Assembly: GCF_029892965.1 (NCBI RefSeq)
Contig: NZ_JARXWN010000010.1
Coordinates: forward strand, 1 to 64,000
Length of the DNA stretch: 64,000 nucleotides
Reading direction: 5' to 3'
Source: Dysgonomonas sp. PF1-14
Lineage (GTDB): Bacteria > Bacteroidota > Bacteroidia > Bacteroidales > Dysgonomonadaceae
Positions 1 through 64,000 of the stretch are shown in pieces. How positions within the stretch are numbered: the stretch's first letter is position 1; the number at the start of each line of letters is the position of its first letter. Below the pieces are notes generated by a model. That model saw only the letters and a list, made by a program, of their open reading frames with translations. It ran no database searches and had not been told where the DNA came from. A program made the translations under genes and the position numbers.

Positions 1-34
1 TCGTCCTATGAAGCGGGGCGCTAAAGACTTTTTG

Positions 35-64
35 ATTCCTTTTGGGGCTTAGGCCAAAAGGAAT
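35..64. repeat. 11-bp inverted repeat in the left-edge non-coding stretch
   Basis: An 11-bp perfect inverted repeat (attccttttgg / ccaaaaggaat) surrounds an 8-nt loop. It is not followed by a T-run on either strand, so it does not look like a factor-independent terminator. The rest of positions 1-219 shows no supported gene; it is AT-rich leader upstream of ileS. Confidence 0.5.
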
Positions 65-219
65 GCAAGCAATCTGTGATTGCGCGCAGTAGAAACAAAC
101 GAACGATTATTCAATACAATCTCAAATACTGATTGGCATATTTAATATATTTTCAAATACTCATAGGCATTATTAATATTTGGCTGTATCTGTTTACTTC
201 ATAATTCGCAACTTTTCAC

Positions 220-227
220 TATCTTTG
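220..227 (+). promoter_or_regulatory. Bacteroidetes -7 box upstream of ileS
   Basis: TATCTTTG matches the Bacteroidetes sigma-ABfr -7 consensus TAnnTTTG and lies 35 bases before the ileS ATG. No convincing -33 TTTG is seen at the usual spacing, so the call rests on the -7 box and its position. Confidence 0.5.
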
Positions 228-261
228 CCCTCAATTTTTTTAAAGCAGGTTAATACGCACT

Positions 262-3200
262 ATGAGCAAGCGATTTTCAGAATACAATCGGTTTAACTTA
301 TCCGATATCAATAAGGAGATATTGGAAAAGTGGGATAAGGAAAATATATTCCAACAGAGTCTGGATGTACGTGCAGGAGCTCCCTCATTCGTTTTTTACG
401 AAGGACCTCCGTCGGCAAACGGCATGCCCGGTATTCACCATGTAATAGCACGTACCGTAAAAGATATTTTCTGCCGTTACAAGACGATGAAAGGCTTTCT
501 TGTAAACCGTAAGGCGGGATGGGATACGCACGGATTACCTGTAGAACTTGCAGTAGAAAAGAAGCTGGGTATAACCAAAGAAGACATAGGGAAGAAAATC
601 TCTGTAAAAGAATATAATGATGCCTGCCGCAAGGAGGTGATGAAATATACCGGAGAGTGGGAAAACCTGACCCGTATCATGGGGTACTGGGTAGATATGA
701 ACGATCCGTATGTGACATACGACAGCCGTTATATAGAAACACTTTGGTTTTTACTGAAAGAACTCTATAAGAAAGGATACCTCTATAAAGGCTACACCAT
801 ACAGCCATACTCGCCTGCTGCGGGTACAGGCCTTAGTACACACGAGCTGAACCAACCGGGTGCCTATCGCGATGTGAAAGACACTACATGTGTAGCACAA
901 TTCAAGATAAAATCGCCGAAGGCGGAAATGGCTCAGTTTGGTGATGCCTACTTCCTTGCATGGACGACTACCCCTTGGACATTGCCATCAAATACAGCCT
1001 TAGCTGTAGGGGGGGATGTTACTTATGTCGCCGTACAGACATACAATCCGTACACCGGTCAGCCGATGACTGCCGTTATGGCAAAATCGCTTGTGTTCAG
1101 CATGTTCAACGAGAAAGCGCAAGATCTGGCTCTTGAAGATTACAAGCAGGGTGATAAACTGATACCGTATAAAATAGTAGGCGAATGGTCGGGCAAAGAC
1201 CTTGCAGGAATGGAATACGAGCAACTTATCCCTTGGATGAATCCGGGTGAGAATGCCTTTAAAGTATTGGTGGGCGACTTCGTTACCACAGAGGACGGTA
1301 CAGGTATAGTACACATAGCACCGACATTTGGTGCAGATGATGCCAGAGTAGCCAAAGCCAACGATGTGCCTGCATTGCTTTTGCTGGACAAAGATGGCAA
1401 TCAGCGCCCTATGGTAGACCTTACAGGCAAATATTTCCGTATAGAAGATCTCGATCCGGAATATGTAAAAGAATATGTAAACGTTGATCTCTATAAAGAA
1501 TATGCAGGCCGTTATGTAAAAAACGAATATGACGACACATTGCCTGCCGATGCTAATACGTTGGATATAGACCTCAGCGTGATGCTGAAACAGCAAAATC
1601 AGGCATTCAAGATAGAGCGTCAGGTGCACAACTATCCACACTGTTGGCGTACCGACAAACCTGTACTTTACTATCCGCTCGATAGTTGGTTTATACGTAC
1701 AACAGGAGCACGCGAACGTCTGATAGAACTGAATAAGACTATCAACTGGAAACCGGAATCTACCGGTACAGGCCGTTTCGGTAAATGGCTCGAAAACTTG
1801 CAGGACTGGAACCTGAGCCGTAGTCGCTACTGGGGTACTCCGCTGCCGATATGGCGCACCGAAGACGGAAAAGAAGAAAAGTGCATAGGTTCCGTAAAAG
1901 AACTTTACGAAGAAATGCAGAAGGCTGTCGATGCCGGATTTATGAAAGAAGTACTCTGGAAAGACTTCCAGATAGGAAATCTGGATAAAGCCAACTATGA
2001 AAAGATAGACCTTCACCGTCCGTATGTAGACGATATAATACTTGTCTCCGATTCGGGGCAGCCGATGACACGCGAAAAAGACCTTATCGACGTTTGGTTC
2101 GATTCGGGAGCAATGCCGTTTGCACAGGTATTCTATCCGAATATCAGTGAAGAGGAGTTCAATAAAGTTTATCCTGCCGACTTCATAGCCGAAGGAGTAG
2201 ACCAGACTCGCGGCTGGTTCTATACATTACATGCAATCTCTACAATGTTTAAAGATAGCATATCGTTCAAGAATGTTATCTCTAACGGACTTGTACTCGA
2301 TAAGAACGGCAATAAAATGTCGAAGAGCAAAGGCAATGTTATCAATCCGTTCGAAGCGATAGAACAATACGGTTCCGATCCGCTTCGCTGGTACATGATA
2401 ACCAATGCCTCGCCTTGGGATAACCTGAAATTTGACATAGAAGGAGTAGAAGAAGTGCGCCGTAAGTTTTTCGGCACACTATACAATACATACTCGTTCT
2501 TCGCCTTGTATGCAAATGTCGATGGATTTACATTCAGTGAAGAACTGATCCCTGTAAATGAAAGACCCGAGATAGACCGTTGGATCATATCGTTACTCAA
2601 TACACTGGTAAAAGATGTGGATGAGAATCTGAATGCTTATGAGCCGACTAAAGCCGGACGTGCAATCTCAGACTTTGTAAACGACAATCTGAGTAACTGG
2701 TACGTGCGCCTCAACCGCAAACGTTTCTGGGGTGGAGAGATGACTAAAGATAAATTGTCTGCATATCAGACATTATATACCTGCCTCGAAACTGTGGCTA
2801 AACTGATGGCTCCGATATCGCCATTTTATGCCGACAGGCTTTTCCGCGACCTGACAGATGGAATAGGATGTGAAGATATAGCATCTGTTCACCTGACAGA
2901 CTTCCCTGCTTATGATTCGTCAGTAGTAGATAAACGTTTAGAGGAGCGCATGCAGATAGCGCAGGATATATCGTCGGCAGTATTGGCGCTTCGCCGTAAG
3001 GAAAGCATCAAAGTGCGCCAGCCGTTGATGCAGATCATGATACCTGTAATGAATGAAGGTCAGAGACAGGATATAGAAGCCGTTCGCGATCTTATATTGA
3101 CAGAAGTCAATGTAAAAGAATTGAATTATGTAGATAATGCGGCAGGCATATTAGTAAAGAAGGTTAAACCCGACTTCAAAAAACTAGGGCCGCGTTACGG

Positions 3201-3672
3201 TAAGATAATGAAACAACTGGCAGCCGAAGTGCAAGCTATGCCACAGGAAGCGATTGCAGCATTCGAAAAAGACGGTAACTACTCATTCGATATAGAAGGA
3301 CAGACTGCCACTATAGAATTGGCAGATGTGGAAATAATATCGGAAGATATACCGGGATGGTTGGTTGCAAATGCCGGAAAACTGACAGTGGCTTTGGATG
3401 TTACTATCACCGACGACCTTCGCAAAGAGGGTATTGCCCGTGAACTAGTAAACCGTATACAAAATATACGTAAATCCGGTGGCCTTGATATAACAGACCG
3501 AATCGTTGTAAAAATATCTGACCGGGAGCAGATAAGAGAAACAGTATCAGAATATAACGCCTATATATCATCACAGGTTCTTGCTGATAAAATAGAACTA
3601 ACAGATGTGAAAAATGGGCAGGAAATAGATATGGATGATTATATTTTGCAAATAGAAATAGCAAAAGTCTGA
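262..3672 (+). CDS. ileS: isoleucyl-tRNA synthetase with a swapped GXHH signature
   Basis: Class Ia aminoacyl-tRNA synthetase that charges tRNA-Ile in the cytoplasm. The 1136-residue length fits the long IleRS form. The nucleotide-binding signature is at residues 48-63 and reads G57-I58-H59-H60 instead of the usual H-x-G-H. The KMSKS loop (KMSKS, then KGN) lies near residue 685. A CP1 editing domain is indicated by WTTTPWTLPSN near residue 240 and by HIAPTFGADD further on. The C-terminal third is the anticodon-binding region and extension. The ATG at 262 follows a -7 box at 220. dksA-like and lspA genes follow in the same direction. The GXHH form is known from type-2 bacterial IleRS associated with very high mupirocin resistance; resistance of this protein is inference. 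Confidence 0.97.
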   Translation: MSKRFSEYNRFNLSDINKEILEKWDKENIFQQSLDVRAGAPSFVFYEGPPSANGMPGIHHVIARTVKDIFCRYKTMKGFLVNRKAGWDTHGLPVELAVEKKLGITKEDIGKKISVKEYNDACRKEVMKYTGEWENLTRIMGYWVDMNDPYVTYDSRYIETLWFLLKELYKKGYLYKGYTIQPYSPAAGTGLSTHELNQPGAYRDVKDTTCVAQFKIKSPKAEMAQFGDAYFLAWTTTPWTLPSNTALAVGGDVTYVAVQTYNPYTGQPMTAVMAKSLVFSMFNEKAQDLALEDYKQGDKLIPYKIVGEWSGKDLAGMEYEQLIPWMNPGENAFKVLVGDFVTTEDGTGIVHIAPTFGADDARVAKANDVPALLLLDKDGNQRPMVDLTGKYFRIEDLDPEYVKEYVNVDLYKEYAGRYVKNEYDDTLPADANTLDIDLSVMLKQQNQAFKIERQVHNYPHCWRTDKPVLYYPLDSWFIRTTGARERLIELNKTINWKPESTGTGRFGKWLENLQDWNLSRSRYWGTPLPIWRTEDGKEEKCIGSVKELYEEMQKAVDAGFMKEVLWKDFQIGNLDKANYEKIDLHRPYVDDIILVSDSGQPMTREKDLIDVWFDSGAMPFAQVFYPNISEEEFNKVYPADFIAEGVDQTRGWFYTLHAISTMFKDSISFKNVISNGLVLDKNGNKMSKSKGNVINPFEAIEQYGSDPLRWYMITNASPWDNLKFDIEGVEEVRRKFFGTLYNTYSFFALYANVDGFTFSEELIPVNERPEIDRWIISLLNTLVKDVDENLNAYEPTKAGRAISDFVNDNLSNWYVRLNRKRFWGGEMTKDKLSAYQTLYTCLETVAKLMAPISPFYADRLFRDLTDGIGCEDIASVHLTDFPAYDSSVVDKRLEERMQIAQDISSAVLALRRKESIKVRQPLMQIMIPVMNEGQRQDIEAVRDLILTEVNVKELNYVDNAAGILVKKVKPDFKKLGPRYGKIMKQLAAEVQAMPQEAIAAFEKDGNYSFDIEGQTATIELADVEIISEDIPGWLVANAGKLTVALDVTITDDLRKEGIARELVNRIQNIRKSGGLDITDRIVVKISDREQIRETVSEYNAYISSQVLADKIELTDVKNGQEIDMDDYILQIEIAKV

Positions 3673-3731
3673 CAAAATAATTATCTTTAAGAAAATATAA
3701 ACAGGATGTTCAACTTTTAATACCTAAAGTC

Positions 3732-4112
3732 ATGGCAGAAAAAACAAGATACACAGATGAGGAATTGAACGAATTCCGCGATATAATTCTCGAAAAGCTG
3801 ACAAAAGCAAAAATAGAGTATGATGGACTGAGAGCAGCCATCACTAATGCAGACGGTAATGATGTGACCGATACATCACCTACATTCAAGGTGCTGGAAG
3901 AAGGAGCATCTACGCTATCGAAAGAAGAAGCAGGTCGTTTGGCACAACGTCAGATGAAGTTTATACAAAACTTGCAATCGGCTCTGATCCGTATCGAAAA
4001 CAAAACTTACGGTATTTGCCGCGAAACAGGTAAGCTGATACCGAAGGAACGCTTGCGTGCAGTGCCTCATGCGACATTGAGTATCGAAGCTAAAAACAGC
4101 GGAGTAAAATAA
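3732..4112 (+). CDS. DksA/TraR-family protein with a degenerate zinc finger
   Basis: A 126-residue protein of the DksA/TraR type. An N-terminal helical region (about residues 8-90, rich in Glu and Lys) precedes the family tail beginning YGIC near residue 93. The canonical C4 zinc finger is reduced to one cysteine, C96; the other three positions appear to be Thr, His/Ala and Lys-type residues, so it probably does not bind zinc in the usual way. Family members bind RNA polymerase through the secondary channel and modulate initiation. It sits 59 bases after ileS and before lspA, an order familiar in Bacteroidales. The regulatory role is inferred from the family. Confidence 0.85.
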   Translation: MAEKTRYTDEELNEFRDIILEKLTKAKIEYDGLRAAITNADGNDVTDTSPTFKVLEEGASTLSKEEAGRLAQRQMKFIQNLQSALIRIENKTYGICRETGKLIPKERLRAVPHATLSIEAKNSGVK

Positions 4113-4190
4113 AACCAAGAATAACTATGAAGGGAAGAAAAAATAGGCGTGCACACATCTGTTTTTTCTTCACTTTCTTTACGGGATTAT

Positions 4191-4844
4191 ATGGACAATA
4201 AGAATAGGGGATTAATAGCGATTCTGGTTATAGTTCTGGTTATAATAATAGATCAGGCTTCTAAGATATGGGTAAAAACCCATATGTCTATAGGCGAAAG
4301 TGGAATGATAGAGATAGCCAGTTGGTTTAAAATCTATTTTGTAGAAAATCCCGGTATGGCCTTTGGTCTCGAGCTGGGAGGAGAAGGCAACAAGGCCTGG
4401 GGTAAATTATTCCTGTCCCTGTTTCGTATAGTAGCCATCATCTTTATCGGTTATTACCTATATACTTTGGTGAAGAAGGGGTATTCCAAAGGCTTTATAG
4501 CCTGTATTTCTCTTATACTGGCGGGTGCATTCGGTAATATTATCGACAGTGTATTTTATGGCGTAATCTTCTCCGAGAGTTATGCAGGGCATGTAGCCTC
4601 ATTTGTACCTATAGGCGAAGGCTATTCGACATGGCTGCATGGCAGGGTTGTAGATATGCTCCAATTCCCTCTGATAGAAAGTACTTTTCCTTCATGGTTC
4701 CCTATATGGGGAGGAGAGAATTTTGTATTCTTCAGTCCGATATTCAATATTGCCGATTCGGCTATCACTGTAGGTATTTTTATCCTTCTTATTTTTTATC
4801 GTAAGACATTATCAATATCTTTGGAAAAAAAAGATAACGTCTGA
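4191..4844 (+). CDS. lspA: lipoprotein signal peptidase
   Basis: Inner-membrane aspartyl peptidase that removes signal peptides from prolipoproteins after lipidation. Four hydrophobic segments are visible, with the family blocks NPGMAFG, GAFGNIIDS (first catalytic Asp) and NIADSAIT (second catalytic Asp). I chose the ATG at 4191 (217 residues); the open frame extends to a GTG at 4149, but that adds a non-hydrophobic leader in front of the natural MDNKNRG start. The protein is longer than the E. coli enzyme, partly through an insert between the third and fourth segments. It is followed after three bases by a lipoprotein gene. Confidence 0.95.
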   Translation: MDNKNRGLIAILVIVLVIIIDQASKIWVKTHMSIGESGMIEIASWFKIYFVENPGMAFGLELGGEGNKAWGKLFLSLFRIVAIIFIGYYLYTLVKKGYSKGFIACISLILAGAFGNIIDSVFYGVIFSESYAGHVASFVPIGEGYSTWLHGRVVDMLQFPLIESTFPSWFPIWGGENFVFFSPIFNIADSAITVGIFILLIFYRKTLSISLEKKDNV

Positions 4845-4847
4845 CCT

Positions 4848-5753
4848 ATGCAGCGCAGTTCCATCTTTATCATAATCACAGCCCTGTTGCTTTTAGGCTC
4901 ATGTAGCCGGAGGCCAAGCTATGTGTTGTCCGAAAACAAGATGGCAGAAGTATTGTACGACATACAAATAGCACAGGCTATATATAATCGGAGTTCTGAA
5001 TTCGGCACGAATGAAAAGAAAGATGCTCTGGTTGAAGGTGTACTGAGAAAGCATAAAGTTTCGCAGGCCGAATTGGATTCATCCTTACTCTGGTACTCCG
5101 ATAATATAGCATATTACGAAGCTATAAACGACTCTGTTGCATCCAGACTGAGTGCCAGCAACAAAAAGATGATGGACAAGTTGAATAAACCGAAAGGAAA
5201 AGTACGGAGAACCGATCTTCTTATACCACCATTTTATAATCTGAACACTGTTACTCCTACATTTGCGTTTGATCTGGATTCGTTTAGAATCAAGAAACTG
5301 GATTTGTCCAGATTCAATATAAGGTTTGATGTACAGGGATTAAATGCCTTACAGAAAGTGGAGGCGGCCGTTTTCTTTACGTATAAAGATACACTGATAA
5401 AGAAAATCGTTCCACTGGATAAAAATGAAAGTTACACATTCAGCAAGCCACATCTGGCAGATAGTTTGTTAAAAGGAGTATCAGGGTATGTTCATCTAAG
5501 TGATAGAGGTTATGACCTGCCACTGAATATATCTTTGTATAACATAAGTTATATTGATTCTCTTTCGTCAAATGTTCCGGTACAGGCTCAATCTGATTTA
5601 CCGGCTCCAACAACGAATAAACCATCTCCCGCAGCCGAATCTGTAAAACCTGTGGAAGCCAAACCTGCAACACCTGCTGCTACTGAGCAGAAAGACAGGA
5701 AGCCCACAGCTGCCGAAGAAGAACTAAATAGGATATCAAGAGGTACCCGATAG
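4848..5753 (+). CDS. DUF4296 lipoprotein
   Basis: A 301-residue predicted lipoprotein. The signal peptide ends in the lipobox LLGSC, so the mature protein would start at about Cys20. Residues 27-110 carry the DUF4296 pattern (MAEVLYDIQIAQAIYN, then a helical segment ending LWYSDN). The middle is beta-rich and the last 60 residues are a low-complexity Pro/Ala/Lys/Glu tail. It starts three bases after lspA and is probably cotranscribed with it. The function of DUF4296 is unknown; envelope location is inferred from the signal. Confidence 0.85.
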   Translation: MQRSSIFIIITALLLLGSCSRRPSYVLSENKMAEVLYDIQIAQAIYNRSSEFGTNEKKDALVEGVLRKHKVSQAELDSSLLWYSDNIAYYEAINDSVASRLSASNKKMMDKLNKPKGKVRRTDLLIPPFYNLNTVTPTFAFDLDSFRIKKLDLSRFNIRFDVQGLNALQKVEAAVFFTYKDTLIKKIVPLDKNESYTFSKPHLADSLLKGVSGYVHLSDRGYDLPLNISLYNISYIDSLSSNVPVQAQSDLPAPTTNKPSPAAESVKPVEAKPATPAATEQKDRKPTAAEEELNRISRGTR

Positions 5754-5766
5754 TAGCGATATAATA

Positions 5767-6051
5767 ATGAAGCGATATTATTCTCACTACACATTTATAT
5801 ATCCCGATATATGCCTGAAGAATCATATCGTTGAGTTGAATGATGACGATAAAATCACGACATATTTTCCGTTCGAAGCAGAAATAGAAAAGACCGAATT
5901 TTATTCGGGGTTGTTAATCTTTTTGCCCGACACAGTTTCAGCAACAGATTCTTTAATGAATAGTATTAAGTCCGAAGTTCGTCACCGGTTTACAGAACTA
6001 GATATTCCGGACGATCAGCAGGAGATAAATATATTGCAATACCACATTTAG
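5767..6051 (+). CDS. small conserved-looking protein of unknown function
   Basis: A 94-residue soluble protein with no signal peptide, membrane segment or motif that I recognise. It is acidic and Tyr/Phe-rich at the N-terminus. It lies 13 bases after the DUF4296 gene and 10 bases before the first glycosyltransferase, so it is probably part of the same transcript. The tight packing on both sides is the main support that it is real. Confidence 0.65.
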   Translation: MKRYYSHYTFIYPDICLKNHIVELNDDDKITTYFPFEAEIEKTEFYSGLLIFLPDTVSATDSLMNSIKSEVRHRFTELDIPDDQQEINILQYHI

Positions 6052-6061
6052 TAGAAATAAT

Positions 6062-7000
6062 ATGCCTGTCACCGATAATGTAAAACCTTTAGTATCAGTT
6101 ATAATGCCGGCGTATAATGCCGCAGGTTATATCGCTGAATCGGTAAGGTCGGTAATGCAGCAAAGTTATGACAGGTGGGAGCTTATAGTCGTAAATGACG
6201 GATCGCATGATACTACGGAGGAAATCGTACAGAATCTGCAAAAAGAGGATAATCGTATAAAATATTATTTTCAGGAAAATAAAGGTCAATATACTGCCCG
6301 CAATTTAGCATTACAGGTTGCACAAGGTGAATTGGTCGCTTTTCTCGATAGTGATGATATCTGGTTTCCCGATAAACTGGAAGTATCTGTTTCTGAACTT
6401 CTTTCTTCAGATCACGATCTATTTTTTACAGACACATATACTTTTTACCAGTTATCAGACCTTGAAGACACCTCCTCTTTAAAGACGTTGGGTGTAAGTA
6501 CACGTATTTATGAAGGAGAGGCTGCAACTCGTCTTTTTATAGAACAGAACCGCATTCCTATACTTACAGTATTGACAAAACGGGATATATTGATCGAAGC
6601 CGGAGGATTCCCCTCTTTTCGTATAGCTGAAGATTATTGCTTATGGCTGGAACTGCTGTTTAGAAAACATAAATTTCGCAGTATTGATACTCCGTTGTCA
6701 GCATATCGGTTGAGAGAGCAATCTATAATGGCAGGGGTAAAAAATGAAAGTAAAGAAGTCTTGGATATGATGATGTATCTTTCTTCCGAATATCCACAAA
6801 TAAGGACGGATTATAAGCGGCAGATAAAGCATTGGCTAAGGCAGTTTATTAAACATCGGTTAGATGATACGAATAGTGATATGCTGAAGCAATACTTTGT
6901 ATTCTTCAATCAGTCTACAATGCTAATAAAATGTGCATTTTCTTGTCGGAAAGTATTACCTTTATCAGCTTTCCGTAAAATATTGAAAACTGTATTGTAA
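6062..7000 (+). CDS. family 2 glycosyltransferase
   Basis: A GT-A fold glycosyltransferase of 312 residues. The N-terminus has the GT2 hallmarks: VSVIMPAYNAAGYI (residues 10-23), VVNDGSHD around residue 44, and the metal-binding D-x-D region AFLDSDDIW near residue 97. A C-terminal helical stretch may contact the membrane. It would transfer a sugar from a nucleotide donor to a glycan or lipid acceptor; the substrate cannot be read. It is the first of four adjacent glycan genes, and its stop codon directly abuts the next start codon. Confidence 0.9.
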   Translation: MPVTDNVKPLVSVIMPAYNAAGYIAESVRSVMQQSYDRWELIVVNDGSHDTTEEIVQNLQKEDNRIKYYFQENKGQYTARNLALQVAQGELVAFLDSDDIWFPDKLEVSVSELLSSDHDLFFTDTYTFYQLSDLEDTSSLKTLGVSTRIYEGEAATRLFIEQNRIPILTVLTKRDILIEAGGFPSFRIAEDYCLWLELLFRKHKFRSIDTPLSAYRLREQSIMAGVKNESKEVLDMMMYLSSEYPQIRTDYKRQIKHWLRQFIKHRLDDTNSDMLKQYFVFFNQSTMLIKCAFSCRKVLPLSAFRKILKTVL

Positions 7001-7810
7001 ATGAAAAATCTAGTCTCGGTTGTTATCCCTTGCTATAATTCGGCTGCTACAGTGGGCGAAACTATAGATTCTGTTATCGGACAGACATATAACAATATTG
7101 AGATTGTATTAGTCAATGACGGATCGCCCGATAATATAGAAGAGGTTGTAAAGCCATATTTGGAAAAGTATAGTAGTATAAAATACACAAAACAAGAAAA
7201 CAAAGGTTTAGCCGGAGCTCGCAATACCGGGGCTAAACTAGCTACAGGACAATATTTCCTTTTTCTGGATTCGGATGACCTAATAGCTCCCGCTTATATC
7301 GAAAAATGTGTTGATGTGCTGGATAACAGACCGGATGTAAAGCTTGTTTATTCCAATGGCTGGATGTTTGGAGCCATAAAGAAGAAATGGAAATTCTCTA
7401 AATATAACTTTAGTGAATTGATAATGATGAATACGATTCATGCATCAGCACTAATGCGGAGCGAAGATTTCTACAAAGCCGGAATGTATGACGAAAAGCT
7501 CAGAATTTATGAAGATTGGAATTTGTGGATTGGTATGCTGAAAGATGGTGGAGATGTGGTTTTGCTTTCCGAGCTATTATTCTATTACAGAAAACATGAG
7601 GATAAGTCTTCATTGACAGATAGCAGAGAGAAAAATGCTACATTCGAGAGAGAAAACCGTCAGCGGGTATATGATAATTATAGAGAATTATATCTTAAAG
7701 AGTTTGGTACCGAGATAGATATGATCGAAATGATTTGTGTCCAACATAGAGTTATTGAACGGTATAAAAGGAAAGCAGGCAAATGGTATCGCAAACTGTT
7801 TCGCTTCTGA
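7001..7810 (+). CDS. family 2 glycosyltransferase
   Basis: A second GT-A enzyme of 269 residues, starting with no gap after the previous glycosyltransferase. Motifs: VSVVIPCYNSAATV at residues 5-18, VNDGSPDN near residue 38, the A-R-N-T-G segment, and FLFLDSDDL near residue 87. A C-terminal basic tail (RYKRKAGKWYRK) may bind membrane. It is similar in layout to its upstream neighbour but clearly diverged, so this is an old paralogue pair or two independent GT2s. Acceptor and sugar are unknown. Confidence 0.9.
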   Translation: MKNLVSVVIPCYNSAATVGETIDSVIGQTYNNIEIVLVNDGSPDNIEEVVKPYLEKYSSIKYTKQENKGLAGARNTGAKLATGQYFLFLDSDDLIAPAYIEKCVDVLDNRPDVKLVYSNGWMFGAIKKKWKFSKYNFSELIMMNTIHASALMRSEDFYKAGMYDEKLRIYEDWNLWIGMLKDGGDVVLLSELLFYYRKHEDKSSLTDSREKNATFERENRQRVYDNYRELYLKEFGTEIDMIEMICVQHRVIERYKRKAGKWYRKLFRF

Positions 7811-7838
7811 TACTCAACCATTAAAATAAATAAGGATA

Positions 7839-8882
7839 ATGAATATAGTTATAGACTGCGAACGCATGAAGTACCCCAATACGGGACTGTATACCTTTGG
7901 TGATAAGTTTTCCCATGCTATCAATAGTGTAATTTCACCCGAAGATAATATCTCTTTCTATATAGATCGCCGCACAGGAAAGTTTATGGGCGAAGATGCC
8001 CGATATATAGAGAAGCGTTTAATCGATAAATTATTGCCTGTTCCTGTGAAAAGTCTGGATATATGGCATACCACATATCAGTTGTCCAAATATATAGGAG
8101 GCAGTAAGAATACGAAGAATGTACTGACTGTGCATGACCTCAACTTTTTGTACGAAAAAACTTCGCCTTCGGATATCGTGAGATATACCAAGAAGCACCA
8201 GAAACGCATAGACAGGGCAGATTATATTGTTGCTATTTCGGAGTTTGCAAAAAAGGATATTCTGGAACACCTTGATGTAAAGGGAAAGCCTGTTATCGCC
8301 ATTCATAACGGATGTATCCTGCCCGAATATGACGATTTCGATGCCCCATTATACAGACCTCAGAGACCTTATATACTGGCTATAGGAACTGTAGTTCCTA
8401 AGAAGAATTTTCATGTATTACCTGCAATATTGAAGAACAATGATTACGAGCTTATAATTGCAGGGATAAAAAGTGACTATGTGGCGAAGATAGAAGACGA
8501 AGCCCGGCGGCATAATGTAGAAGACCGCGTAAAGATAATAGGAGCTATATCCGATGCCGAGAAGTATTGGTATCTTAAAAACTGCCTGGCCTTTGCATTT
8601 CCATCGCTTGCGGAAGGGTTCGGTATGCCGGTGCTTGAAGCTATGCGTTTTGGGAAGCCTGTTTTTATTTCCAATCTGACATCGTTACCTGAAATAGGTG
8701 GGAAGTATGCCTATTATTTCGAGAACTTCGATCCCGAATATATGCAAGGCATTTTCGAGAAAGGAATGGAAGATTATATAGCTGATAAAGATAAGGCTGA
8801 ACTGATAAAACAACATGCTTTCTCATTTAATTGGGAGAATTGTGCAAGAAAATACTATCAGGTTTATCAAAGTTTACTGTAA
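7839..8882 (+). CDS. GT-B fold glycosyltransferase (group 1 / GT4-like)
   Basis: A retaining-type GT-B enzyme of 347 residues. The C-terminal donor-binding domain shows LAIGTVVPKKNF near residue 185 and the E-x7-E signature region FPSLAEGFGMPVLEAM near residue 253. The N-terminal domain holds HDLNFLYEK and VAISEFAKKDI, typical of the family. It would add a hexose to a growing glycan, with donor unknown. It sits 28 bases after the GT2 pair and six bases before the DUF5672 gene. Confidence 0.9.
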   Translation: MNIVIDCERMKYPNTGLYTFGDKFSHAINSVISPEDNISFYIDRRTGKFMGEDARYIEKRLIDKLLPVPVKSLDIWHTTYQLSKYIGGSKNTKNVLTVHDLNFLYEKTSPSDIVRYTKKHQKRIDRADYIVAISEFAKKDILEHLDVKGKPVIAIHNGCILPEYDDFDAPLYRPQRPYILAIGTVVPKKNFHVLPAILKNNDYELIIAGIKSDYVAKIEDEARRHNVEDRVKIIGAISDAEKYWYLKNCLAFAFPSLAEGFGMPVLEAMRFGKPVFISNLTSLPEIGGKYAYYFENFDPEYMQGIFEKGMEDYIADKDKAELIKQHAFSFNWENCARKYYQVYQSLL

Positions 8883-8888
8883 CAGATA

Positions 8889-9701
8889 ATGGGAACGAAT
8901 AAGGATTGTATTATAGTTTTCCCTGTTTACAGATCTATTCATCAATGGGAAAAAGAATGTCTGGAGCAAGCTGTGGCTATGACTGAGGGATACCAGAAGG
9001 TATTTATAGCCCCGTCTTCTATGATATTTGACGATTCATTCGGTAATCTGTCTGATACAGATGTTGTCCGGTTTCCAGATGAATATTTCTCGGGAATAAG
9101 CGGCTATAATAAATTGATGCTTTCCATCGAATTCTATCAGGCTTTTGCCGATTACAGATATTTATTGATACATCAAACCGACGCTTATTTGTTTAAGTCC
9201 GAATTGGATTATTGGTGTAATAAAGATTATGACTATATCGGTGCTCCTTGGTTCAAACCGCATAAGCTAACGAAGACACGCATCTATAATTTTCTCTTAC
9301 GCTATTTTCCTTTCTTGTACTCTGATTCGGCAGAACGGCGACATCGGGTATATAATAATGTCGGTAACGGGGGACTATCTTTACGTAAAATATCATCTTT
9401 CATATCAGTGCTGAACTCTGTTCCTGCACATATATTGGATAAGTACAAAGACATTCAGCAAACCGATTATAATGAAGATGTATTCTGGGGGGTGGAAGCG
9501 GTAAAGATCAACAAATCCTTTAAGAAACCTGGTTGGCGCGAAGCTTTGACTTTCTCATTTGAAGAATATCCTTCAACTGCTTATGAGATGAATGACAAAC
9601 AACTCCCATTTGGCTGCCACGCCTTTAACGTTCATGAAACTGAATTCTGGAAGCAATTTATACCTCCTCTTTCACATTATCCTGATTGCGATCGCGATTA
9701 A
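8889..9701 (+). CDS. DUF5672 family protein, probable glycan enzyme
   Basis: A 270-residue protein with the DUF5672 pattern: an N-terminal VFPVYRS strand, [12 protein letters not shown] at about residues 95-106, YIGAPWF near residue 118, and [11 protein letters not shown] near residue 158. The D-A-Y and GNGG features resemble a GT-A sugar-binding site, and DUF5672 genes commonly lie in glycan clusters, so a glycosyltransferase role is a reasonable inference. It ends the cluster. Its TAA stop overlaps the TAA of the convergent yidD gene within TTAA at 9698-9701. Confidence 0.75.
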
Positions 9702-9919
9702 GGCACAGGGTCGTACCCATGTCCTCCCCACGGATGACAGCGTGCTATACGTTTTGTCGCCAGCCAAAAGCCTTTAAAAGGTCCATGCTTTTTTATAGCC
9801 TGTATTGCATATTCCGAGCAGGTAGGAGTATAACGGCACGATGGCGGCAGCATAGGGGATATACTGTATTTGTAGAAATACACAGGTAACAATAATATCC
9901 ATGACAATAGCTTTTTCAT
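9698..9919 (-). CDS. yidD: membrane protein insertion efficiency factor YidD
   Basis: A 73-residue YidD protein. The family core is clear: Y-K-Y-S-I-S-P, then [12 protein letters not shown], and the C-terminal [14 protein letters not shown]. YidD helps YidC/Sec-dependent insertion of inner-membrane proteins. The start overlaps the rnpA stop by four bases (ATGA), implying translational coupling; rnpA-yidD is a widespread pair. The gene ends inside the same four bases as the convergent DUF5672 gene, leaving no room for an intergenic terminator. Confidence 0.95.
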
Positions 9920-10338
9920 CCCTCTTTATTTTTACCCGATTTTTCGGTCAGAACAGTTATTGTTTTCAATATAGACTTTTCTATCTCATTATACGTTGGT
10001 AGTTCATTCTTTAGATAAAGGAATGCTATATCCATCTTTTTCCCATTCTGAAATAACAAATCCGAAAAATGAGCTTTATTTAAACGAAAAGCCTCCCTTA
10101 CCAGCCTTTTCACACGATTTCGTTTTACCGCCCGCTTAAATTTCTTTTTAGATACACTGATCAGAATGGTAGCATGTCTGTTCTGCTCGTTCTCTTCATC
10201 CTCTATATAATATACTACACGCAGAGGATAAGCAATAAAAGACTCCCCTTCCGAAAAAAGCCTGTCGATAGATTTTGTACTGCACAGCCTTTCTTCTTTC
10301 GAAAAAGTTCTTTTATGATTTGTATCTGCTTCTGCCAT
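9916..10338 (-). CDS. rnpA: ribonuclease P protein component
   Basis: Protein subunit of RNase P, which with the catalytic RNA matures tRNA 5' ends. At 140 residues it is slightly long. The basic helix with the RNR signature is visible as [16 protein letters not shown] near residues 68-83, preceded by the FSKEERL segment near the N-terminus. A -7 box on the minus strand at 10362-10369 gives a short leader. Operonic with yidD. Confidence 0.95.
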
Positions 10339-10361
10339 CCTCTATAGATAAAAATAGTCTA

Positions 10362-10369
10362 CAAAGATA
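10362..10369 (-). promoter_or_regulatory. -7 box for rnpA-yidD
   Basis: On the minus strand this reads TATCTTTG, the Bacteroidetes -7 consensus, 24 bases upstream of the rnpA start. No clear -33 element was seen. Confidence 0.5.
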
Positions 10370-10557
10370 CATCAATATCTCAGTATCTTTCTTATTCACT
10401 TCTTTGTTTCGGGTATCATTATTACATAAAATAGATTCTTTTATTATCGAAAAATGTTAAATTTTCCAGAAGTTTGGTTTTTATTGTAACTAATCCTGAT
10501 AAAAGGGCGTCATATATCTGAAACAACAAATATGGAAAATTTTAAACGAATTAGATT

Positions 10558-12888
10558 ATGAGCCCACGATTAACCCTTCTGATTATATTACTTCTACTGG
10601 CAATTTCAGCACAATCGCAAGTTAAAATATCAGGTACTGTTGTAGATACGGAAACCAAAGATGCAATAGAGTTTGCCAACATAGCATTACTCAAGTCAGA
10701 CTCTACCTTCGTGTCGGGTGCTTCGTCTGATATGAAAGGACTTTTTGCTTTCAATAATATTCCGTCCGGCGACTATATAGTATCGGCAGCCTTTGTAGGA
10801 TATGGTAAAAAATACATTCCGTTGAATCGCGTCGAAGGAAATACCGATCTGGGAAATATAGACCTAAGCCACTCGGCTGTAGCACTGAAAGATGTCACAG
10901 TAACAGCCAGTGCAGTGATACAGAAACCTGACCGCAAGATAATAATGCCGACTGAGAATCAGATAAAGGCTTCGAATAATGGCGTTACACTGCTGCGTAA
11001 CCTGCAACTGTCGCGTATTGTAATCAATCCGATAAATAATACGATCACCGTTCCCGATGGCAAAGCTGTACAACTGCGTATCAATGGCGTTGAGGTTACC
11101 AGTGCAGAAGTGGTTGCCTTGCAGCCTGCCGACATCATACGTATCGAGTACCATGACGAGCCGGGTATGCGATATGGCGATGCTGCTGCTGTTATAGATT
11201 ACATAACCCTCCGTAAGGAATCGGGCGGAAGTGTGTCTGCTAATCTGGGAAATGTATTTTATGATATGGACTGGGGCGAAAACTTTGTTTCAGCCAAAGT
11301 CAATCATAAGAAATCGGAATTCGGAGTGAATAGCTACTGGTCTCGCAGAGGTATAAACTGGACGCGAGAGAATACCGAAACTTTTAATTTTCCGGATAAA
11401 ACACTGGAGCGTAAAGAAGAGGGAGAACCTACCCGTTTTAAGACCAACAGGGTTAATACAGCACTCAATTATAGCTTGCAGGAACCGGATAAGTATCTGT
11501 TCAATGCGACATTAAGATATAACTACGAATATACACCAAATGAATTTTCGGACAGGAAAAGCGTTATCTATTCATCCGACAATGATAATCCATTGTCGAT
11601 ACTCGATCATACAACGTGGAAGAATGTTACTCCGTCTTTAGACCTTTATTATCAGCACAATCTGAAAAACGAGCAGATAGTCATATTCAATGCTGTAGGT
11701 ACGTATATAGATTCCCGTTCGTCACGTCTCTATCAGGAGCACAGGCAGAATCAACTGAATACTGACATATATTCGTTAGTGCTGGGTGATAAATATTCCC
11801 TTATTGGGGAAGGTATATACGAGAAAACCTTCAAGACCGGAAAATTGTCCGCAGGGCTGAAACATACACAAAGCTATACCAGCAACGAATATAGTGGTAA
11901 TGTATCTACCGATATAGGTCTTAATTTTGCCGAGACTTACGGGTATGCCGAATATCAGTTGCGTAAAGGCAAATTCAACTACTCGTTGGGTGTAGGGGTA
12001 ATGCGCTCTTACAATAGTCAGGGAGACGACAGTAATGAAAAGTATATTTTTCGTCCTACGCTGCGCATAGCATATAATATCAACGATAACGCATATGTAC
12101 GCCTGCATAGTTACATATCGGGCTATTCACCCTCGTTGTCGGATCTTAACAATGTAGTGCAAGCTATAGATTCATTACAAATACGAAAAGGTAATCCGGC
12201 TCTTAAAACAGTTATGTTTTCTTCCAGTACGCTGAATGCCGGATATAACAAGGGGATGTTCGGAGCAGAATTTTTCATGAGATACACTTACGATCACAAG
12301 CCTATTATGGAACAAATAAGCTTTGGTATAGAGGGGCTTGAAGAGGGAAAGTTTATCCGCACCAACATCAACCAGAAAGGATTTCATCGCCTGAATATGC
12401 AGTTGTCTCTGAAATTTAAGCCTTGGAAAGACTATATTACACTAAGTGTCTCGCCCGGACTGAACCGTTATATAAGTGAGGGCAATACATTCACGCATAC
12501 TTATAACAACTGGCGTGTGCCTGTAAATCTGACACTCAACTATAAGCGTTGGTCAGTTAGTGGAGAATGGCATCCTCGCTGGAACAATTATTGGGGAGAA
12601 ACACTCAATATAGGCGAAGAGATACACATTGTATCGGCAGGCTATAATGCTCCTAAATGGTCTCTGAATCTGGTAATGTTCAATCCTTTCTCTAGTGAAT
12701 ATACACAAGGTAGCCGCAACCAGTCGGTACTGGCTCCGAATATATCGAATGTATATACTACTAATCTGAAACGTATACTGATGGTTAACTTTTCACTGAA
12801 TCTCAATTTCGGTCGTCAGTATAAAGCAGGAGATAAGCGTATGAATAACAACGACTCGGATGCCGGAATAATGAAGGGTACGAAATAG
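10558..12888 (+). CDS. outer-membrane beta-barrel protein with N-terminal carboxypeptidase-regulatory-like domain
   Basis: A 776-residue outer-membrane protein. Residues 1-20 form a signal peptide ending in SAQSQ. Residues 22-95 are a carboxypeptidase-regulatory-like beta-sandwich (VKISGTVVDTETKDAIEFANI...). Residues 100-220 resemble a TonB-receptor plug (LKDVTVTAS, RINGVEV, IIRIEYHDEPG). The remainder alternates aromatic beta-strands typical of a large barrel and ends SLNLNFGRQYK. This matches the outer-membrane beta-barrel family close to TonB-dependent receptors; no SusD partner is present, so the substrate is unknown. It is followed by a strong inverted repeat. The ATG at 10558 directly precedes the hydrophobic signal. 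Confidence 0.85.
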   Translation: MSPRLTLLIILLLLAISAQSQVKISGTVVDTETKDAIEFANIALLKSDSTFVSGASSDMKGLFAFNNIPSGDYIVSAAFVGYGKKYIPLNRVEGNTDLGNIDLSHSAVALKDVTVTASAVIQKPDRKIIMPTENQIKASNNGVTLLRNLQLSRIVINPINNTITVPDGKAVQLRINGVEVTSAEVVALQPADIIRIEYHDEPGMRYGDAAAVIDYITLRKESGGSVSANLGNVFYDMDWGENFVSAKVNHKKSEFGVNSYWSRRGINWTRENTETFNFPDKTLERKEEGEPTRFKTNRVNTALNYSLQEPDKYLFNATLRYNYEYTPNEFSDRKSVIYSSDNDNPLSILDHTTWKNVTPSLDLYYQHNLKNEQIVIFNAVGTYIDSRSSRLYQEHRQNQLNTDIYSLVLGDKYSLIGEGIYEKTFKTGKLSAGLKHTQSYTSNEYSGNVSTDIGLNFAETYGYAEYQLRKGKFNYSLGVGVMRSYNSQGDDSNEKYIFRPTLRIAYNINDNAYVRLHSYISGYSPSLSDLNNVVQAIDSLQIRKGNPALKTVMFSSSTLNAGYNKGMFGAEFFMRYTYDHKPIMEQISFGIEGLEEGKFIRTNINQKGFHRLNMQLSLKFKPWKDYITLSVSPGLNRYISEGNTFTHTYNNWRVPVNLTLNYKRWSVSGEWHPRWNNYWGETLNIGEEIHIVSAGYNAPKWSLNLVMFNPFSSEYTQGSRNQSVLAPNISNVYTTNLKRILMVNFSLNLNFGRQYKAGDKRMNNNDSDAGIMKGTK

Positions 12889-12907
12889 GATAAAATTGTT
12901 TAAAACT

Positions 12908-12960
12908 AAAAAGTAACGAAGTAATAAAAACAATACACATTTATTACTTCGTTACTTTTT
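12908..12960. terminator. 21-bp-stem inverted repeat, likely bidirectional terminator
   Basis: A perfect 21-bp inverted repeat (12908-12928 with 12940-12960, 11-nt loop) starts 20 bases after the outer-membrane protein stop. The arms end in runs of A and T, so both transcripts would end in U-rich tracts. The arm core AAAAAGTAACGA is shared with the roughly 60-bp repeat family elsewhere in the window, so the terminator may itself be a copy of that element. Confidence 0.7.
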
Positions 12961-13064
12961 TGTTATTTATGTGAATTATGTGCTGCTAATACCACAAGAC
13001 ATAATTACTGTTATTTAGTGTTATCGCTATTTTTTATCATGGAGTGATTAATTATTTTTGTTAA

Positions 13065-13246
13065 GAGTCTGTTTTAATTTTATTCATTCAGATTTTTAGA
13101 GCCATTTTGGGAATAATTTATTCTTTTTTGAGGTGATAATAGCGGGCTATTTAAGCCGATAAAAGAGATAAATTAAACCAAAAGAGCCTGAAAATGAATG
13201 AAAAAGAATCTGTAATAAAATATTTTGGTAAAATTTAAACAGACTC
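13065..13246. mobile_element. 182-bp MITE, copy 1
   Basis: The ends GAGTCTG and CAGACTC form terminal inverted repeats of about 17 bp with one mismatch and are flanked on both sides by TAA. The whole element folds back on itself imperfectly. A second 182-bp copy lies inverted at 38007-38188; aligned by eye the two differ at five positions (about 97% identity). There is no open reading frame inside. GAG termini and a 3-bp TNA-type duplication resemble IS5-family (IS1031/IS427-like) ends, so a transposase in trans is likely; that assignment is inference. Confidence 0.85.
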
Positions 13247-13542
13247 TAAGTTTAGTATAACAGATTGTATTTTCCCTGCGGTTCTTTATCTATAGGACAG
13301 GAAGAGGTTATAAGTTATAAATTGGTCCGATTGGAAAATGTAACAAAGAATAAAAACAAGGAAAATTGACTCCTTCTTGCTCTGTCGAACGTTGTTTCAT
13401 TACCGTCGTTACTTTTTAGTTAAAATTATTTCACGCAAAGACGCGAAAAAGAGAATACAAGCTTGTAGAAGGGTCTGTCAAATTTTGACACGTACTCAGA
13501 AATCGGATAAACGAGCAGACACATAGGTCAGCCCTTACGGCA
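13247..13542. other. non-coding stretch, degenerate repeat fragments only
   Basis: No supported gene on either strand. It holds a degenerate copy of the GTAAC-type repeat (about 13336-13430, ending TTACTTTTTAGTTAAAA) and a short CGCAAAGACGCG motif of the kind dispersed in Bacteroidetes intergenic DNA. Confidence 0.5.
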
Positions 13543-14361
13543 GAAAATGTAACAGAGAATAAAAAATAATACAAAAGCATTACCTTCGTTACATTTTAGT
13601 TAAAATTTTAGTTGCCTCCTGCTTTAGCTGGAGGATAAAAAGATGAAAAGGCGGAAGGCTTTAGCCGAATACTTTGACTAAAGTCATTTTCAGATAGACT
13701 TACAGCTCCACGACTTAAAGGTCTTGGCAACTAAAAAAGTAATGAAAATTAAAAACAATGCAAAAGCATTACCGTCATTACTTTTTAGTTAAAATTTTAG
13801 TTGCCTCCTGCTTTGGCTGGAGGATAAAAGGATGAAAAGGCGGAAGGCTTTAGCCGAATACTTTGACTAAAGTCATTTTCAGATAGTCTTACAGCTCCAC
13901 GACTTAAAAGTCGTGGCAACTAAAAAAGTAATGAAAATTAAAAACAATGCAAAAACGTTACATTCGTTACATTTTAGTTAAAATTTTAGTTACCTCCTGC
14001 TTTGGCTGGAGGATAAAAGGATGAAAAGGCGGAAGGCTTTAGCCGAATACTTTGACTAAAGTCATTTTCAGATAGACTTACAGCTCCACGACTTAAAGGT
14101 CTTGGCAACTAAAAAAGTAATGAAAATTAAAAACAATGCAAAAGCATTACCGTCATTACTTTTTAGTTAAAATTTTAGTTGCCTCCTGCTTTGGCTGGAG
14201 GATAAAAGGATGAAAAGGCGGAAGGCTTTAGCCGAATACTTTGACTAAAGTCATTTTCAGATAGTCTTACAGCTCCACGACTTGAAAGTCGTGGCAACTA
14301 AAAAAGTAATGAAAATTAAAAACAATGCAAAAACGTTACATTCGTTACATTTTAGTTAAAA
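13543..14361. repeat. tandem array of four 131-bp multi-hairpin elements, 189-bp period
   Basis: Four 131-bp units lie at 13606-13736, 13795-13925, 13984-14114 and 14173-14303, exactly 189 bp apart. Each begins TTTTAGTTGCC (TTACC in unit 3) and ends GGCAACTAAAA. Each holds four small stem-loops in order: CCTCC/GGAGG, GGCTTTAGCC, TGACTAAAGTCA, and CCACGACTT/AAGTCGTGG. Five spacers of about 58 bp alternate with the units and are themselves inverted repeats (AACTAAAA...AGTAATG / CATTACTTTTTAGTT). Units 1 and 3 share AAAGGTCTTGG, which weakens the last hairpin. Units 2 and 4 share AAAAGTCGTGG or its close form. The array is therefore a duplicated 378-bp dimer. It fills the gap before the histidine kinase. 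Confidence 0.9.
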
Positions 14362-14403
14362 TTTCAAATTGGTAATTATTTAAACTTTTAATTTTTATAA
14401 ATA

Positions 14404-15795
14404 ATGAGATTCCGGTTCAGACTTATTGCATTCATTATATTGGCATTACTTGTTTTGGTATGCGGGTATCAGGTGTACTGGCTCTTAAATTTCCACAACG
14501 AGCAATACCACAAGATGGAACTGGCAATAATGAACTCTATGAGCAACGCCGATTTTAAGGAGATCGCATTGAGAATAACTGATGTTCACAAACTATTGGA
14601 ACTTGACAGTATTCCACCACAGAACCAAAACGGCGTGATGACCAACCCAAGCTATAAAATGCCGGATGTAGTAGTACGTATAGAGAGTAAAAAGAATGGG
14701 GTAAATATATGGAGTAACGCAGAGCAAATGAACATTTCGGTTCAACAGGGCTTTCATAGAACAATAGATTCTCTGAAAGAGGTGAATGTAGTCCGTTTCG
14801 ATAGTATATTGCACGCCGAATTGTCTTTGTTGGATATAAACATACCCTATTATCTGGAATATGTAGATATTGTCAATGACTCTGTGTTAATGCGTTTACC
14901 GGATAGTATCTCTACTACCGAAAGACTAAAGTATGAAGAGTATATATTTCCTTTTACAGAAAATAATACTCAGGCTTATCATCTGTATCTGAAACAACCA
15001 AAGTGGCATATATTCAAAAGCATGACCGGACTGGTATGTGTTTCTGCACTGATGATCGTCCTCCTTATAATATCATATATCTATCTGCTCAAAATCATTC
15101 TGAGACAGAAAACCATAGATGAGATAAAGAGCGATTTTATAAACAATATGACACACGAGCTGAAAACCCCGATATCGGTTACTTATGCGGCTGTGGATGC
15201 CATGCAGAATTTCGGCATGGGAGACGAGCCGGAGAAACGGAACAAATACCTGACTGTATCGAAGGAACAACTGACCTACCTGAATAGCCTTGTGGAACAG
15301 ATACTGACCATGTCGGTAGAAGAGCGAAAAAACCTCAAGATAACTCCTGAAAAAATTTACATATCAGCTATTTTCGAAAAGCAAAAAAGCCAGTTCTTGC
15401 TAAACTCCGCAAAACCGGTTACATTCACTATCGACATTGAGTCTGAGGGCTTAGCAATAGAGGGCGACAGGCTTCATTTCGGTAATGTGATCAGCAACCT
15501 TATCGAAAATGCCATAAAATATTCAGGTGAAAGTGTAGATATAAAACTTTCGGCTTACCGGAAAGGGGACACGACCATTATATCTGTTTGCGATAATGGG
15601 ATAGGAATTCCACAAAATTTGCAGGATAAGATATTCGACAAGTTTTACAGAGTATCGAAAGGTAATATACATGACGTAAAGGGCTACGGGCTGGGCTTGT
15701 ATTATGTAAAAACCATTATAGACAAACACAATTGGAAAATAGAAATAGAAAGTACGGAAGGACAAGGCTCCTGCTTTAATATAATAATCATATGA
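14404..15795 (+). CDS. two-component sensor histidine kinase
   Basis: A 463-residue membrane kinase. Transmembrane segments lie at about residues 6-27 and 206-230 and bracket a roughly 175-residue periplasmic sensor region with no recognised domain. The HisKA domain follows, with H251 in NMTHELKTP as the phosphorylation site. The catalytic domain shows the N box (NLIENAIKYS), G1 (CDNGIGIP) and G2 (GYGLGLYYVK). It would autophosphorylate in response to an envelope signal and pass phosphate to the adjacent regulator. Its stop overlaps the regulator start by four bases (ATGA). Outer-membrane barrel genes lie on both sides, suggesting an envelope stimulus. Confidence 0.95.
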   Translation: MRFRFRLIAFIILALLVLVCGYQVYWLLNFHNEQYHKMELAIMNSMSNADFKEIALRITDVHKLLELDSIPPQNQNGVMTNPSYKMPDVVVRIESKKNGVNIWSNAEQMNISVQQGFHRTIDSLKEVNVVRFDSILHAELSLLDINIPYYLEYVDIVNDSVLMRLPDSISTTERLKYEEYIFPFTENNTQAYHLYLKQPKWHIFKSMTGLVCVSALMIVLLIISYIYLLKIILRQKTIDEIKSDFINNMTHELKTPISVTYAAVDAMQNFGMGDEPEKRNKYLTVSKEQLTYLNSLVEQILTMSVEERKNLKITPEKIYISAIFEKQKSQFLLNSAKPVTFTIDIESEGLAIEGDRLHFGNVISNLIENAIKYSGESVDIKLSAYRKGDTTIISVCDNGIGIPQNLQDKIFDKFYRVSKGNIHDVKGYGLGLYYVKTIIDKHNWKIEIESTEGQGSCFNIIII

Positions 15796-16469
15796 AGATA
15801 AAAGTATTACTGGTAGAGGACGAGCCGTCTCTGGCTATGATCATAAAAGATTCTCTCGAGAAAAGGGAATTTACAGTCGATTGTGCATCCAATGGCAATG
15901 AAGGGTTGGAAATGTTCCATAAAATGAAACCCGACATTGTTGTTGCCGATATTATGATGCCTAAACTGGACGGATTCAGCATGACACAGCTAATAAGGCA
16001 AAGCGACAAGCATACTCCCGTATTGTTTCTGAGTGCAAAGTCGCGGACGGACGATGTTGTACAGGGTTTTGAGATCGGCGGGAACGATTATCTGAAAAAG
16101 CCTTTCGGTATGGAAGAGCTTATTGTACGCATCAAAGCGCTTCTCAATCGCATGCAGCAACAAGCACCTCAGAACAAAATATATGAGATCGGACAATACA
16201 CCTTTGACTCTCTTTCGCAAAAGCTCTCCCATCCACAAAAAGAAGAGATGCTCTCGCATCGCGAAACAGCCATACTGGAAAGGTTATGTTCGAATCAGAA
16301 TAACATAGTGGAGAACAAAGTCATATTGCTGGAACTATGGGGCGACGATAGCTTCTTCAATACCCGCAGCCTGCATGTCTTTATAGTCAAGCTGCGTAAA
16401 AAACTCGCTTTGGACAGTAAGATACAGATCATTAACATCAGGGGAATCGGATATAAGATGATATTTTAG
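15792..16469 (+). CDS. OmpR-family response regulator
   Basis: A 225-residue DNA-binding regulator. The receiver domain (residues 1-120) has the acidic pair in LLVEDEPS, the phosphoacceptor D53 in VVADIMMPKLDG, S/T in LFLSAKS and Lys in YLKKPFG. A winged-helix OmpR/PhoB domain fills residues 130-225 (FDSLSQKL..., ending IRGIGYKMIF). It is translationally coupled to the kinase gene. Targets are unknown; the two flanking outer-membrane protein genes are the obvious candidates. Confidence 0.95.
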   Translation: MKIKVLLVEDEPSLAMIIKDSLEKREFTVDCASNGNEGLEMFHKMKPDIVVADIMMPKLDGFSMTQLIRQSDKHTPVLFLSAKSRTDDVVQGFEIGGNDYLKKPFGMEELIVRIKALLNRMQQQAPQNKIYEIGQYTFDSLSQKLSHPQKEEMLSHRETAILERLCSNQNNIVENKVILLELWGDDSFFNTRSLHVFIVKLRKKLALDSKIQIINIRGIGYKMIF

Positions 16470-16504
16470 GCGGTCTTTTCCAAACCGGTCTACAAAAACA
16501 CAAA

Positions 16505-16532
16505 GTTCTCCGACAAGTTGCTGCCGGAGAAC
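16505..16532. repeat. 8-bp stem-loop in convergent intergenic region
   Basis: GTTCTCCG and CGGAGAAC form a perfect 8-bp stem with a 12-nt loop, between the convergent response regulator and outer-membrane protein genes. No T-run follows it on either strand, so a terminator role is uncertain. Confidence 0.45.
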
Positions 16533-16573
16533 CTAAGATAAAGATGGGAATTGAAGTATGTTGAAAAGAGTGT

Positions 16574-18931
16574 TTATCTACCGAAACGCGACGTATCTAC
16601 TTCTTCTATTTTAGCCTTTTTGTAATTACCGAAGCGGTAAGTAAATGATAGCTTAAGGGCAGGAGTATCCGGGTTAATCCGCATTGTATTGTATTGGTTC
16701 ATATAGTCTATTTTCGTTGTCTGCTTCCCTATCTTAAAGATGTCTTGTCCGCGTAGCATCAGTTCTATCCGGTTATCCTGAGAAGTCCATTTCAGACCCG
16801 TATCCATATTCCATATCTGCCCGATATCATAGATGCCCTGAATGGCTCCGTACATATAGAAGGCCGATACATCGAGCTTTATGTTGGGTTTGGATGATAT
16901 ATTGAATGTGTTGCTCATATTCACCGCGAATGTATTCATGCTTCTATTGAAAGGGGTATCGTAGAAGTCATCCTTCTTCTGTTCCTGCCGCAAAAGATTC
17001 AATGTCACTTTGGTATCCCAGATCTTTTCTATAGCAAACGGCACAATGAAGAACACGCCGTATTGTCTGGCATAATCGAGGTTCACCATTTGGAAGACAT
17101 TCTCCAACCTATCTTGTGACTGATACGGCAACTGTATATATCTGTCCGGAACATGTTCGAAAAATGCTCCCGCCATATACTTCCGTTTCATGATGAATAC
17201 CAACTGGCTTTTATATTTCCTCGAGAACTTCAGTTCGGGATTTCCTTCAGCCAAAGAGTAGGCATTAATCTGGAAACGGTCGGTACTCAATGCCCAATAG
17301 GGTGGATAATCTATATCGGACGAAAACGAGAACTGTAGTATTCTATCCGGACTATGAGTATAGGTCAGGTTGGCATTTACAAAGGGTTGAAAATCATCCC
17401 AGAGTGTTTTTTTATCGCCCATAATATCTATTGTAGCCTTATAGTAGTTGAGCGATACCGAAGCCTGTGTCGATATCTTTGCACCGAAGGTCTTTGTAAA
17501 TCCGGCAAAGACCGAACCACTGTATTCCTTTTGCTTAATGTCATTTACAGAATCTACAGTCATATTCTCCGGCTTTCTGTAATAGTCATATTTATTGTTA
17601 TTACCAGACATGGTATAATTAGCACCATAATTCAAAGTCCATTTTGAAGGCAAAGTCACGCTATGGTTTGCAAACAGTACTGCTTTGTTTATCCGTTGCC
17701 CGGTCTCAGTCTTAAAGGTTCTCTGCAAGATATCTCGGTCTGAATAATCATAATATTTTTCGGTAGCCGGATCGCTGTAGAATGTATAATCTGCACCTAT
17801 ATTCAGTTTCTTATGAGAGTTGTATTCAAGTTTCAGATTGTGTAGATTATCGTCAGATGATTTCTCATTGTACGATCTTATATCACTGTATGGATCACTA
17901 TCCTGCAAAAACACAGTCTTAGATGATGGTGTAGATTCCATGTCTCCAATATTGCCGGTATAGACGAATCGCAATTTATCTTTATTCCTAAATGTATATC
18001 CAAGCCCCAGTCTTACATTCAGATCGCGTGAATCATTCTTCGACCTGTTGTCTTGCGTGATATCATATTTATGCCCATCGAAAAGATGTATGGCAAACAT
18101 ATGGCTGTCTCCCCACCCTTTCGATTTATTTACACCGACTGTAAGGTCTGCATTAAATGATGGCTTGGTATAAATAAGATTAGCCCGCGCACCATATCCG
18201 GCATAGAACGCCTGACGATATTCTACATTGCCTTCTCCCTGCAACACAGGGACACCTTCCGATTGGCTATGGAGGATAACATTAATCGCTGCACCACGTA
18301 TATTATATTGAGGCGGGGCACTATACATCACTTCGATATTAGCGACACGCGCAGAAGGCATTGTTTTGAGCAGGCCGATCAGTTGTTCTTTAGTCATACT
18401 TGTTTGTTGTCCGTTTATCAATATTGTATATTCCGAAGAGCCTACCAATTGAAGATTGTCCTCTGCCCCTATTATTCCGGGAACATTTTGCAATGATTCG
18501 TAAGCATTGGAAACAGCCTTATTCCTTATCAACTGAGGTACATCGTAAATAAGCTTACCGGCATCAGCCTTTACGACAGGGCGTTCACCACTCACAACAA
18601 CTTCTTTCAGATCTTTACTGAGAGACCGCATTACAAAAGGCGGTAGTTCTGTATCTGCACCGATATCAATAGAATGCACATCCGTTTCATAAGCCAGATG
18701 TTGGAGTATTAGTTTATAGCTACCTTTTTCGACTCCATTGAACTCAAATTTACCGGAGGCATCGGATATAACTGTTTTCATCTGAAGCGAATCTTCTACA
18801 TGCTGTAGAATACATGTAACAGCCTCCACTGTCTGGTTAGACTCGTTCATAGCTGTACTCTTCAAAAAATATGTTTGCCCGAAAGAAAACGACGAAAAAC
18901 AAAATAAAGCTGTTAATAATAATATTTTCAT
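16574..18931 (-). CDS. outer-membrane beta-barrel protein (TonB-receptor-like)
   Basis: A 785-residue outer-membrane protein with the same plan as the one at 10558-12888. Residues 1-18 are a signal peptide ending in SFG. Residues 20-105 form a carboxypeptidase-regulatory-like domain (DASGKFEFNGVEKGSYKL). Residues 105-220 are a plug-like region (LKEVVVSGERP, NVPGI, ILINGQQ, ANIEVMYSAPP). The rest is a large barrel ending KLSFTYRFGNYKKAK. Genes of this kind import or sense unknown ligands. It is transcribed toward the two-component genes and is divergent from the gene at 19136. A -7 box on the minus strand lies at 18959-18966. Confidence 0.85.
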   Translation of the reverse strand: MKILLLTALFCFSSFSFGQTYFLKSTAMNESNQTVEAVTCILQHVEDSLQMKTVISDASGKFEFNGVEKGSYKLILQHLAYETDVHSIDIGADTELPPFVMRSLSKDLKEVVVSGERPVVKADAGKLIYDVPQLIRNKAVSNAYESLQNVPGIIGAEDNLQLVGSSEYTILINGQQTSMTKEQLIGLLKTMPSARVANIEVMYSAPPQYNIRGAAINVILHSQSEGVPVLQGEGNVEYRQAFYAGYGARANLIYTKPSFNADLTVGVNKSKGWGDSHMFAIHLFDGHKYDITQDNRSKNDSRDLNVRLGLGYTFRNKDKLRFVYTGNIGDMESTPSSKTVFLQDSDPYSDIRSYNEKSSDDNLHNLKLEYNSHKKLNIGADYTFYSDPATEKYYDYSDRDILQRTFKTETGQRINKAVLFANHSVTLPSKWTLNYGANYTMSGNNNKYDYYRKPENMTVDSVNDIKQKEYSGSVFAGFTKTFGAKISTQASVSLNYYKATIDIMGDKKTLWDDFQPFVNANLTYTHSPDRILQFSFSSDIDYPPYWALSTDRFQINAYSLAEGNPELKFSRKYKSQLVFIMKRKYMAGAFFEHVPDRYIQLPYQSQDRLENVFQMVNLDYARQYGVFFIVPFAIEKIWDTKVTLNLLRQEQKKDDFYDTPFNRSMNTFAVNMSNTFNISSKPNIKLDVSAFYMYGAIQGIYDIGQIWNMDTGLKWTSQDNRIELMLRGQDIFKIGKQTTKIDYMNQYNTMRINPDTPALKLSFTYRFGNYKKAKIEEVDTSRFGR

Positions 18932-18958
18932 AGTTTATTCGTTATATATTTCATCTGA

Positions 18959-18966
18959 CAAATATA
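18959..18966 (-). promoter_or_regulatory. -7 box for the 16574-18931 outer-membrane gene
   Basis: The minus strand reads TATATTTG, matching TAnnTTTG, 28 bases before the start codon. The -33 element is not evident. Confidence 0.45.
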
Positions 18967-19068
18967 TATCTTATGAAGCTCAAACTATACTACCATTATG
19001 CTACATAATGTTACCAAGTGCTAATGTTATGTTATCTGAAAAAATTTCAACATAGAGATATAAATTTA

Positions 19069-19098
19069 TATCTTTGATTCATGAATACATGAATCAAA
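19069..19098 (+). promoter_or_regulatory. -7 box overlapped by a perfect 11-bp palindrome (candidate operator)
   Basis: TATCTTTG at 19069-19076 is a good -7 box for the gene starting at 19136. Its last four bases begin a perfect inverted repeat, TTTGATTCATG (19073-19083) and CATGAATCAAA (19088-19098), separated by four bases. The palindrome therefore covers the -7 box and the expected start site, where a dimeric repressor would block initiation. No regulator gene for it is identified here. Confidence 0.6.
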
Positions 19099-19135
19099 TG
19101 ACAAGAATTAACACACAACTTTTATTTTTTCTTTT

Positions 19136-20212
19136 ATGCAAGATTCTTTTAAAAACAGAATAAATAAGTTCTGGAAATCCTTCTCTGAAGAAGAAGCCCA
19201 AATCAGAGAAATGATGGACAACAAAGTAGAGGGAGAAACACTTATCAGTTTCGTAGACAGCATATTAAAAATTGCATTTCATAAGGCGTATTTCGAGATG
19301 GGCATAAACAAATCGGGTAAATACGAACTGATACTTACTCCGGAAGGCGACCGATCGAAACTAATGCAGTTACACTACTGGCTACAATATGCGCCGGAAC
19401 ATCTTTGGGAAAAATGGAACTTTTACTCCGCCAAACCCGGTATGGCCGGAGATGGATGGGCTATGAGAATGTACGACACCGACCTGTCTGCCGATAACAT
19501 CATTATCTATCCCGAAATAGACGATGACAAGAATAAAGTCAACATAGAAGTGTACTGCCCGAAACTAATAGCATTAGATGAAAGCAAGCGCTATTCAATG
19601 TTCTTTATTTTCCTCGATCAGTATATCGGCGAAATATACACGATGGAGTACATTGGTTACATTGATTTCACAGATACGGAACATAACAAGAGTTCGATCT
19701 CTATTACTAACTTTAAATCTGTAATAGATAAAATAATAGACAATAACAACTGGCAAAGGTTCGAAAATCCCACAGAAAAATACAGTGGTTACAGAATGGA
19801 ACCGAATGAAAATGAAGGATGGAAGCTACGCGAAGACATATTTTCGGGATATACGTCGTGCACACCGTTGTTGAATGACTACTATAATGAGGACAACAGC
19901 CGTCTTGAAGAAGCAAAACAAGACGGATTATTTTATGGGTTCCTGTTTTTTGAGAATGTAAATATCCCCCGCGAGAACATTGTAAATTTCAGAGGAGATA
20001 TAGAAGATAAGATTGTTGCTCAAACAACGCCATATGGGATAGCGAATAGTCTGGGAGGAGCTACAGGATTTCATTTTTCGTATATCGATTTTATAATTTA
20101 CGATTTTGAAGCCTTTCTTGCTATAGCCAAAGCCGTCTTATCGGGGTATGACTTTGAAGAAAAAGGATATTCGGACTTCACAGCACAAGCAGAACCAATA
20201 TTATTCAATTAA
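19136..20212 (+). CDS. protein of unknown function
   Basis: A 358-residue, acidic, soluble-looking protein without a signal peptide or membrane segment. It is rich in Tyr, Asp and Phe. An N-terminal helical segment (FWKSFSEEEAQIREMMD) is followed by alternating strands and helices; I recognise no family motif with confidence. It stands alone, with its own promoter and palindromic candidate operator upstream and a clean terminator at 20217-20252, so it is a monocistronic unit. The general look (cytosolic, aromatic-acidic) recalls proteins found beside toxin or immunity systems, but nothing in the sequence proves this. Confidence 0.75.
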   Translation: MQDSFKNRINKFWKSFSEEEAQIREMMDNKVEGETLISFVDSILKIAFHKAYFEMGINKSGKYELILTPEGDRSKLMQLHYWLQYAPEHLWEKWNFYSAKPGMAGDGWAMRMYDTDLSADNIIIYPEIDDDKNKVNIEVYCPKLIALDESKRYSMFFIFLDQYIGEIYTMEYIGYIDFTDTEHNKSSISITNFKSVIDKIIDNNNWQRFENPTEKYSGYRMEPNENEGWKLREDIFSGYTSCTPLLNDYYNEDNSRLEEAKQDGLFYGFLFFENVNIPRENIVNFRGDIEDKIVAQTTPYGIANSLGGATGFHFSYIDFIIYDFEAFLAIAKAVLSGYDFEEKGYSDFTAQAEPILFN

Positions 20213-20216
20213 CAAT

Positions 20217-20252
20217 ATAATGCACCGGAAATTTGCGGTGCATTATTATTTT
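20217..20252 (+). terminator. factor-independent terminator
   Basis: An 11-bp stem (ATAATGCACCG / CGGTGCATTAT) with an 8-nt loop is followed by TATTTTAA, five bases after the stop of the 19136-20212 gene. Confidence 0.8.
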
Positions 20253-20332
20253 AATATTTATTTATCTATAGATAAAAAGCATAACAAAATCCGTTCTAAG
20301 TTTTTTTATTCTAATTTTTAAAACAAATTCAT

Positions 20333-20340
20333 TACTTTTG
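20333..20340 (+). promoter_or_regulatory. -7 box for topA
   Basis: TACTTTTG matches TAnnTTTG, 87 bases before the topA ATG. A T-rich stretch lies upstream, but no clear -33 TTTG. Confidence 0.45.
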
Positions 20341-20427
20341 CGAGTTGATACAGAGTACAAATATTTAATTGTTGAATCCGGATAACTATTACTTAGTTTT
20401 TCGGCCTTCATAAGAATACCTTAATAT

Positions 20428-22770
20428 ATGCAAAAGAATTTAGTAATTGTAGAGTCCCCTGCTAAAGCCAAAACCATAGAAAAGTTTCTGGGAAAAGATT
20501 TCAAAGTCATGTCCAGCTACGGACATATCAGAGACTTGAAGAAGAAAGATCTGGGTATAGATCTGGAAAATGGCTATACACCTCTATATGAAGTTCCGAG
20601 CGACAAGAAAAAGGTAGTGGACGAGCTTAAAAAAGCTGCTAAAGAAGCTGATATAGTATGGCTCGCTTCCGATGAAGACCGGGAAGGAGAAGCCATTTCG
20701 TGGCATTTGTTCAAAACACTAAAACTTGATGAGAAAAAGACGAAGCGAATTGCGTTTCATGAAATAACAAAAGACGCCATACTCCATGCGATAGAGAATC
20801 CGCGAGCAATAGACGTTAATCTCGTTGATGCCCAGCAGGCTCGCCGTGTTTTAGACCGTATTGTAGGATTCGAGCTATCTCCTGTATTGTGGCGCAAAGT
20901 AAAACCTGCCCTCTCGGCAGGTAGAGTTCAGTCGGTGGCTGTACGCCTTATCGTAGAGCGTGAACGCGAAATACAGGCATTTGAAGCCGAAGCTGCATAC
21001 AGGATCACCGCTATTTTCACAAAAGAAGAAAATGGTGTCACCTCCGAAATAAAAACGGAGTTGAACAAACGACTGAAAACTAAAAAAGAAGCTTTGGCAT
21101 TTCTGGAAGAACTGAAGAAAGCTAACTTCAAAGTAGATGATGTAGAAACCAAGCCTATGAAAAAATCTCCGGCTGCTCCGTTTACCACCTCTACCCTGCA
21201 ACAAGAAGCATCCCGAAAACTGGGATTCCCCGTCTCGATGACAATGATGGTAGCCCAGAAATTGTACGAATCGGGAAAAATCACATATATGCGTACCGAC
21301 TCGGTAAACTTATCCGGATTGGCGATTAATACAACAAAAAACGAAATTGAATCGGCATTTGGGAAACAATACTCAAAGGTCAGACAATTCTCTACCAAGT
21401 CGAAAGGTGCACAGGAAGCACACGAGGCTATCCGTCCTACATATATATCGGAACACAGTGTTTCCGGTACAGCTCAGGAAAAGAAACTGTACGAACTGAT
21501 CTGGAAAAGAACGATCGCTTCGCAGATGGCTGATGCCGAACTGGAAAAAACTACTGTTACAATTGGCATATCAAACAACAAAGACCTGAAATTCACAGCA
21601 GTCGGGGAAGTTATCAAATTCGACGGATTCCTTCATGTATATCTGGAAGGAACAGATGACGAAAATATTGACACCGAAACAAGCCTGCTACCTCCTGTAA
21701 AGCCACAGGAAGTGATGGACATGAAGGAAACTGTAGCCACAGAACGTTTTACCCAACGCCCGAGCCGCTACAGCGAGGCTTCTCTGGTAAGAAAACTGGA
21801 AGAACTGGGAATTGGTCGCCCTTCTACTTATGCTCCTACAATTTCAACGATACAGAACAGAGAATATGTAGAGAAATCAAATATTGAAGGTACAGAACGC
21901 CAATACAATGTACTCACGCTGAAAAAAGATAAGATATCGGATAACGAAAAAACCGAAATAACCGGAGCCGATAAGGGCAAGCTTATCCCTACCGACATAG
22001 GTATGGTTGTGAACGATTTTCTTACCGAATATTTTCCGAACATCCTCGACTACAACTTTACAGCTAATGTGGAAAAAGAATTCGACCTGGTTGCCGAAGG
22101 TGAGGAGAACTGGACGAAGATGATCGACAAATTCTACAAAGTTTTCCATCCGGTTGTAGAATCTGCTACAAATATGCAGACTGACCACAAAGTTGGCGAA
22201 CGCATATTAGGAACAGATCCTAAAACAGGACGTCAGGTATCAGTAAAGATCGGCAGATTTGGGCCAATGGTACAAATCGGTGTACAAGAGGAAGAAGAAA
22301 AACCACAGTTTGCCAGCCTGCAAAAGACACAGTCTATAACCAATATAACACTAGAAGAGGCACTGAAGCTATTTGAACTTCCGCGTACTATAGGCGATTT
22401 TGAAGAAAAAGATGTAACTGTAGGTACAGGTCGTTTTGGTCCATATATCAAACATGACGGAAAGTTTATATCCCTGCCCAAAGGCTATGACCCATATAGT
22501 GTAGATATAGATGCGGCAATTCCACTCATCTTGGATAAAAGGCAAAAGGATGCAGAAAAGATCATTAAAACCTTTACCGAAGATCCCGATTTGCAAATAC
22601 TAAATGGACGCTACGGCCCATATATCGCATACAAAAAGAGCAACTATAAGATTGCAAAAAGTGTGAGCCCCGAAAGTCTGGACTTTGATGCTGCAATGAA
22701 AATAGTGAATGAAACAGAGAGCAAAGCAGAAAGTAAAACCAAAAGCAAAGCAAAAGGTAAAAAGAAATAG
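20428..22770 (+). CDS. topA: DNA topoisomerase I
   Basis: Type IA topoisomerase of 780 residues that relaxes negative supercoils. The TOPRIM domain starts at residue 4 (VIVESPAKAKTIEKFLG), with the acidic DEDREGEA block near residue 88. The active-site Tyr lies in ITYMRTDS near residue 287. The C-terminus has topoisomerase C-terminal repeats (GRFGPMVQ, GRFGPYIKHDG, GRYGPYIAYK) instead of cysteine zinc fingers, followed by a Lys-rich tail (KAKGKKK). The start at 20428 gives the normal N-terminus. The sugar transferase gene follows after 44 bases. Confidence 0.97.
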   Translation: MQKNLVIVESPAKAKTIEKFLGKDFKVMSSYGHIRDLKKKDLGIDLENGYTPLYEVPSDKKKVVDELKKAAKEADIVWLASDEDREGEAISWHLFKTLKLDEKKTKRIAFHEITKDAILHAIENPRAIDVNLVDAQQARRVLDRIVGFELSPVLWRKVKPALSAGRVQSVAVRLIVEREREIQAFEAEAAYRITAIFTKEENGVTSEIKTELNKRLKTKKEALAFLEELKKANFKVDDVETKPMKKSPAAPFTTSTLQQEASRKLGFPVSMTMMVAQKLYESGKITYMRTDSVNLSGLAINTTKNEIESAFGKQYSKVRQFSTKSKGAQEAHEAIRPTYISEHSVSGTAQEKKLYELIWKRTIASQMADAELEKTTVTIGISNNKDLKFTAVGEVIKFDGFLHVYLEGTDDENIDTETSLLPPVKPQEVMDMKETVATERFTQRPSRYSEASLVRKLEELGIGRPSTYAPTISTIQNREYVEKSNIEGTERQYNVLTLKKDKISDNEKTEITGADKGKLIPTDIGMVVNDFLTEYFPNILDYNFTANVEKEFDLVAEGEENWTKMIDKFYKVFHPVVESATNMQTDHKVGERILGTDPKTGRQVSVKIGRFGPMVQIGVQEEEEKPQFASLQKTQSITNITLEEALKLFELPRTIGDFEEKDVTVGTGRFGPYIKHDGKFISLPKGYDPYSVDIDAAIPLILDKRQKDAEKIIKTFTEDPDLQILNGRYGPYIAYKKSNYKIAKSVSPESLDFDAAMKIVNETESKAESKTKSKAKGKKK

Positions 22771-22814
22771 TCAATCTGTATCATAGAGGTATCATTAAAT
22801 AAGTAATCCACTCG

Positions 22815-24194
22815 ATGAATAAATTTATAGAGAGCATATTCGGTTATAAGGGATTCAGGATAATAATACCCTTTTTAGATCTGGCGATCATACTAGGGAC
22901 TAATATCCTGGCCTTTTTCCTGTTTAAAGATGCCTTGGATAACTTTACAATTAATTATCAGGCTTTCTGGTCTATTTATCCTTATATGATTATCAGCTAT
23001 ATTATTCTGAGTCATATATTCGAATTGGATAAACCAAAGGACTTTTCGCTACTGGGTATTGGCTACACAGTTGTGCTTACCATATTTGCCCTTCTATTTA
23101 TAACGATGGGTATAAGTTTCCTGTTCCGAGAATTTGCATACCCCCGTAGTATATTATTAACCAGTTCCGCCCTCCAAATATTACTCATATCACTTTGGCA
23201 CTTTTTTGCCAACCGGATGTATTACAGGGTAAACAAAGGTAAATCGGTTCTGGTTGTCGGTAATGAGAAAGTACAGGCACTGGCCTACAAACTTTTAGAA
23301 TCGAGAGGTATGTGGTCGAGGATAAAACATGTCTGCGCCCCCACTCATCCTGATCTCTATAGCTTCATTGATGAATGTGATGTCACGTTTCTGACTGAAG
23401 ATGTAGAAGAAAATATAAAACAAGATATTATACTGTACTGTGTAGAGAAAAACCGAACAGTACTATACCAGCCTAAAAACTCTGAGATCTTGCAATTCAA
23501 TGCCCACTTTTTGCAAATAGATGATTCTCCGGTACTGGATGTCCGCGATATCGGGCTTTCGGGTAGTAGTGAAACTCTCAAGAGAGTGATAGATGTTATT
23601 CTAGGCTCTATAGCACTTATTATATTCTTCGTTCCGGGTGCATTTATATATCTTGTTCTTAAACTAAGCAGTGGAACGGCATTCTATGTACAGGAACGCA
23701 TTACCAGAGACAATAAGGTGTTTAAAATATATAAATTCAGAACAATGGTAAAAAATGCCGAAGCTATGTCAGGCCCTGTATTAGCCAACGAACTGGATAA
23801 ACGTATAACCAAAATGGGACGTATCCTCAGAGCTACCCGCATGGATGAAGTGCCACAACTATATAATATCCTGATCGGGGATATGAGCATTGTAGGGCCA
23901 CGCCCCGAACGCCCGTTCTTTGTAGAACAGTTTGAGAAAGATATACCCGAATATAATCTCCGTCACAGAGTAAAGGCCGGACTGACAGGTCTGGCTCAGG
24001 TACAAGGAAAATATAATACCTCTGTAATGGATAAACTTAAATACGATCTCTTATATATCAATGGCTATTCGATAGCACTCGATATTAAGCTCATTATGCA
24101 GACATTGAATATCCTCTTACGCAAGAATAGTACAGAAGGAGTGAAAAGTGTAGTAGAGCTTAATGAAGAAATAGAAAGTTTAACAAGACGTTAG
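22815..24194 (+). CDS. polyprenyl-phosphate sugar-1-phosphate transferase (exopolysaccharide/undecaprenyl type)
   Basis: A 459-residue membrane enzyme. About four or five hydrophobic segments occupy residues 15-140, then a Rossmann-like cytosolic part (SVLVVGNEK near 150), then the bacterial sugar-transferase domain from about residue 255. That domain begins KRVIDVILGSIALI and has KFRTMVKNAE, RMDEVPQLYNIL and MSIVGPRPERP. Such enzymes load the first sugar phosphate onto undecaprenyl phosphate to start O-antigen or capsule synthesis. The actual sugar cannot be told. Confidence 0.92.
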   Translation: MNKFIESIFGYKGFRIIIPFLDLAIILGTNILAFFLFKDALDNFTINYQAFWSIYPYMIISYIILSHIFELDKPKDFSLLGIGYTVVLTIFALLFITMGISFLFREFAYPRSILLTSSALQILLISLWHFFANRMYYRVNKGKSVLVVGNEKVQALAYKLLESRGMWSRIKHVCAPTHPDLYSFIDECDVTFLTEDVEENIKQDIILYCVEKNRTVLYQPKNSEILQFNAHFLQIDDSPVLDVRDIGLSGSSETLKRVIDVILGSIALIIFFVPGAFIYLVLKLSSGTAFYVQERITRDNKVFKIYKFRTMVKNAEAMSGPVLANELDKRITKMGRILRATRMDEVPQLYNILIGDMSIVGPRPERPFFVEQFEKDIPEYNLRHRVKAGLTGLAQVQGKYNTSVMDKLKYDLLYINGYSIALDIKLIMQTLNILLRKNSTEGVKSVVELNEEIESLTRR

Positions 24195-24203
24195 AAACAC
24201 AAA

Positions 24204-24752
24204 ATGACCGACTTCCAAACACTTATTATAAACAGAAGAAGTACCCGCAAATTTACAGAGGAACCTTTGACTCCCGAACAGGTAGAAAAAATAATGAAAG
24301 CAGCTCTGATGTCGCCCACATCGAAGAGCTCCAATCCATGGCAATTCCTATTGGTAGAAGATAAGGAAACGCTGGAAAAACTATCGCTCTGCAAAAAGAT
24401 AGGCAGCAAATTAATTGCCGGATGTGCATTAGCTGTTGTAGTACTCGCCGACCCTTTCGTTAGTGATGTGTGGATCGAAGACAGTTCCATTACATCTATT
24501 ATGATGCAGCTACAAGCCGAAGATCTGGGATTGGGTAGTTGCTGGGTGCAAATACGTGAACGCCATACAATGGCCGATACTCCTTCCGATGAGTATATCA
24601 GAGAACTGCTCGATATACCGATGCAATTTCAGGTACTGTCTGTTATTGCTTTCGGGCACAAAGCACAGGAAAGACCTCCCTTCGATGAAGAAAAACTCCA
24701 ATGGGAGAAAATACATATAGGAAAGTTTAATATCAATCAGATAACCGGATAA
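24204..24752 (+). CDS. nitroreductase family protein
   Basis: An FMN-dependent oxidoreductase of 182 residues. It has the family N-terminus NRRSTRKF (residues 10-17), SPTSKSSNPWQFLLV near residues 38-52, and LGSCWVQIRERH near residue 112. These proteins reduce nitro compounds, quinones or related acceptors with NAD(P)H; the natural substrate is unknown. It lies nine bases after the sugar transferase and three bases before the next gene, so it is part of a compact run through kdsC. Confidence 0.9.
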   Translation: MTDFQTLIINRRSTRKFTEEPLTPEQVEKIMKAALMSPTSKSSNPWQFLLVEDKETLEKLSLCKKIGSKLIAGCALAVVVLADPFVSDVWIEDSSITSIMMQLQAEDLGLGSCWVQIRERHTMADTPSDEYIRELLDIPMQFQVLSVIAFGHKAQERPPFDEEKLQWEKIHIGKFNINQITG

Positions 24753-24755
24753 GCT

Positions 24756-25094
24756 ATGAGCTCTTCAACTAATAAATCAGATGACCGCCTATCGTATGGA
24801 ATAATCATCCTCATATTCGGAGTAATATTCCTGCTCGATAAAATAGGTTTCTTAGATAATATCCCATACGGCGATAATATAATGAGTGTAGGTGTGTTCT
24901 CTCTCATTGCAGGAGTAGTTTTCATCGCCACTCAACCCAAGAAAGTTCTGGGTTGGGTACTTCTGGGTGTCGGTGCTTTACTGAATGCTAACCTATTCTT
25001 TGGCTGGATGTCGAACTACTCCAATCTCATAATACCTATCGGGCTTATTATAGCCGGCGTAGCTTTGGTACTGACTGCTAAAAAGAAAAACTGA
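24756..25094 (+). CDS. small membrane protein, LiaF/DUF5668-like
   Basis: A 112-residue protein with about four transmembrane segments (near residues 10-28, 32-50, 55-75 and 80-105) and a short KKKN tail. The repeated pattern GIIILIFGVIFLLDKIGF with later GVGALLNA and GLIIAGVALVL resembles the LiaF transmembrane domain or DUF5668. A role in envelope sensing is possible but not shown. Its TGA overlaps the next ATG (TGATG), implying coupling. Confidence 0.75.
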   Translation: MSSSTNKSDDRLSYGIIILIFGVIFLLDKIGFLDNIPYGDNIMSVGVFSLIAGVVFIATQPKKVLGWVLLGVGALLNANLFFGWMSNYSNLIIPIGLIIAGVALVLTAKKKN

Positions 25095-25861
25095 TGAAAG
25101 TTGTATGCATCGGAGCAGGTAATGTAGCTACTCACCTTGCTACAGCCCTCTATGGCAAATCATTTGACATAATACAGGTATATAGCCGCACGTTAGAGTC
25201 TGCTGCAACGCTGGCTAAAACCGTTCATGCTGTACCTGTCACCGATCTGAAAGACATCATAGATGATGCTGACCTGTATATCTTTGCACTGAAAGACTCC
25301 GTACTGGAAGGAGTTGCTTCGCAAATCCCGAGTAACAGCGGATTGTGGATACATACGGCCGGTAGCATTCCGGCTGATATATTCAATAATTACACAACAC
25401 ACTATGGTGTGCTATACCCTTTCCAAACATTCAGCAAAGACAGAAGCGTGGACTGGAAAAGCATCCCGCTATTTATAGAAGCATCAGAGGCTGGAAGCCT
25501 GTCTATACTCGAAGCGATATCCAAACAGCTTTCGGACAAAATCTTCCATCTATCTTCGGAAGACAGGAAATACCTGCATCTGACAGGAGTATTTGCCTGC
25601 AACTTCACCAATCATATGTACACATTGTCACAGCAGTTCTTGAAAAAGATCGGGTTGCCATTCGATGTAGCGCTTCCCCTGATAGATGAAACTGCCGCCA
25701 AAGTACATACTCTAAGCCCTAAGAAAGCTCAGACTGGGCCTGCTATCCGTTACGATGAAAATGTAATAGACAAACACATCAGCCTGATCGAAGACAATGA
25801 CATAAAGCAGTTGTACAAACAGATCAGTGAAAACATCCATAAAACAAGCAAAGAACAATGA
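25094..25861 (+). CDS. Rossmann-like plus DUF2520 protein
   Basis: A 255-residue NAD(P)-binding protein. The N-terminal Rossmann fold has [16 protein letters not shown] (residues 3-18) and a second strand ending YIFALKDS. The C-terminal half (from about residue 130) is the helical DUF2520 domain with [14 protein letters not shown]. This architecture is related to 6-phosphogluconate and pyrroline-5-carboxylate reductases, but the substrate is unknown. It overlaps the upstream gene by one base and kdsC by four. Confidence 0.85.
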
Positions 25862-26379
25862 GCACGATCAATTACGACCTCAGCAAGATAAAAGCATTTA
25901 TATTTGACGTAGACGGAGTTCTCTCTCCCGATTCTATCCCATTATCACCCGAAGGCGAACCAATGCGCATGGTGAATATAAAAGACGGTTATGCCATCAA
26001 TCTGGCAGTAAAGCATGGTTATGGCACAGCAATTATCACCGGAGGCGATACGGAAGCCGTACGGCTACGCTTCTCCCGCTTGGGCATCAAGGATATCTAT
26101 ATGAAGTCAAAGATCAAAATACACGACCTGAACGACTATATGGAGCGTACCGGCTACAAACCGGAAGAGATCATGTATGCAGGAGACGATATACCCGACT
26201 ATCATGTAATGAAAACTGTCGGACTGTCTGTTGCTCCGGCCGATGCTGCTCATGAAATAAAGCACATAGCGCGCTACATTTCACACTGCAAAGGCGGAGA
26301 AGGTGTTGCCCGCGATGTAATAGAACAAGTGCTGAAAGTGCAGGGTGACTGGATGAGCGAAGAGGCTTTTGGATGGTAA
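25858..26379 (+). CDS. kdsC: 3-deoxy-D-manno-octulosonate 8-phosphate phosphatase-like HAD protein
   Basis: A 173-residue HAD-IIIA phosphatase without a cap domain. Motif I is FDVDGVLSP with D17 and D19, motif II is AIITGGD near residue 60, and motif IV is YAGDDIPD near residue 104. The size and the [18 protein letters not shown] segment fit KDO-8-phosphate phosphatase, which releases KDO for lipid A core synthesis. The ATGA overlap with the DUF2520 gene indicates coupling. The end faces the LptF/G gene with only a 43-base gap and no obvious terminator. Confidence 0.88.
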
Positions 26380-26422
26380 GAACTTCTATTTTATCTATAA
26401 AGCACCTTAATAATATCTTCTC

Positions 26423-27520
26423 TTAATTAGGAGCCTTAGAATACAGATAGGCTGCTATAAACATGAATAAGATATTGGGAATCCATACGGCAAGCATCGG
26501 CGGCATCGTACCCGAAACGGCAAAAGATGAACTCACCGTCTGGAACATTATATAAGATACGCTCAATCCTAATCCGATACCGATATTCAGCCCCATCCCT
26601 CCTTTTACCTTACGGGCAGAAAGCGCAGCTCCGATTAAAGTCAGAATAAAAGCTGAGAAAACAGAGGAAAAACGTTTGTGAAACTCTATCTCGAATTGGG
26701 TTATACTCACGTCTCCCACACTGGCCAGGCCACGCTCTTTCTGTCGTTGGATATATTTATAAAGCGCAGGCGTAGTCATTTGCTCAAAGTCATTTACAGA
26801 TACAAGGAAATCACTCGGCACAACATTGATTGTCGTATCCAGTTTAGAACCCGAAGTGATAACCTCTTTCATTCCCTGGAATTCGCGAATAGAATAATTA
26901 TTCAATACCCAATGGTTTGCGGTGTCATATTGGATACGTGTGGCTATAAGCCTCGATTCCAACCCTTTTTCTCCAAGCTTATCCAATGTCAGATTATAGC
27001 CTTCACGTGTCTTATTGTCAAATCTCTCCAGATAAAGGATCACGCCCTTGTCTACCTGTAATTGTACACTGGTAGCATAATCCACACTCCTATCCTTTAT
27101 ATATTTGTTTTGAAATGCAATACGATCTTTATTTGCCGGGGGTATAATAAAACTGCTGAGCAGGAAAGAAAATATAGCAATAACACCAGCCGAAATCATA
27201 TATGGCTTCATCAGCCTTTTGAAACTCATGCCATTAGACAGCATAGCTATAATTTCAGAATTGTCTGCCAGCTTGGACGTAAAGAAGATAACCGCAATAA
27301 ATACAAACAGAGCACTGAACAGGTTTGTATAATACGGAATAAAGTTCATATAATAATCGAACACAATGGCTTTCAACGGCGCATTGTTGTTCAGAAACTT
27401 ATCAAGCTTTTCATTAATATCGAATACTACCGAAATAGAGATAATAAGGATGATGGAGAATATATAAGTCCCCAGAAACTTCCTGATTATATACCTGTCG
27501 AGTATCGATAGTATTTTCAT
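26423..27520 (-). CDS. LptF/LptG-family permease
   Basis: A 365-residue inner-membrane protein of the YjgP/YjgQ family. Three N-terminal hydrophobic segments (residues 10-30, 55-80, 100-125) precede a large periplasmic domain (about 130-265), followed by three further segments to the end. LptF and LptG form the permease that lifts lipopolysaccharide from the inner membrane to the Lpt bridge. Which of the two this is cannot be settled by eye. It is 83 bases downstream of tgt on the same strand, so they may be cotranscribed. kdsC lies convergent, so two LPS-related genes meet. Confidence 0.9.
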   Translation of the reverse strand: MKILSILDRYIIRKFLGTYIFSIILIISISVVFDINEKLDKFLNNNAPLKAIVFDYYMNFIPYYTNLFSALFVFIAVIFFTSKLADNSEIIAMLSNGMSFKRLMKPYMISAGVIAIFSFLLSSFIIPPANKDRIAFQNKYIKDRSVDYATSVQLQVDKGVILYLERFDNKTREGYNLTLDKLGEKGLESRLIATRIQYDTANHWVLNNYSIREFQGMKEVITSGSKLDTTINVVPSDFLVSVNDFEQMTTPALYKYIQRQKERGLASVGDVSITQFEIEFHKRFSSVFSAFILTLIGAALSARKVKGGMGLNIGIGLGLSVSYIMFQTVSSSFAVSGTMPPMLAVWIPNILFMFIAAYLYSKAPN

Positions 27521-27603
27521 TTTTTCTGTTATAGGTTATTAACCTTGTATTTACCGTATAGATAAATTATTTCAATTATCATAAAATCTATCGGTTCAAT
27601 ATA

Positions 27604-28734
27604 TCAAATTCGTCTTGAGATATCTTCTATCACAGACCTTTTCCAATCCGTAAAATCACCTGCAATAATATGGCTGCGTGCTTCTTTTACCAACCACAGA
27701 TAGAAAGCCAGATTGTGTATCGATGCTATCTGCAAAGCCAGTATCTCATCTGTAATAAACAGATGGCGAAGATATGCTTTTGTATATAAAGTATCAACAA
27801 ATGATGCACCATTTTCGTCGATAGGAGAAAAATCTGTCGCCCATTTTTTATTACGCATATTCATTATACCGTTACGGGTAAACAGCTGTCCGTTGCGCCC
27901 GTTGCGTGTCGGCATTATGCAATCGAACATATCCACACCACGCTCTATTGCTTCCAGCAAATTGGCCGGAGTACCCACTCCCATCAGATAACGGGGTTTG
28001 TCGGCAGGCAGTATTTCGTTTACCACCTCTATCATTTCGTACATTTTCTCGGTAGGCTCACCCACTGCCAAGCCTCCGATAGCATTTCCTTCTGCTTCTT
28101 TAGAAGCCACATTCTCAGCAGCCCTTTTTCGCAGATCGGGATAAACACAGCCCTGTACGATAGGGAAAAGAGCCTGTTTGTAGCCATACTCGCATTCTGT
28201 ACTATTAAATTGCATTATACACCTGTCGAGCCACCTTTCGGTAAGATCGAGAGACTTTTTTGCATAGGTATAGTCGGCATCACCGGGTGTGCATTCGTCA
28301 AATGCCATTATAATGTCGGCACCTATCACCCGCTGTATATCCATTACGGATTCGGGTGTAAAAAAATGCTTTGAACCATCAATATGCGAGCGGAATATAG
28401 CCCCTTCTTCGGTCAGCTTACGATTTTCAGCCAGTGAAAACACCTGAAAACCACCACTATCTGTCAATATAGGTTTGTCCCAACTGTTGAACTTGTGAAG
28501 GCCTCCTGCCTGACGAAGAATTTCCAATCCGGGACGAAGGTACAGATGGTATGTATTTCCCAGTATTATCTGGGCATGTATATCTTCTTTCAACTCCGTC
28601 ATATGCACAGCTTTTACGGCACCTTGTGTACCCACAGGCATAAAGATGGGAGTTTCTATCTGACCATGATCTGTCGTAATAAGTCCGGCTCTGGCCTTCG
28701 AGCGGCTATCGGTATATTGAAGTTTAAAATCCAT
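27604..28734 (-). CDS. tgt: tRNA-guanine transglycosylase
   Basis: Queuine/preQ1 tRNA-ribosyltransferase of 376 residues that swaps guanine-34 in GUN anticodons. Visible are PIFMPVGTQGAVK (residues 30-42), NTYHLYLRPG near 60, LTDSGGFQVFSL near 90 containing the active-site Asp, GGLAVGEP and MPTRNGRNG near residue 278. The classical C-x-C-x2-C zinc site is not obvious in the C-terminal part, where the sequence reads NKKWATDFSPID. It lies 13 bases after the CorC/HlyC gene on the same strand. Confidence 0.95.
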   Translation of the reverse strand: MDFKLQYTDSRSKARAGLITTDHGQIETPIFMPVGTQGAVKAVHMTELKEDIHAQIILGNTYHLYLRPGLEILRQAGGLHKFNSWDKPILTDSGGFQVFSLAENRKLTEEGAIFRSHIDGSKHFFTPESVMDIQRVIGADIIMAFDECTPGDADYTYAKKSLDLTERWLDRCIMQFNSTECEYGYKQALFPIVQGCVYPDLRKRAAENVASKEAEGNAIGGLAVGEPTEKMYEMIEVVNEILPADKPRYLMGVGTPANLLEAIERGVDMFDCIMPTRNGRNGQLFTRNGIMNMRNKKWATDFSPIDENGASFVDTLYTKAYLRHLFITDEILALQIASIHNLAFYLWLVKEARSHIIAGDFTDWKRSVIEDISRRI

Positions 28735-28747
28735 TTGAACTATTTAT

Positions 28748-30112
28748 TCAGATCTGGTTGATTTTCGGCTGATCTGCATCTTCATCCTCATTAGTCTCTA
28801 TCAGATCACGCATCTGAACGACAACGATAGAAGTCTTATTTTTCTTTATGACGGTAAACTGATAATCTTCTGCTTCCAGTTTATCGTGTGTGTTAGGAAT
28901 ACGCCCGAACTTATCGATCAGATAACCTGCCAGTGTATCGTACTGTTTATCTTTATCTATCGGATGCGGCAACTCATCATTGATGTCGGATATAGCTGCT
29001 GTAGCTATCACCGAATATGTGTTATCGCCTGTTTGTTCTACAAACGGTATCTCATTATCGTATTCGTCCTGTATCTCACCTACAAGTTCTTCGAGTATAT
29101 CTTCCATTGTGATAACACCTTCCACACCGCCATATTCGTTCAGCACCATCGCTATCTGCTGATGTTTCACCTGAAATTCTTTCAGCAATTGTCCGATACG
29201 TTTGGTTTCGGGGGTAAATGATACCGGACGCACAATAGAACGAATATCTACCGATCCGCTTATACGCATCTTTTTCAATATATCTTTCAGATGGACAACT
29301 CCTATTACATTGTCGATACTGTCTTCATAGCAGGGAATACGTGAGTAACCTTCTTCGATAACAAACTCCAACGTTTTCTCGTCATAGTCATTGGCATCTA
29401 TTGCTACTACCTGTGTACGCGGCACCATGATCTGGCGGGCAGTACGCTCCGAAAAGTCAAAGGCATTCTGGATAATATCAAATTCGGTTTCATCGACCTT
29501 TCCGCTTTCCTTTGCCTGATCTACAAGGTAACGCAACTCGTCACTCGTATATACTTCCTGTTCGGAAACTACATGTAATCCGACTGCCTTGATCACAAAA
29601 TTGGCAACACCATTCAATACCCATATAAAAGGACGGCAAATCCAGTAAAAAGCATGGAGCGGGTAGGCTATAACCAAGGTTGTCTGCTCGGAGCGCTGGA
29701 TTGCCAGCGACTTCGGAGCCAATTCCCCAAGTACGATATGCAGTGTTGTAATGAGCAAAAATGCGATAGCTATACTTATCGTTTTAATGGTTATAGTCAG
29801 TCCTAATATAGAGAATGATTCAAAATTAACGCCAATAAGGTCAAAAAATCCTGCTACCATTTTAGATACTACAGGTTCCCCAATCCAACCTAAAGCAAGA
29901 CTGGAAATCGTGATACCAAACTGAGTAGCAGCCAGATATGCATCCAGATGAGTAACAATGTGTTTAGAGAGAATAGCCACGCGGCTTCCAGCCTGAGCCT
30001 TCAATTCGAGTTGTGAAGACCTTACTTTAACTATAGCAAATTCAGCCGCAACGAAAAAACCATTTAAGAATACGAAAAAAAGAGTAACTAATACTGCTAA
30101 GACAATGTCCAT
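28748..30112 (-). CDS. CNNM-CBS-CorC/HlyC family membrane protein
   Basis: A 454-residue 'hemolysin-family' protein. An N-terminal CNNM transmembrane domain (residues 1-190, four hydrophobic segments, LAIQRSEQTT near 138) is followed by paired CBS domains (about 205-345, with IMVPRTQVVAID and MVLNEYGGVEGVITMEDILEELVGEI) and a C-terminal CorC/HlyC domain ending KTSIVVVQMRDL. Relatives are linked to magnesium or cobalt efflux; real hemolytic activity is not implied. It heads a run with tgt and lptF/G, driven by a promoter at 30137-30170. Confidence 0.92.
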   Translation of the reverse strand: MDIVLAVLVTLFFVFLNGFFVAAEFAIVKVRSSQLELKAQAGSRVAILSKHIVTHLDAYLAATQFGITISSLALGWIGEPVVSKMVAGFFDLIGVNFESFSILGLTITIKTISIAIAFLLITTLHIVLGELAPKSLAIQRSEQTTLVIAYPLHAFYWICRPFIWVLNGVANFVIKAVGLHVVSEQEVYTSDELRYLVDQAKESGKVDETEFDIIQNAFDFSERTARQIMVPRTQVVAIDANDYDEKTLEFVIEEGYSRIPCYEDSIDNVIGVVHLKDILKKMRISGSVDIRSIVRPVSFTPETKRIGQLLKEFQVKHQQIAMVLNEYGGVEGVITMEDILEELVGEIQDEYDNEIPFVEQTGDNTYSVIATAAISDINDELPHPIDKDKQYDTLAGYLIDKFGRIPNTHDKLEAEDYQFTVIKKNKTSIVVVQMRDLIETNEDEDADQPKINQI

Positions 30113-30136
30113 ATTTTAGTACGAATGATAATGTTG

Positions 30137-30170
30137 CAAAGATAATATATTTGTGTATTCATTTAACAAA
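30137..30170 (-). promoter_or_regulatory. Bacteroidetes promoter for the CorC/HlyC-tgt run
   Basis: On the minus strand TATCTTTG (30144 to 30137) is preceded by TTTG (30170 to 30167) with a 22-base spacer, close to the usual -33/-7 layout. The start codon lies 25 bases downstream. Confidence 0.6.
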
Positions 30171-30225
30171 AAACGATTGAAACAATCATATTTTAATGAT
30201 TAAAAAGATTTTAAATGCTATATTT

Positions 30226-30505
30226 AATTTTAACTAAAATGTAACGAATCAACGATCGGCAGAGCCAAGCGGAGCCAAAGTAACGTTTTTGTATCATTTT
30301 CAATTTTCATTACTTTTTAGTTGCCACGACTTTTGAGTCGTGGAGCTGTAAGATTACCTGAAAATGACTTTAGTCAAAGTATTCGGCTAAAGCCTTCCTT
30401 CTTCTCATACTTTTATCCTCCAGCTAAAGCAGGAGGCAACTAAAATTTTAACTAAAATGTAACGAAGGTAACGTTTTTACATCATTTTCAATTTTCATTA
30501 CTTTT
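30226..30505. repeat. solo inverted copy of the 131-bp multi-hairpin element with flanking roughly 60-bp repeats
   Basis: Positions 30315-30445 hold one 131-bp element in the opposite orientation to the array at 13543-14361. It has the same TTTTAGTTGCC and GGCAACTAAAA ends and the same four hairpins in reverse order, including a complete CCACGACTT/AAGTCGTGG pair. It is flanked by two copies of the AACTAAAATGTAACG...CATTACTTTTT repeat. The left one carries an extra segment of about 30 bases containing ATCGGCAGAGCC. It fills most of the gap between the CorC/HlyC promoter and the lipoprotein gene. Confidence 0.88.
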
Positions 30506-30534
30506 TCCTGCTCACTTATACTCAAAGACCACTT

Positions 30535-30555
30535 TCATTGGCACATCGGCATATT
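30535..30555. repeat. 21-bp direct repeat, copy 1 (TCATTGGCACATCGGC core)
   Basis: The 21-bp stretch is identical to 33005-33025 and in the same orientation. The two copies flank the lipoprotein-recQ segment. The remainder of 30506-30604 shows no gene. Confidence 0.75.
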
Positions 30556-30604
30556 TGCTCATTGATATCTTATCGATAAAGTTTTTTCGTCTTTATACAA
30601 GTTA

Positions 30605-31015
30605 TCATTGAAACTTTCTATATTCTTCTGGGATAAGGCTATCGGGAGCAACAATATAAACGCTTTCTCTATCCCAGAGGTGGCTATAAGTAATCATTGT
30701 ATCTTTTGTTAATTTCAAAATTTCATTAACAGAAGATTCTCCAATAACAATTACACTATCATTTTTCATATACCATTCTTCTATACGAACAACATCATGC
30801 GGCAGTCCATGCTTCTCAAATGCTCCATCCTCAATTACAAAAACCAACCATTTTCCATTCTTGTCTAAATAATCGAACCCTTGAATTGAATCGTCATCAA
30901 TCATCATCCAATAGTTAAACCCCTTATCGCCAACAATCAGTTCTTCAGTAGATTTTTTTCCGGTACAAGCTGATAACACAACAATAAATATAAAGAATAA
31001 ACAAAACTTACTCAT
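30605..31015 (-). CDS. small lipoprotein of unknown function
   Basis: A 136-residue predicted lipoprotein. The signal peptide (residues 1-16) ends in LSAC, giving Cys17 as the lipidated residue. The mature part is acidic and beta-rich (WLVFVIEDG, EWYMKNDSVIVIGE) with no recognised family. It starts 29 bases after the recQ stop on the same strand and may be read through from recQ. Confidence 0.7.
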   Translation of the reverse strand: MSKFCLFFIFIVVLSACTGKKSTEELIVGDKGFNYWMMIDDDSIQGFDYLDKNGKWLVFVIEDGAFEKHGLPHDVVRIEEWYMKNDSVIVIGESSVNEILKLTKDTMITYSHLWDRESVYIVAPDSLIPEEYRKFQ

Positions 31016-31044
31016 TACGACTGTCTTCTATATGTAATTAGTTT

Positions 31045-32943
31045 TTAATATTTTAAGCTAATCCTATCCATAACAAGAACAACTTCTCCCCTGTCAGCCA
31101 TAAATCGAATAACCTCGACTATATCTTTTTGAGAGAAATCACTTAACGATTCCATAATAGAAGTAATAGTTTTTTCTTCGTATAGCAATTTTTTAATAGA
31201 AATTGAGATGTTTTTATACCTCTCATCTGTCAAACCCATATCTTTCTTTGCCTTACAAACATCACACTGCCTGCAATCCGACGTTTCTGTCTCTCCAAAA
31301 TAAGACAACAGGATACGGTTGCGACAGATTTCCGTCTGTTCGGCATAATGGTTCATTGCCTCTATCCGTTTACCGAATCGGTCTTTTCTGTCCTCGTTCA
31401 CAATACGGGGAATAGTCAGGTATTTAGATTCCACTCGCGGCCTTGTATAAGCAATCAACGGTGTTTTTTTATGGGGTATATAGTCTATGATATTACGTTT
31501 ATCCAGTGCTTTCAGCATCTCATAAACATCCTTTCGTGTCATATCCAGGCGAATCGCTATTTCGGCTTCATCTATACCGGCATAATTGGTGAAGAGTCCG
31601 GTGTAGAGACGTAAAACCGTATTTACAAGCTGCTCATTCTTGCGGTCAAAGTCGTAATGATACAGATCGTCCCTGTAAACCGTAAACATCAGGCGTGAGC
31701 GGTTGTCTATCTCTTCGGTATATTCGATATAACCACTCAGATCGAGAATCTTCAGCGCATTATGGGTAGGCAACAAAGGCAATTTGTATGCAGCACAAAA
31801 CTGACGAATACTGAAATCGTATATCATCCCCACACCATAACCCTCAGCAACCTGAAAGAAGTATGCAAGCGAATCGTACACATGCAGAATAAATTCACGG
31901 TCGGGAAATTCATCCCTCACCCGCTTTTTCAACTTCGTACTATCGTTTTTCTCATATAGGATTACCGCCTGTGAATATGCCTCGTCACGTCCCGCACGTC
32001 CGGCTTCCTGAAAATATTCTTCTATCGAATTGGGCAGGTCGGTATGCACAACAAGTCGTACATCGGGCTTATCGATTCCCATACCGAAAGCATTTGTACA
32101 AACGATGATCCGCGTCTCGTTATTCTTCCATTTCGATTGTTTCCGGGTTTTATCGGCACTGCTCAGTCCTGCATGGTAGAAGTCGGACGAAAAGCCGTTC
32201 TGCACCAAAAAATCTGATATTTCTTTTGTGCGTTGGCGGCTGCGCACATAGATGATCGATGAGCCTTTGACCTGCGTGAGCAGCTTGGTCAGTTCTTCGG
32301 GTTTATTCTCTGTGCTGCGTACAATATATGCCAGATTCTTTCGCTCGAAGCTTTTCTTAAATACATTCTTCTCTTTAAAGTGAAGTTGCCCCTGAATATC
32401 GTCTATCACCTCCGGTGTGGCAGTAGCGGTAAGGGCCAGAACCGGCACATCGGGGATAAACTGGCGCACTTCGGCTATTTTGAGATATGAGGGGCGAAAA
32501 TCGTAACCCCACTGCGAAATACAATGCGATTCGTCTACTACGAGCAAACAGACATTCATATCTTTCAGCTTGCTCAAAAACAATTGTGTAGCGAGTCGTT
32601 CAGGAGAAACATACAGGAACTTGAAATCGCCGAATATAGCGTTCTCCAGTGTAGTAATGATCTCCTGACGAGTCATTCCCGAATATACAGCTAAAGCCTT
32701 TATATTCCTGTCGCGAAGATTGTCTACCTGATCTTTCATCAGGGCAATAAGCGGCGTAACTACAAGGCAAAGACCTTCCATTGCCATTGCAGGCACTTGG
32801 AAGGTCAATGATTTACCGCCACCTGTAGGCATCAGCCCCAGTGTATCTTTTCCTGCACTGACTGAATGGATAATATCTTCCTGTAAAGGGCGAAACTGAT
32901 CGTAACCCCAATAGCGTTTAAGTATTTCGTGATAGATATCCAT
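31045..32943 (-). CDS. recQ: ATP-dependent DNA helicase RecQ
   Basis: A 632-residue 3'-5' helicase. Walker A is MPTGGGKS with K44, the DExH box reads DESHCISQWG near residue 137, and motif VI is QEAGRAGRD near residue 325. The RQC zinc cysteines appear as C-R-N-R...SDCRQCDVC near residue 540, followed by a short C-terminal winged-helix-like tail. No clear HRDC domain is present, so this is a short RecQ. It acts in recombination and fork repair. The upstream gap holds an inverted-repeat structure (32966-33025). Confidence 0.95.
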   Translation of the reverse strand: MDIYHEILKRYWGYDQFRPLQEDIIHSVSAGKDTLGLMPTGGGKSLTFQVPAMAMEGLCLVVTPLIALMKDQVDNLRDRNIKALAVYSGMTRQEIITTLENAIFGDFKFLYVSPERLATQLFLSKLKDMNVCLLVVDESHCISQWGYDFRPSYLKIAEVRQFIPDVPVLALTATATPEVIDDIQGQLHFKEKNVFKKSFERKNLAYIVRSTENKPEELTKLLTQVKGSSIIYVRSRQRTKEISDFLVQNGFSSDFYHAGLSSADKTRKQSKWKNNETRIIVCTNAFGMGIDKPDVRLVVHTDLPNSIEEYFQEAGRAGRDEAYSQAVILYEKNDSTKLKKRVRDEFPDREFILHVYDSLAYFFQVAEGYGVGMIYDFSIRQFCAAYKLPLLPTHNALKILDLSGYIEYTEEIDNRSRLMFTVYRDDLYHYDFDRKNEQLVNTVLRLYTGLFTNYAGIDEAEIAIRLDMTRKDVYEMLKALDKRNIIDYIPHKKTPLIAYTRPRVESKYLTIPRIVNEDRKDRFGKRIEAMNHYAEQTEICRNRILLSYFGETETSDCRQCDVCKAKKDMGLTDERYKNISISIKKLLYEEKTITSIMESLSDFSQKDIVEVIRFMADRGEVVLVMDRISLKY

Positions 32944-32965
32944 TAATCAATGTGCCAATGATTTA

Positions 32966-33025
32966 ATATGCTAATGTGCCAATGAACAAATTATAAATAA
33001 AATATCATTGGCACATCGGCATATT
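32966..33025. repeat. 21-bp imperfect inverted repeat including direct-repeat copy 2
   Basis: Positions 32966-32986 pair with 33005-33025 as inverted repeats with two mismatches; a second ATGTGCCAATGAT unit lies at 32950-32962. The right arm is the 21-bp direct repeat also found at 30535-30555. The structure lies between the recQ start and the end of the metallo-hydrolase gene and could terminate or stabilise the latter transcript. Confidence 0.65.
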
Positions 33026-33044
33026 ATGTTATTATCTGATTACA

Positions 33045-33860
33045 TTAGTTTTTCATCGGACGCACCTCTATTTTCACATTGGTGCCTTCCAGTGCTTTAC
33101 CTATTTTTTCCTGATCGAATTCCGACATATGATATGGATAAACAACTTTAGGCTCTACCCTCTTCACTGCATCTATAAACATTTCGTCTGTCATTGTATA
33201 TGGCAGATTCTTTGGCATAAAAGCAATATCGACTGTTCCTTTCAGTTCATCCATTTCGGGTATATTTTCCGTATCACCGGCTACATATACAGTCAATGAA
33301 TCAAATGCAATCACATAGCCTACCCCTCGCCCTCTTGGATGATAAGCTTCTCCATTAGGCTTTTTATTAATTATATTATAAGCTAAAACAGATCTGCCAG
33401 TTATCCTGTGACGGGAAAAATTTGTATGATCGGTATAATAAAACTCTACTTTAGAACCTAATATATCTTTAGTACATTCGGGTGCAACAATTTTTGTCCC
33501 CTCCTTTTCTATCTGCTTTATAGCTGTAGTATCCAGATGATCGGCATGCTCATGTGTTATATAGATATAATCGGCTTTGGGCAATACGGAAAAATCTGTC
33601 ACCTGCGAATAAGGATCAAAATACAATATCTCTTCATCAAACTCGAACATAAGCGAAGCATGTCCGAGCAACGTTACATATAGCGTATCTTTGCCTGTCC
33701 AATATTTGTCGCAAGGAATTACCTTACCCGACTGAATATCGTATCTGCTTATTTCTTCTGCATTCTTATTCTTATTCTCTTCTTTGTTTTTGGCTTTTCC
33801 TCCACAAGCTGCGAATGATAACAAAACTATTGACAAAGAAAACAATAGTACTTTTTTCAT
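33045..33860 (-). CDS. metallo-beta-lactamase-fold lipoprotein
   Basis: A 271-residue predicted lipoprotein hydrolase. I take the ATG at 33860 (MKKVLLFSLS...) as start; an in-frame ATG three codons earlier at 33869 is also possible. The lipobox is SFAAC, followed by a Lys/Asn/Glu linker. The MBL fold has the metal site HEHADHLD near residue 105, a later YVAGDTENIPEM, and a final Y-P-Y-H-M. It resembles UlaG-like or RNase Z-like hydrolases, but placed in the envelope. The substrate is unknown. Confidence 0.85.
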   Translation of the reverse strand: MKKVLLFSLSIVLLSFAACGGKAKNKEENKNKNAEEISRYDIQSGKVIPCDKYWTGKDTLYVTLLGHASLMFEFDEEILYFDPYSQVTDFSVLPKADYIYITHEHADHLDTTAIKQIEKEGTKIVAPECTKDILGSKVEFYYTDHTNFSRHRITGRSVLAYNIINKKPNGEAYHPRGRGVGYVIAFDSLTVYVAGDTENIPEMDELKGTVDIAFMPKNLPYTMTDEMFIDAVKRVEPKVVYPYHMSEFDQEKIGKALEGTNVKIEVRPMKN

Positions 33861-33948
33861 AATGTTCATTGTTTATACGAATTAAGGTTTCTAATCCAAA
33901 TGATTTGAAAAATTAGTTCATTTATTATTTTAAGCCTCGACACATATA

Positions 33949-35022
33949 TTATCTTATTTTTTCGCCACAAGTGATACAAAATGGCAGATGGGCATAATTG
34001 TCCTGTCCGCAATTACTACACTTTTTCACCAGTTCGAGCCCGCAATAACGACAGAAACGACTGATGGGCTGTGCTGTATTCATATTGTTCTTTTCCGGCC
34101 TTTCCCACGATTTCAACAAGAAATCTTTACCACACGAAGGACATATATGATTGTTAAAAGCTTTTTCGGCAGTGTCAACTTCGAGTTTTTGAGCACGCTC
34201 AGTGGTTGACTCTTTCAGTTCTGCTTTCTTACGCTCGGTATAATTGCGTATTTTACGGATAGCATAGTATCCTAAACCAACAGTTAGTATTATGCCTACC
34301 GTATAGCGTATATATCCGCCATAACTAGGCAAATAAGGTACAAGCCCGACAAAGAATACATATACCGAAAAAAGTGAAAAGCCCATGAATAGGGGCGATA
34401 GTTTATGATGCCGCTTACGTATGAAGAAGTAAACTCCCAGAATCAATATAGGCGCAGTGAACAACAAACGGATAAGGAATACATGTAAGTCGTAAGAGTT
34501 AACCGCCGAATAGTATCGCTCATTGGCATCGTCTTCTATGATACTTAACTGACTTTCGTTTGTTTCATTTTTCTCATACAAAGTCTTTATCTTATATTGT
34601 ACACTGTCATAGGAGGCTTTCCAATCAGCCACTACTTTTTGGAATTCATCAAGCTTCTTCACACGCTGAAGGACCTCTTTATCCTGATTGGGACTACCCA
34701 ATGTACTACGCGTCTTTATCCAGTTATCAAACGACTCCTGCTCAGCTCTTTTGTTTTCACTGGCAACGTCTATCATTTTCTGTATATTTACCTGTTGTTG
34801 TTGCAAATCTTCAACTTGCAGCATCAACTTACGGCTTGCGTCAGAATATTCTTTCTGCCTTTGCAGGTCAATATAATCCGATCTGTCGGGATAACGAACG
34901 GTAGAGTCAAGATCACCGATAAGTACATTCGATAACAGTATAAGGAATATGGCCAATACAACGGATATAAGAAAGTATATGATCCTGGTTGTACGTTTCA
35001 GCTTCTTGTCGTTTATTTCCAT
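33949..35022 (-). CDS. membrane protein with coiled coil and C-terminal zinc ribbons
   Basis: A 357-residue protein. One transmembrane segment lies at residues 14-34, a long coiled-coil region at about 50-165 (LMLQVEDLQQQQVNIQKM), and three hydrophobic segments at about 180-255. The C-terminus carries three cysteine pairs or ribbons: CPSCGKDF, FCRYCGLELVKKC-x2-C, and FCITCGEK. The topology suggests a periplasmic coiled coil with cytosolic zinc ribbons. No family function is recognised. It stands between recJ and the metallo-hydrolase on the same strand. Confidence 0.75.
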   Translation of the reverse strand: MEINDKKLKRTTRIIYFLISVVLAIFLILLSNVLIGDLDSTVRYPDRSDYIDLQRQKEYSDASRKLMLQVEDLQQQQVNIQKMIDVASENKRAEQESFDNWIKTRSTLGSPNQDKEVLQRVKKLDEFQKVVADWKASYDSVQYKIKTLYEKNETNESQLSIIEDDANERYYSAVNSYDLHVFLIRLLFTAPILILGVYFFIRKRHHKLSPLFMGFSLFSVYVFFVGLVPYLPSYGGYIRYTVGIILTVGLGYYAIRKIRNYTERKKAELKESTTERAQKLEVDTAEKAFNNHICPSCGKDFLLKSWERPEKNNMNTAQPISRFCRYCGLELVKKCSNCGQDNYAHLPFCITCGEKIR

Positions 35023-35110
35023 ACCTATATTTTTAACCGTTTATAAGCATTCATATAGATCTACCTGTTATCTCTCAAACTTAATATACCCTCTGCCATT
35101 ATTTACATAA

Positions 35111-36838
35111 TTAACAAAATTGTCCGGTATCTATATCTTTTACATATAGTTGTATGTTGGTCTTACCGTTATGCGTATTCTCTTCCAATGTATAACAGAT
35201 ATCGAATGGCTCTCCACTTTTAACCTTTTCATAGCTTTCTTTCTGACGAAAGGCAATACCATTGACCGGTGCAGAGGTAGTGCGGTCTATCATTTCCAAC
35301 TTGAGATGTACATTATCTTTACCAACCAATTTACTGGTACCATAATCCATAACATCGCATGTAACAAATATCGGATTCAGATTCTCAGGGCCAAAAGGCG
35401 CAAAATTAGCAAGGTCTTCGGTAAATTTATTATTTATCTCTTTAAATGACAGCTGCGCATCGACATGTATTTGCGGACGCATCATTTCGGGCGCTATCAT
35501 TTCCAGTGACAGTTCTTCGAAACGTCTTTTAAATTCTGCCAGATTTTCTTCTCTCAGCGAAAGTCCTGCGGCATAGGTATGTCCTCCGAAGTTTTCAAGA
35601 ATATCTTTACAGGCCTCAATGGCTTTATACACATCGAATCCCATCACCGAACGTGCTGACCCCGTTATCAGTCCATGCGACTGGGTTAACACCACAGCCG
35701 GACGCAAATATTTCTCAGTAAGACGGGAAGCCACTATTCCGATAACTCCCTTATGCCAACTTTCGTTATAGACAACAATACTCTTCTTCTTTTTCATATC
35801 CACAGTTTCGTCTATAAACTGAATAGCCTCTTCGGTTATCCGTTTATCCAGTTCCCTGCGGTCGTCATTATAATGGTCTATATTGGTGCTTTTTTCGCGT
35901 GCATCTTCTATTGAGTTTGCCAAAAGCAAGTCCACAGCTTCTTTTCCTTTCATCATACGACCCGATGCATTAATGCGTGGCCCTATCTTGAAGATAATAT
36001 CGTTTACGGTTATGCTTTTGTAGGTCAGTCCGCAGATTTCGATAATACCTTTCAGCCCGAGACTCGGGTTTGAATTGATCTGTTTCAGTCCGAAATATGT
36101 AAGTACGCGGTTTTCTCCTGTGATAGGCACAATATCGGATGCTACACTCACTGCTACCAGATCGAGCAGGTCAGTCAGTTCCGAAAAATCTATTTTATTG
36201 TTCTGTGCAAGAGCCTGCACAAGTTTGAAGCCAACACCACAACCCGAAAGATGCTCGTAAGGATAGGTAGAATCTGTGCGTTTTGCATCTATTACAGCAA
36301 CGGCATCGGGCAATACATCATCGGGCATATGATGGTCTCCGATAATGAAATCGATTCCCTTTTCTTTAGCGTAAGCAACTTTTTCTATGGCTTTTATGCC
36401 ACAATCGAGGGCAATAATAAGCTTTACGCCTGTTTCTTCGGCGTAGTCGATACCTTGTTCCGAAATCCCGTATCCTTCATCATAGCGGTCGGGAATGTAA
36501 TAATCGAGGTTTGTTGTAAATTTCCGCAGAAATTTATACACAAGTGCTACGGCAGTAGTGCCGTCCACATCATAGTCACCGTATATCAATATACGCTGCT
36601 TTTGCCCCAGCGCCTTCTCTATTCTTTTGATAGCCTTATCCATATCGGGCAACAAGAAAGGATCGTGAAGATCTTTCAGGTTGGGATGAAAAAACTTAAA
36701 GGCATCTTCCTCCGAAGATATTCCTCTCTGTATCAAAAGCTGGCAAAGAACAGGGCTTATGCCTAATTTTTTAGCGAGCTTATCTCTCTGCTCTTTTTGC
36801 TGGGTTGTTAGGTCTTCGTAATTCCATTTGTAAATCAT
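35111..36838 (-). CDS. recJ: single-stranded-DNA-specific exonuclease RecJ
   Basis: A 575-residue DHH-family 5'-3' exonuclease. The catalytic DHH motifs are visible: YGDYDVDGT with D88, D90 and D92, GDHHMPD near residue 166, and a DHHA1 domain with SGRMMKGKEA and GHTYAAGLSL. A C-terminal OB-like domain ends the protein. It acts in recombination and mismatch repair. It lies 88 bases before the zinc-ribbon gene on the same strand. The AT-rich gap to proC (36839-37088) has no gene. Confidence 0.95.
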   Translation of the reverse strand: MIYKWNYEDLTTQQKEQRDKLAKKLGISPVLCQLLIQRGISSEEDAFKFFHPNLKDLHDPFLLPDMDKAIKRIEKALGQKQRILIYGDYDVDGTTAVALVYKFLRKFTTNLDYYIPDRYDEGYGISEQGIDYAEETGVKLIIALDCGIKAIEKVAYAKEKGIDFIIGDHHMPDDVLPDAVAVIDAKRTDSTYPYEHLSGCGVGFKLVQALAQNNKIDFSELTDLLDLVAVSVASDIVPITGENRVLTYFGLKQINSNPSLGLKGIIEICGLTYKSITVNDIIFKIGPRINASGRMMKGKEAVDLLLANSIEDAREKSTNIDHYNDDRRELDKRITEEAIQFIDETVDMKKKKSIVVYNESWHKGVIGIVASRLTEKYLRPAVVLTQSHGLITGSARSVMGFDVYKAIEACKDILENFGGHTYAAGLSLREENLAEFKRRFEELSLEMIAPEMMRPQIHVDAQLSFKEINNKFTEDLANFAPFGPENLNPIFVTCDVMDYGTSKLVGKDNVHLKLEMIDRTTSAPVNGIAFRQKESYEKVKSGEPFDICYTLEENTHNGKTNIQLYVKDIDTGQFC

Positions 36839-37088
36839 TATATATAGTTTTTCTTTCTTCTATCTGGGGTGAGGCTGGTTAACAAATATTCCTTAAAATA
36901 TGGAAACAGCATAAAGTTTCAACCTCTGCGTAATGCTTTCCTACTCTCTGAAAGGGCAGTTTATTACGAATTTGTAAAGATAATACATATATGTGAAATC
37001 ATTGTGTACGATTCCGTTTTTTATTATCTACAATATTATAATAATCTATAAAACAAGGACGCATATAGCCCTATTCTATAAACTGAAC

Positions 37089-37118
37089 AAAAAAGCCCGA
37101 GTCATAAGAACGGGCTTT
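37089..37118 (-). terminator. terminator of proC
   Basis: On the minus strand AAGCCCG and CGGGCTT form a 7-bp stem with an 11-nt loop, followed by TTTTTTG. It lies 28 bases beyond the proC stop. Confidence 0.8.
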
Positions 37119-37145
37119 CATATATAGATTTTCTTAGATAATTTT

Positions 37146-37931
37146 TCATTTAACATTACTGGTTTTCAGCCCTTTTATGACAGATGAAGTAAAGCCTGCA
37201 TGCTCCATTTCATTCAGCCCTTTTATGGTAATACCACCCGCTGTAGTCACCTTGTCTATTTCTACTTCGGGATGCGTTCCATTGGCTTCAAGTAATTCGA
37301 TTGCCCCACGCAGCGTTTGCAATACGGCCTCTTTTGCCTTATCGGGATAAATACCCATTTCTACACCGCCTTCAGTTGCAGCCCTGATATAGCGGAAAGC
37401 AAATGCAATACCACACGATGTAAGGGACGTAACGGCAGGTATCAGCTTCTCTTCCACTATCTCGGTTTTCCCTAATTGGGCAAAGATACGCGCCACCTGA
37501 GTCTGTTGCTCTTTATCAGCATTCATGGAAGCAATGTATGTCATGCTCTGCCTTACGGCAATAGCAGTATTGGGTACTACCCTAAAAACAGGCTTACGGG
37601 GCAAAGTCCACTCTTCCAGTTGCTCTAACGAAACTACTGCTGCGACTGACACGATCAGCTGTTTTGGATTCGACAGTGAAGCTTTATGTATTTTCAGCAC
37701 CTCCTCTACAGCCCATGGCTTAACGGCTACTATTACAATATCGGCTGTTGAAAGGGAAGTATAATCTTCGACCACAATATTCAGGTCTTCACATATAGCT
37801 TTCAGGCGGGGAACATTTTTGCCTTTATGGTCTATCACAGTAATATCATGCGGAGCTATGCTACCGCTTACTGCCAATCCCGAAGCTATGGCTCCCCCCA
37901 TATTCCCTGCTCCTATAATAGATATTTTCAT
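37146..37931 (-). CDS. proC: pyrroline-5-carboxylate reductase
   Basis: A 261-residue enzyme for the last step of proline synthesis, reducing pyrroline-5-carboxylate with NAD(P)H. The Rossmann motif is IIGAGNMGGAIASGL (residues 4-18). The signature region near residues 165-240 includes TSCGIAFAFRYI and TTAGGITIKGLNEME. A -7 box lies at 37963-37970 and a terminator at 37089-37118, so it is a single-gene unit. Confidence 0.95.
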   Translation of the reverse strand: MKISIIGAGNMGGAIASGLAVSGSIAPHDITVIDHKGKNVPRLKAICEDLNIVVEDYTSLSTADIVIVAVKPWAVEEVLKIHKASLSNPKQLIVSVAAVVSLEQLEEWTLPRKPVFRVVPNTAIAVRQSMTYIASMNADKEQQTQVARIFAQLGKTEIVEEKLIPAVTSLTSCGIAFAFRYIRAATEGGVEMGIYPDKAKEAVLQTLRGAIELLEANGTHPEVEIDKVTTAGGITIKGLNEMEHAGFTSSVIKGLKTSNVK

Positions 37932-37962
37932 ATACGTATATCTTTGATATTTTCTAGAAAAA

Positions 37963-37970
37963 CAAAATTA
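37963..37970 (-). promoter_or_regulatory. -7 box for proC
   Basis: The minus strand reads TAATTTTG, matching TAnnTTTG, 32 bases before the proC start. Confidence 0.45.
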
Positions 37971-38006
37971 ACAAAAAAATGACAGGTTATTCAGTCAATT
38001 TACTAA

Positions 38007-38188
38007 GAGTCTGTTTAAATTTCACCAAAATATTTTATTACAGATTCTTTTTCATTCATTTTTAGGCTCTTTTGGTTTAATTTATCCCTTTTATCGGTTT
38101 AAATAGCCCGCTATTATCACCTCAAAAAAGAATAAATTATTCCCAAAATGGCTCTAAAAATCTGAATGAATAAAATTTAAACAGACTC
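38007..38188. mobile_element. 182-bp MITE, copy 2 (inverted relative to copy 1)
   Basis: GAGTCTG...CAGACTC ends are flanked by TAA on both sides (38004-38006 and 38189-38191). It is the reverse complement of the copy at 13065-13246 with five differences in 182 positions. Its right terminal repeat provides the last three sense codons (Glu, Ser, Val) and the TAA stop of the DUF488 gene. Confidence 0.88.
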
Positions 38189-38542
38189 TAACATTTTATC
38201 CAAATAAGCCTTTAAAACTTTCGCATGGTTGTGTTCCGGTTCTTTGGAAGCATATAATAAAGTGACTGTATCCTGTGGTCTGATAGTCTCTATAAATTTC
38301 TTTACAGCTTCCGACTGATTCAATTCTTTTGTGTACATGGCTGCAAAACTATCCCATCTGTCTGCCGGATCGTCATGAAACCATTTGCGCAGATCGGATG
38401 ACGGAGTTATGTCTTTTGCCCAAAGGTCGTAGTGCAAGTATTCCTTTTTCATTCCTCGCGGCCACAATTGATCTACCAATACGCGGAAACCATCGCTGTC
38501 ACTCATATCTTCGTAAACACGTTTCAATTTTATCTGCACCAT
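38177..38542 (-). CDS. DUF488 protein whose C-terminus is encoded by a MITE end
   Basis: A 121-residue DUF488 (YeaO-like) protein. Recognisable are VDQLWPRGMKKE (residues 23-34), DLWAKDITPS, LRKWFHDDP and the C-terminal LLYASKEPEHNHAKVL. The family function is unknown. The last codons GAG TCT GTT TAA lie within the terminal inverted repeat of the MITE at 38007-38188, so insertion replaced the original extreme C-terminus. The rest of the domain appears intact, so the protein may still be active. Confidence 0.85.
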   Translation of the reverse strand: MVQIKLKRVYEDMSDSDGFRVLVDQLWPRGMKKEYLHYDLWAKDITPSSDLRKWFHDDPADRWDSFAAMYTKELNQSEAVKKFIETIRPQDTVTLLYASKEPEHNHAKVLKAYLDKMLESV

Positions 38543-38608
38543 CCCTTCTCAGCATTTGATACAGATTAAACAACAATATTTACCGTATTGTTTGATCCAT
38601 GTTATCTA

Positions 38609-39685
38609 TCATTCTTCCAACAGCCGGATAAACTTATCGCATTGTGTTTTTATATTTAGATAAGGGTGATTTTCCATTGCTTTGCGACAAGTGTAATACT
38701 CATCGGGAAGCTGACTTATCTCATTCATTCTTTCAATTATATTATCGGGCGTATAACTCATACTTATACCTTTAAAGTCATCATTGGATGCCTGAACCTC
38801 TTTTTCCAACAACATTGCTTTCCGATAACCGTAAGCTAGATTATAGGTTCCCGATATTCTGTATTTACCATAAAAATCACTGTTTATCAATGGCAGTACA
38901 ACATCCGTCTTTTTCATGTAAGCATCAAAAACATTCTGAGGAACCCTGCTGTCAAACATAATAATATGGGGATTACCGTCATCTACCATCTTTTTTATTT
39001 GCGGATATATGGATGATTCAATAGGCCCCAACAAAACAACCCTTATATTATCAGCCAGCTTATCTTTTGACATAGCATCTAACAATGACTGAATATTTCT
39101 GTGCTGAGGAACAATAGCTCCGGGAATGCAAAACCAAAATTCACCCTCCTTCTTTTCCAACTGATAGTTATCAAAAGAAGGATAATATATAGGATAAATT
39201 GAAACCAATTGCATAGGACGGGGATATTTATCAACTACTTTCAATAAAGAATCGCTGAGAACACAGACTTTCTTTACTTTTCTGTATAACCATTTAAAAG
39301 TGCCCGATTTCAACATGTAACGCACATAATGAACAAAGCCTATATAATTTTTAACTTTTGGCAACGGTAATAATAATAGATTACGAACAGCCCTATGCTC
39401 TAATGTATTAATTACAACTGTATTTATATTATTCGTTTTCGTAAATCTGCGTAACTTCTTTACGTCGCCCCATTTTTCTTTATTGGTTAGCCCCTCATAG
39501 GTATCGTGAAGTTCCAGTATATCACTAAAAATATCCGGGTCGGGAAACTGACGGACTAACGACTTATTGCATATCAAAAAAACATTGTAGCCATTATCTT
39601 TTAATGATTTGATCTGAAAGTACATACATTCTGTATGCGATCCGCCATACTCCAACAACGCTACATTTTTATTAATTGATTTCAT
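38609..39685 (-). CDS. glycosyltransferase-like protein (GT-B fold)
   Basis: A 358-residue cytosolic protein. The ATG at 39685 (MKSINKN) is preferred; an ATG three codons upstream is also in frame. The C-terminal half has a donor-site-like stretch: FCIPGAIVPQHRNIQSLLDAM near residue 185, RVVLLGPIE, MKKTDVVLPLI, and SGTYNLAYGYRKAML, in the order expected for GT4-type transferases. The N-terminal half (LLEYGGSHTECMYFQIKSL) fits an acceptor domain. Donor and acceptor are unknown. It stands alone with its own -7 box. Confidence 0.75.
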   Translation of the reverse strand: MKSINKNVALLEYGGSHTECMYFQIKSLKDNGYNVFLICNKSLVRQFPDPDIFSDILELHDTYEGLTNKEKWGDVKKLRRFTKTNNINTVVINTLEHRAVRNLLLLPLPKVKNYIGFVHYVRYMLKSGTFKWLYRKVKKVCVLSDSLLKVVDKYPRPMQLVSIYPIYYPSFDNYQLEKKEGEFWFCIPGAIVPQHRNIQSLLDAMSKDKLADNIRVVLLGPIESSIYPQIKKMVDDGNPHIIMFDSRVPQNVFDAYMKKTDVVLPLINSDFYGKYRISGTYNLAYGYRKAMLLEKEVQASNDDFKGISMSYTPDNIIERMNEISQLPDEYYTCRKAMENHPYLNIKTQCDKFIRLLEE

Positions 39686-39712
39686 AAAGACCATGTATAG
39701 ATAATTTAACTA

Positions 39713-39720
39713 CAAATATA
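39713..39720 (-). promoter_or_regulatory. -7 box for the 38609-39685 gene
   Basis: The minus strand reads TATATTTG, matching TAnnTTTG, 28 bases before the chosen ATG. Confidence 0.45.
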
Positions 39721-39827
39721 TGACAATAATCATCCTTAATGACAAACGTTAGAAAAGAAAAATCACACACAAATGCCTTTTTGATCTAAAACACCAATCA
39801 AAAAGTAGATAATCACTCCTATTTCAT

Positions 39828-39835
39828 TACTTTTG
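39828..39835 (+). promoter_or_regulatory. -7 box for the APC permease, very close to the start codon
   Basis: TACTTTTG lies only 15 bases before the permease ATG at 39851. If used, transcription would begin some nine bases or fewer before the start codon, giving a nearly leaderless message. Confidence 0.4.
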
Positions 39836-39850
39836 TACAAATTTCGAATT

Positions 39851-41302
39851 ATGTTGGATAAGCTATTCAAGAAAAAAGATATTTCGGCCGTACTGAGTGA
39901 ACCTCACGAATCGTCAACCGGACTAAAAAGAAGCCTGTCGGCTACCAATCTGGTCACACTTGGGATCGGAGCCATTGTAGGTACAGGTATTTTTGTGATT
40001 ACCGGACAAGCGGCAGCTATGTACGCCGGACCGGCTCTGACCATTTCATTCGTGATCTCGGCTCTCGGTTGTATCATGGCAGGACTATGCTATGCCGAAT
40101 TTGCAGCAATGATCCCTGTATCGGGAGGTGTATATTCGTACAGTTACACTACGATGGGTGAGGTACTGGCATGGTTTGTAGGATGGATACTTATACTTGA
40201 ATATTTGTTTGCATGCTCCAGTGTGGCCGTAGGTTGGTCGGGTTATATGCTCAGCCTGCTGAATGGATGGGGTATAGAGTTCCCTCAACAATTGGCTGGG
40301 GCGACATTCGATCACCTCAAAGACGGGAGCTGGGTATGGACAGGACGGATCATCAATTTTCCGGCAGTATTTATTGTCGGATTTGTCTCTGCATTCCTGA
40401 TAGGCGGTATTAAGCAATCGGCTTTTGTCAACAACATTATAGTCATTATCAAAGTCAGTGTTATCCTGCTATTTATCGGATTCGGACTTTCATACATAGA
40501 TACCACCAACTGGGTACCATATATTCCCGAAAATACAGGGGGATACGGACAATTCGGATGGACAGGCATTCTCAGGGGTGCAGCTGTCGTCTTCTATGCT
40601 TATCTCGGATTCGATGCTCTGTCGACCGCAGCAGGCGAAGCCCGTAACCCGCAAAAGGATATGCCAAAAGGGATACTCATTTCCCTGCTGATATGTGCTA
40701 TATTATACATTGCCGTAACAACGGTACTTACCGGAATAGTCAACTACAAAGAACTGAATGTAGAAGCTCCTATTGCACTGGCTATCGACCGAACAGGCGC
40801 TGGTCTGGCATGGCTTAGCCCGTTTATAAAACTAGGTGCTATTGCCGGGCTTAGCTCCGTTATTCTGGTGATGATGCTCGGACAATCGCGTATCTATTAC
40901 TCCATATCGAAAGACGGACTGTTGCCAAAAATATTCTCAAAGGTTCACTCCAAGCACGGAGTACCACACAATGCTACTATATTTGCAAGTGTCGTTACAG
41001 CTATCATCGCCGGATTATTCCCGCTGCACGTTCTCAGCGAACTAGTGTCGATAGGTACGCTGATGGCTTTTACCATTGTGTGTATCTCCATTGTTGTACT
41101 TCGCAAAACACAACCCGACCTGAAACGTCCGTTCAAGACTCCGTTCGTTCCATTCATCCCTCTGCTGGGTGCTGCAATCTGTATTATACAAATGATCTCT
41201 TTGCCTTGGAGTACATGGTCGAGACTGATCGGCTGGACTATACTAGGCTTTATTATCTACTTTACATACGGAATAAAACATAGCAAACTGAATAATAAAT
41301 AA
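39851..41302 (+). CDS. APC-family amino acid permease
   Basis: A 483-residue transporter with about 12 to 14 transmembrane segments. Family features are the N-terminal LGIGAIVGTGIFVITG (near residue 40), EFAAMIPVSGGVYSYSYTTMGE near residue 80, and FDALSTAAGEARNPQKDMP near residue 255, which fits the cationic amino acid transporter (CAT) branch. The ATG at 39851 (MLDKLFKKKD) is chosen over an in-frame TTG at 39833. The substrate is probably an amino acid, otherwise unassigned. Confidence 0.92.
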   Translation: MLDKLFKKKDISAVLSEPHESSTGLKRSLSATNLVTLGIGAIVGTGIFVITGQAAAMYAGPALTISFVISALGCIMAGLCYAEFAAMIPVSGGVYSYSYTTMGEVLAWFVGWILILEYLFACSSVAVGWSGYMLSLLNGWGIEFPQQLAGATFDHLKDGSWVWTGRIINFPAVFIVGFVSAFLIGGIKQSAFVNNIIVIIKVSVILLFIGFGLSYIDTTNWVPYIPENTGGYGQFGWTGILRGAAVVFYAYLGFDALSTAAGEARNPQKDMPKGILISLLICAILYIAVTTVLTGIVNYKELNVEAPIALAIDRTGAGLAWLSPFIKLGAIAGLSSVILVMMLGQSRIYYSISKDGLLPKIFSKVHSKHGVPHNATIFASVVTAIIAGLFPLHVLSELVSIGTLMAFTIVCISIVVLRKTQPDLKRPFKTPFVPFIPLLGAAICIIQMISLPWSTWSRLIGWTILGFIIYFTYGIKHSKLNNK

Positions 41303-41398
41303 GAGATAACAATTCTGCCTATATCCAAAGAATACAGAATCCGTTGAACCCTATCAGCCGGATTTTTGTTACTATATACAAAACTATAAACCAGAAAA

Positions 41399-42124
41399 AT
41401 GAAACTGACATACATTTACCATAGCGGCTTTGCTATAGAGGGAGACGGATTTACCATTATTATAGACTATTACAAAGATTCGGACGACAACAAGAGTAAA
41501 GGCATCGTATATAGCGAATTGCTGAAACGCGAAGGGAAACTCTATGTACTCAGCACTCACTCGCACCACGATCACTTCAACAAGGAGATACTGAAATGGC
41601 AGCAGGAAAGACCTGACATTATCTACATCTTCTCGAAGGATATTTACATCAATCAGAAGGCGGCTGATGATGCGGGTATCTACATGAACAAACTGGATAC
41701 ATACAAAGACAGCACCCTTTCCGTACAGCTTTTCGGTTCTACCGATCTGGGTGGCTCATTTCTGATCAGGACAAAGGATAAGACTATATTTCATGCAGGA
41801 GATCTTAACAACTGGCACTGGAACGAAGAGTCTACACCCGAAGAGATAAAAGAAGCCGAAGACTTCTACAGCAGAGAGTTGAACCCCTTAGCCGATAATG
41901 TGAAGCACCTCAACCTGGCTATGTTCCCTATCGACAAGCGTTTGGGTAAAGACTACATGAAAGGAGCCGAACAGTTCGTTAAAACAATAAAAACCGATAT
42001 CTTTGTACCTATGCACTTCAGCGAGAATGGCTACGAAAGCATTGCGCCTTTTGCTCCCATAGCCGAATCATACGACACAAAATACATCTGCTGGAGTCAC
42101 AGAGGCGAAAGCATTGAATTTTAA
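41399..42124 (+). CDS. metallo-beta-lactamase-fold hydrolase
   Basis: A 241-residue cytosolic MBL-fold protein. The metal site is STHSHHDHFN near residues 51-60, with FHAGDLNNWHW near residue 130 and FVPMHFSE near residue 205. It resembles the UlaG-like group of small MBL hydrolases. The substrate is not known. It is 26 bases upstream of the VOC gene and probably cotranscribed with it. Confidence 0.88.
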   Translation: MKLTYIYHSGFAIEGDGFTIIIDYYKDSDDNKSKGIVYSELLKREGKLYVLSTHSHHDHFNKEILKWQQERPDIIYIFSKDIYINQKAADDAGIYMNKLDTYKDSTLSVQLFGSTDLGGSFLIRTKDKTIFHAGDLNNWHWNEESTPEEIKEAEDFYSRELNPLADNVKHLNLAMFPIDKRLGKDYMKGAEQFVKTIKTDIFVPMHFSENGYESIAPFAPIAESYDTKYICWSHRGESIEF

Positions 42125-42150
42125 CAACATAACTAATAAACCAAAGAACG

Positions 42151-42531
42151 ATGGAAATAAAAGGAAGATTCGACCACTTTAACATCAATGTAACCAATCT
42201 GGAAAAGAGCATCGAGTTCTACGACAAAGCTTTAGGGCTAAAAGAAGTCAGACGTAAAGAATCATCTGACGGCTCATTTATCCTTGTTTATCTGGGTGAC
42301 GGGGTTACTCCGTTTTCGCTCGAACTGACATGGCTTAAAGATCATCCGCAACCATACGAGCTAGGCGAGAACGAAAGCCACCTGTGCATCCGCGTCGATG
42401 GTGATTACGACCAGACGAGGGAATATCACCGCGAGATGGGTTGCATCTGCTACGAGAACCACGATATGGGGCTATACTTTATCAACGACCCCGACGATTA
42501 CTGGATCGAAGTATTAAAGCTCAAAAAATAA
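42151..42531 (+). CDS. VOC-family protein, lactoylglutathione-lyase-like
   Basis: A 126-residue vicinal-oxygen-chelate protein. The N-terminal half reads FDHFNINVTNLEKSIEFYDKALG, with His8 as a likely metal ligand. Later ligands are expected at SLELTWL (Glu) and in the C-terminal FINDPDDYWIEVLKL (Glu). It is similar to glyoxalase I, which detoxifies methylglyoxal, but many VOC proteins have other roles. Its downstream end faces aroB across a GC-rich hairpin. Confidence 0.88.
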   Translation: MEIKGRFDHFNINVTNLEKSIEFYDKALGLKEVRRKESSDGSFILVYLGDGVTPFSLELTWLKDHPQPYELGENESHLCIRVDGDYDQTREYHREMGCICYENHDMGLYFINDPDDYWIEVLKLKK

Positions 42532-42540
42532 ACTAATTTA

Positions 42541-42570
42541 CTCCTCCCCTCGGGGAGGTAGGGAGGGGCT
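42541..42570. repeat. CCTCCCC/GGGGAGG hairpin, copy 1
   Basis: CCTCCCC (42543-42549) and GGGGAGG (42552-42558) form a 7-bp stem with a 2-nt loop. The same motif recurs at 53989-54005 and 57124-57141. It lies between the convergent VOC and aroB genes and may terminate both. Confidence 0.65.
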
Positions 42571-42571
42571 T

Positions 42572-43627
42572 TTAAAGCCCTACACTCTCCCTCAGGAAAT
42601 CAATCGAATCGAAGATATCTTCTTTATCTGCGGTCCGGTTGATTTCTATTTTTCCCACATCCGAAAGGAAGGTAAAGTTAACCGTATCCGATTCATTCTT
42701 CTTATCGTGTTTCATATATGCATAAAGCTCTTCATAATGGTCGCAACCAAAGAAAAAGCCTTCATAGTTCTCTTTTATAAAGTGTACTGTCTTGTATAAT
42801 TTCTCCTTAGGGAAATTACAGAATTTGTGTGACAGGTACAGTTCGCAAACAATGCCCCAAGCCACCGCATAGCCATGCTGTACAGGTTTTCCGACTTCAT
42901 ACGAAAGGCTTTCGAAAGCATGCCCGATGGTATGCCCCAGATTGAGGGCTTTGCGTATTCCTCTCTCGAACGGGTCTATCTCCACAATACGTTCCTTGAC
43001 TGCTACCGAGTCTACAACCAGTTGTTTCAGCTTTTCATAGTCTATTTCTTCCGTATCGAACGACAGAGTCGCCTGCCATTCCTTATCGCTGTCTATCAGT
43101 CCGTGCTTCACCATTTCGGCATATCCCGACAGAAAGTTCTGATGATCGAGACTGCGGAAAAAGACGGAATCTATCAATACTGTTTCGGCAGGAGCAAAAG
43201 CACCAATCTCATTCTTCAATCCGTTGAAATTGATACCCGTCTTCCCTCCTACTGCTGCATCCACAGCACCGAGTAATGTAGTCGGTATATTGATGCACTT
43301 GATACCCCGCTTGAAGCTTGCTGCTGCAAACCCGCCTATATCGGTGAGCATACCGCCTCCCAGATTGATAAGCAGGGAATGGCGTGTAGCTCCGTTTTCG
43401 GACAGGTATTTCCAGATAGCCAATAGTTGTTCTATATTCTTATTATTGTCCCCTGCCTTAATCACGATCTTTCCGGCACAGGCAATCTGCTCGTTATCTT
43501 TCACATAGGGAAAACAAAGTTTATCCGTATTTTCATCGGTAAGGATGAACAACCTGTCAAATGAAAGCTTGCTGAGTATATCGGTCAGATCTTTATTCAG
43601 ATCGGTAGATTTTATTACTTTTTGCAC
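42572..43627 (-). CDS. aroB: 3-dehydroquinate synthase
   Basis: A 351-residue enzyme of the shikimate pathway, converting DAHP to 3-dehydroquinate with NAD and a divalent metal. Diagnostic are GGGMLTDIGGFAAASFKRG (near residues 90-108), IPTTLLGAVDAAVGGKTGIN, ALNLGHTIGHAFE with metal-binding His, and QHGYAVAWG. Upstream lies a roughly 60-bp inverted repeat and then fmt on the same strand. Confidence 0.95.
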   Translation of the reverse strand: MQKVIKSTDLNKDLTDILSKLSFDRLFILTDENTDKLCFPYVKDNEQIACAGKIVIKAGDNNKNIEQLLAIWKYLSENGATRHSLLINLGGGMLTDIGGFAAASFKRGIKCINIPTTLLGAVDAAVGGKTGINFNGLKNEIGAFAPAETVLIDSVFFRSLDHQNFLSGYAEMVKHGLIDSDKEWQATLSFDTEEIDYEKLKQLVVDSVAVKERIVEIDPFERGIRKALNLGHTIGHAFESLSYEVGKPVQHGYAVAWGIVCELYLSHKFCNFPKEKLYKTVHFIKENYEGFFFGCDHYEELYAYMKHDKKNESDTVNFTFLSDVGKIEINRTADKEDIFDSIDFLRESVGL

Positions 43628-43664
43628 GTTGTATAAATTATATGTTGTGAGTATATATTTTCAA

Positions 43665-43725
43665 TTTTAACTAAAATGTAACGAAAGTAACGGATTTGCA
43701 TCGTTTTTATTTCTTGTTACATTTT
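43665..43725. repeat. roughly 60-bp AACTAAAATGTAACG-type inverted repeat
   Basis: The arms AAAATGTAAC (43673-43682) and GTTACATTTT (43716-43725) are perfect. The sequence resembles the spacers of the 13.5-14.4 kb array and the repeats beside the 30.3 kb solo element. It sits between aroB and fmt. Confidence 0.7.
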
Positions 43726-43767
43726 CTCCATCATTACACCACCCTTTTGGGGTATAGATAAAGATTT

Positions 43768-44739
43768 CTATTTAAAATACGCCCCATCCTCAAACTTATA
43801 CCCTCTGAGGACTTCGTCTATCTTCATGGCACGTTTTCCGGCAAACTGTATTTCAGTTATACTGACAGAGCCATCGGCACAACCCACATGAAGATATAAT
43901 TTATTATCGGTGCTGATATTACCTACTTTATGTGGCTCATCGTTCCCTACAACCTCCGAAGCATATATCTTTACCATTTGCGGCTCTTTGCCTTCTACAT
44001 ACAACTCTGTCCATGCAGCAGGATATGGAGACAGCCCGCGTATGTGGTTATGAATAGCCTTTGCCGGCTTATCCCAATCGATGCGGCAAGTCTCTTTAAA
44101 TATCTTCGGTGCAGCTTTCAGGTCGTTCTCATCTTTGTAAAACTGGCTCTGATCTACAGCCGATATTTTATCTTCTATGATCATATCCACCGTCTTACGA
44201 ACCAGATTTGCACCCAGATGCATCAGTTCGTCATGGATTTTTCCTGCATTGTCGTTTTCGCCAACACTGACTTTATCCTGTAATATGATTTTGCCGGTAT
44301 CTATCTCGTGCGTCAGAAAAAAGGTAGTGACACCCGTTTCTTTCTCACCGTTTATTATCGCCCAGTTGATAGGTGCAGCACCCCGATATTGAGGTAACAA
44401 CGAACCATGCAAATTGAATGTTCCTAAGCGGGGCATATCCCACACCACTTCGGGCAGCATACGGAAAGCAACTACAATCTGCAAATCAGCATTCCATGCC
44501 CTGAGGTCTTTCAGGAACGATTCGTCTTTCAGTTTGTCGGGTTGAAGCAAGGGCAGATCATGCTCTAAAGCATACTTCTTCACTGCCGAATATTGTATTT
44601 TATGCCCTCTGCCACTCGGCTTATCGGGCATAGTGATCACTCCCACTATATTATATCCGTTTTCGACAAGGATACGCAAGCTCTCGACAGCAAAGTCGGG
44701 CGTTCCCATGAAAACGATACGTAAATCTTTTTTATTCAT
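43768..44739 (-). CDS. fmt: methionyl-tRNA formyltransferase
   Basis: A 323-residue enzyme that formylates initiator Met-tRNA with 10-formyl-tetrahydrofolate. Visible are RIVFMGTPDFAVESL (residues 7-21), the active-site region NLHGSLLPQYRGAAPINWAI near residue 108, and the C-terminal OB-like domain ending VLRGYKFEDG. A -7 box (44760-44767) precedes it. Confidence 0.95.
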   Translation of the reverse strand: MNKKDLRIVFMGTPDFAVESLRILVENGYNIVGVITMPDKPSGRGHKIQYSAVKKYALEHDLPLLQPDKLKDESFLKDLRAWNADLQIVVAFRMLPEVVWDMPRLGTFNLHGSLLPQYRGAAPINWAIINGEKETGVTTFFLTHEIDTGKIILQDKVSVGENDNAGKIHDELMHLGANLVRKTVDMIIEDKISAVDQSQFYKDENDLKAAPKIFKETCRIDWDKPAKAIHNHIRGLSPYPAAWTELYVEGKEPQMVKIYASEVVGNDEPHKVGNISTDNKLYLHVGCADGSVSITEIQFAGKRAMKIDEVLRGYKFEDGAYFK

Positions 44740-44759
44740 CTATTTTGATTGTTTAGACA

Positions 44760-44767
44760 CAAATTTA
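44760..44767 (-). promoter_or_regulatory. -7 box for fmt
   Basis: The minus strand reads TAAATTTG, matching TAnnTTTG, 21 bases before the fmt start. Confidence 0.45.
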
Positions 44768-44877
44768 CATAAAAATGAAACTCTCGCAAAGACACAGAGG
44801 AGCAAAGAATAATATTAGATTACATTTGCGCCTTTATGGCTTTACGAGAGGCTATTTTGTAATAAAAAATCTATACG

Positions 44878-45111
44878 TTAGTCTATCGGATGTGCTTTCT
44901 TTCCTTTAGTCGGATCGAACGGGTCTTTCGTAAAGAACAGAACGCGTACGAGCCAGAGTATAAGGAACGTGATGCAAACTATAGCAATGGAAACACCTGT
45001 TTTCCATATATGTTGCCATTCGATGGGCGTAATTCCCCATAAGGCCAATATAGTAAGAGTAGCACCCGTAAGTATGATTATTGTTGATAAAACACCTATA
45101 AAAATCTTCAT
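44878..45111 (-). CDS. small two-helix membrane protein
   Basis: A 77-residue protein with two transmembrane segments (about residues 4-26 and 36-58) joined by a short loop (TPIEWQHIWKTG), and a charged cytosolic tail (DPFDPTKGKKAHPID). I recognise no family. It has its own -7 box, lies downstream of the SPFH gene on the same strand, and may belong functionally to that group. Confidence 0.65.
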   Translation of the reverse strand: MKIFIGVLSTIIILTGATLTILALWGITPIEWQHIWKTGVSIAIVCITFLILWLVRVLFFTKDPFDPTKGKKAHPID

Positions 45112-45141
45112 AACTACTTATCGTTTTAGGGTTTATAAATG

Positions 45142-45149
45142 CAAATATA
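45142..45149 (-). promoter_or_regulatory. -7 box for the small membrane protein
   Basis: The minus strand reads TATATTTG, matching TAnnTTTG, 31 bases before the start codon. Confidence 0.4.
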
Positions 45150-45160
45150 TAAAAACGCCT

Positions 45161-46165
45161 TTACATTCCGTCCAGAATTTCCTTTTTCTTCGTATCAAAT
45201 TCTTCCTGCGTGATAATTTGCTCATCGAGCAGCATTTTCAGTTTTTTCAGCCGGGTAACAGCATCATCAGTCGCTCCGTCTGCTATCACCTGATCTTTCT
45301 GATTCATCAGTGATTTGCTCAATTCCAGCCCCGCACCTACCTGTAATCCGGCTCCGGCCAATCCGCCTTCATTCTTAGCTGCATCGCGCAATGCACGCAA
45401 TTTCTCCAGCTGCACATAGTCGAGTCCTACTTCTGCTGCCGAAAGGGCTTCTGCCGTCATATTAGCTATTTTATCTATGCGGTCTTTGGTTTCGTCATCG
45501 AACGAAGTAGCCTGAATGCGGAAGTCCGTTAGTTCAAATCCAAGATCGGAGAAAGTGCTGTTCAGCAAGTCCTTTGTATCATCCGACATATCGGCCAGAT
45601 GTGCATCTATATCGCTGTACGAATATTTCGCCTGTGCCATATACGAAGCCAGAGTCGGAGCTATGCGTGCCGAAATCAGACTTTGCAAATCAGATGTAGT
45701 ATAGCGATTTTTAGACCCTATAATATTGGTGAACATAGCCTGTGCCTGATCGATACGTGCCGAGAAATTTCCGTATGCACCCAGCTCTATGGGAAACTTA
45801 TACACAGCATCGACATACTTCACCGGAGTAGCTGTACCCCATTTTATATTCAATATCTCTGCTGTACGGAAGTAATAGATGTGCATTTTGTGCTCACTTT
45901 CGAACATCTGACGAAGCTTCAGAAAGGTAGTAATAAACGGATGGTTGTCCGATTCGAGGAAGTACGTACCTTCATCGGTGATCACATCCTGCACTTTACC
46001 CTCATAGACAAGAATACAACCTTGTCCGGGTGAAACGATAAGTTTACTTGCATTTTTTATTTCATCGGTAGGAGTTTCAATCTTGTAAAACAAAAGATCG
46101 GGGCTCTGGTTTGTCCATTCTATAACAGTGCTCAACTGTTTTCTGAAAAAGTTCTTTAGTCCCAT
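45161..46165 (-). CDS. SPFH-domain protein with C-terminal SHOCT motif
   Basis: A 334-residue protein of the virion-core/YdjI-like SPFH group. The N-terminal part to about residue 235 is the SPFH/band-7 fold (LIVSPGQGCILVYEGKVQDV, FRTAEILNIKWGT, FGFELTDFRI-like segment). A helical Ala-rich region and a short Gly-rich linker follow. The final 30 residues are a SHOCT motif (LKKLKMLLDEQIITQEEFDTKK). There is no membrane segment. It lies 23 bases after the zinc-ribbon gene on the same strand; SPFH-SHOCT proteins often pair with zinc-ribbon proteins. Confidence 0.88.
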   Translation of the reverse strand: MGLKNFFRKQLSTVIEWTNQSPDLLFYKIETPTDEIKNASKLIVSPGQGCILVYEGKVQDVITDEGTYFLESDNHPFITTFLKLRQMFESEHKMHIYYFRTAEILNIKWGTATPVKYVDAVYKFPIELGAYGNFSARIDQAQAMFTNIIGSKNRYTTSDLQSLISARIAPTLASYMAQAKYSYSDIDAHLADMSDDTKDLLNSTFSDLGFELTDFRIQATSFDDETKDRIDKIANMTAEALSAAEVGLDYVQLEKLRALRDAAKNEGGLAGAGLQVGAGLELSKSLMNQKDQVIADGATDDAVTRLKKLKMLLDEQIITQEEFDTKKKEILDGM

Positions 46166-46188
46166 ATTGTTTGATATTTAGTATTTAT

Positions 46189-47550
46189 TCAATCGAATTT
46201 CTTCGGTAATTCTATTACTTTTTTTCCTTTGCCGTCTGTGCCTATCTGTAGAAACTTGCCATTATCTATTTTCAGTACAAATAGGTTATCAGTTTTCACT
46301 ACACCACCTTTATCCGGCTCTATCCTGAATGATTCTTCGACAGCCTCTGCCCATACAATTTCTCCATTTGTTTTCAGCAACTGTAGAGAAGCCGGAGCAT
46401 CGGGTGCAGCAGTAGCCTTAAATTTTATCAGAATACCGGCATCGTCATAGTAGAAAACGCTTGGCGAAAAATACATCCTGCCGGGTGTAACATCTGCATA
46501 ACTTACAACTCGTCCAATTTCAGATCGAACCAATTGCTTTTTGTATGGAGTATTGTCTGAAATCAGTCCCCAATGCGCATAATGCTTATACCATCCCGGA
46601 CGCATCTGCTTGCTTTCGGGACCTCCGTTATTGAATTTATATGTAATACGTAAAAGTTGTAAATCTTCTTCCGGATAGTCGTGCGTATTAGTTGTAAACA
46701 CATAATATGTCATATCCTTAGCTCCTGGAAGCAATGTATTCATATCCTGAGACTTGCTATAGAAACTATCTTTGGTATATACTTTTTTCACTCCGGGACA
46801 ATAATAGAAGTTCTTGCCCATATTGGTCATCACATTGAAACCTTCGCCTCTGTCGTCAGGAATAAATTCGGCTGAGGCTATTCCCGATTCAAACTGTGAT
46901 TCTCCATCAAAAACTTCCGTTGTAACGTCAGTAAAAGACAAATCAGCAGCCCTTACTTCATATATATTACGCTTGTTCAGAATAAAGTAAGATTTACCTG
47001 TACTAATGAAATGCTTATACTTGTAGTCACTACGGTTAGACTTTTCTCCTATTTTCTCTTCTTTCAGTAGTTTATCGGAAGACAAATCGCGAAAAACATA
47101 ATATAATCCGTCACGTTCATCCTTGTTACTGCCTCTTTTGCCGTACTTTCTTTCTACAACTGAAAACACAACAGGTTTGCCATCCTTTGCCAACAGTGAC
47201 GAGAACGAATAGCTATCTTCGTGTGCATCAGGATTTTCTTTTACAGCAGTAACTGGAGAGTTCTCATAAGTTCCATAATTTCGGGTGGTCTTTTTAGGGC
47301 GGCTACACAGACTTACCATCAATGACAGGATGAACAGAAGCACGATTCCACCCACAATACCCAGAACGATCTTCGTTGTATTTACATTTGCCGTAGGGCT
47401 CACCCTGTGGTTTACATTCACATTTATATCATCATTATCGAGGAAATATTCCGTACCGCAATTATTGCATCGATAATAGTCTTCCTTCAGTTGTGTTTTC
47501 TGCGTACTTCCGCACTGAGGACACTTTATTACTTTTATCTGTTTTGCCAT
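46189..47550 (-). CDS. N-terminal zinc-ribbon membrane protein
   Basis: A 453-residue protein. A zinc ribbon (C10, C13, C28, C31) opens the protein. It is followed by a DDDINVNVNHRV segment and a single transmembrane helix at about residues 62-84. The remaining roughly 360 residues are a beta-rich domain with no recognised family, possibly a propeller-like fold. If the ribbon is cytosolic, the large domain would be periplasmic. It heads the SPFH gene. The first 50 residues are clearly paralogous to the 54-residue gene at 47622-47786. Confidence 0.78.
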   Translation of the reverse strand: MAKQIKVIKCPQCGSTQKTQLKEDYYRCNNCGTEYFLDNDDINVNVNHRVSPTANVNTTKIVLGIVGGIVLLFILSLMVSLCSRPKKTTRNYGTYENSPVTAVKENPDAHEDSYSFSSLLAKDGKPVVFSVVERKYGKRGSNKDERDGLYYVFRDLSSDKLLKEEKIGEKSNRSDYKYKHFISTGKSYFILNKRNIYEVRAADLSFTDVTTEVFDGESQFESGIASAEFIPDDRGEGFNVMTNMGKNFYYCPGVKKVYTKDSFYSKSQDMNTLLPGAKDMTYYVFTTNTHDYPEEDLQLLRITYKFNNGGPESKQMRPGWYKHYAHWGLISDNTPYKKQLVRSEIGRVVSYADVTPGRMYFSPSVFYYDDAGILIKFKATAAPDAPASLQLLKTNGEIVWAEAVEESFRIEPDKGGVVKTDNLFVLKIDNGKFLQIGTDGKGKKVIELPKKFD

Positions 47551-47621
47551 ACCTATTTGTGTTCTTATATAATCTATTTTTGTGTTATTTCAGGCTAAAG
47601 TGTTTTCCGTTTTTGCCATCG

Positions 47622-47786
47622 TCATTTATTACCTTCTACACGATGGGTCACATTGATGCTTATATCGTCACTATAAAGATAATATTGTGCCCCACAATTA
47701 ATACATTTGTTGTAGTCTTCTTTTATCAGCGTATTTTCTACACAGCCACATTGCGGACACTTTATAGATTTTACTTTTTTAGACAT
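47622..47786 (-). CDS. 54-residue stand-alone zinc ribbon
   Basis: This short frame was found by reading the minus strand between two larger genes. It runs from ATG at 47786 to TGA at 47622-47624. The protein is MSKKVKSIKCPQCGCVENTL..., with C10, C13, C28 and C31 at the same spacing as in the adjacent 453-residue protein. It shares that protein's YYxxDDIxxNVxHRV tail and ends EGNK. It lacks the transmembrane helix. It is either a partial duplication or a free ribbon that partners its larger paralogue. Confidence 0.8.
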   Translation of the reverse strand: MSKKVKSIKCPQCGCVENTLIKEDYNKCINCGAQYYLYSDDISINVTHRVEGNK

Positions 47787-47817
47787 GTTTTGTAAAGATT
47801 TTCAGAATGCTATATTT

Positions 47818-49614
47818 TCATTCTTCTACAAAGTTGTCGGCTAAAACACCCCTGTAAACATCGAGAATATTAGACTTGGAAATGAATCCGAGATAAACAT
47901 CGTTTTCGTCTACCACCGGCAGATTCCACGCTTTGGTTTCGTCAAAACTTTTCATCACAGCTTCCATTGTCATGCCAACCACAATAATTGCAGGAGGCGA
48001 GGTCATTACGCGCGACACTGTAAACCGGTTATACAATTCGGGACGGAACATGATATTGCGGATATTGTCGATAAGAACGATACCCAAAAAACGTCCTCTA
48101 TCGTCTAGCACAGGAAATACATTACGCGACGAACGAGAAATTACTTTTACCATATCTCCTAATGTCATTTCGGGATGTATAGCCTGAAAGTTTGTTTCTA
48201 TCAGCTTTTCTATTTCCATCAATGTCAGTACGGCTTTATCTTTATGATGAGTTATCAGCTCTCCTTTTTTAGCCAGACGCATAGAGTAGATACTGTGCGG
48301 CTCGAACAACTTGATAAAGAAATATGAACAAATAGAAACAATCATCAGTGGCAACAGCAACTCATACCCCCCTGTAAGTTCTGCAATGAGGAATGTTCCT
48401 GTCAATGGCGCATGCATTACTCCGGCCATCACTCCGGCCATCCCCATCAATGCAAAGTTTTCTTCGGGCAACAGCGGTACATATGTTCCCAGTTCGGAAT
48501 GATTGAGTACATAAGCAAAAATAAAACCTGATATACACCCTAAGAACAACGAGGGAGCAAATATCCCCCCTGTTCCGCCGGCTCCATTCGTTGCACTGGA
48601 AGCAAACACCTTCATAAGCAGGACACCCGATAAGAAAATGATAAGTGTCCAGCGGTAATCTTTAAACTGAAAAAACGCACTGTTATCAAGCAATCCGTTA
48701 TAATCTTTCTTCCCGTTTATCAATGCCTCTATCGTATCATAACCCTCACCGTAAAGTGGCGGCAACAAGAATATAAGAATACTGAGAATACTTGCACCGA
48801 TAGCAAATTTCTGCCAGTAATTCAACTTTCTGAATTGACTCTCGAACCAGTCCATAGCCCTTGTAAAATACAAAGAAACAAGCCCGCAAAAGATACCGAG
48901 CAGAATAACATAAGGTATGCGCTCGAGCATGAAAACATCAGTATGCGCATAGTTGAACATGGCTTTTGTACCCATTGTCAGGTATGACAGGGTAGCCGCT
49001 GTAACCGATGTTACCAGCAAAGGCATTACGGTAAATGTGGTAAGGTCGAGCATCAACACTTCTACTACGAATACTAGCCCGGCAATAGGTGCTTTAAAGA
49101 TTCCCGCAATAGCTCCGGCAGCCCCGCAACCGATAAGAAGCATCAGATACTTTTGCTCTACCTTGAAGAAACGCCCCAGATTGGAACCGATAGCAGAACC
49201 GGTGAGTACAATCGGTGCCTCAGCTCCTACCGATCCCCCGAAACCGATGGTGATAGAACTGGCCACAATAGATGTGTACATATTGTGGAGTTTAATATAG
49301 CTTTTCCGTTGCGATATGGCATACAGAATCTTGGTTACCCCATGACTGATATCATCTTTTACCACATATCTTACATACAGACCGGCGATAAGGATACCGA
49401 CAACCGGATATACCAGATAGATATAATTAGCTCCTTCTGTGAGGAAAGGTGAGGTTAGTACATGCTGAATAAGGTGAATAAGACTTTTCAGTATGTATGC
49501 AGCTAATGCTGTAAGCACCCCGATAAGGAAACTCACAAACAAGACCATTTGTTTTTCCTTTACATGCTGGGTTTTCCAGACAAGGAAGTTATTATAAAGT
49601 TTCTCGAACGCCAT
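47818..49614 (-). CDS. ClC-family chloride channel or antiporter with CBS domains
   Basis: A 598-residue membrane protein. ClC signatures are GFGGSVGAEAPIVLTGSAIGS near residue 122, CGAAGAIAGIFKAPIAG near 163, NGAGGTGGIFAPSLFLG near 345, and GMAGVMAGVMHAPLTG near 393. About ten to twelve helices reach residue 440, and two CBS domains fill the C-terminus (near 470-590). The 'gating' Glu occurs in GAEAP. It exchanges or conducts chloride; channel and antiporter modes cannot be told apart by eye. A -7 box lies at 49633-49640. Confidence 0.92.
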   Translation of the reverse strand: MAFEKLYNNFLVWKTQHVKEKQMVLFVSFLIGVLTALAAYILKSLIHLIQHVLTSPFLTEGANYIYLVYPVVGILIAGLYVRYVVKDDISHGVTKILYAISQRKSYIKLHNMYTSIVASSITIGFGGSVGAEAPIVLTGSAIGSNLGRFFKVEQKYLMLLIGCGAAGAIAGIFKAPIAGLVFVVEVLMLDLTTFTVMPLLVTSVTAATLSYLTMGTKAMFNYAHTDVFMLERIPYVILLGIFCGLVSLYFTRAMDWFESQFRKLNYWQKFAIGASILSILIFLLPPLYGEGYDTIEALINGKKDYNGLLDNSAFFQFKDYRWTLIIFLSGVLLMKVFASSATNGAGGTGGIFAPSLFLGCISGFIFAYVLNHSELGTYVPLLPEENFALMGMAGVMAGVMHAPLTGTFLIAELTGGYELLLPLMIVSICSYFFIKLFEPHSIYSMRLAKKGELITHHKDKAVLTLMEIEKLIETNFQAIHPEMTLGDMVKVISRSSRNVFPVLDDRGRFLGIVLIDNIRNIMFRPELYNRFTVSRVMTSPPAIIVVGMTMEAVMKSFDETKAWNLPVVDENDVYLGFISKSNILDVYRGVLADNFVEE

Positions 49615-49632
49615 CTCTTAATAATTGAATCC

Positions 49633-49640
49633 CAAAAGTA
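49633..49640 (-). promoter_or_regulatory. -7 box for the ClC gene
   Basis: The minus strand reads TACTTTTG, matching TAnnTTTG, 19 bases before the ClC start codon. Confidence 0.45.
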
Positions 49641-49685
49641 TAAAAAATTGGCTATAGAAATAAATAAATCTACACCTATAGTGTT

Positions 49686-49720
49686 AAAAAAGAAAGGCAA
49701 AACAATTATGCTCTGCCTTT
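49686..49720 (-). terminator. terminator downstream of the S8 protease
   Basis: On the minus strand AAAGGCA and TGCCTTT form a 7-bp stem, followed by C and a run of T. It lies inside a 59-bp segment (49687-49745) that is 88% identical, without gaps, to the terminator segment after leuB (52808-52866). Confidence 0.7.
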
Positions 49721-49745
49721 GTCTATTAAATCAGGTGTTTATCTA
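49687..49745. repeat. 59-bp direct repeat, copy A
   Basis: The segment aligns gaplessly with 52808-52866 at 52 of 59 positions, in the same orientation. The two copies lie 3121 bp apart and bracket the S8 protease and its upstream lipoprotein gene. Confidence 0.8.
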
Positions 49746-49757
49746 CTTTTTCTAAAT

Positions 49758-52025
49758 TTAACGTTTTAACAAAACTTTATCAGTTAATATTTCACTTCCG
49801 TTATTCATTACTACAATATATACACCATTGGATAAGTTTGTATTATATATGTTAAATTTTTCCATTTCCTGCTTATTGGAGTAAACTAAAACGCCCGATA
49901 AGTTATATACTTTTACTTCTTTTATTCCTACTTCTTTCTTTTCAACAATAGCGTTCTTCAGATTTCCATTATTAGAAACAGAGAAGAATGTTATTGAACG
50001 CTCTCCACAACCACCTTCCGGACCAGATACAAATGTATATGGAATACCCCCAGAGCCGTACGGTAATCGGAGAAGTAATGTCCTTGTATTTGCGTTGTAG
50101 TTCCAATAATCCGGTATCGCTCCATATGTAGATAATCTCATTGGCTGCCCGACCTCAATATTTGTAAAATTAATTGTAGCTAAACATCCCTGATGAAGAA
50201 AATATGATGATTGAGTACTGGATAATGTACCTGATACAGCAGGGTGCTGAACATTATAGAATAAACATGTTTGCTGCGACCATGTTCCTGAATATCTTAA
50301 TTTACTTTCAATATAAACTTGTTTTGTAAATTCAAGATATACTCCTGATGACAATCGCGGGCGTGCTACAAGAGTAAAACTTTGAGATGCTTGACCCTCA
50401 TAAGAACTTATTCTCGTACTTATACTACTTTGCTGTGACATTGCGGGTCGCATTCCCGAATAATTTATGATTGAAAAACTTACTGATGTAACCGGAAGAT
50501 TTAAAGGATTAGAGATTGAATAAAGTCCCTCCCCACACACATAGTCATTCCCACTTATAGATAACTTTGTTGCAGCTAAACAAGAGGCATAGGCATCTAC
50601 TAAACCATATCCTACTTCGTTATTCCAGCCAGATGCATTGAATGTATAACCTTCCAGTTTACGGGCGTTATCTATTAATATCCTTACTACCTCACTTTTT
50701 GTCAAGTTCGGATTTATTGATAAAACTAGTGCCGCTACTCCGGCTACATGAGGAGTTGCAGCAGAGGTACCTCCAAAACTCCAGTAATTACTATTTATGT
50801 TAGTTGTTATATTGTCAATCCCCGGAGCTACAAGAGCAAGTCCTGTTCCGTAATTAGAACCCCAACCTACGTAATCACAGGCATCTGTCCCTACCCTTTG
50901 ACCGCACTTACCGATTGCTCCTATTGATAGTACGTTCGCGTTAGTAGATGGATTAATAATTGAGGCTTCATCATCATTACCTGACGCGAAGAAAATAATA
51001 CAACCTTTTCCGCCTCTACCCTGTGTTGACGCTTTTGCTAATTCATTACCATGTGCCGAATCAACTGACCCACCACCCCATGAGCAACTAATTACATCTG
51101 CTTTTGCAGTATTCCAAGCATAATTGAGGGCACGCACCTTAATTTCAGATGTAGTAACTCTAACACTATTTTCTGATGTTTCATAAGCATCTCTAATTGG
51201 TATTATCTTACAATCGGGTGCAACACCTATCATTCCTATTGAATTATCTACTGCCGCAATAATTCCGGCGCACGCTGTCCCATGTGTATTGCCTGCTGAT
51301 GGATTTCCATCTCCACTGCTTACTCCACCTGCAAAATTAGCAGGCATATAGATATTAGCTTGTAAATCCGGATGGTCTAATTGAACCCCATCATCAATAA
51401 CAGCAACTTTAATATTATTACCTCTGGAAATACCCCATGCTTCTACAGCACGAATATCAATTCCAGGAACACTTGGAGAATAGGTCCACCCGTTATTCTG
51501 TAACGCCCATTGTGTATAGAATAAATGATTGTGAGTTTTTTCTAACATTAAAAAAGATGGAGATGAAAACACTACAAGCCCAGTCTTCCATATCGCATTG
51601 GAAATCTCAATACAATTTTCAGTATTAAATCTCACAAAATATATATCGCCATTTGAACCTAACGAATCTACTTCTATAACAGGGTATACTGTCTCTATTA
51701 GTTTTAGAATACTTTTATAACTTGTATTCTGTTTAGGTTTAATTATCACTGTCGATGTCTCAGCTTGGAGTGTGCCGTCTTCTGCTTCCAGCATATAGGT
51801 TTCCGAATCATTTTCATTTAAAGATTTTAGGGTTGTTGTAGTTTTATCTATCACTAAATAATCATCCAATTCATATTTAATATTCGAACCGAAAGACTTT
51901 AAGGTCTTGCTATCTTTCTTTACCAATACTAAATTCTTATTCTCTTTCAGATATATTTTTTCTCCATTCTCTCCATAATAAAATTTCTGTCCATAGATAT
52001 TGATTACCAGAATAGAGAAGCACAA
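49758..52025 (-). CDS. secreted S8 (subtilisin-like) serine protease with type IX-like C-terminal signal
   Basis: A 755-residue protease as read from the TTG at 52025. The catalytic triad fits D211 (VAVIDDGV), H248 (GNTHGTACAG) and Ser near residue 421 (FGGTSAATPHVAG), with ASGNDD supplying the oxyanion Asn. Residues 90-170 look like an inhibitor-type propeptide. The last 80 residues end NLSNGVYIVVMNNG...DKVLLKR, typical of a type IX secretion sorting domain. The start is odd: the open frame continues back to 52055 and encodes the n-region KGYKR before the hydrophobic core, but contains no ATG or GTG. An in-frame ATG at 52073 is blocked by two TAA codons. Confidence 0.85.
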   Translation of the reverse strand: MCFSILVINIYGQKFYYGENGEKIYLKENKNLVLVKKDSKTLKSFGSNIKYELDDYLVIDKTTTTLKSLNENDSETYMLEAEDGTLQAETSTVIIKPKQNTSYKSILKLIETVYPVIEVDSLGSNGDIYFVRFNTENCIEISNAIWKTGLVVFSSPSFLMLEKTHNHLFYTQWALQNNGWTYSPSVPGIDIRAVEAWGISRGNNIKVAVIDDGVQLDHPDLQANIYMPANFAGGVSSGDGNPSAGNTHGTACAGIIAAVDNSIGMIGVAPDCKIIPIRDAYETSENSVRVTTSEIKVRALNYAWNTAKADVISCSWGGGSVDSAHGNELAKASTQGRGGKGCIIFFASGNDDEASIINPSTNANVLSIGAIGKCGQRVGTDACDYVGWGSNYGTGLALVAPGIDNITTNINSNYWSFGGTSAATPHVAGVAALVLSINPNLTKSEVVRILIDNARKLEGYTFNASGWNNEVGYGLVDAYASCLAATKLSISGNDYVCGEGLYSISNPLNLPVTSVSFSIINYSGMRPAMSQQSSISTRISSYEGQASQSFTLVARPRLSSGVYLEFTKQVYIESKLRYSGTWSQQTCLFYNVQHPAVSGTLSSTQSSYFLHQGCLATINFTNIEVGQPMRLSTYGAIPDYWNYNANTRTLLLRLPYGSGGIPYTFVSGPEGGCGERSITFFSVSNNGNLKNAIVEKKEVGIKEVKVYNLSGVLVYSNKQEMEKFNIYNTNLSNGVYIVVMNNGSEILTDKVLLKR

Positions 52026-52069
52026 AAAAAGTAGTATCCTCTTATAGCCTTTGTTTTAAGGTTAATAAA

Positions 52070-52516
52070 TCATTTTCTTAATTTCCTTACAGTTAGTTCA
52101 ATGGGAATATTAGCATCTAGTTTTTTACATTTAAAGACAACTTCAACAATTTGAGGCGCAGTCAGCTCGGTCAAATAGATATTAATTGTAAGTTGATACC
52201 TATTATCAACTAATTCCAATTTCGTTTCATGTTGAGTAGATATATAAGGAGATCCTGCACTTATTTTAAAAACTGAATATTTAGAAAAGTCAATTTCCGG
52301 GTAGTTACCTGAAGGACTGTCAATATAAGATTCCAGTTCAGCTTGAGATTTTATCTCTACCAACAAATCATAGGTGGTTTCTACCCATTGATCAGAGCCG
52401 TTTAGTTTAATTTCAGTAATATCAATTATATTACTGTTGTTGTCCTCATCATCTGAACAACTTAATATTAATAGAGGTAAAATCGCTAGTGTTAAATAAA
52501 AAAATAGTTTTTTCAT
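52070..52516 (-). CDS. lipoprotein, possibly PrcB-like protease partner
   Basis: A 148-residue predicted lipoprotein. The signal peptide ends LILSC, giving Cys20, followed by an acidic linker. Residues about 52-140 have the order IKSQAELESYI, then DFSKYSVFKIS, then LTAPQIVEVVFKCKKL, which loosely resembles the PrcB C-terminal domain. In Treponema denticola PrcB partners a subtilisin-like protease, and here an S8 protease gene lies immediately downstream. The domain match is tentative; it may simply be a small beta-rich lipoprotein. The stop overlaps an ATG (ATGA). Confidence 0.6.
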   Translation of the reverse strand: MKKLFFYLTLAILPLLILSCSDDEDNNSNIIDITEIKLNGSDQWVETTYDLLVEIKSQAELESYIDSPSGNYPEIDFSKYSVFKISAGSPYISTQHETKLELVDNRYQLTINIYLTELTAPQIVEVVFKCKKLDANIPIELTVRKLRK

Positions 52517-52807
52517 AGTAATTGGTAGATTAAAGATTATTTATATTCGTGTAATCTCGTATTAAGATTTATTGTTACATTATTATGCATTTTTGGACAG
52601 CAAACAACAATATTATAATTCTCTACAAGCGTAAATTAGGTTTAATAACAAATGTATCTAAAAAAAACCAACAAAATGATTCAATTAAATTCAATATGAC
52701 TTTTAAGGTAGTATAAAAAAAATAAAGTATTAATAATAAGGCACATAAGTAAAACATAATATGACTTTTATTTGAATCCAAAACATTAATACAATAAAAA
52801 TATACAG
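52517..52807. other. AT-rich intergenic stretch without a supported gene
   Basis: No convincing gene is present. It holds the upstream region of the lipoprotein gene and ends at the direct repeat and terminator behind leuB. Several AT-rich frames exist but lack family features. Confidence 0.45.
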
Positions 52808-52841
52808 AAAAAGAAAGGCAAAACAATTAAGTTCTGCCTTT
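52808..52841 (-). terminator. terminator of the leu operon
   Basis: On the minus strand AAAGGCA (52841-52835) and TGCCTTT (52820-52814) form the stem, followed by CTTTTT. It lies 23 bases after the leuB stop and within the 59-bp direct repeat copy B (52808-52866). Confidence 0.75.
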
Positions 52842-52866
52842 GCCTATCGAATCGGGTGTTAATCTA
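52808..52866. repeat. 59-bp direct repeat, copy B
   Basis: This is the partner of 49687-49745 (52 of 59 positions identical, no gaps). It covers the leuB stop codon (52864-52866) and the operon terminator. Confidence 0.8.
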
Positions 52867-53934
52867 TCCCTTCACATAATTTACGAGCCAGTCACCTACC
52901 TCAGATGTAGAGTGTACTTTACCGTTTCGGAGCGAAATATCTTCGGTAACTACTCCCGCATCCATAGACGCGGCTACTGCCTGACGGATAAGTTCACCTT
53001 CCTCTTTCAGTTCGAAGGCATACTCGAACATCATGGCAGCCGAAAGCACCGTAGCAAGCGGATTAGCGATGTTCTTTCCTGCCGCTTGCGGATACGATCC
53101 ATGTATAGGCTCAAACACAGATGTGTGTATACCGATAGAAGCCGACGGCAACATACCAAGAGAACCTGTGATAACAGACGCCTCATCGGTAAGAATGTCT
53201 CCGAACAGATTTTCAGTTACCAAAACATCGAATCGCTTAGGCCATTGTATGATCTGCATTGCTGCATTGTCTACAAACATATACTCTGTTTCCACATCAG
53301 GATATTGTTTTTCCACTTCTTGTGCAACCTGTCGCCACAGGCGCGATGTAGCCAGCACATTGGCTTTATCCACTACTGTTACTTTCTTGCGGCGCATCTG
53401 CGCATATTTGTACGAAAGATGAAGGATACGTTCTACTTCTTCACGGGTATATACACAGGTGTCGTATGCTGTATCGCCGTCTTCGCTACGACCTTGCGGA
53501 CGTCCGAAATACATACCGCCTGTAAGTTCACGCACACACATAAAATCGGCTCCCTGTACCAAATCTTCGCGTAGCGGAGATTTGTGTATCAGTGATGGAA
53601 ATGTGCTTACAGGGCGAATATTGGCATACAGTCCCAGTTTCTTGCGCATAGCAAGTAGTCCCTGCTCTGGGCGCACTTTAGCCGAAGGATCGTTATCATA
53701 TTTAGGATCGCCGATAGCTCCAAAAAGAACTGCATCGGAAGTCATACACAACTCGTGCGTACCATCGGGATATGGGTTGCCTACCTGATCGATAGCCGAT
53801 GCGCCTACCAATCCATATTCATAAGAAAGCTCGTGTCCGAATTTTTCGCAAACGGCTTCGGTCACTCTCAATGCCTGCTCTATAATCTCAGGTCCGATCC
53901 CGTCACCGGGAAGTACAGCAATGTTTAATTTCAT
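52864..53934 (-). CDS. leuB: 3-isopropylmalate dehydrogenase
   Basis: A 356-residue NAD-dependent enzyme that oxidises and decarboxylates 3-isopropylmalate. Diagnostic are [11 protein letters not shown] (residues 7-17), a signature near residue 245 ([19 protein letters not shown]), and [21 protein letters not shown] near residue 275. It ends the leu operon, 83 bases after the cimA-like gene; a CCTCCCC hairpin lies in that gap. Related enzymes can also handle methylmalate in the citramalate route. Confidence 0.96.
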
Positions 53935-53988
53935 ATAATTATTATTATTTTATATTACGGCCCCTAAATCCTCCAAGGGGGACTTAAG

Positions 53989-54005
53989 CCTCCCCACTGG
54001 GGAGG
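53989..54005. repeat. CCTCCCC/GGGGAGG hairpin, copy 2 (cimA-like/leuB gap)
   Basis: CCTCCCC and GGGGAGG form a 7-bp stem with a 3-nt loop. It lies in the 83-base gap between the cimA-like and leuB genes, with further G/C-tract pairing on either side (53959-54016). It could act as an intercistronic mRNA structure. Confidence 0.65.
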
Positions 54006-54017
54006 TTGGAGGGGCTA

Positions 54018-55529
54018 TTACATTTCTTCTATCATGTTCAGCATTTTCTCGGTCGCTTTTACAGCCGCTTCTGTCTGGTCGGCATCCAGTCCGCGAGTCT
54101 TGATAGTTTTCCCTTTAAACTCCCATGTAATCACTGTCTGAACCAACGCATCGGTACGTCCGCCCGGTGGTATAAATACGGCATAGTTAGTCAATGTAGG
54201 GGTAGGTTTACCCAATCGGGTATATATTTTGTACAAGGCTTTGGAAAATGCGTGGTACTGACCGTCGCCGGGTGCTGTCCATTCGTATTCTTCGCCGTTT
54301 ATTTCTATCCTTACCGTAGCTGTCGGGCGAAGACCTTTGGTGAGCAGGAATGCAAAGGACAATATCTTAATCCGTTTTTCCTTCTCATTGTTCTTCAATA
54401 CATCAGATATAATGTACGGTAAGTCTTCCTGCGTAATGATTTCCTTTTTGTCTCCCAACTCGATAACGCGGTTTGTTACCTTCATCATTTCAGTTTCGTC
54501 GAGTTCTATACCTAGAGCCTCAATATTCTTTCGGATATTGGATTTACCCGAAAGTTTACCCAAAGCATATTCTCTGACTCGTCCGAACCGCTCAGGGAAA
54601 AGATCATTGAAATAAAGGTTGTTCTTATTGTCTCCGTCAGCATGTATTCCCGCACACTGCGTAAACACATTATCACCTACAATTGGCTGATTGGCTGAGA
54701 TAATCTGTCCCGAATACGATTCTACAACACGGCTTACCTTGTTGATATTCTCTTCTTTTATAGAGGTCTTAATATTTAACTGATCATGAAAGACAGCAAC
54801 CACGCTCGCCATCGAGGCATTTCCGGCACGTTCGCCCAATCCGTTCATTGTCACATGCACACCCTTCACTCCTACTTCGGCCGCCACCATCGTGTTAGCT
54901 ACAGCCAAGTCATAATCGTTGTGCGCATGAAAATCGAAATGAAGCTCCGGATAACGGTTTATCATCCGGCGGCATGCCCGCCATACACTATGCGGATTAA
55001 GTATCCCCAGTGTATCAGGCAACATGAAACGTTTGATCGGCAGGTCTTTCAATCCGTCCATCATAGAGTAGACATAGTCTTCGGAATGTATAATACCGTT
55101 CGACCAGTCTTCGAGATATACATTGACTGTAATCCCCATTTCATGAGCAAGGTTTACTTCATACCTGATATCTTCGAGATGTTCTTCCGGCGTTTTCCGC
55201 AGTTGCTCGGTCACATGTTTATACGAACCTTTTGTTAGCAGATTTATAGTCTTACATCCGGCTTTCTTGATCCATTCCAGCGAAACGCCTTTATCTATAA
55301 AACCTAATATCTCTATTTTGTCGATATGCCCGGTAGATTTAGCCCATGCAGCTATCTTACTCACCGTATCGAATTCTCCATTCGACACACGCGCCGATGC
55401 TATCTCGATACGGTTTACCCCCAGATCGACCAGCAACAGGTGAGCTATACTCATTTTTTCCTGAGTAGAGAAAGAAACGCTGGACGTTTGCTCTCCATCT
55501 CTCAGGGTAGTATCCATTATTTCTATCAT
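54018..55529 (-). CDS. citramalate/2-isopropylmalate synthase-like enzyme
   Basis: A 503-residue HMGL-like enzyme distinct from the operon's leuA. The TIM barrel begins [21 protein letters not shown] with the catalytic and metal residues of the family. FHAHNDYDLAVANT holds the metal-binding HxH region near residue 200, and TMNGLGERAGNASM follows. The C-terminus is a LeuA-type allosteric domain. Position between leuD and leuB and a sequence unlike leuA suggest citramalate synthase (pyruvate plus acetyl-CoA, the first step of a threonine-independent isoleucine route). A second isopropylmalate synthase cannot be excluded. Confidence 0.85.
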   Translation of the reverse strand: MIEIMDTTLRDGEQTSSVSFSTQEKMSIAHLLLVDLGVNRIEIASARVSNGEFDTVSKIAAWAKSTGHIDKIEILGFIDKGVSLEWIKKAGCKTINLLTKGSYKHVTEQLRKTPEEHLEDIRYEVNLAHEMGITVNVYLEDWSNGIIHSEDYVYSMMDGLKDLPIKRFMLPDTLGILNPHSVWRACRRMINRYPELHFDFHAHNDYDLAVANTMVAAEVGVKGVHVTMNGLGERAGNASMASVVAVFHDQLNIKTSIKEENINKVSRVVESYSGQIISANQPIVGDNVFTQCAGIHADGDNKNNLYFNDLFPERFGRVREYALGKLSGKSNIRKNIEALGIELDETEMMKVTNRVIELGDKKEIITQEDLPYIISDVLKNNEKEKRIKILSFAFLLTKGLRPTATVRIEINGEEYEWTAPGDGQYHAFSKALYKIYTRLGKPTPTLTNYAVFIPPGGRTDALVQTVITWEFKGKTIKTRGLDADQTEAAVKATEKMLNMIEEM

Positions 55530-55551
55530 TGGAAATATGTTTTAAACTCTT

Positions 55552-56481
55552 TCAAAAAATGTCTTTGATAAATTTATCTATCCTTGCAATAAAATTCTTA
55601 AAATTATACGTAACAGGCCCGTATCGTCCTCCATGTTCCGCACCTTCGACCACCCAGATATCTTTTTCAACATCTTCCGGCAGGAGATTATATATATCCT
55701 GACTCATAGACGGGAACGTCCTGTCATCTTTATCACCCACAATAAGGAAAGTGGGTTTATTAAATTCCGGAGCAATATAAACAGGCATCTGATGCGTTGG
55801 GAAATCCGTTGGAATTATCACTTCTTCATCTTTCTTATTTTGTACCTTTTTAATAACAGGCATTACTTCTTCGAAGGAGGAAGGAGTTGCAATACCAATA
55901 TAAGCACCAGTGAAAGCGTTATTGTAAGCAGCTATCATAGAGAGATAGCTGCCTGTAGACCACCCCATCAATATTATTTTAGAGCTATCAACAGTATCTT
56001 CTTTTGCTACTTTATTAATTACGGCGTCATAATCCCACAGCATTTCCGTATAACACATATAATTGGTATCCATAGGCCACACTGAACTTTCTCCGAAATC
56101 GCGCCAGTCGAATGTCACAACATTTATACCCCGCGTTGTCATTTCCTGTGCAAGGTGTAATTGTATCCATGACATATTTCCGGCATCCCCGTTACATATG
56201 ATCAAAGTAGGACGCTTCGTCTCATCCAGCACCTTATATTCTCTTTTTTTACTCTCATCCCATGCCCTTTCCAGCTCTTTCTCTGGCAAGTTATCCTGTG
56301 CAGGGAAAAACCATGTTTTGATTTTCAAACTGTCTTTTGTCGTAACATCGAGTTCTCTATAAATCAAACCTAGCTTCTCCGGATAAAAGCGATATTTCTT
56401 ATCCGGTTTGATTGCATTCAATGTGCAAAGTGTTCCGGATAGGATAAAGATTAATAATATAAGGACTGTTTTGAATTTCAT
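55552..56481 (-). CDS. exported alpha/beta-hydrolase inside the leu operon
   Basis: A 309-residue alpha/beta-hydrolase. Residues 1-22 form a signal-peptide-like hydrophobic segment (FKTVLILLIFILSGTLCTL); the Cys near position 19 could make it a lipoprotein, but the lipobox is poor. The nucleophile elbow is GWSTGS, the Asp lies in GDKDDRTFP and the His in EGAEHGG. It sits 10 bases after leuD and 22 bases before the cimA-like gene, so it is cotranscribed with leucine genes despite having no obvious pathway role. The substrate is unknown. Confidence 0.82.
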   Translation of the reverse strand: MKFKTVLILLIFILSGTLCTLNAIKPDKKYRFYPEKLGLIYRELDVTTKDSLKIKTWFFPAQDNLPEKELERAWDESKKREYKVLDETKRPTLIICNGDAGNMSWIQLHLAQEMTTRGINVVTFDWRDFGESSVWPMDTNYMCYTEMLWDYDAVINKVAKEDTVDSSKIILMGWSTGSYLSMIAAYNNAFTGAYIGIATPSSFEEVMPVIKKVQNKKDEEVIIPTDFPTHQMPVYIAPEFNKPTFLIVGDKDDRTFPSMSQDIYNLLPEDVEKDIWVVEGAEHGGRYGPVTYNFKNFIARIDKFIKDIF

Positions 56482-56491
56482 TACCTATATA

Positions 56492-57082
56492 TTAGTGAGA
56501 TGAATTAGCTTCGTATTTCTCTGTTAACTCTCTTTTAGAAAGCAGGTAGTCAATATCATCCAGCCCTTTAAGCAGACATTCTTTCTTATATGGATTGATC
56601 TCAAAATTTTCTGACTTGCCTGTTGCATTATTAGTTATTGTCTGCTTTTCCAGATCGATAGTCAATGTTGCTTTTGGGTCAGCATTTACACTGGCAAATA
56701 TTTCTGAAAGGAATTCAGGTGTAACGATAACAGGTAATACGCCATTATTCAATGCGTTGTTTCTGAAAATATCTGCAAAGAAACTCGAAACTACTGCCCG
56801 GAATCCATATCCTGCTACTGCCCATGCGGCATGCTCGCGGCTCGAACCGCTACCAAAATTCTTTCCTGCAACAAGAATTTGCCCGCTATACGTAGAATTG
56901 TTTAGTACGAAATCTGCTTTCGGGCTTCCGTCTTTGTTGTAACGCCAATCAGCAAAAAGATTATCTCCGAAACCGTTTTTATCAGTCGCTTTCAGGAAGC
57001 GTGCAGGTATTATCTGGTCTGTGTCCACATTCTCGATAGGTAGTGGAACGTATGTTGATGTAAGTGTTTGAAATTTTTCCAT
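56492..57082 (-). CDS. leuD: 3-isopropylmalate dehydratase small subunit
   Basis: A 196-residue swivel-domain subunit that pairs with LeuC to isomerise isopropylmalate, or methylmalate in the citramalate route. Diagnostic are [13 protein letters not shown] (residues 19-31), [16 protein letters not shown] near residue 73, and [13 protein letters not shown] near residue 106. The leuC-leuD gap of 116 bases contains CCTCCCC-type hairpins. Confidence 0.96.
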
Positions 57083-57123
57083 AATAATATTAATCTGTAA
57101 AATAAAAATGCCACCCCTCCCAT

Positions 57124-57182
57124 CCTCCCCAAAAGGGGAGGGGCTTGCGTATATATCGAAACTCCCTCTCTTTTGGAGAGGG
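57124..57182. repeat. CCTCCCC/GGGGAGG hairpin, copy 3, with a second stem (leuC/leuD gap)
   Basis: CCTCCCC-AAAA-GGGGAGG (57124-57141) is followed by CCCTCTC/GAGAGGG (57164-57182). Both stems are 7 bp and perfect. They lie in the leuC-leuD intercistronic gap and belong to the same motif family as 42543-42558 and 53989-54005. Confidence 0.65.
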
Positions 57183-57198
57183 CTGGGGTGAGGTGTTA

Positions 57199-58593
57199 TT
57201 AGATATTACGGGGATCAGTTATTCGTCCAGTAATCGCCGCAGCCGCTGCCACTAATGGCCCTGCAAGAATGGTGCGTGCACCCGGTCCCTGACGTCCTTC
57301 GAAGTTACGGTTCGATGTAGATACTGCATATTTTCCGGCAGGCACTTTGTCATCATTCATCGCCAGACATGCCGAGCATCCCGGTTGACGAAGTTCAAAA
57401 CCTGCATCTTTCAATATTTGATCTATTCCTTCTGCCTGTATTTGGTCTACTACTTTGTGGCTTCCCGGAACAAGCCATGCAATCACATTATCGGCTTTTT
57501 TCTTACCTTTCACAAAGTTGGCAAATGCACGAAAATCCTCTATACGCCCGTTTGTACAGCTACCTAAGAATACATAGTCTATCTGTTTACCTTCTACCTT
57601 CTCACCCGGATTGAATCCCATATAGTCCATTGATTTCTGGAACGATATGCGTCCGGCTTCATCTACCTGATCAAGAGTAGGTATATTTTCATTGATGCCC
57701 ATTCCCATACCCGGATTGGTACCGTAGGTGATCATCGGCTGAATGTCAGCTGCATCGAAAGTCAGCTCTTTATCGAATTTTGCTCCTTCATCGGTTTTCA
57801 GAGTTTTCCAGTAAGCAAGTGCCTTATCCCACTCTTCACCTTTTGGTGCGAACTCACGACCATTCACATAGGTGAAAGTAGTTTCATCGGGGGCAACAAG
57901 GCCACCACGAGCACCCATTTCTATACTCAGATTACAAAGCGTCATGCGTTCTTCCATCGACATATTGCGGATAGCCTCTCCTGCATATTCTACAAAATAG
58001 CCTGTTGCGCCACCTGTGGTCAATTTAGAGATCATATACAATGCCAAGTCTTTTGCTGTAACGCCTTCATTCAGTTTTCCGTTGAATGTAATACGCATGG
58101 TCTTAGGGCGGGATTGCAATACACATTGTGATGCAAGTACCATTTCGACCTCACTGGTTCCAATACCGAATGCAATAGCTCCAAATGCACCATGAGTAGA
58201 TGTATGGCTATCGCCACAAACGATGGTCATACCCGGTTGGGTAAATCCGTTTTCAGGGCCGATGATGTGAACCACACCGTTTTTCTGATGCCCAAGCGGA
58301 TAATACAGATCGATACCAAACTCTTTTGCATTTTTAGAAAGAGTATCCAACTGATTCTTTGAAATTGGATCTGCTACCGGCTTATCCTGATTGATAGTCG
58401 GCGTATTGTGGTCGGCTGTGATAGTCGTTTTCTCGGGACGGAATACTTTAAGACCTCTTGCTCGCAATCCGTTGAAAGCCTGTGGGCTCGTCACTTCGTG
58501 GCAGAAGTGGCGGTCTATGTATAACTGTGTCGGACCGTTTTCTACGGATGATACGACGTGCGCATCCCAGATTTTGTCGAATAATGTTTTCAT
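57199..58593 (-). CDS. leuC: 3-isopropylmalate dehydratase large subunit
   Basis: A 464-residue aconitase-family subunit with a 4Fe-4S cluster. Diagnostic are [16 protein letters not shown] (near residue 25), [24 protein letters not shown] near residue 130, and the cluster cysteines in [13 protein letters not shown] near residue 346 and GCSACLAMN near residue 407. It works with LeuD. The gap to leuA (58594-58709) is CTAG-rich. Confidence 0.96.
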
Positions 58594-58709
58594 TCTATTT
58601 AGTATTTTAGTATTTAGTTTACTAGTGTACCAGATGTTTTATTTCAACTTTGTATACCTTATTATCTATTTTTAGTTAACTAGTATACTTTAAGCTAGTA
58701 CACTCAATT

Positions 58710-60200
58710 TTACTTAACAAACTTGTTTACTGCATTTATAAAGGCTTCGACCGAAGCAACCACTATATCGGTATGTGCCGAGAAACCATAGTAATTTTGT
58801 CCTTCATGTGAAACCTGCATATGTACTTTTCCTGTATCGTCACTTCCTTTGTTGATAGCCTGGATAAGGAACTCCTCAATCACCATCTGTCGTTTTATAA
58901 TTTCTTTCACTGCTTTGATAGCTGCATCCACAGGGCCGTTACCGGTTGCTGACGCTTGGAACTTTTCTCCTGCAATATCAAGACCTACAACCCCGATACA
59001 TTTCACACCTTTACCCGAAGTGGTCTGCATAAAGTCTAGCTTGATACGGTGCATTTTGTCTGTTTCTTTTCCAGCCAGAATCAAAACATCTTCATCTGTG
59101 ATGTCTTTCTTACGATCGGCTAGTTCAAGAAAACGTTGGTAGATTTCAGCAAGATTATCATCATTCACTTCTATACCAAGCAATGACAATCTGTTCTTCA
59201 ATGCTGCACGTCCGCTGCGGGCAGTCAATACGATAGCGCTATCATCGATACCCACTTCTTTAGGGTCGATGATTTCATATGTAGACAGATTCTTTAAAAC
59301 ACCATCCTGATGAATACCCGACGAGTGAGCAAAAGCATTACGCCCTACGATAGCCTTATTGGGTTGTACAGGCATATTCATCAGACTCGATACCATACGG
59401 CTTACCGGATATATTTTTTGTGTATTGATATTCGTTTCTATATCCAGTTCTTTGTGGCTCTTTATTGCCATCACCACTTCTTCGAGTGATGTATTTCCGG
59501 CACGCTCTCCTATTCCGTTGATTGTAACTTCTACCTGACGGGCACCGTTAAGAACTCCCATGATAGAGTTTGCTGTTGCCATACCTAAATCCTGATGACA
59601 ATGTGTAGAAAGTATCGCATTCTTCATATCCACATGGTCTATCAGATATTTTATCTTTGCTCCGTATTCGGTAGGAAGACAATAGCCTGTTGTATCGGGA
59701 ATATTTACGACTGTTGCTCCGGCATTTACCACAGCCTGAACCACGCGGGCAAGATATTCATTATCGGTACGACCTGCGTCTTCAGCGTAAAACTCCACAT
59801 CTTCTACATAACGCTTTGCATATTTTACACATGCAGCTGCACGTTCCAGTATTTCTTCCTGAGTAGAATTGAACTTATATTTGATATGGTATTCTGATGT
59901 TCCGATTCCGGTGTGTATACGCTTGTTCTTAGCATATTTCAATGCTTCAGCTGCTACTTCGATATCTTTTTCTACGGCACGTGTCAAAGCACATATAGTT
60001 GGCCAAGTTACAGCTTTTGATATTTCGACTACCGAATTGAAGTCTCCCGGACTAGATACAGGAAAACCGGCTTCGATAACGTCAACACCGAGCGATTCGA
60101 GGGCTTTGGCTACTTCTATTTTCTCAATTGTGTTCAACTGGCAACCCGGTACCTGCTCTCCATCTCTTAGTGTTGTGTCAAAAATAAATAACTTGTCCAT
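58710..60200 (-). CDS. leuA: 2-isopropylmalate synthase
   Basis: A 496-residue HMGL-family enzyme for the committed leucine step (2-ketoisovalerate plus acetyl-CoA). Signatures are [18 protein letters not shown] (residues 5-22), [15 protein letters not shown] near residue 200, and [14 protein letters not shown]. The C-terminal allosteric domain (from about 385) ends [12 protein letters not shown]. It is the first structural gene of the operon and is preceded by a leader with promoter, leader peptide and attenuator at 60307-60499. Confidence 0.96.
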
Positions 60201-60230
60201 ATTTTTTTGTATTTTATAGTTTATAAGGAT

Positions 60231-60273
60231 TCTAGTTTACTAGAGTTCTAGAATTAAAATCTAGTAAACTAGA
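60231..60273. repeat. CTAG-rich 14-bp inverted repeat in the leu leader
   Basis: TCTAGTTTACTAGA (60231-60244) and TCTAGTAAACTAGA (60260-60273) form a perfect 14-bp stem between the attenuator and leuA, with five CTAG tetranucleotides within about 45 bases. A related CTAG-rich stretch lies behind leuA (about 58612-58695). The role is unknown. Confidence 0.65.
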
Positions 60274-60306
60274 ACTCTTGTATTCTAAAAACTCTCTTTT
60301 ATTCTC

Positions 60307-60345
60307 AAAAAAAAACCTTTCTCATCTTTTACAGAGTGAGAAAGG
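60307..60345 (-). terminator. attenuator terminator of the leu operon
   Basis: On the minus strand CCTTTCTCA (60345-60337) and TGAGAAAGG (60324-60316) form a perfect 9-bp stem with a 12-nt loop, followed by nine T (60315-60307). It lies 39 bases beyond the leader-peptide stop and 106 bases before leuA. CTCACTC (60340-60334), in its 5' arm and loop, can pair instead with GGGTGAG (60390-60384) at the leader stop, which would block the terminator. Confidence 0.88.
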
Positions 60346-60384
60346 CTCAAGTTTATTCTTTATGATTATACTACATAGCAATGC

Positions 60385-60444
60385 TCACCCTAAATTTCTC
60401 CAGAGGATAATGAGTGAACTAATAATAATACTATGTGCTAACAT
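60385..60444 (-). CDS. leu operon leader peptide (attenuation)
   Basis: A 19-residue open frame, MLAHSIIISSLIILWRNLG, runs from ATG at 60444 to TGA at 60385-60387. Five Ile and four Leu make up nearly half of it. It lies between the promoter (60469-60499) and the attenuator (60307-60345). A ribosome slowed at the Ile-Ile-Ile or Leu-Ile-Ile-Leu codons would cover TTCACTC (60418-60412), freeing GGGTGAG (60390-60384) to pair with CTCACTC of the terminator arm. This is the classical peptide-attenuation layout; function is inferred. Confidence 0.85.
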   Translation of the reverse strand: MLAHSIIISSLIILWRNLG

Positions 60445-60468
60445 TGTAATCTTTTCTTTATTGGTTGA

Positions 60469-60499
60469 CAAAGTTATTTCATTTTTTCAGAAATACAAA
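60469..60499 (-). promoter_or_regulatory. leu operon promoter
   Basis: On the minus strand TTTG (60499-60496), a 19-base spacer and TAACTTTG (60476-60469) match the Bacteroidetes -33/-7 consensus. The leader-peptide ATG lies 24 bases downstream. Confidence 0.75.
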
Positions 60500-60617
60500 T
60501 AAAAAGACATATTATTTGATTTAATCTAACATTTTTACATTTCGACATCATCAAAGAATAGAGTTTCAATATACTAAGATTCTTTTATGTATTATATGGC
60601 AAATCTGATTTAATTTA

Positions 60618-60625
60618 TACCTTTG
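60618..60625 (+). promoter_or_regulatory. -7 box for the 60669 lipoprotein gene
   Basis: TACCTTTG matches TAnnTTTG, 43 bases before the ATG at 60669. Confidence 0.5.
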
Positions 60626-60668
60626 CCGCCGATAAATACTAAATCAAACTAAACAAGACAATCAAAAA

Positions 60669-61484
60669 ATGAAAACATTCTACAAAATTATGCCGCTTAT
60701 AGTGCTGGCAACAATCTTCTCGCTAGGATTCTCTTCGTGTAGCGATGATGATGACAATAATGGAAATACGGATAATAAAAAGTATGTTCCATCTCTAATC
60801 ACCATCGATCCAGGAACAGCAGGCGAACAAACTCTTACTATAACCTACGATAAAGATTATCGTGTGGCTTCTATAGTATGTTTTACTCCTGATGAAAATG
60901 AAACACAAACGGACATTTTTGAATATAACACAACTGGCAATTTAGTAAAGTGGACACAGAAATCTAGTGTTGGCAATGTTGACGATAAAGATCCTTATGC
61001 TATCACCTATACATATAAAACTGATTCCATAATTCAGAAAGATAGCCATGATACTTACGGTTGGGCTGTGAACTCAGCTAATTTTGCAGAGAAAGTAGTT
61101 CGGTATTATGAACTTCCTGAATACAAGGACGAGACTGTATTCGAATATGATACTAACAAGCGCTTGGTGAAAGAAACAAATACGTCTGTTAGCGGTACTG
61201 GCACCAATATATATTATAATTCGTATGAATACGACAATAAAACCGGTATCAGCACACATGTTAATATAACAATGTGGCAGGCTGTACTGCTAAATCTAAA
61301 TGATGACTTATATAGCTTCCTTCTGGCTAAAACAAATAATATAGCAAAAATATCATCGGAAGAAGATGGTGATGTTGATACTATGACATACGAATATGAT
61401 GAAAACGGATACCCGACCAAAATGACGGCCAAAGATGCTGATGAAACAACTATCTGGAAATTCGAATACACCGAAGTAAAATAA
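60669..61484 (+). CDS. lipoprotein of unknown function, DUF4595-like repeats
   Basis: A 271-residue predicted lipoprotein. The signal peptide ends GFSSC (Cys about 24), followed by SDDDDNNGN, a linker typical of Bacteroidetes surface lipoproteins. The mature part repeats strands of the form YDKDYRVASI, YNTTGNLVKW, YDTNKRLVKE and YDENGYPTKM, which recall DUF4595 or YD-repeat folds. Acidic tracts near the lipid anchor can act as export signals to the cell surface. It is monocistronic, with a terminator behind it. Confidence 0.75.
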   Translation: MKTFYKIMPLIVLATIFSLGFSSCSDDDDNNGNTDNKKYVPSLITIDPGTAGEQTLTITYDKDYRVASIVCFTPDENETQTDIFEYNTTGNLVKWTQKSSVGNVDDKDPYAITYTYKTDSIIQKDSHDTYGWAVNSANFAEKVVRYYELPEYKDETVFEYDTNKRLVKETNTSVSGTGTNIYYNSYEYDNKTGISTHVNITMWQAVLLNLNDDLYSFLLAKTNNIAKISSEEDGDVDTMTYEYDENGYPTKMTAKDADETTIWKFEYTEVK

Positions 61485-61506
61485 AGAGAACTCTAAACTA
61501 TAGTAG

Positions 61507-61536
61507 AAAAGACGGTCTGCACAGACCGTCTTTTTT
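61507..61536 (+). terminator. factor-independent terminator
   Basis: GACGGTCTG and CAGACCGTC form a 9-bp stem, extended by A/T pairs and followed by six T, 23 bases after the lipoprotein stop. Confidence 0.85.
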
Positions 61537-61555
61537 CATACCCGGAAATATTCCC

Positions 61556-61563
61556 TATCTTTG
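61556..61563 (+). promoter_or_regulatory. -7 box for the HAD gene
   Basis: TATCTTTG matches TAnnTTTG, 19 bases before the ATG at 61583. Confidence 0.5.
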
Positions 61564-61582
61564 TGCCTAAATTTTTCATCTT

Positions 61583-62323
61583 ATGACTACTGCATTCTCC
61601 GATTACCTCAAACAACACGATTATAAAAATTTCGATCTCAAAGCTGTCCTCTTCGATATGGACGGAGTGCTGTACGACTCTATGAAGTGGCATGCCAAAT
61701 CGTGGAAAGAGACGATGGATGAATTCAATATTTCCAGTACATCCGATGAGTTTTACCTGTATGAAGGCATGGTAGGCAGAAGCACGATCAATCATCTGAT
61801 GAACAGGGAACGTAAGCGCGATGCCACACCCGAAGAAACAGACGCCATATATAAACGAAAGACTGAACTATTCTCCGAATACAACGACGGCAGCCTTATC
61901 CCCTATGCCTACGACTTTGTAAAGCAGGTACACGATGACGGATTTATCTGTGCTATCGTAACCGGATCGGGGCAGCCGACACTGATCAATAAAATAGAGA
62001 CGAACTTTGCCGGACTATTCAGCAAAGAACGCATGGTAACTGCCTTTGATGTAAAGCATGGAAAACCGCACCCCGAGCCTTACCTGATGGGGCTGGAGAA
62101 AGCAGGTCGTCTGAAGCCCAATCAGGCAATTGTAATCGAAAATGCACCGAGAGGTGTAGAAGCCGCTGTTGCTGCCGGTATATTTACCATTGCCATAAAT
62201 ACAGGCCCCATACCCGAAAAGATACTGGCGGATGCCGGAGCTAATATAGTTTTACCCTCAATGGAGGCTCTATATACCAACTGGAGCGAATATCGCAAGC
62301 AGCTAATAGCCAAAGCTGATTAA
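61583..62323 (+). CDS. HAD-family phosphatase, beta-phosphoglucomutase-like
   Basis: A 246-residue HAD subfamily IA protein with a helical cap. Motif I is LFDMDGVLYDS (D25, D27), motif II is AIVTGSG near residue 131, and motif III plus IV are KHGKPHPEPYLMGLE and VIENAPRGVEAA. It resembles phosphoglycolate phosphatase or beta-phosphoglucomutase relatives, which hydrolyse small sugar phosphates. The substrate is unknown. It has its own -7 box. Confidence 0.9.
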   Translation: MTTAFSDYLKQHDYKNFDLKAVLFDMDGVLYDSMKWHAKSWKETMDEFNISSTSDEFYLYEGMVGRSTINHLMNRERKRDATPEETDAIYKRKTELFSEYNDGSLIPYAYDFVKQVHDDGFICAIVTGSGQPTLINKIETNFAGLFSKERMVTAFDVKHGKPHPEPYLMGLEKAGRLKPNQAIVIENAPRGVEAAVAAGIFTIAINTGPIPEKILADAGANIVLPSMEALYTNWSEYRKQLIAKAD

Positions 62324-62373
62324 AAACACAAATCTTTATTCCTTAAATAATTGATTTTGTCCATCCTTTTTCC

Positions 62374-62381
62374 TACTTTTG
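62374..62381 (+). promoter_or_regulatory. -7 box for the 62517 gene
   Basis: TACTTTTG matches TAnnTTTG and has TTG 20 bases upstream (62351-62353). The leader to the ATG at 62517 is about 130 bases and shows no clear structure. Confidence 0.45.
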
Positions 62382-62516
62382 GACGGACGAAGGACAGACC
62401 ATATATTAAAACAAGACGGATATTTAACTATTTAACTTAAACAAGCTTTATCTGCTAAACAATATAACACACAAATACGTTAGAGTTCTTATTTAGAAAC
62501 TTAATTCCACAAATTT

Positions 62517-62984
62517 ATGCTAGACAAAATCATGGATCTTGTAAAAGATCAGGCTCTGGAAGCCATTACGAATAACGCGGGTGTTCCTGCCGATAAAAGA
62601 GAGGCAGCAGTAGAAACAACTACATCTTCTATTCTGGACGGATTCAAAGACCAGCTTACTCCGGGAAATATTACAAACCTGGTCGGACTATTCGGCGGCA
62701 ACTCGAATGCCAGCAATGCTCTGACAAGCTCTATACAATCATCAGTAGTTTCGGCTCTGGCTCAGAAAGTAGGCTTGGACAAAAATGTAGCTAACGGTAT
62801 CGCTTCTACTGTAATCCCTGCCATCATGGGACTGATCTCAAAAAAGAACAACGACCCGAACGACTCTTTCGATTTGGGCGACATCTTACAATCAGCACTT
62901 GGCGGTGGCAATGACAGCAAAGAGAAGAAAGGCGGCGGCGGACTGCTCGATATGATCGGCGGTTTATTCGGCGGCGGCAAATAA
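62517..62984 (+). CDS. Gly-rich DUF937-like protein
   Basis: A 155-residue protein. Residues 1-120 are mostly helical, with Ala/Asn/Ser-rich repeats (LVKDQALEAITNN, LGKDQ-like segments, NGIASTVIPAIMGLI) resembling DUF937. The tail is Gly-rich (GGGNDSKEKKGGGGLLDMIGGLFGGGK). There is no signal peptide. The function of related proteins is not established. It is monocistronic, ending at a bidirectional terminator. Confidence 0.7.
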   Translation: MLDKIMDLVKDQALEAITNNAGVPADKREAAVETTTSSILDGFKDQLTPGNITNLVGLFGGNSNASNALTSSIQSSVVSALAQKVGLDKNVANGIASTVIPAIMGLISKKNNDPNDSFDLGDILQSALGGGNDSKEKKGGGGLLDMIGGLFGGGK

Positions 62985-63014
62985 AGACCGGATAATCCGG
63001 ATACGATAGTATAT

Positions 63015-63050
63015 ATAAGAGCGGCTCATCTGTAGCCGCTCTTATTGTTT
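63015..63050. terminator. bidirectional terminator between convergent genes
   Basis: ATAAGAGCGGCT and AGCCGCTCTTAT form a perfect 12-bp stem (63015-63026 with 63034-63045). A T-rich tail follows on the plus strand. The stop codon of the minus-strand radical SAM gene (63042-63044) lies inside the right arm. Confidence 0.8.
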
Positions 63051-64000
63051 TCTGTGTCCTTCGGTCAGCACATACCCCACTGACAGGCGTTTGGCTTTAT
63101 CACCATCTGCAAGAAAAATAGTCAGTAACAACTCATTATCAGATATATAATCTAAAGCAGTCTGCTTTTCTACGATTTTTCGTGTCAGGTTGTACTTTTT
63201 CAGAAAAGCCTTATCCTGCCCTATCTGATATAGTAACTGTTTCCGCTTTTGCTTCCCTAGTGTATCTTCCCAAAAGCCCTGCGGTCTGCGGGTAAAATTA
63301 CCATAATAATCAGTACGTAAGGTCGAAAATAAGTCAATGCCCTTCATAATCAGAAATGCGTGCAGATACCTGAAAAGGTCTTCCAACTGATAACCCCGAT
63401 GAGGATAGTTCTTTTCTTTGTAAAACTGCCCTAGCTCATCAAAAAACTCAAAATATCGTCCCTTGTATTTATCTGCAAAAAGTGCTTCCATCGTCTGTAC
63501 GAAACGCCCGCTGTTCCAGAATTTTTCAAGAGCATGTTCCGCTTCATGAATGCGGTCTAGTTCAGTACGTGAAATATCGGCATTGTATTCTATTTCGTAC
63601 GGAGCATCCTCATCATACTTATAACCGTACTTTTCGGCAAACCGTCTGAGATTCGTGCCCCTCAGCATCTTCAGAAAGCCTAGTTGCACTTCCTTTCCGC
63701 CAAGGGCAAATACATCGTTAAATGATTTTCGGAAACGGTCGAATGTTTCGTATGGTAATCCCGCTATCAGATCGAGGTGTAAGTCTATCTTACCACCCTG
63801 CATTATTTTCTTCACATTGCCTGCCAGTAAAGGAAAATCCTGTTTTCGCTTTACGGCAACATTTGTAGGCTCGTATGTCGATTGTATTCCTATTTCGAAG
63901 CGGAAATAATCCTTTGGCAAATGAGTATTCAAATATGTTATCGTTTCGTCTTTCAACAGGTCGGCATATACTTCAAACTGGCAACTCAGATTCGGACGGT
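63042..64000 (-). CDS. radical SAM protein, C-terminal part (cut by the window edge)
   Basis: The frame is open to the window edge, so at least 319 C-terminal residues are present and the start is missing. The sequence from NLSCQFEVYADLL through YFRFEIGIQST, LHLDLIAGLPYETFDRF and KMLRGTNLRR is the second half of a radical SAM TIM barrel. The last 170 residues fit DUF4080, found in B12-binding radical SAM proteins. The Cys-x3-Cys-x2-Cys cluster motif lies outside the window. A TTG at 63956 is not the real start. The substrate is unknown. Confidence 0.85.
   Translation of the reverse strand, partial: RPNLSCQFEVYADLLKDETITYLNTHLPKDYFRFEIGIQSTYEPTNVAVKRKQDFPLLAGNVKKIMQGGKIDLHLDLIAGLPYETFDRFRKSFNDVFALGGKEVQLGFLKMLRGTNLRRFAEKYGYKYDEDAPYEIEYNADISRTELDRIHEAEHALEKFWNSGRFVQTMEALFADKYKGRYFEFFDELGQFYKEKNYPHRGYQLEDLFRYLHAFLIMKGIDLFSTLRTDYYGNFTRRPQGFWEDTLGKQKRKQLLYQIGQDKAFLKKYNLTRKIVEKQTALDYISDNELLLTIFLADGDKAKRLSVGYVLTEGHRKQ

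Follow-up and report, generated by a model that had tools for sequence, protein, structure and literature searches.

A probable leader-peptide attenuator upstream of leuA in Dysgonomonas and related Bacteroidales, with isoleucine codons that track operon content

Leader-peptide attenuators of the leuL/ilvL type are known from Proteobacteria and Actinobacteria, where codons for the cognate amino acids, mutually exclusive helices, and a terminator precede the operon. A survey of attenuators from 2004 reportedly names Bacteroidetes/Chlorobi. Within this phylum, Bacteroid-trp (RF01692) is a Bacteroidete tryptophan peptide leader RNA (PMC2864571), clues to leader peptides before amino acid operons have been presented for Flavobacterium psychrophilum (PMC9723704), and short open reading frames (ORFs) occur in the long 5' untranslated regions of Bacteroides thetaiotaomicron, the mRNAs of Bacteroidetes being without Shine-Dalgarno sequences (PMC7366714). 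The F. psychrophilum leaders share phylum and proposed mechanism with the locus described here, but come from another class, and the main text names neither leuA nor ilv (PMC9723704). B. thetaiotaomicron belongs to the same order, but BT_4401, the case presented there, encodes a hypothetical protein, and leucine goes unmentioned in the main text (PMC7366714). The literature searched, supplements and most subscription papers aside, offered no account of a Bacteroidales leu leader (PMC2864571, PMC7366714, PMC9723704, PMC2965389, PMC4833913, PMC9026213, PMC8305728).

The window (the whole 64,000-nucleotide stretch of Dysgonomonas sp. PF1-14 DNA analyzed) very probably contains, to judge from sequence, a ribosome-mediated transcription attenuator of a leuA-leuC-leuD-hydrolase-cimA-leuB operon, tuned to isoleucine and leucine. 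A first-pass annotation had described a promoter TTTG-N19-TAACTTTG, a 19-codon frame, and a 9-bp terminator stem with nine T, and had counted five Ile and four Leu codons in the small frame. All of these elements are present exactly where it had placed them, 5' of leuA on the minus strand, and the codon count was confirmed in MLAHSIIISSLIILWRNLG. The parts of the leader are as follows.

60499-60496 (TTTG) and 60476-60469 (TAACTTTG), minus strand: promoter-like motif, from sequence
60385..60444, minus strand: leader ORF of 19 codons, MLAHSIIISSLIILWRNLG plus stop TGA, from sequence and the Ile/Leu-rich ORF in relatives
60429..60436, minus strand: segment 1, outer arm ACATAGTA of the 1:2 hairpin, from folding and an own-versus-swapped pairing test
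60412..60418, minus strand: segment 1, inner arm TTCACTC, from folding and the 1:2 hairpin in the consensus fold for 24 leaders of the Dysgonomonas cluster
60384..60390, minus strand: segment 2, GGGTGAG, spanning the stop codon, with segment 1 or 3 as partner and covarying with segment 3
60373..60380, minus strand: outer 3' arm TGCTATGT of the 1:2 hairpin, from folding and consensus folds
60334..60340, minus strand: segment 3, CTCACTC, the antiterminator partner, in the 5' arm and loop of the terminator, from the swap test, covariation, and folding
60316..60345, minus strand: intrinsic terminator hairpin (segments 3:4) with a 9-bp perfect stem, from sequence, covariation, and folding
60307..60315, minus strand: nine T directly after the terminator hairpin, from sequence

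We take the promoter-like motif to be of the Bacteroidetes type, from its consensus, and the start of the leader transcript is predicted from this motif alone. Of 130 leaders, 74 have a TAnnTTTG sequence no more than 75 nt 5' of their ATG, where shuffles average 12.9. The terminator (arms CCTTTCTCA, 60345-60337, and TGAGAAAGG, 60324-60316, minus strand) folds at -15.9 kcal/mol (z -4.6 versus shuffles), and folding of the whole leader gives z -2.5. A simple promoter/terminator scan listed neither the leader promoter motif nor the terminator, the latter because its 12-nt loop exceeds the 8-nt limit of the scan. Between the end of the T run and the leuA start, 106 nt apart, lies a long imperfect inverted repeat (60213-60291; 35-nt arms, 80% complementary), which is absent at the same site in the closest relative (L005) and resembles a stretch at G000:C7:62357-62426; the repeat could be a small mobile palindrome. 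On the other side of the leader, a divergent gene (60669-61484) likely encodes a lipoprotein, as suggested by its signal-like start, and its only Pfam match, DUF4595, is sub-threshold. A plasmid search gave no match.

Downstream of the leader, the operon runs in the order leuA, leuC, leuD, hydrolase, cimA-like, and leuB.

58710..60200, minus strand: leuA, 2-isopropylmalate synthase (NF002086 at 719 bits and TIGR00973 at 648.8 bits, each exceeding its cut-off)
57199..58593, minus strand: leuC (TIGR00170, over cut-off)
56492..57082, minus strand: leuD (TIGR00171, over cut-off)
55552..56481, minus strand: alpha/beta hydrolase, between leuD and cimA (general hydrolase families only)
54018..55529, minus strand: cimA-like citramalate synthase of the Leptospira type (best NCBIfam model NF042433, and PDB 3ble)
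52864..53934, minus strand: leuB (TIGR00169, over cut-off)

The CimA-like protein scores 656 bits against NF042433, under the cut-off of 950, with the next best family at 329, and its best solved relative is the Leptospira citramalate synthase (PDB 3ble). LeuC, LeuD, and LeuB additionally convert citramalate to 2-oxobutyrate, a precursor of isoleucine. Because these three enzymes can act in leucine synthesis as well as in the CimA route, a leader that senses both amino acids would suit the operon, whose genes for making them score over cut-off (leuA, leuC, leuD, and leuB) or have a best match under cut-off (cimA-like). The genome also encodes threonine ammonia-lyase (ilvA), and cimA would therefore be a second route to isoleucine; the idea that it is the sole route was dropped for the same reason.

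To compare leuA leaders, upstream regions were taken from the 90 of 101 genomes in the window's family with leuA at E ≤1e-50, and the best 80 of a capped list of leuA loci from named genomes were added (the closest leuA among the named matches listed, from Dysgonomonas sp. Marseille-P4361, is 94% identical). The 169 leuA loci gave 155 distinct upstream regions, and the 152 of at least 200 nt were scored under a uniform rule: an ATG ORF of 13-40 codons in which Ile, Leu, or Val make up 7 or more of 12 residues, and then a terminator. Such an ORF and terminator precede leuA in 128 of the 152 regions, compared with none of 152 when the reverse strand is scored and none in each of five shuffled sets, and hence the leader is not a product of chance; the remaining 24 loci have no leader detectable under this rule. 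For an order-level set, 32 of 79 leuA loci scored and 47 had no detectable leader, which is no fair estimate, since its 80 loci were chosen from 114 genomes with leuA and weighted towards those without linked cimA. Some of the misses arise where leuA lies inside a larger operon. For example, ilvD, ilvB, ilvN, ilvC, leuA, leuC, leuD, cimA, and leuB stand in a row in G241 with a leader at the front, and model R1 has matches 4-6 kb upstream of leuA in G131, G137, G335, and G341. R1 matched 117 of 295 genomes in the order (E ≤0.01) and 42 of 295 in the class (E ≤0.001), although these figures are not a count of leu leaders, as some matches are ilv leaders (e.g., in the window's own genome and in G354) and some are the same hairpin on the opposite strand.

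The regular succession of ORF and terminator also bears on whether the leader might act on translation instead, by controlling access to the leuA start. As Bacteroidetes mRNAs lack Shine-Dalgarno sequences (PMC7366714), start-site access could matter without them, yet a strong terminator whose T run ends 106 nt before the leuA start, and which follows the ORF in the same 128 of 152 relatives, makes translational attenuation extremely unlikely.

The RNA pairings were assessed with 131 leaders that have an ATG ORF, grouped into 39 clusters that are partly dependent on one another. Segments 2 and 3 from the same leader pair better than combinations swapped between clades in 34 of the 39 (p 6e-7), and the 5' half of the ORF does so with its own segment 2 and spacer (1:2) in 33 of 39 (p 6e-8), whereas pairing the ORF to segment 3 (1:3) as a control showed no effect (20 of 39, p 0.21). 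Against dinucleotide shuffles of one leader per cluster, the native pairing exceeded the shuffled mean in 39/39 clusters for 2:3 and 33/39 for 1:2. Covariation was counted in alignment A1, which holds 58 leaders. The 2:3 helix has 89.4% of cells paired and 37 two-sided cells versus 11.8 when shuffled (reached by 0 of 500 shuffles), although only five pairs show any two-sided change at all, a count that is not unusual (reached by 131 of 500). For the terminator, 93.9% of cells are paired, with 34 two-sided cells versus 10.3 (0 of 500). Within the terminator loop, the bases of segment 3, dispensable for the terminator itself, follow segment 2 across clades: Dysgonomonas has CTCACTC with GGGTGAG, Bacteroides and Phocaeicola have CTCACTTCC with GGAAGTGAG, Proteiniphilum has TCTCACCC with GGGTGAGA, and a Tannerella has CTCGCTT with AAGCGAG. 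The comparison of relatives that the first-pass annotation had proposed thus came out in its favor, with the small frame widely kept and both the antiterminator and terminator stems covarying, including the pairing of GGGTGAG with CTCACTC and the self-pairing of the terminator. As a separate observation, the terminator arm CCTTTCTCAC (A1 columns 157-166) is more conserved than a terminator alone needs. We take it to resemble the 3' end of 16S rRNA; the extra conservation may reflect only its double pairing duty.

The first helix required some revision. It had been given as TTCACTC with GGGTGAG, and the TTCACTC arm as such is not kept in clades beyond the Dysgonomonas cluster. RNAalifold consensus folds place a long 1:2 hairpin in each of the three largest clusters (24, 51, and 9 sequences), with 95.0, 92.4, and 86.2% of cells paired and 6, 25, and 11 two-sided cells, respectively, for structures predicted from the same sequences on which they were scored. 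In the window sequence alone, the 1:2 stretch folds no better than shuffles (z 0.66; z -0.40). Three mutually exclusive helices are supported by swaps and covariation, as originally proposed, but the first is predicted to be larger, adding ACATAGTA-TGCTATGT and joining the 5' half of the ORF to the stretch around and beyond its stop codon. When the RNA ends before segment 4, the best predicted fold is 2:3, and at equilibrium the full leader favors the terminator even if the coding part is blocked; the switch would therefore have to be kinetic, operating during RNA synthesis. In attenuators elsewhere, the switch likewise acts while the RNA is being made.

The locus accordingly combines a short ORF with clustered cognate codons, a terminator before the first gene, an antiterminator exclusive with that terminator, and a 1:2 hairpin that hides segment 2 (based on clade consensus and swaps). 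From this arrangement, we infer stalling, termination, and induction as follows. Under a shortage of charged tRNA-Ile or tRNA-Leu, a ribosome would stall in the Ile/Leu codons and keep segment 1 from pairing, so that 2:3 would form before segment 4 is made and the polymerase would read on. With isoleucine and leucine plentiful, the ribosome would reach the stop codon and cover segment 2, allowing the 3:4 terminator to form, and without translation 1:2 would form, again leading to termination.

If the Ile codons are due to cimA, leaders of operons without cimA should lack Ile. We scored cimA as linked when it lies on the contig of leuA within ~6 kb, and found at least three Ile codons in 70 of 72 cimA-linked leaders compared with 2 of 11 unlinked ones (Fisher p 9e-9, a value that ignores phylogeny). 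One set of 50 genomes contributed 41 linked and three unlinked or cimA-less leaders (L048, L059, and L110), with six dropped as undecidable in linkage (L050, L067, L071, L078, L081, and L093). The order set of 80 loci, which took in nearly all loci without linked cimA, gave 41 candidate leaders under a looser rule, comprising 27 linked, eight unlinked, and six dropped (L263, L264, and L265 at contig ends; L240 and L252, unconvincing by eye; and L269, the same region as L083), and four window-family loci were added as linked (L004, L007, L013, and L146). L068 was taken as linked on the ground that its leuD is divided between two contig ends, and in L109 a contig end truncates cimA. Three unlinked leaders (L233, L238, and L253) fall below the 7 of 12 branched-chain residues of the uniform rule, and without them 6 of 8 unlinked leaders have fewer than three Ile codons. 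The 11 also include an identical pair (L259/L262) and a near-identical pair (L048/L059), and collapsing these leaves 7 of 9 with fewer than three. Absence of cimA was called at E limits of 1e-120 or 1e-30 in genomes that include drafts, and L262 (G262) was scored unlinked on only 4.1 kb of downstream contig.

Individual operons illustrate the pattern. A leuA-leuC-leuD-leuB operon without cimA occurs in G124, G322, G108, and G441, with leader peptides such as MNTTLLSLSLTSGLTLSK, and the leader of leuA-leuC-leuD in G400 and G408 has one Ile and six Leu. In G354, leuA has no other leu gene within 11.5 kb and its leader is MQSNYLLPFLLWTLLLNNLREKHGCL, and the separate ilv-leuC-leuD-cimA-leuB operon has two tandem leaders with terminators (L315 11837 and 11970, minus strand) rich in Ile, Val, and Leu. 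Where ilv and leu genes are joined in G241, the leader MTLFASLLLVVIIILVVNH contains all three residues. There are exceptions: an unlinked leader in G104 still has Ile, with cimA elsewhere in the genome; G340 (an 87% complete draft) has Ile in a leader with its terminator far upstream and no cimA found; and L067, from a draft genome with no cimA found, also has Ile. Overall, conservation, helix covariation, and codons that track the operon all fit the reading first put forward, of ribosome attenuation tuned to Ile and Leu together.

Codon choice in the leaders is also distinctive. CTC accounts for 53% of leader Leu codons in the Dysgonomonas cluster, compared with 9.5% in the window's long ORFs, and CTA for about half in two other large clusters, compared with 7.5%. 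These are the two rarest Leu codons in the window's long ORFs, and together they make up 45% of leader Leu codons when one leader per cluster is counted. Among leader Ile codons, the share of ATT is 73 to 88% across the three largest clusters versus 27% in the window. The background throughout is the window's long ORFs, some of which may not be genes. The ATT preference is relevant to a further explanation, namely that the leader responds to an RNA-binding protein, uncharged tRNA, or a metabolite, its ORF being translated only incidentally. Conservation of the hairpins, which is unusually strong in the sequence of the terminator, is what this explanation would predict, but it would account neither for mostly ATT Ile codons nor for codon content that shifts with operon content. 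Moreover, no Rfam family reached its gathering score in the window, leu leader included, and no T-box or other Rfam riboswitch was matched by a covariance model at that score. Relaxing the limit to E 10 gave 18 matches in 59900-60800, including PyrR site and rnk leader, all of them far under gathering; neither RF01692 nor a T-box was among these. Direct action of such a ligand on the leader is thus very improbable.

Further leaders occur in the same genome.

L213 13655-13813, minus strand: ilv operon leader MTNCFLHIVLVIDILLVGQNK with terminator AGCCTTTCTCA...TGAGAAAGGCT and T run, from sequence
L331 2075-2197, minus strand: his operon leader MNKTMHHHHFILLPCGK, containing HHHH, with a terminator before hisG, from sequence

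The ilv leader, the second match of R1 in this genome (E 3e-8), precedes ilvD, ilvB, and ilvC and carries Ile, Val, and Leu codons; the small-subunit gene ilvN of this operon was assigned solely from its position and appearance. The ilv operon also includes an acyl-ACP thioesterase gene. A trp leader, MNFLLTNTFWWWHSQLKRS (containing WWW), lies upstream of trpB and trpE, the latter with a score under cut-off, and matches RF01692 at 53.5 bits against a gathering score of 49. The fourth R1 match (L215, E 0.41) was rejected as a leader, being an ordinary terminator after a gene.

That such leaders carry the amino acids of their own operons (ilv, trp, and his) also weighs on the possibility that the small ORF encodes a functional hydrophobic micropeptide and the terminator merely sets a fixed level of expression. 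The leuA leader peptide is hydrophobic and conserved within clades, and its in-frame pN/pS is mildly low in three clusters (0.60, 0.76, and 0.47), as expected of a functional product, although one off-frame value in the largest cluster is just as low (0.78). However, the length, end, and stop position of the peptide vary across relatives while the RNA helices stay, its Ile content tracks cimA in the operon, and segment 2 covaries with bases of the terminator loop, leaving a micropeptide a highly implausible explanation in comparison with an attenuator that reads the codons.

Because RF01692 matches the trp leader of this genome, the phylum already has a recognized peptide leader, which amends the first-pass view of peptide attenuation as best known from Proteobacteria and Actinobacteria. 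RF01692 shares the phylum and, by Rfam's description, the peptide-leader character, and the leu, trp, and ilv leaders have in common a TACAT/ATGTA-type first helix (judged by eye); the leu leader differs in being unmatched by RF01692, in its Ile/Leu codons, and in preceding leuA. Its likeness to the leuL/ilvL type lies in its proposed way of working; it differs in its promoter type, in combining Ile and Leu, and in the presence of cimA in the operon. Peptide attenuation in the phylum is therefore known, and what is new is the leu leader together with a natural experiment in codons and operons.

We lean, with limited confidence, towards a related family of Bacteroidales attenuators (leu, ilv, trp, and his) whose codons are rewritten as operons gain and lose genes. 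If so, loss or relocation of cimA would drop Ile from the leu leader and fusion with ilv would add Val, such that the leader would report which amino acids an operon makes, in a phylum without Shine-Dalgarno initiation. The rule that leader codons follow operon content is testable and could aid pathway annotation, and it opens the question of how stalling-based attenuation works in bacteria with mRNAs lacking Shine-Dalgarno sequences. The leuA leader occurs in many Bacteroidales and has no Rfam family at curated threshold, and these results suggest that ribosome-mediated attenuation may be a general control of amino acid operons in this order.
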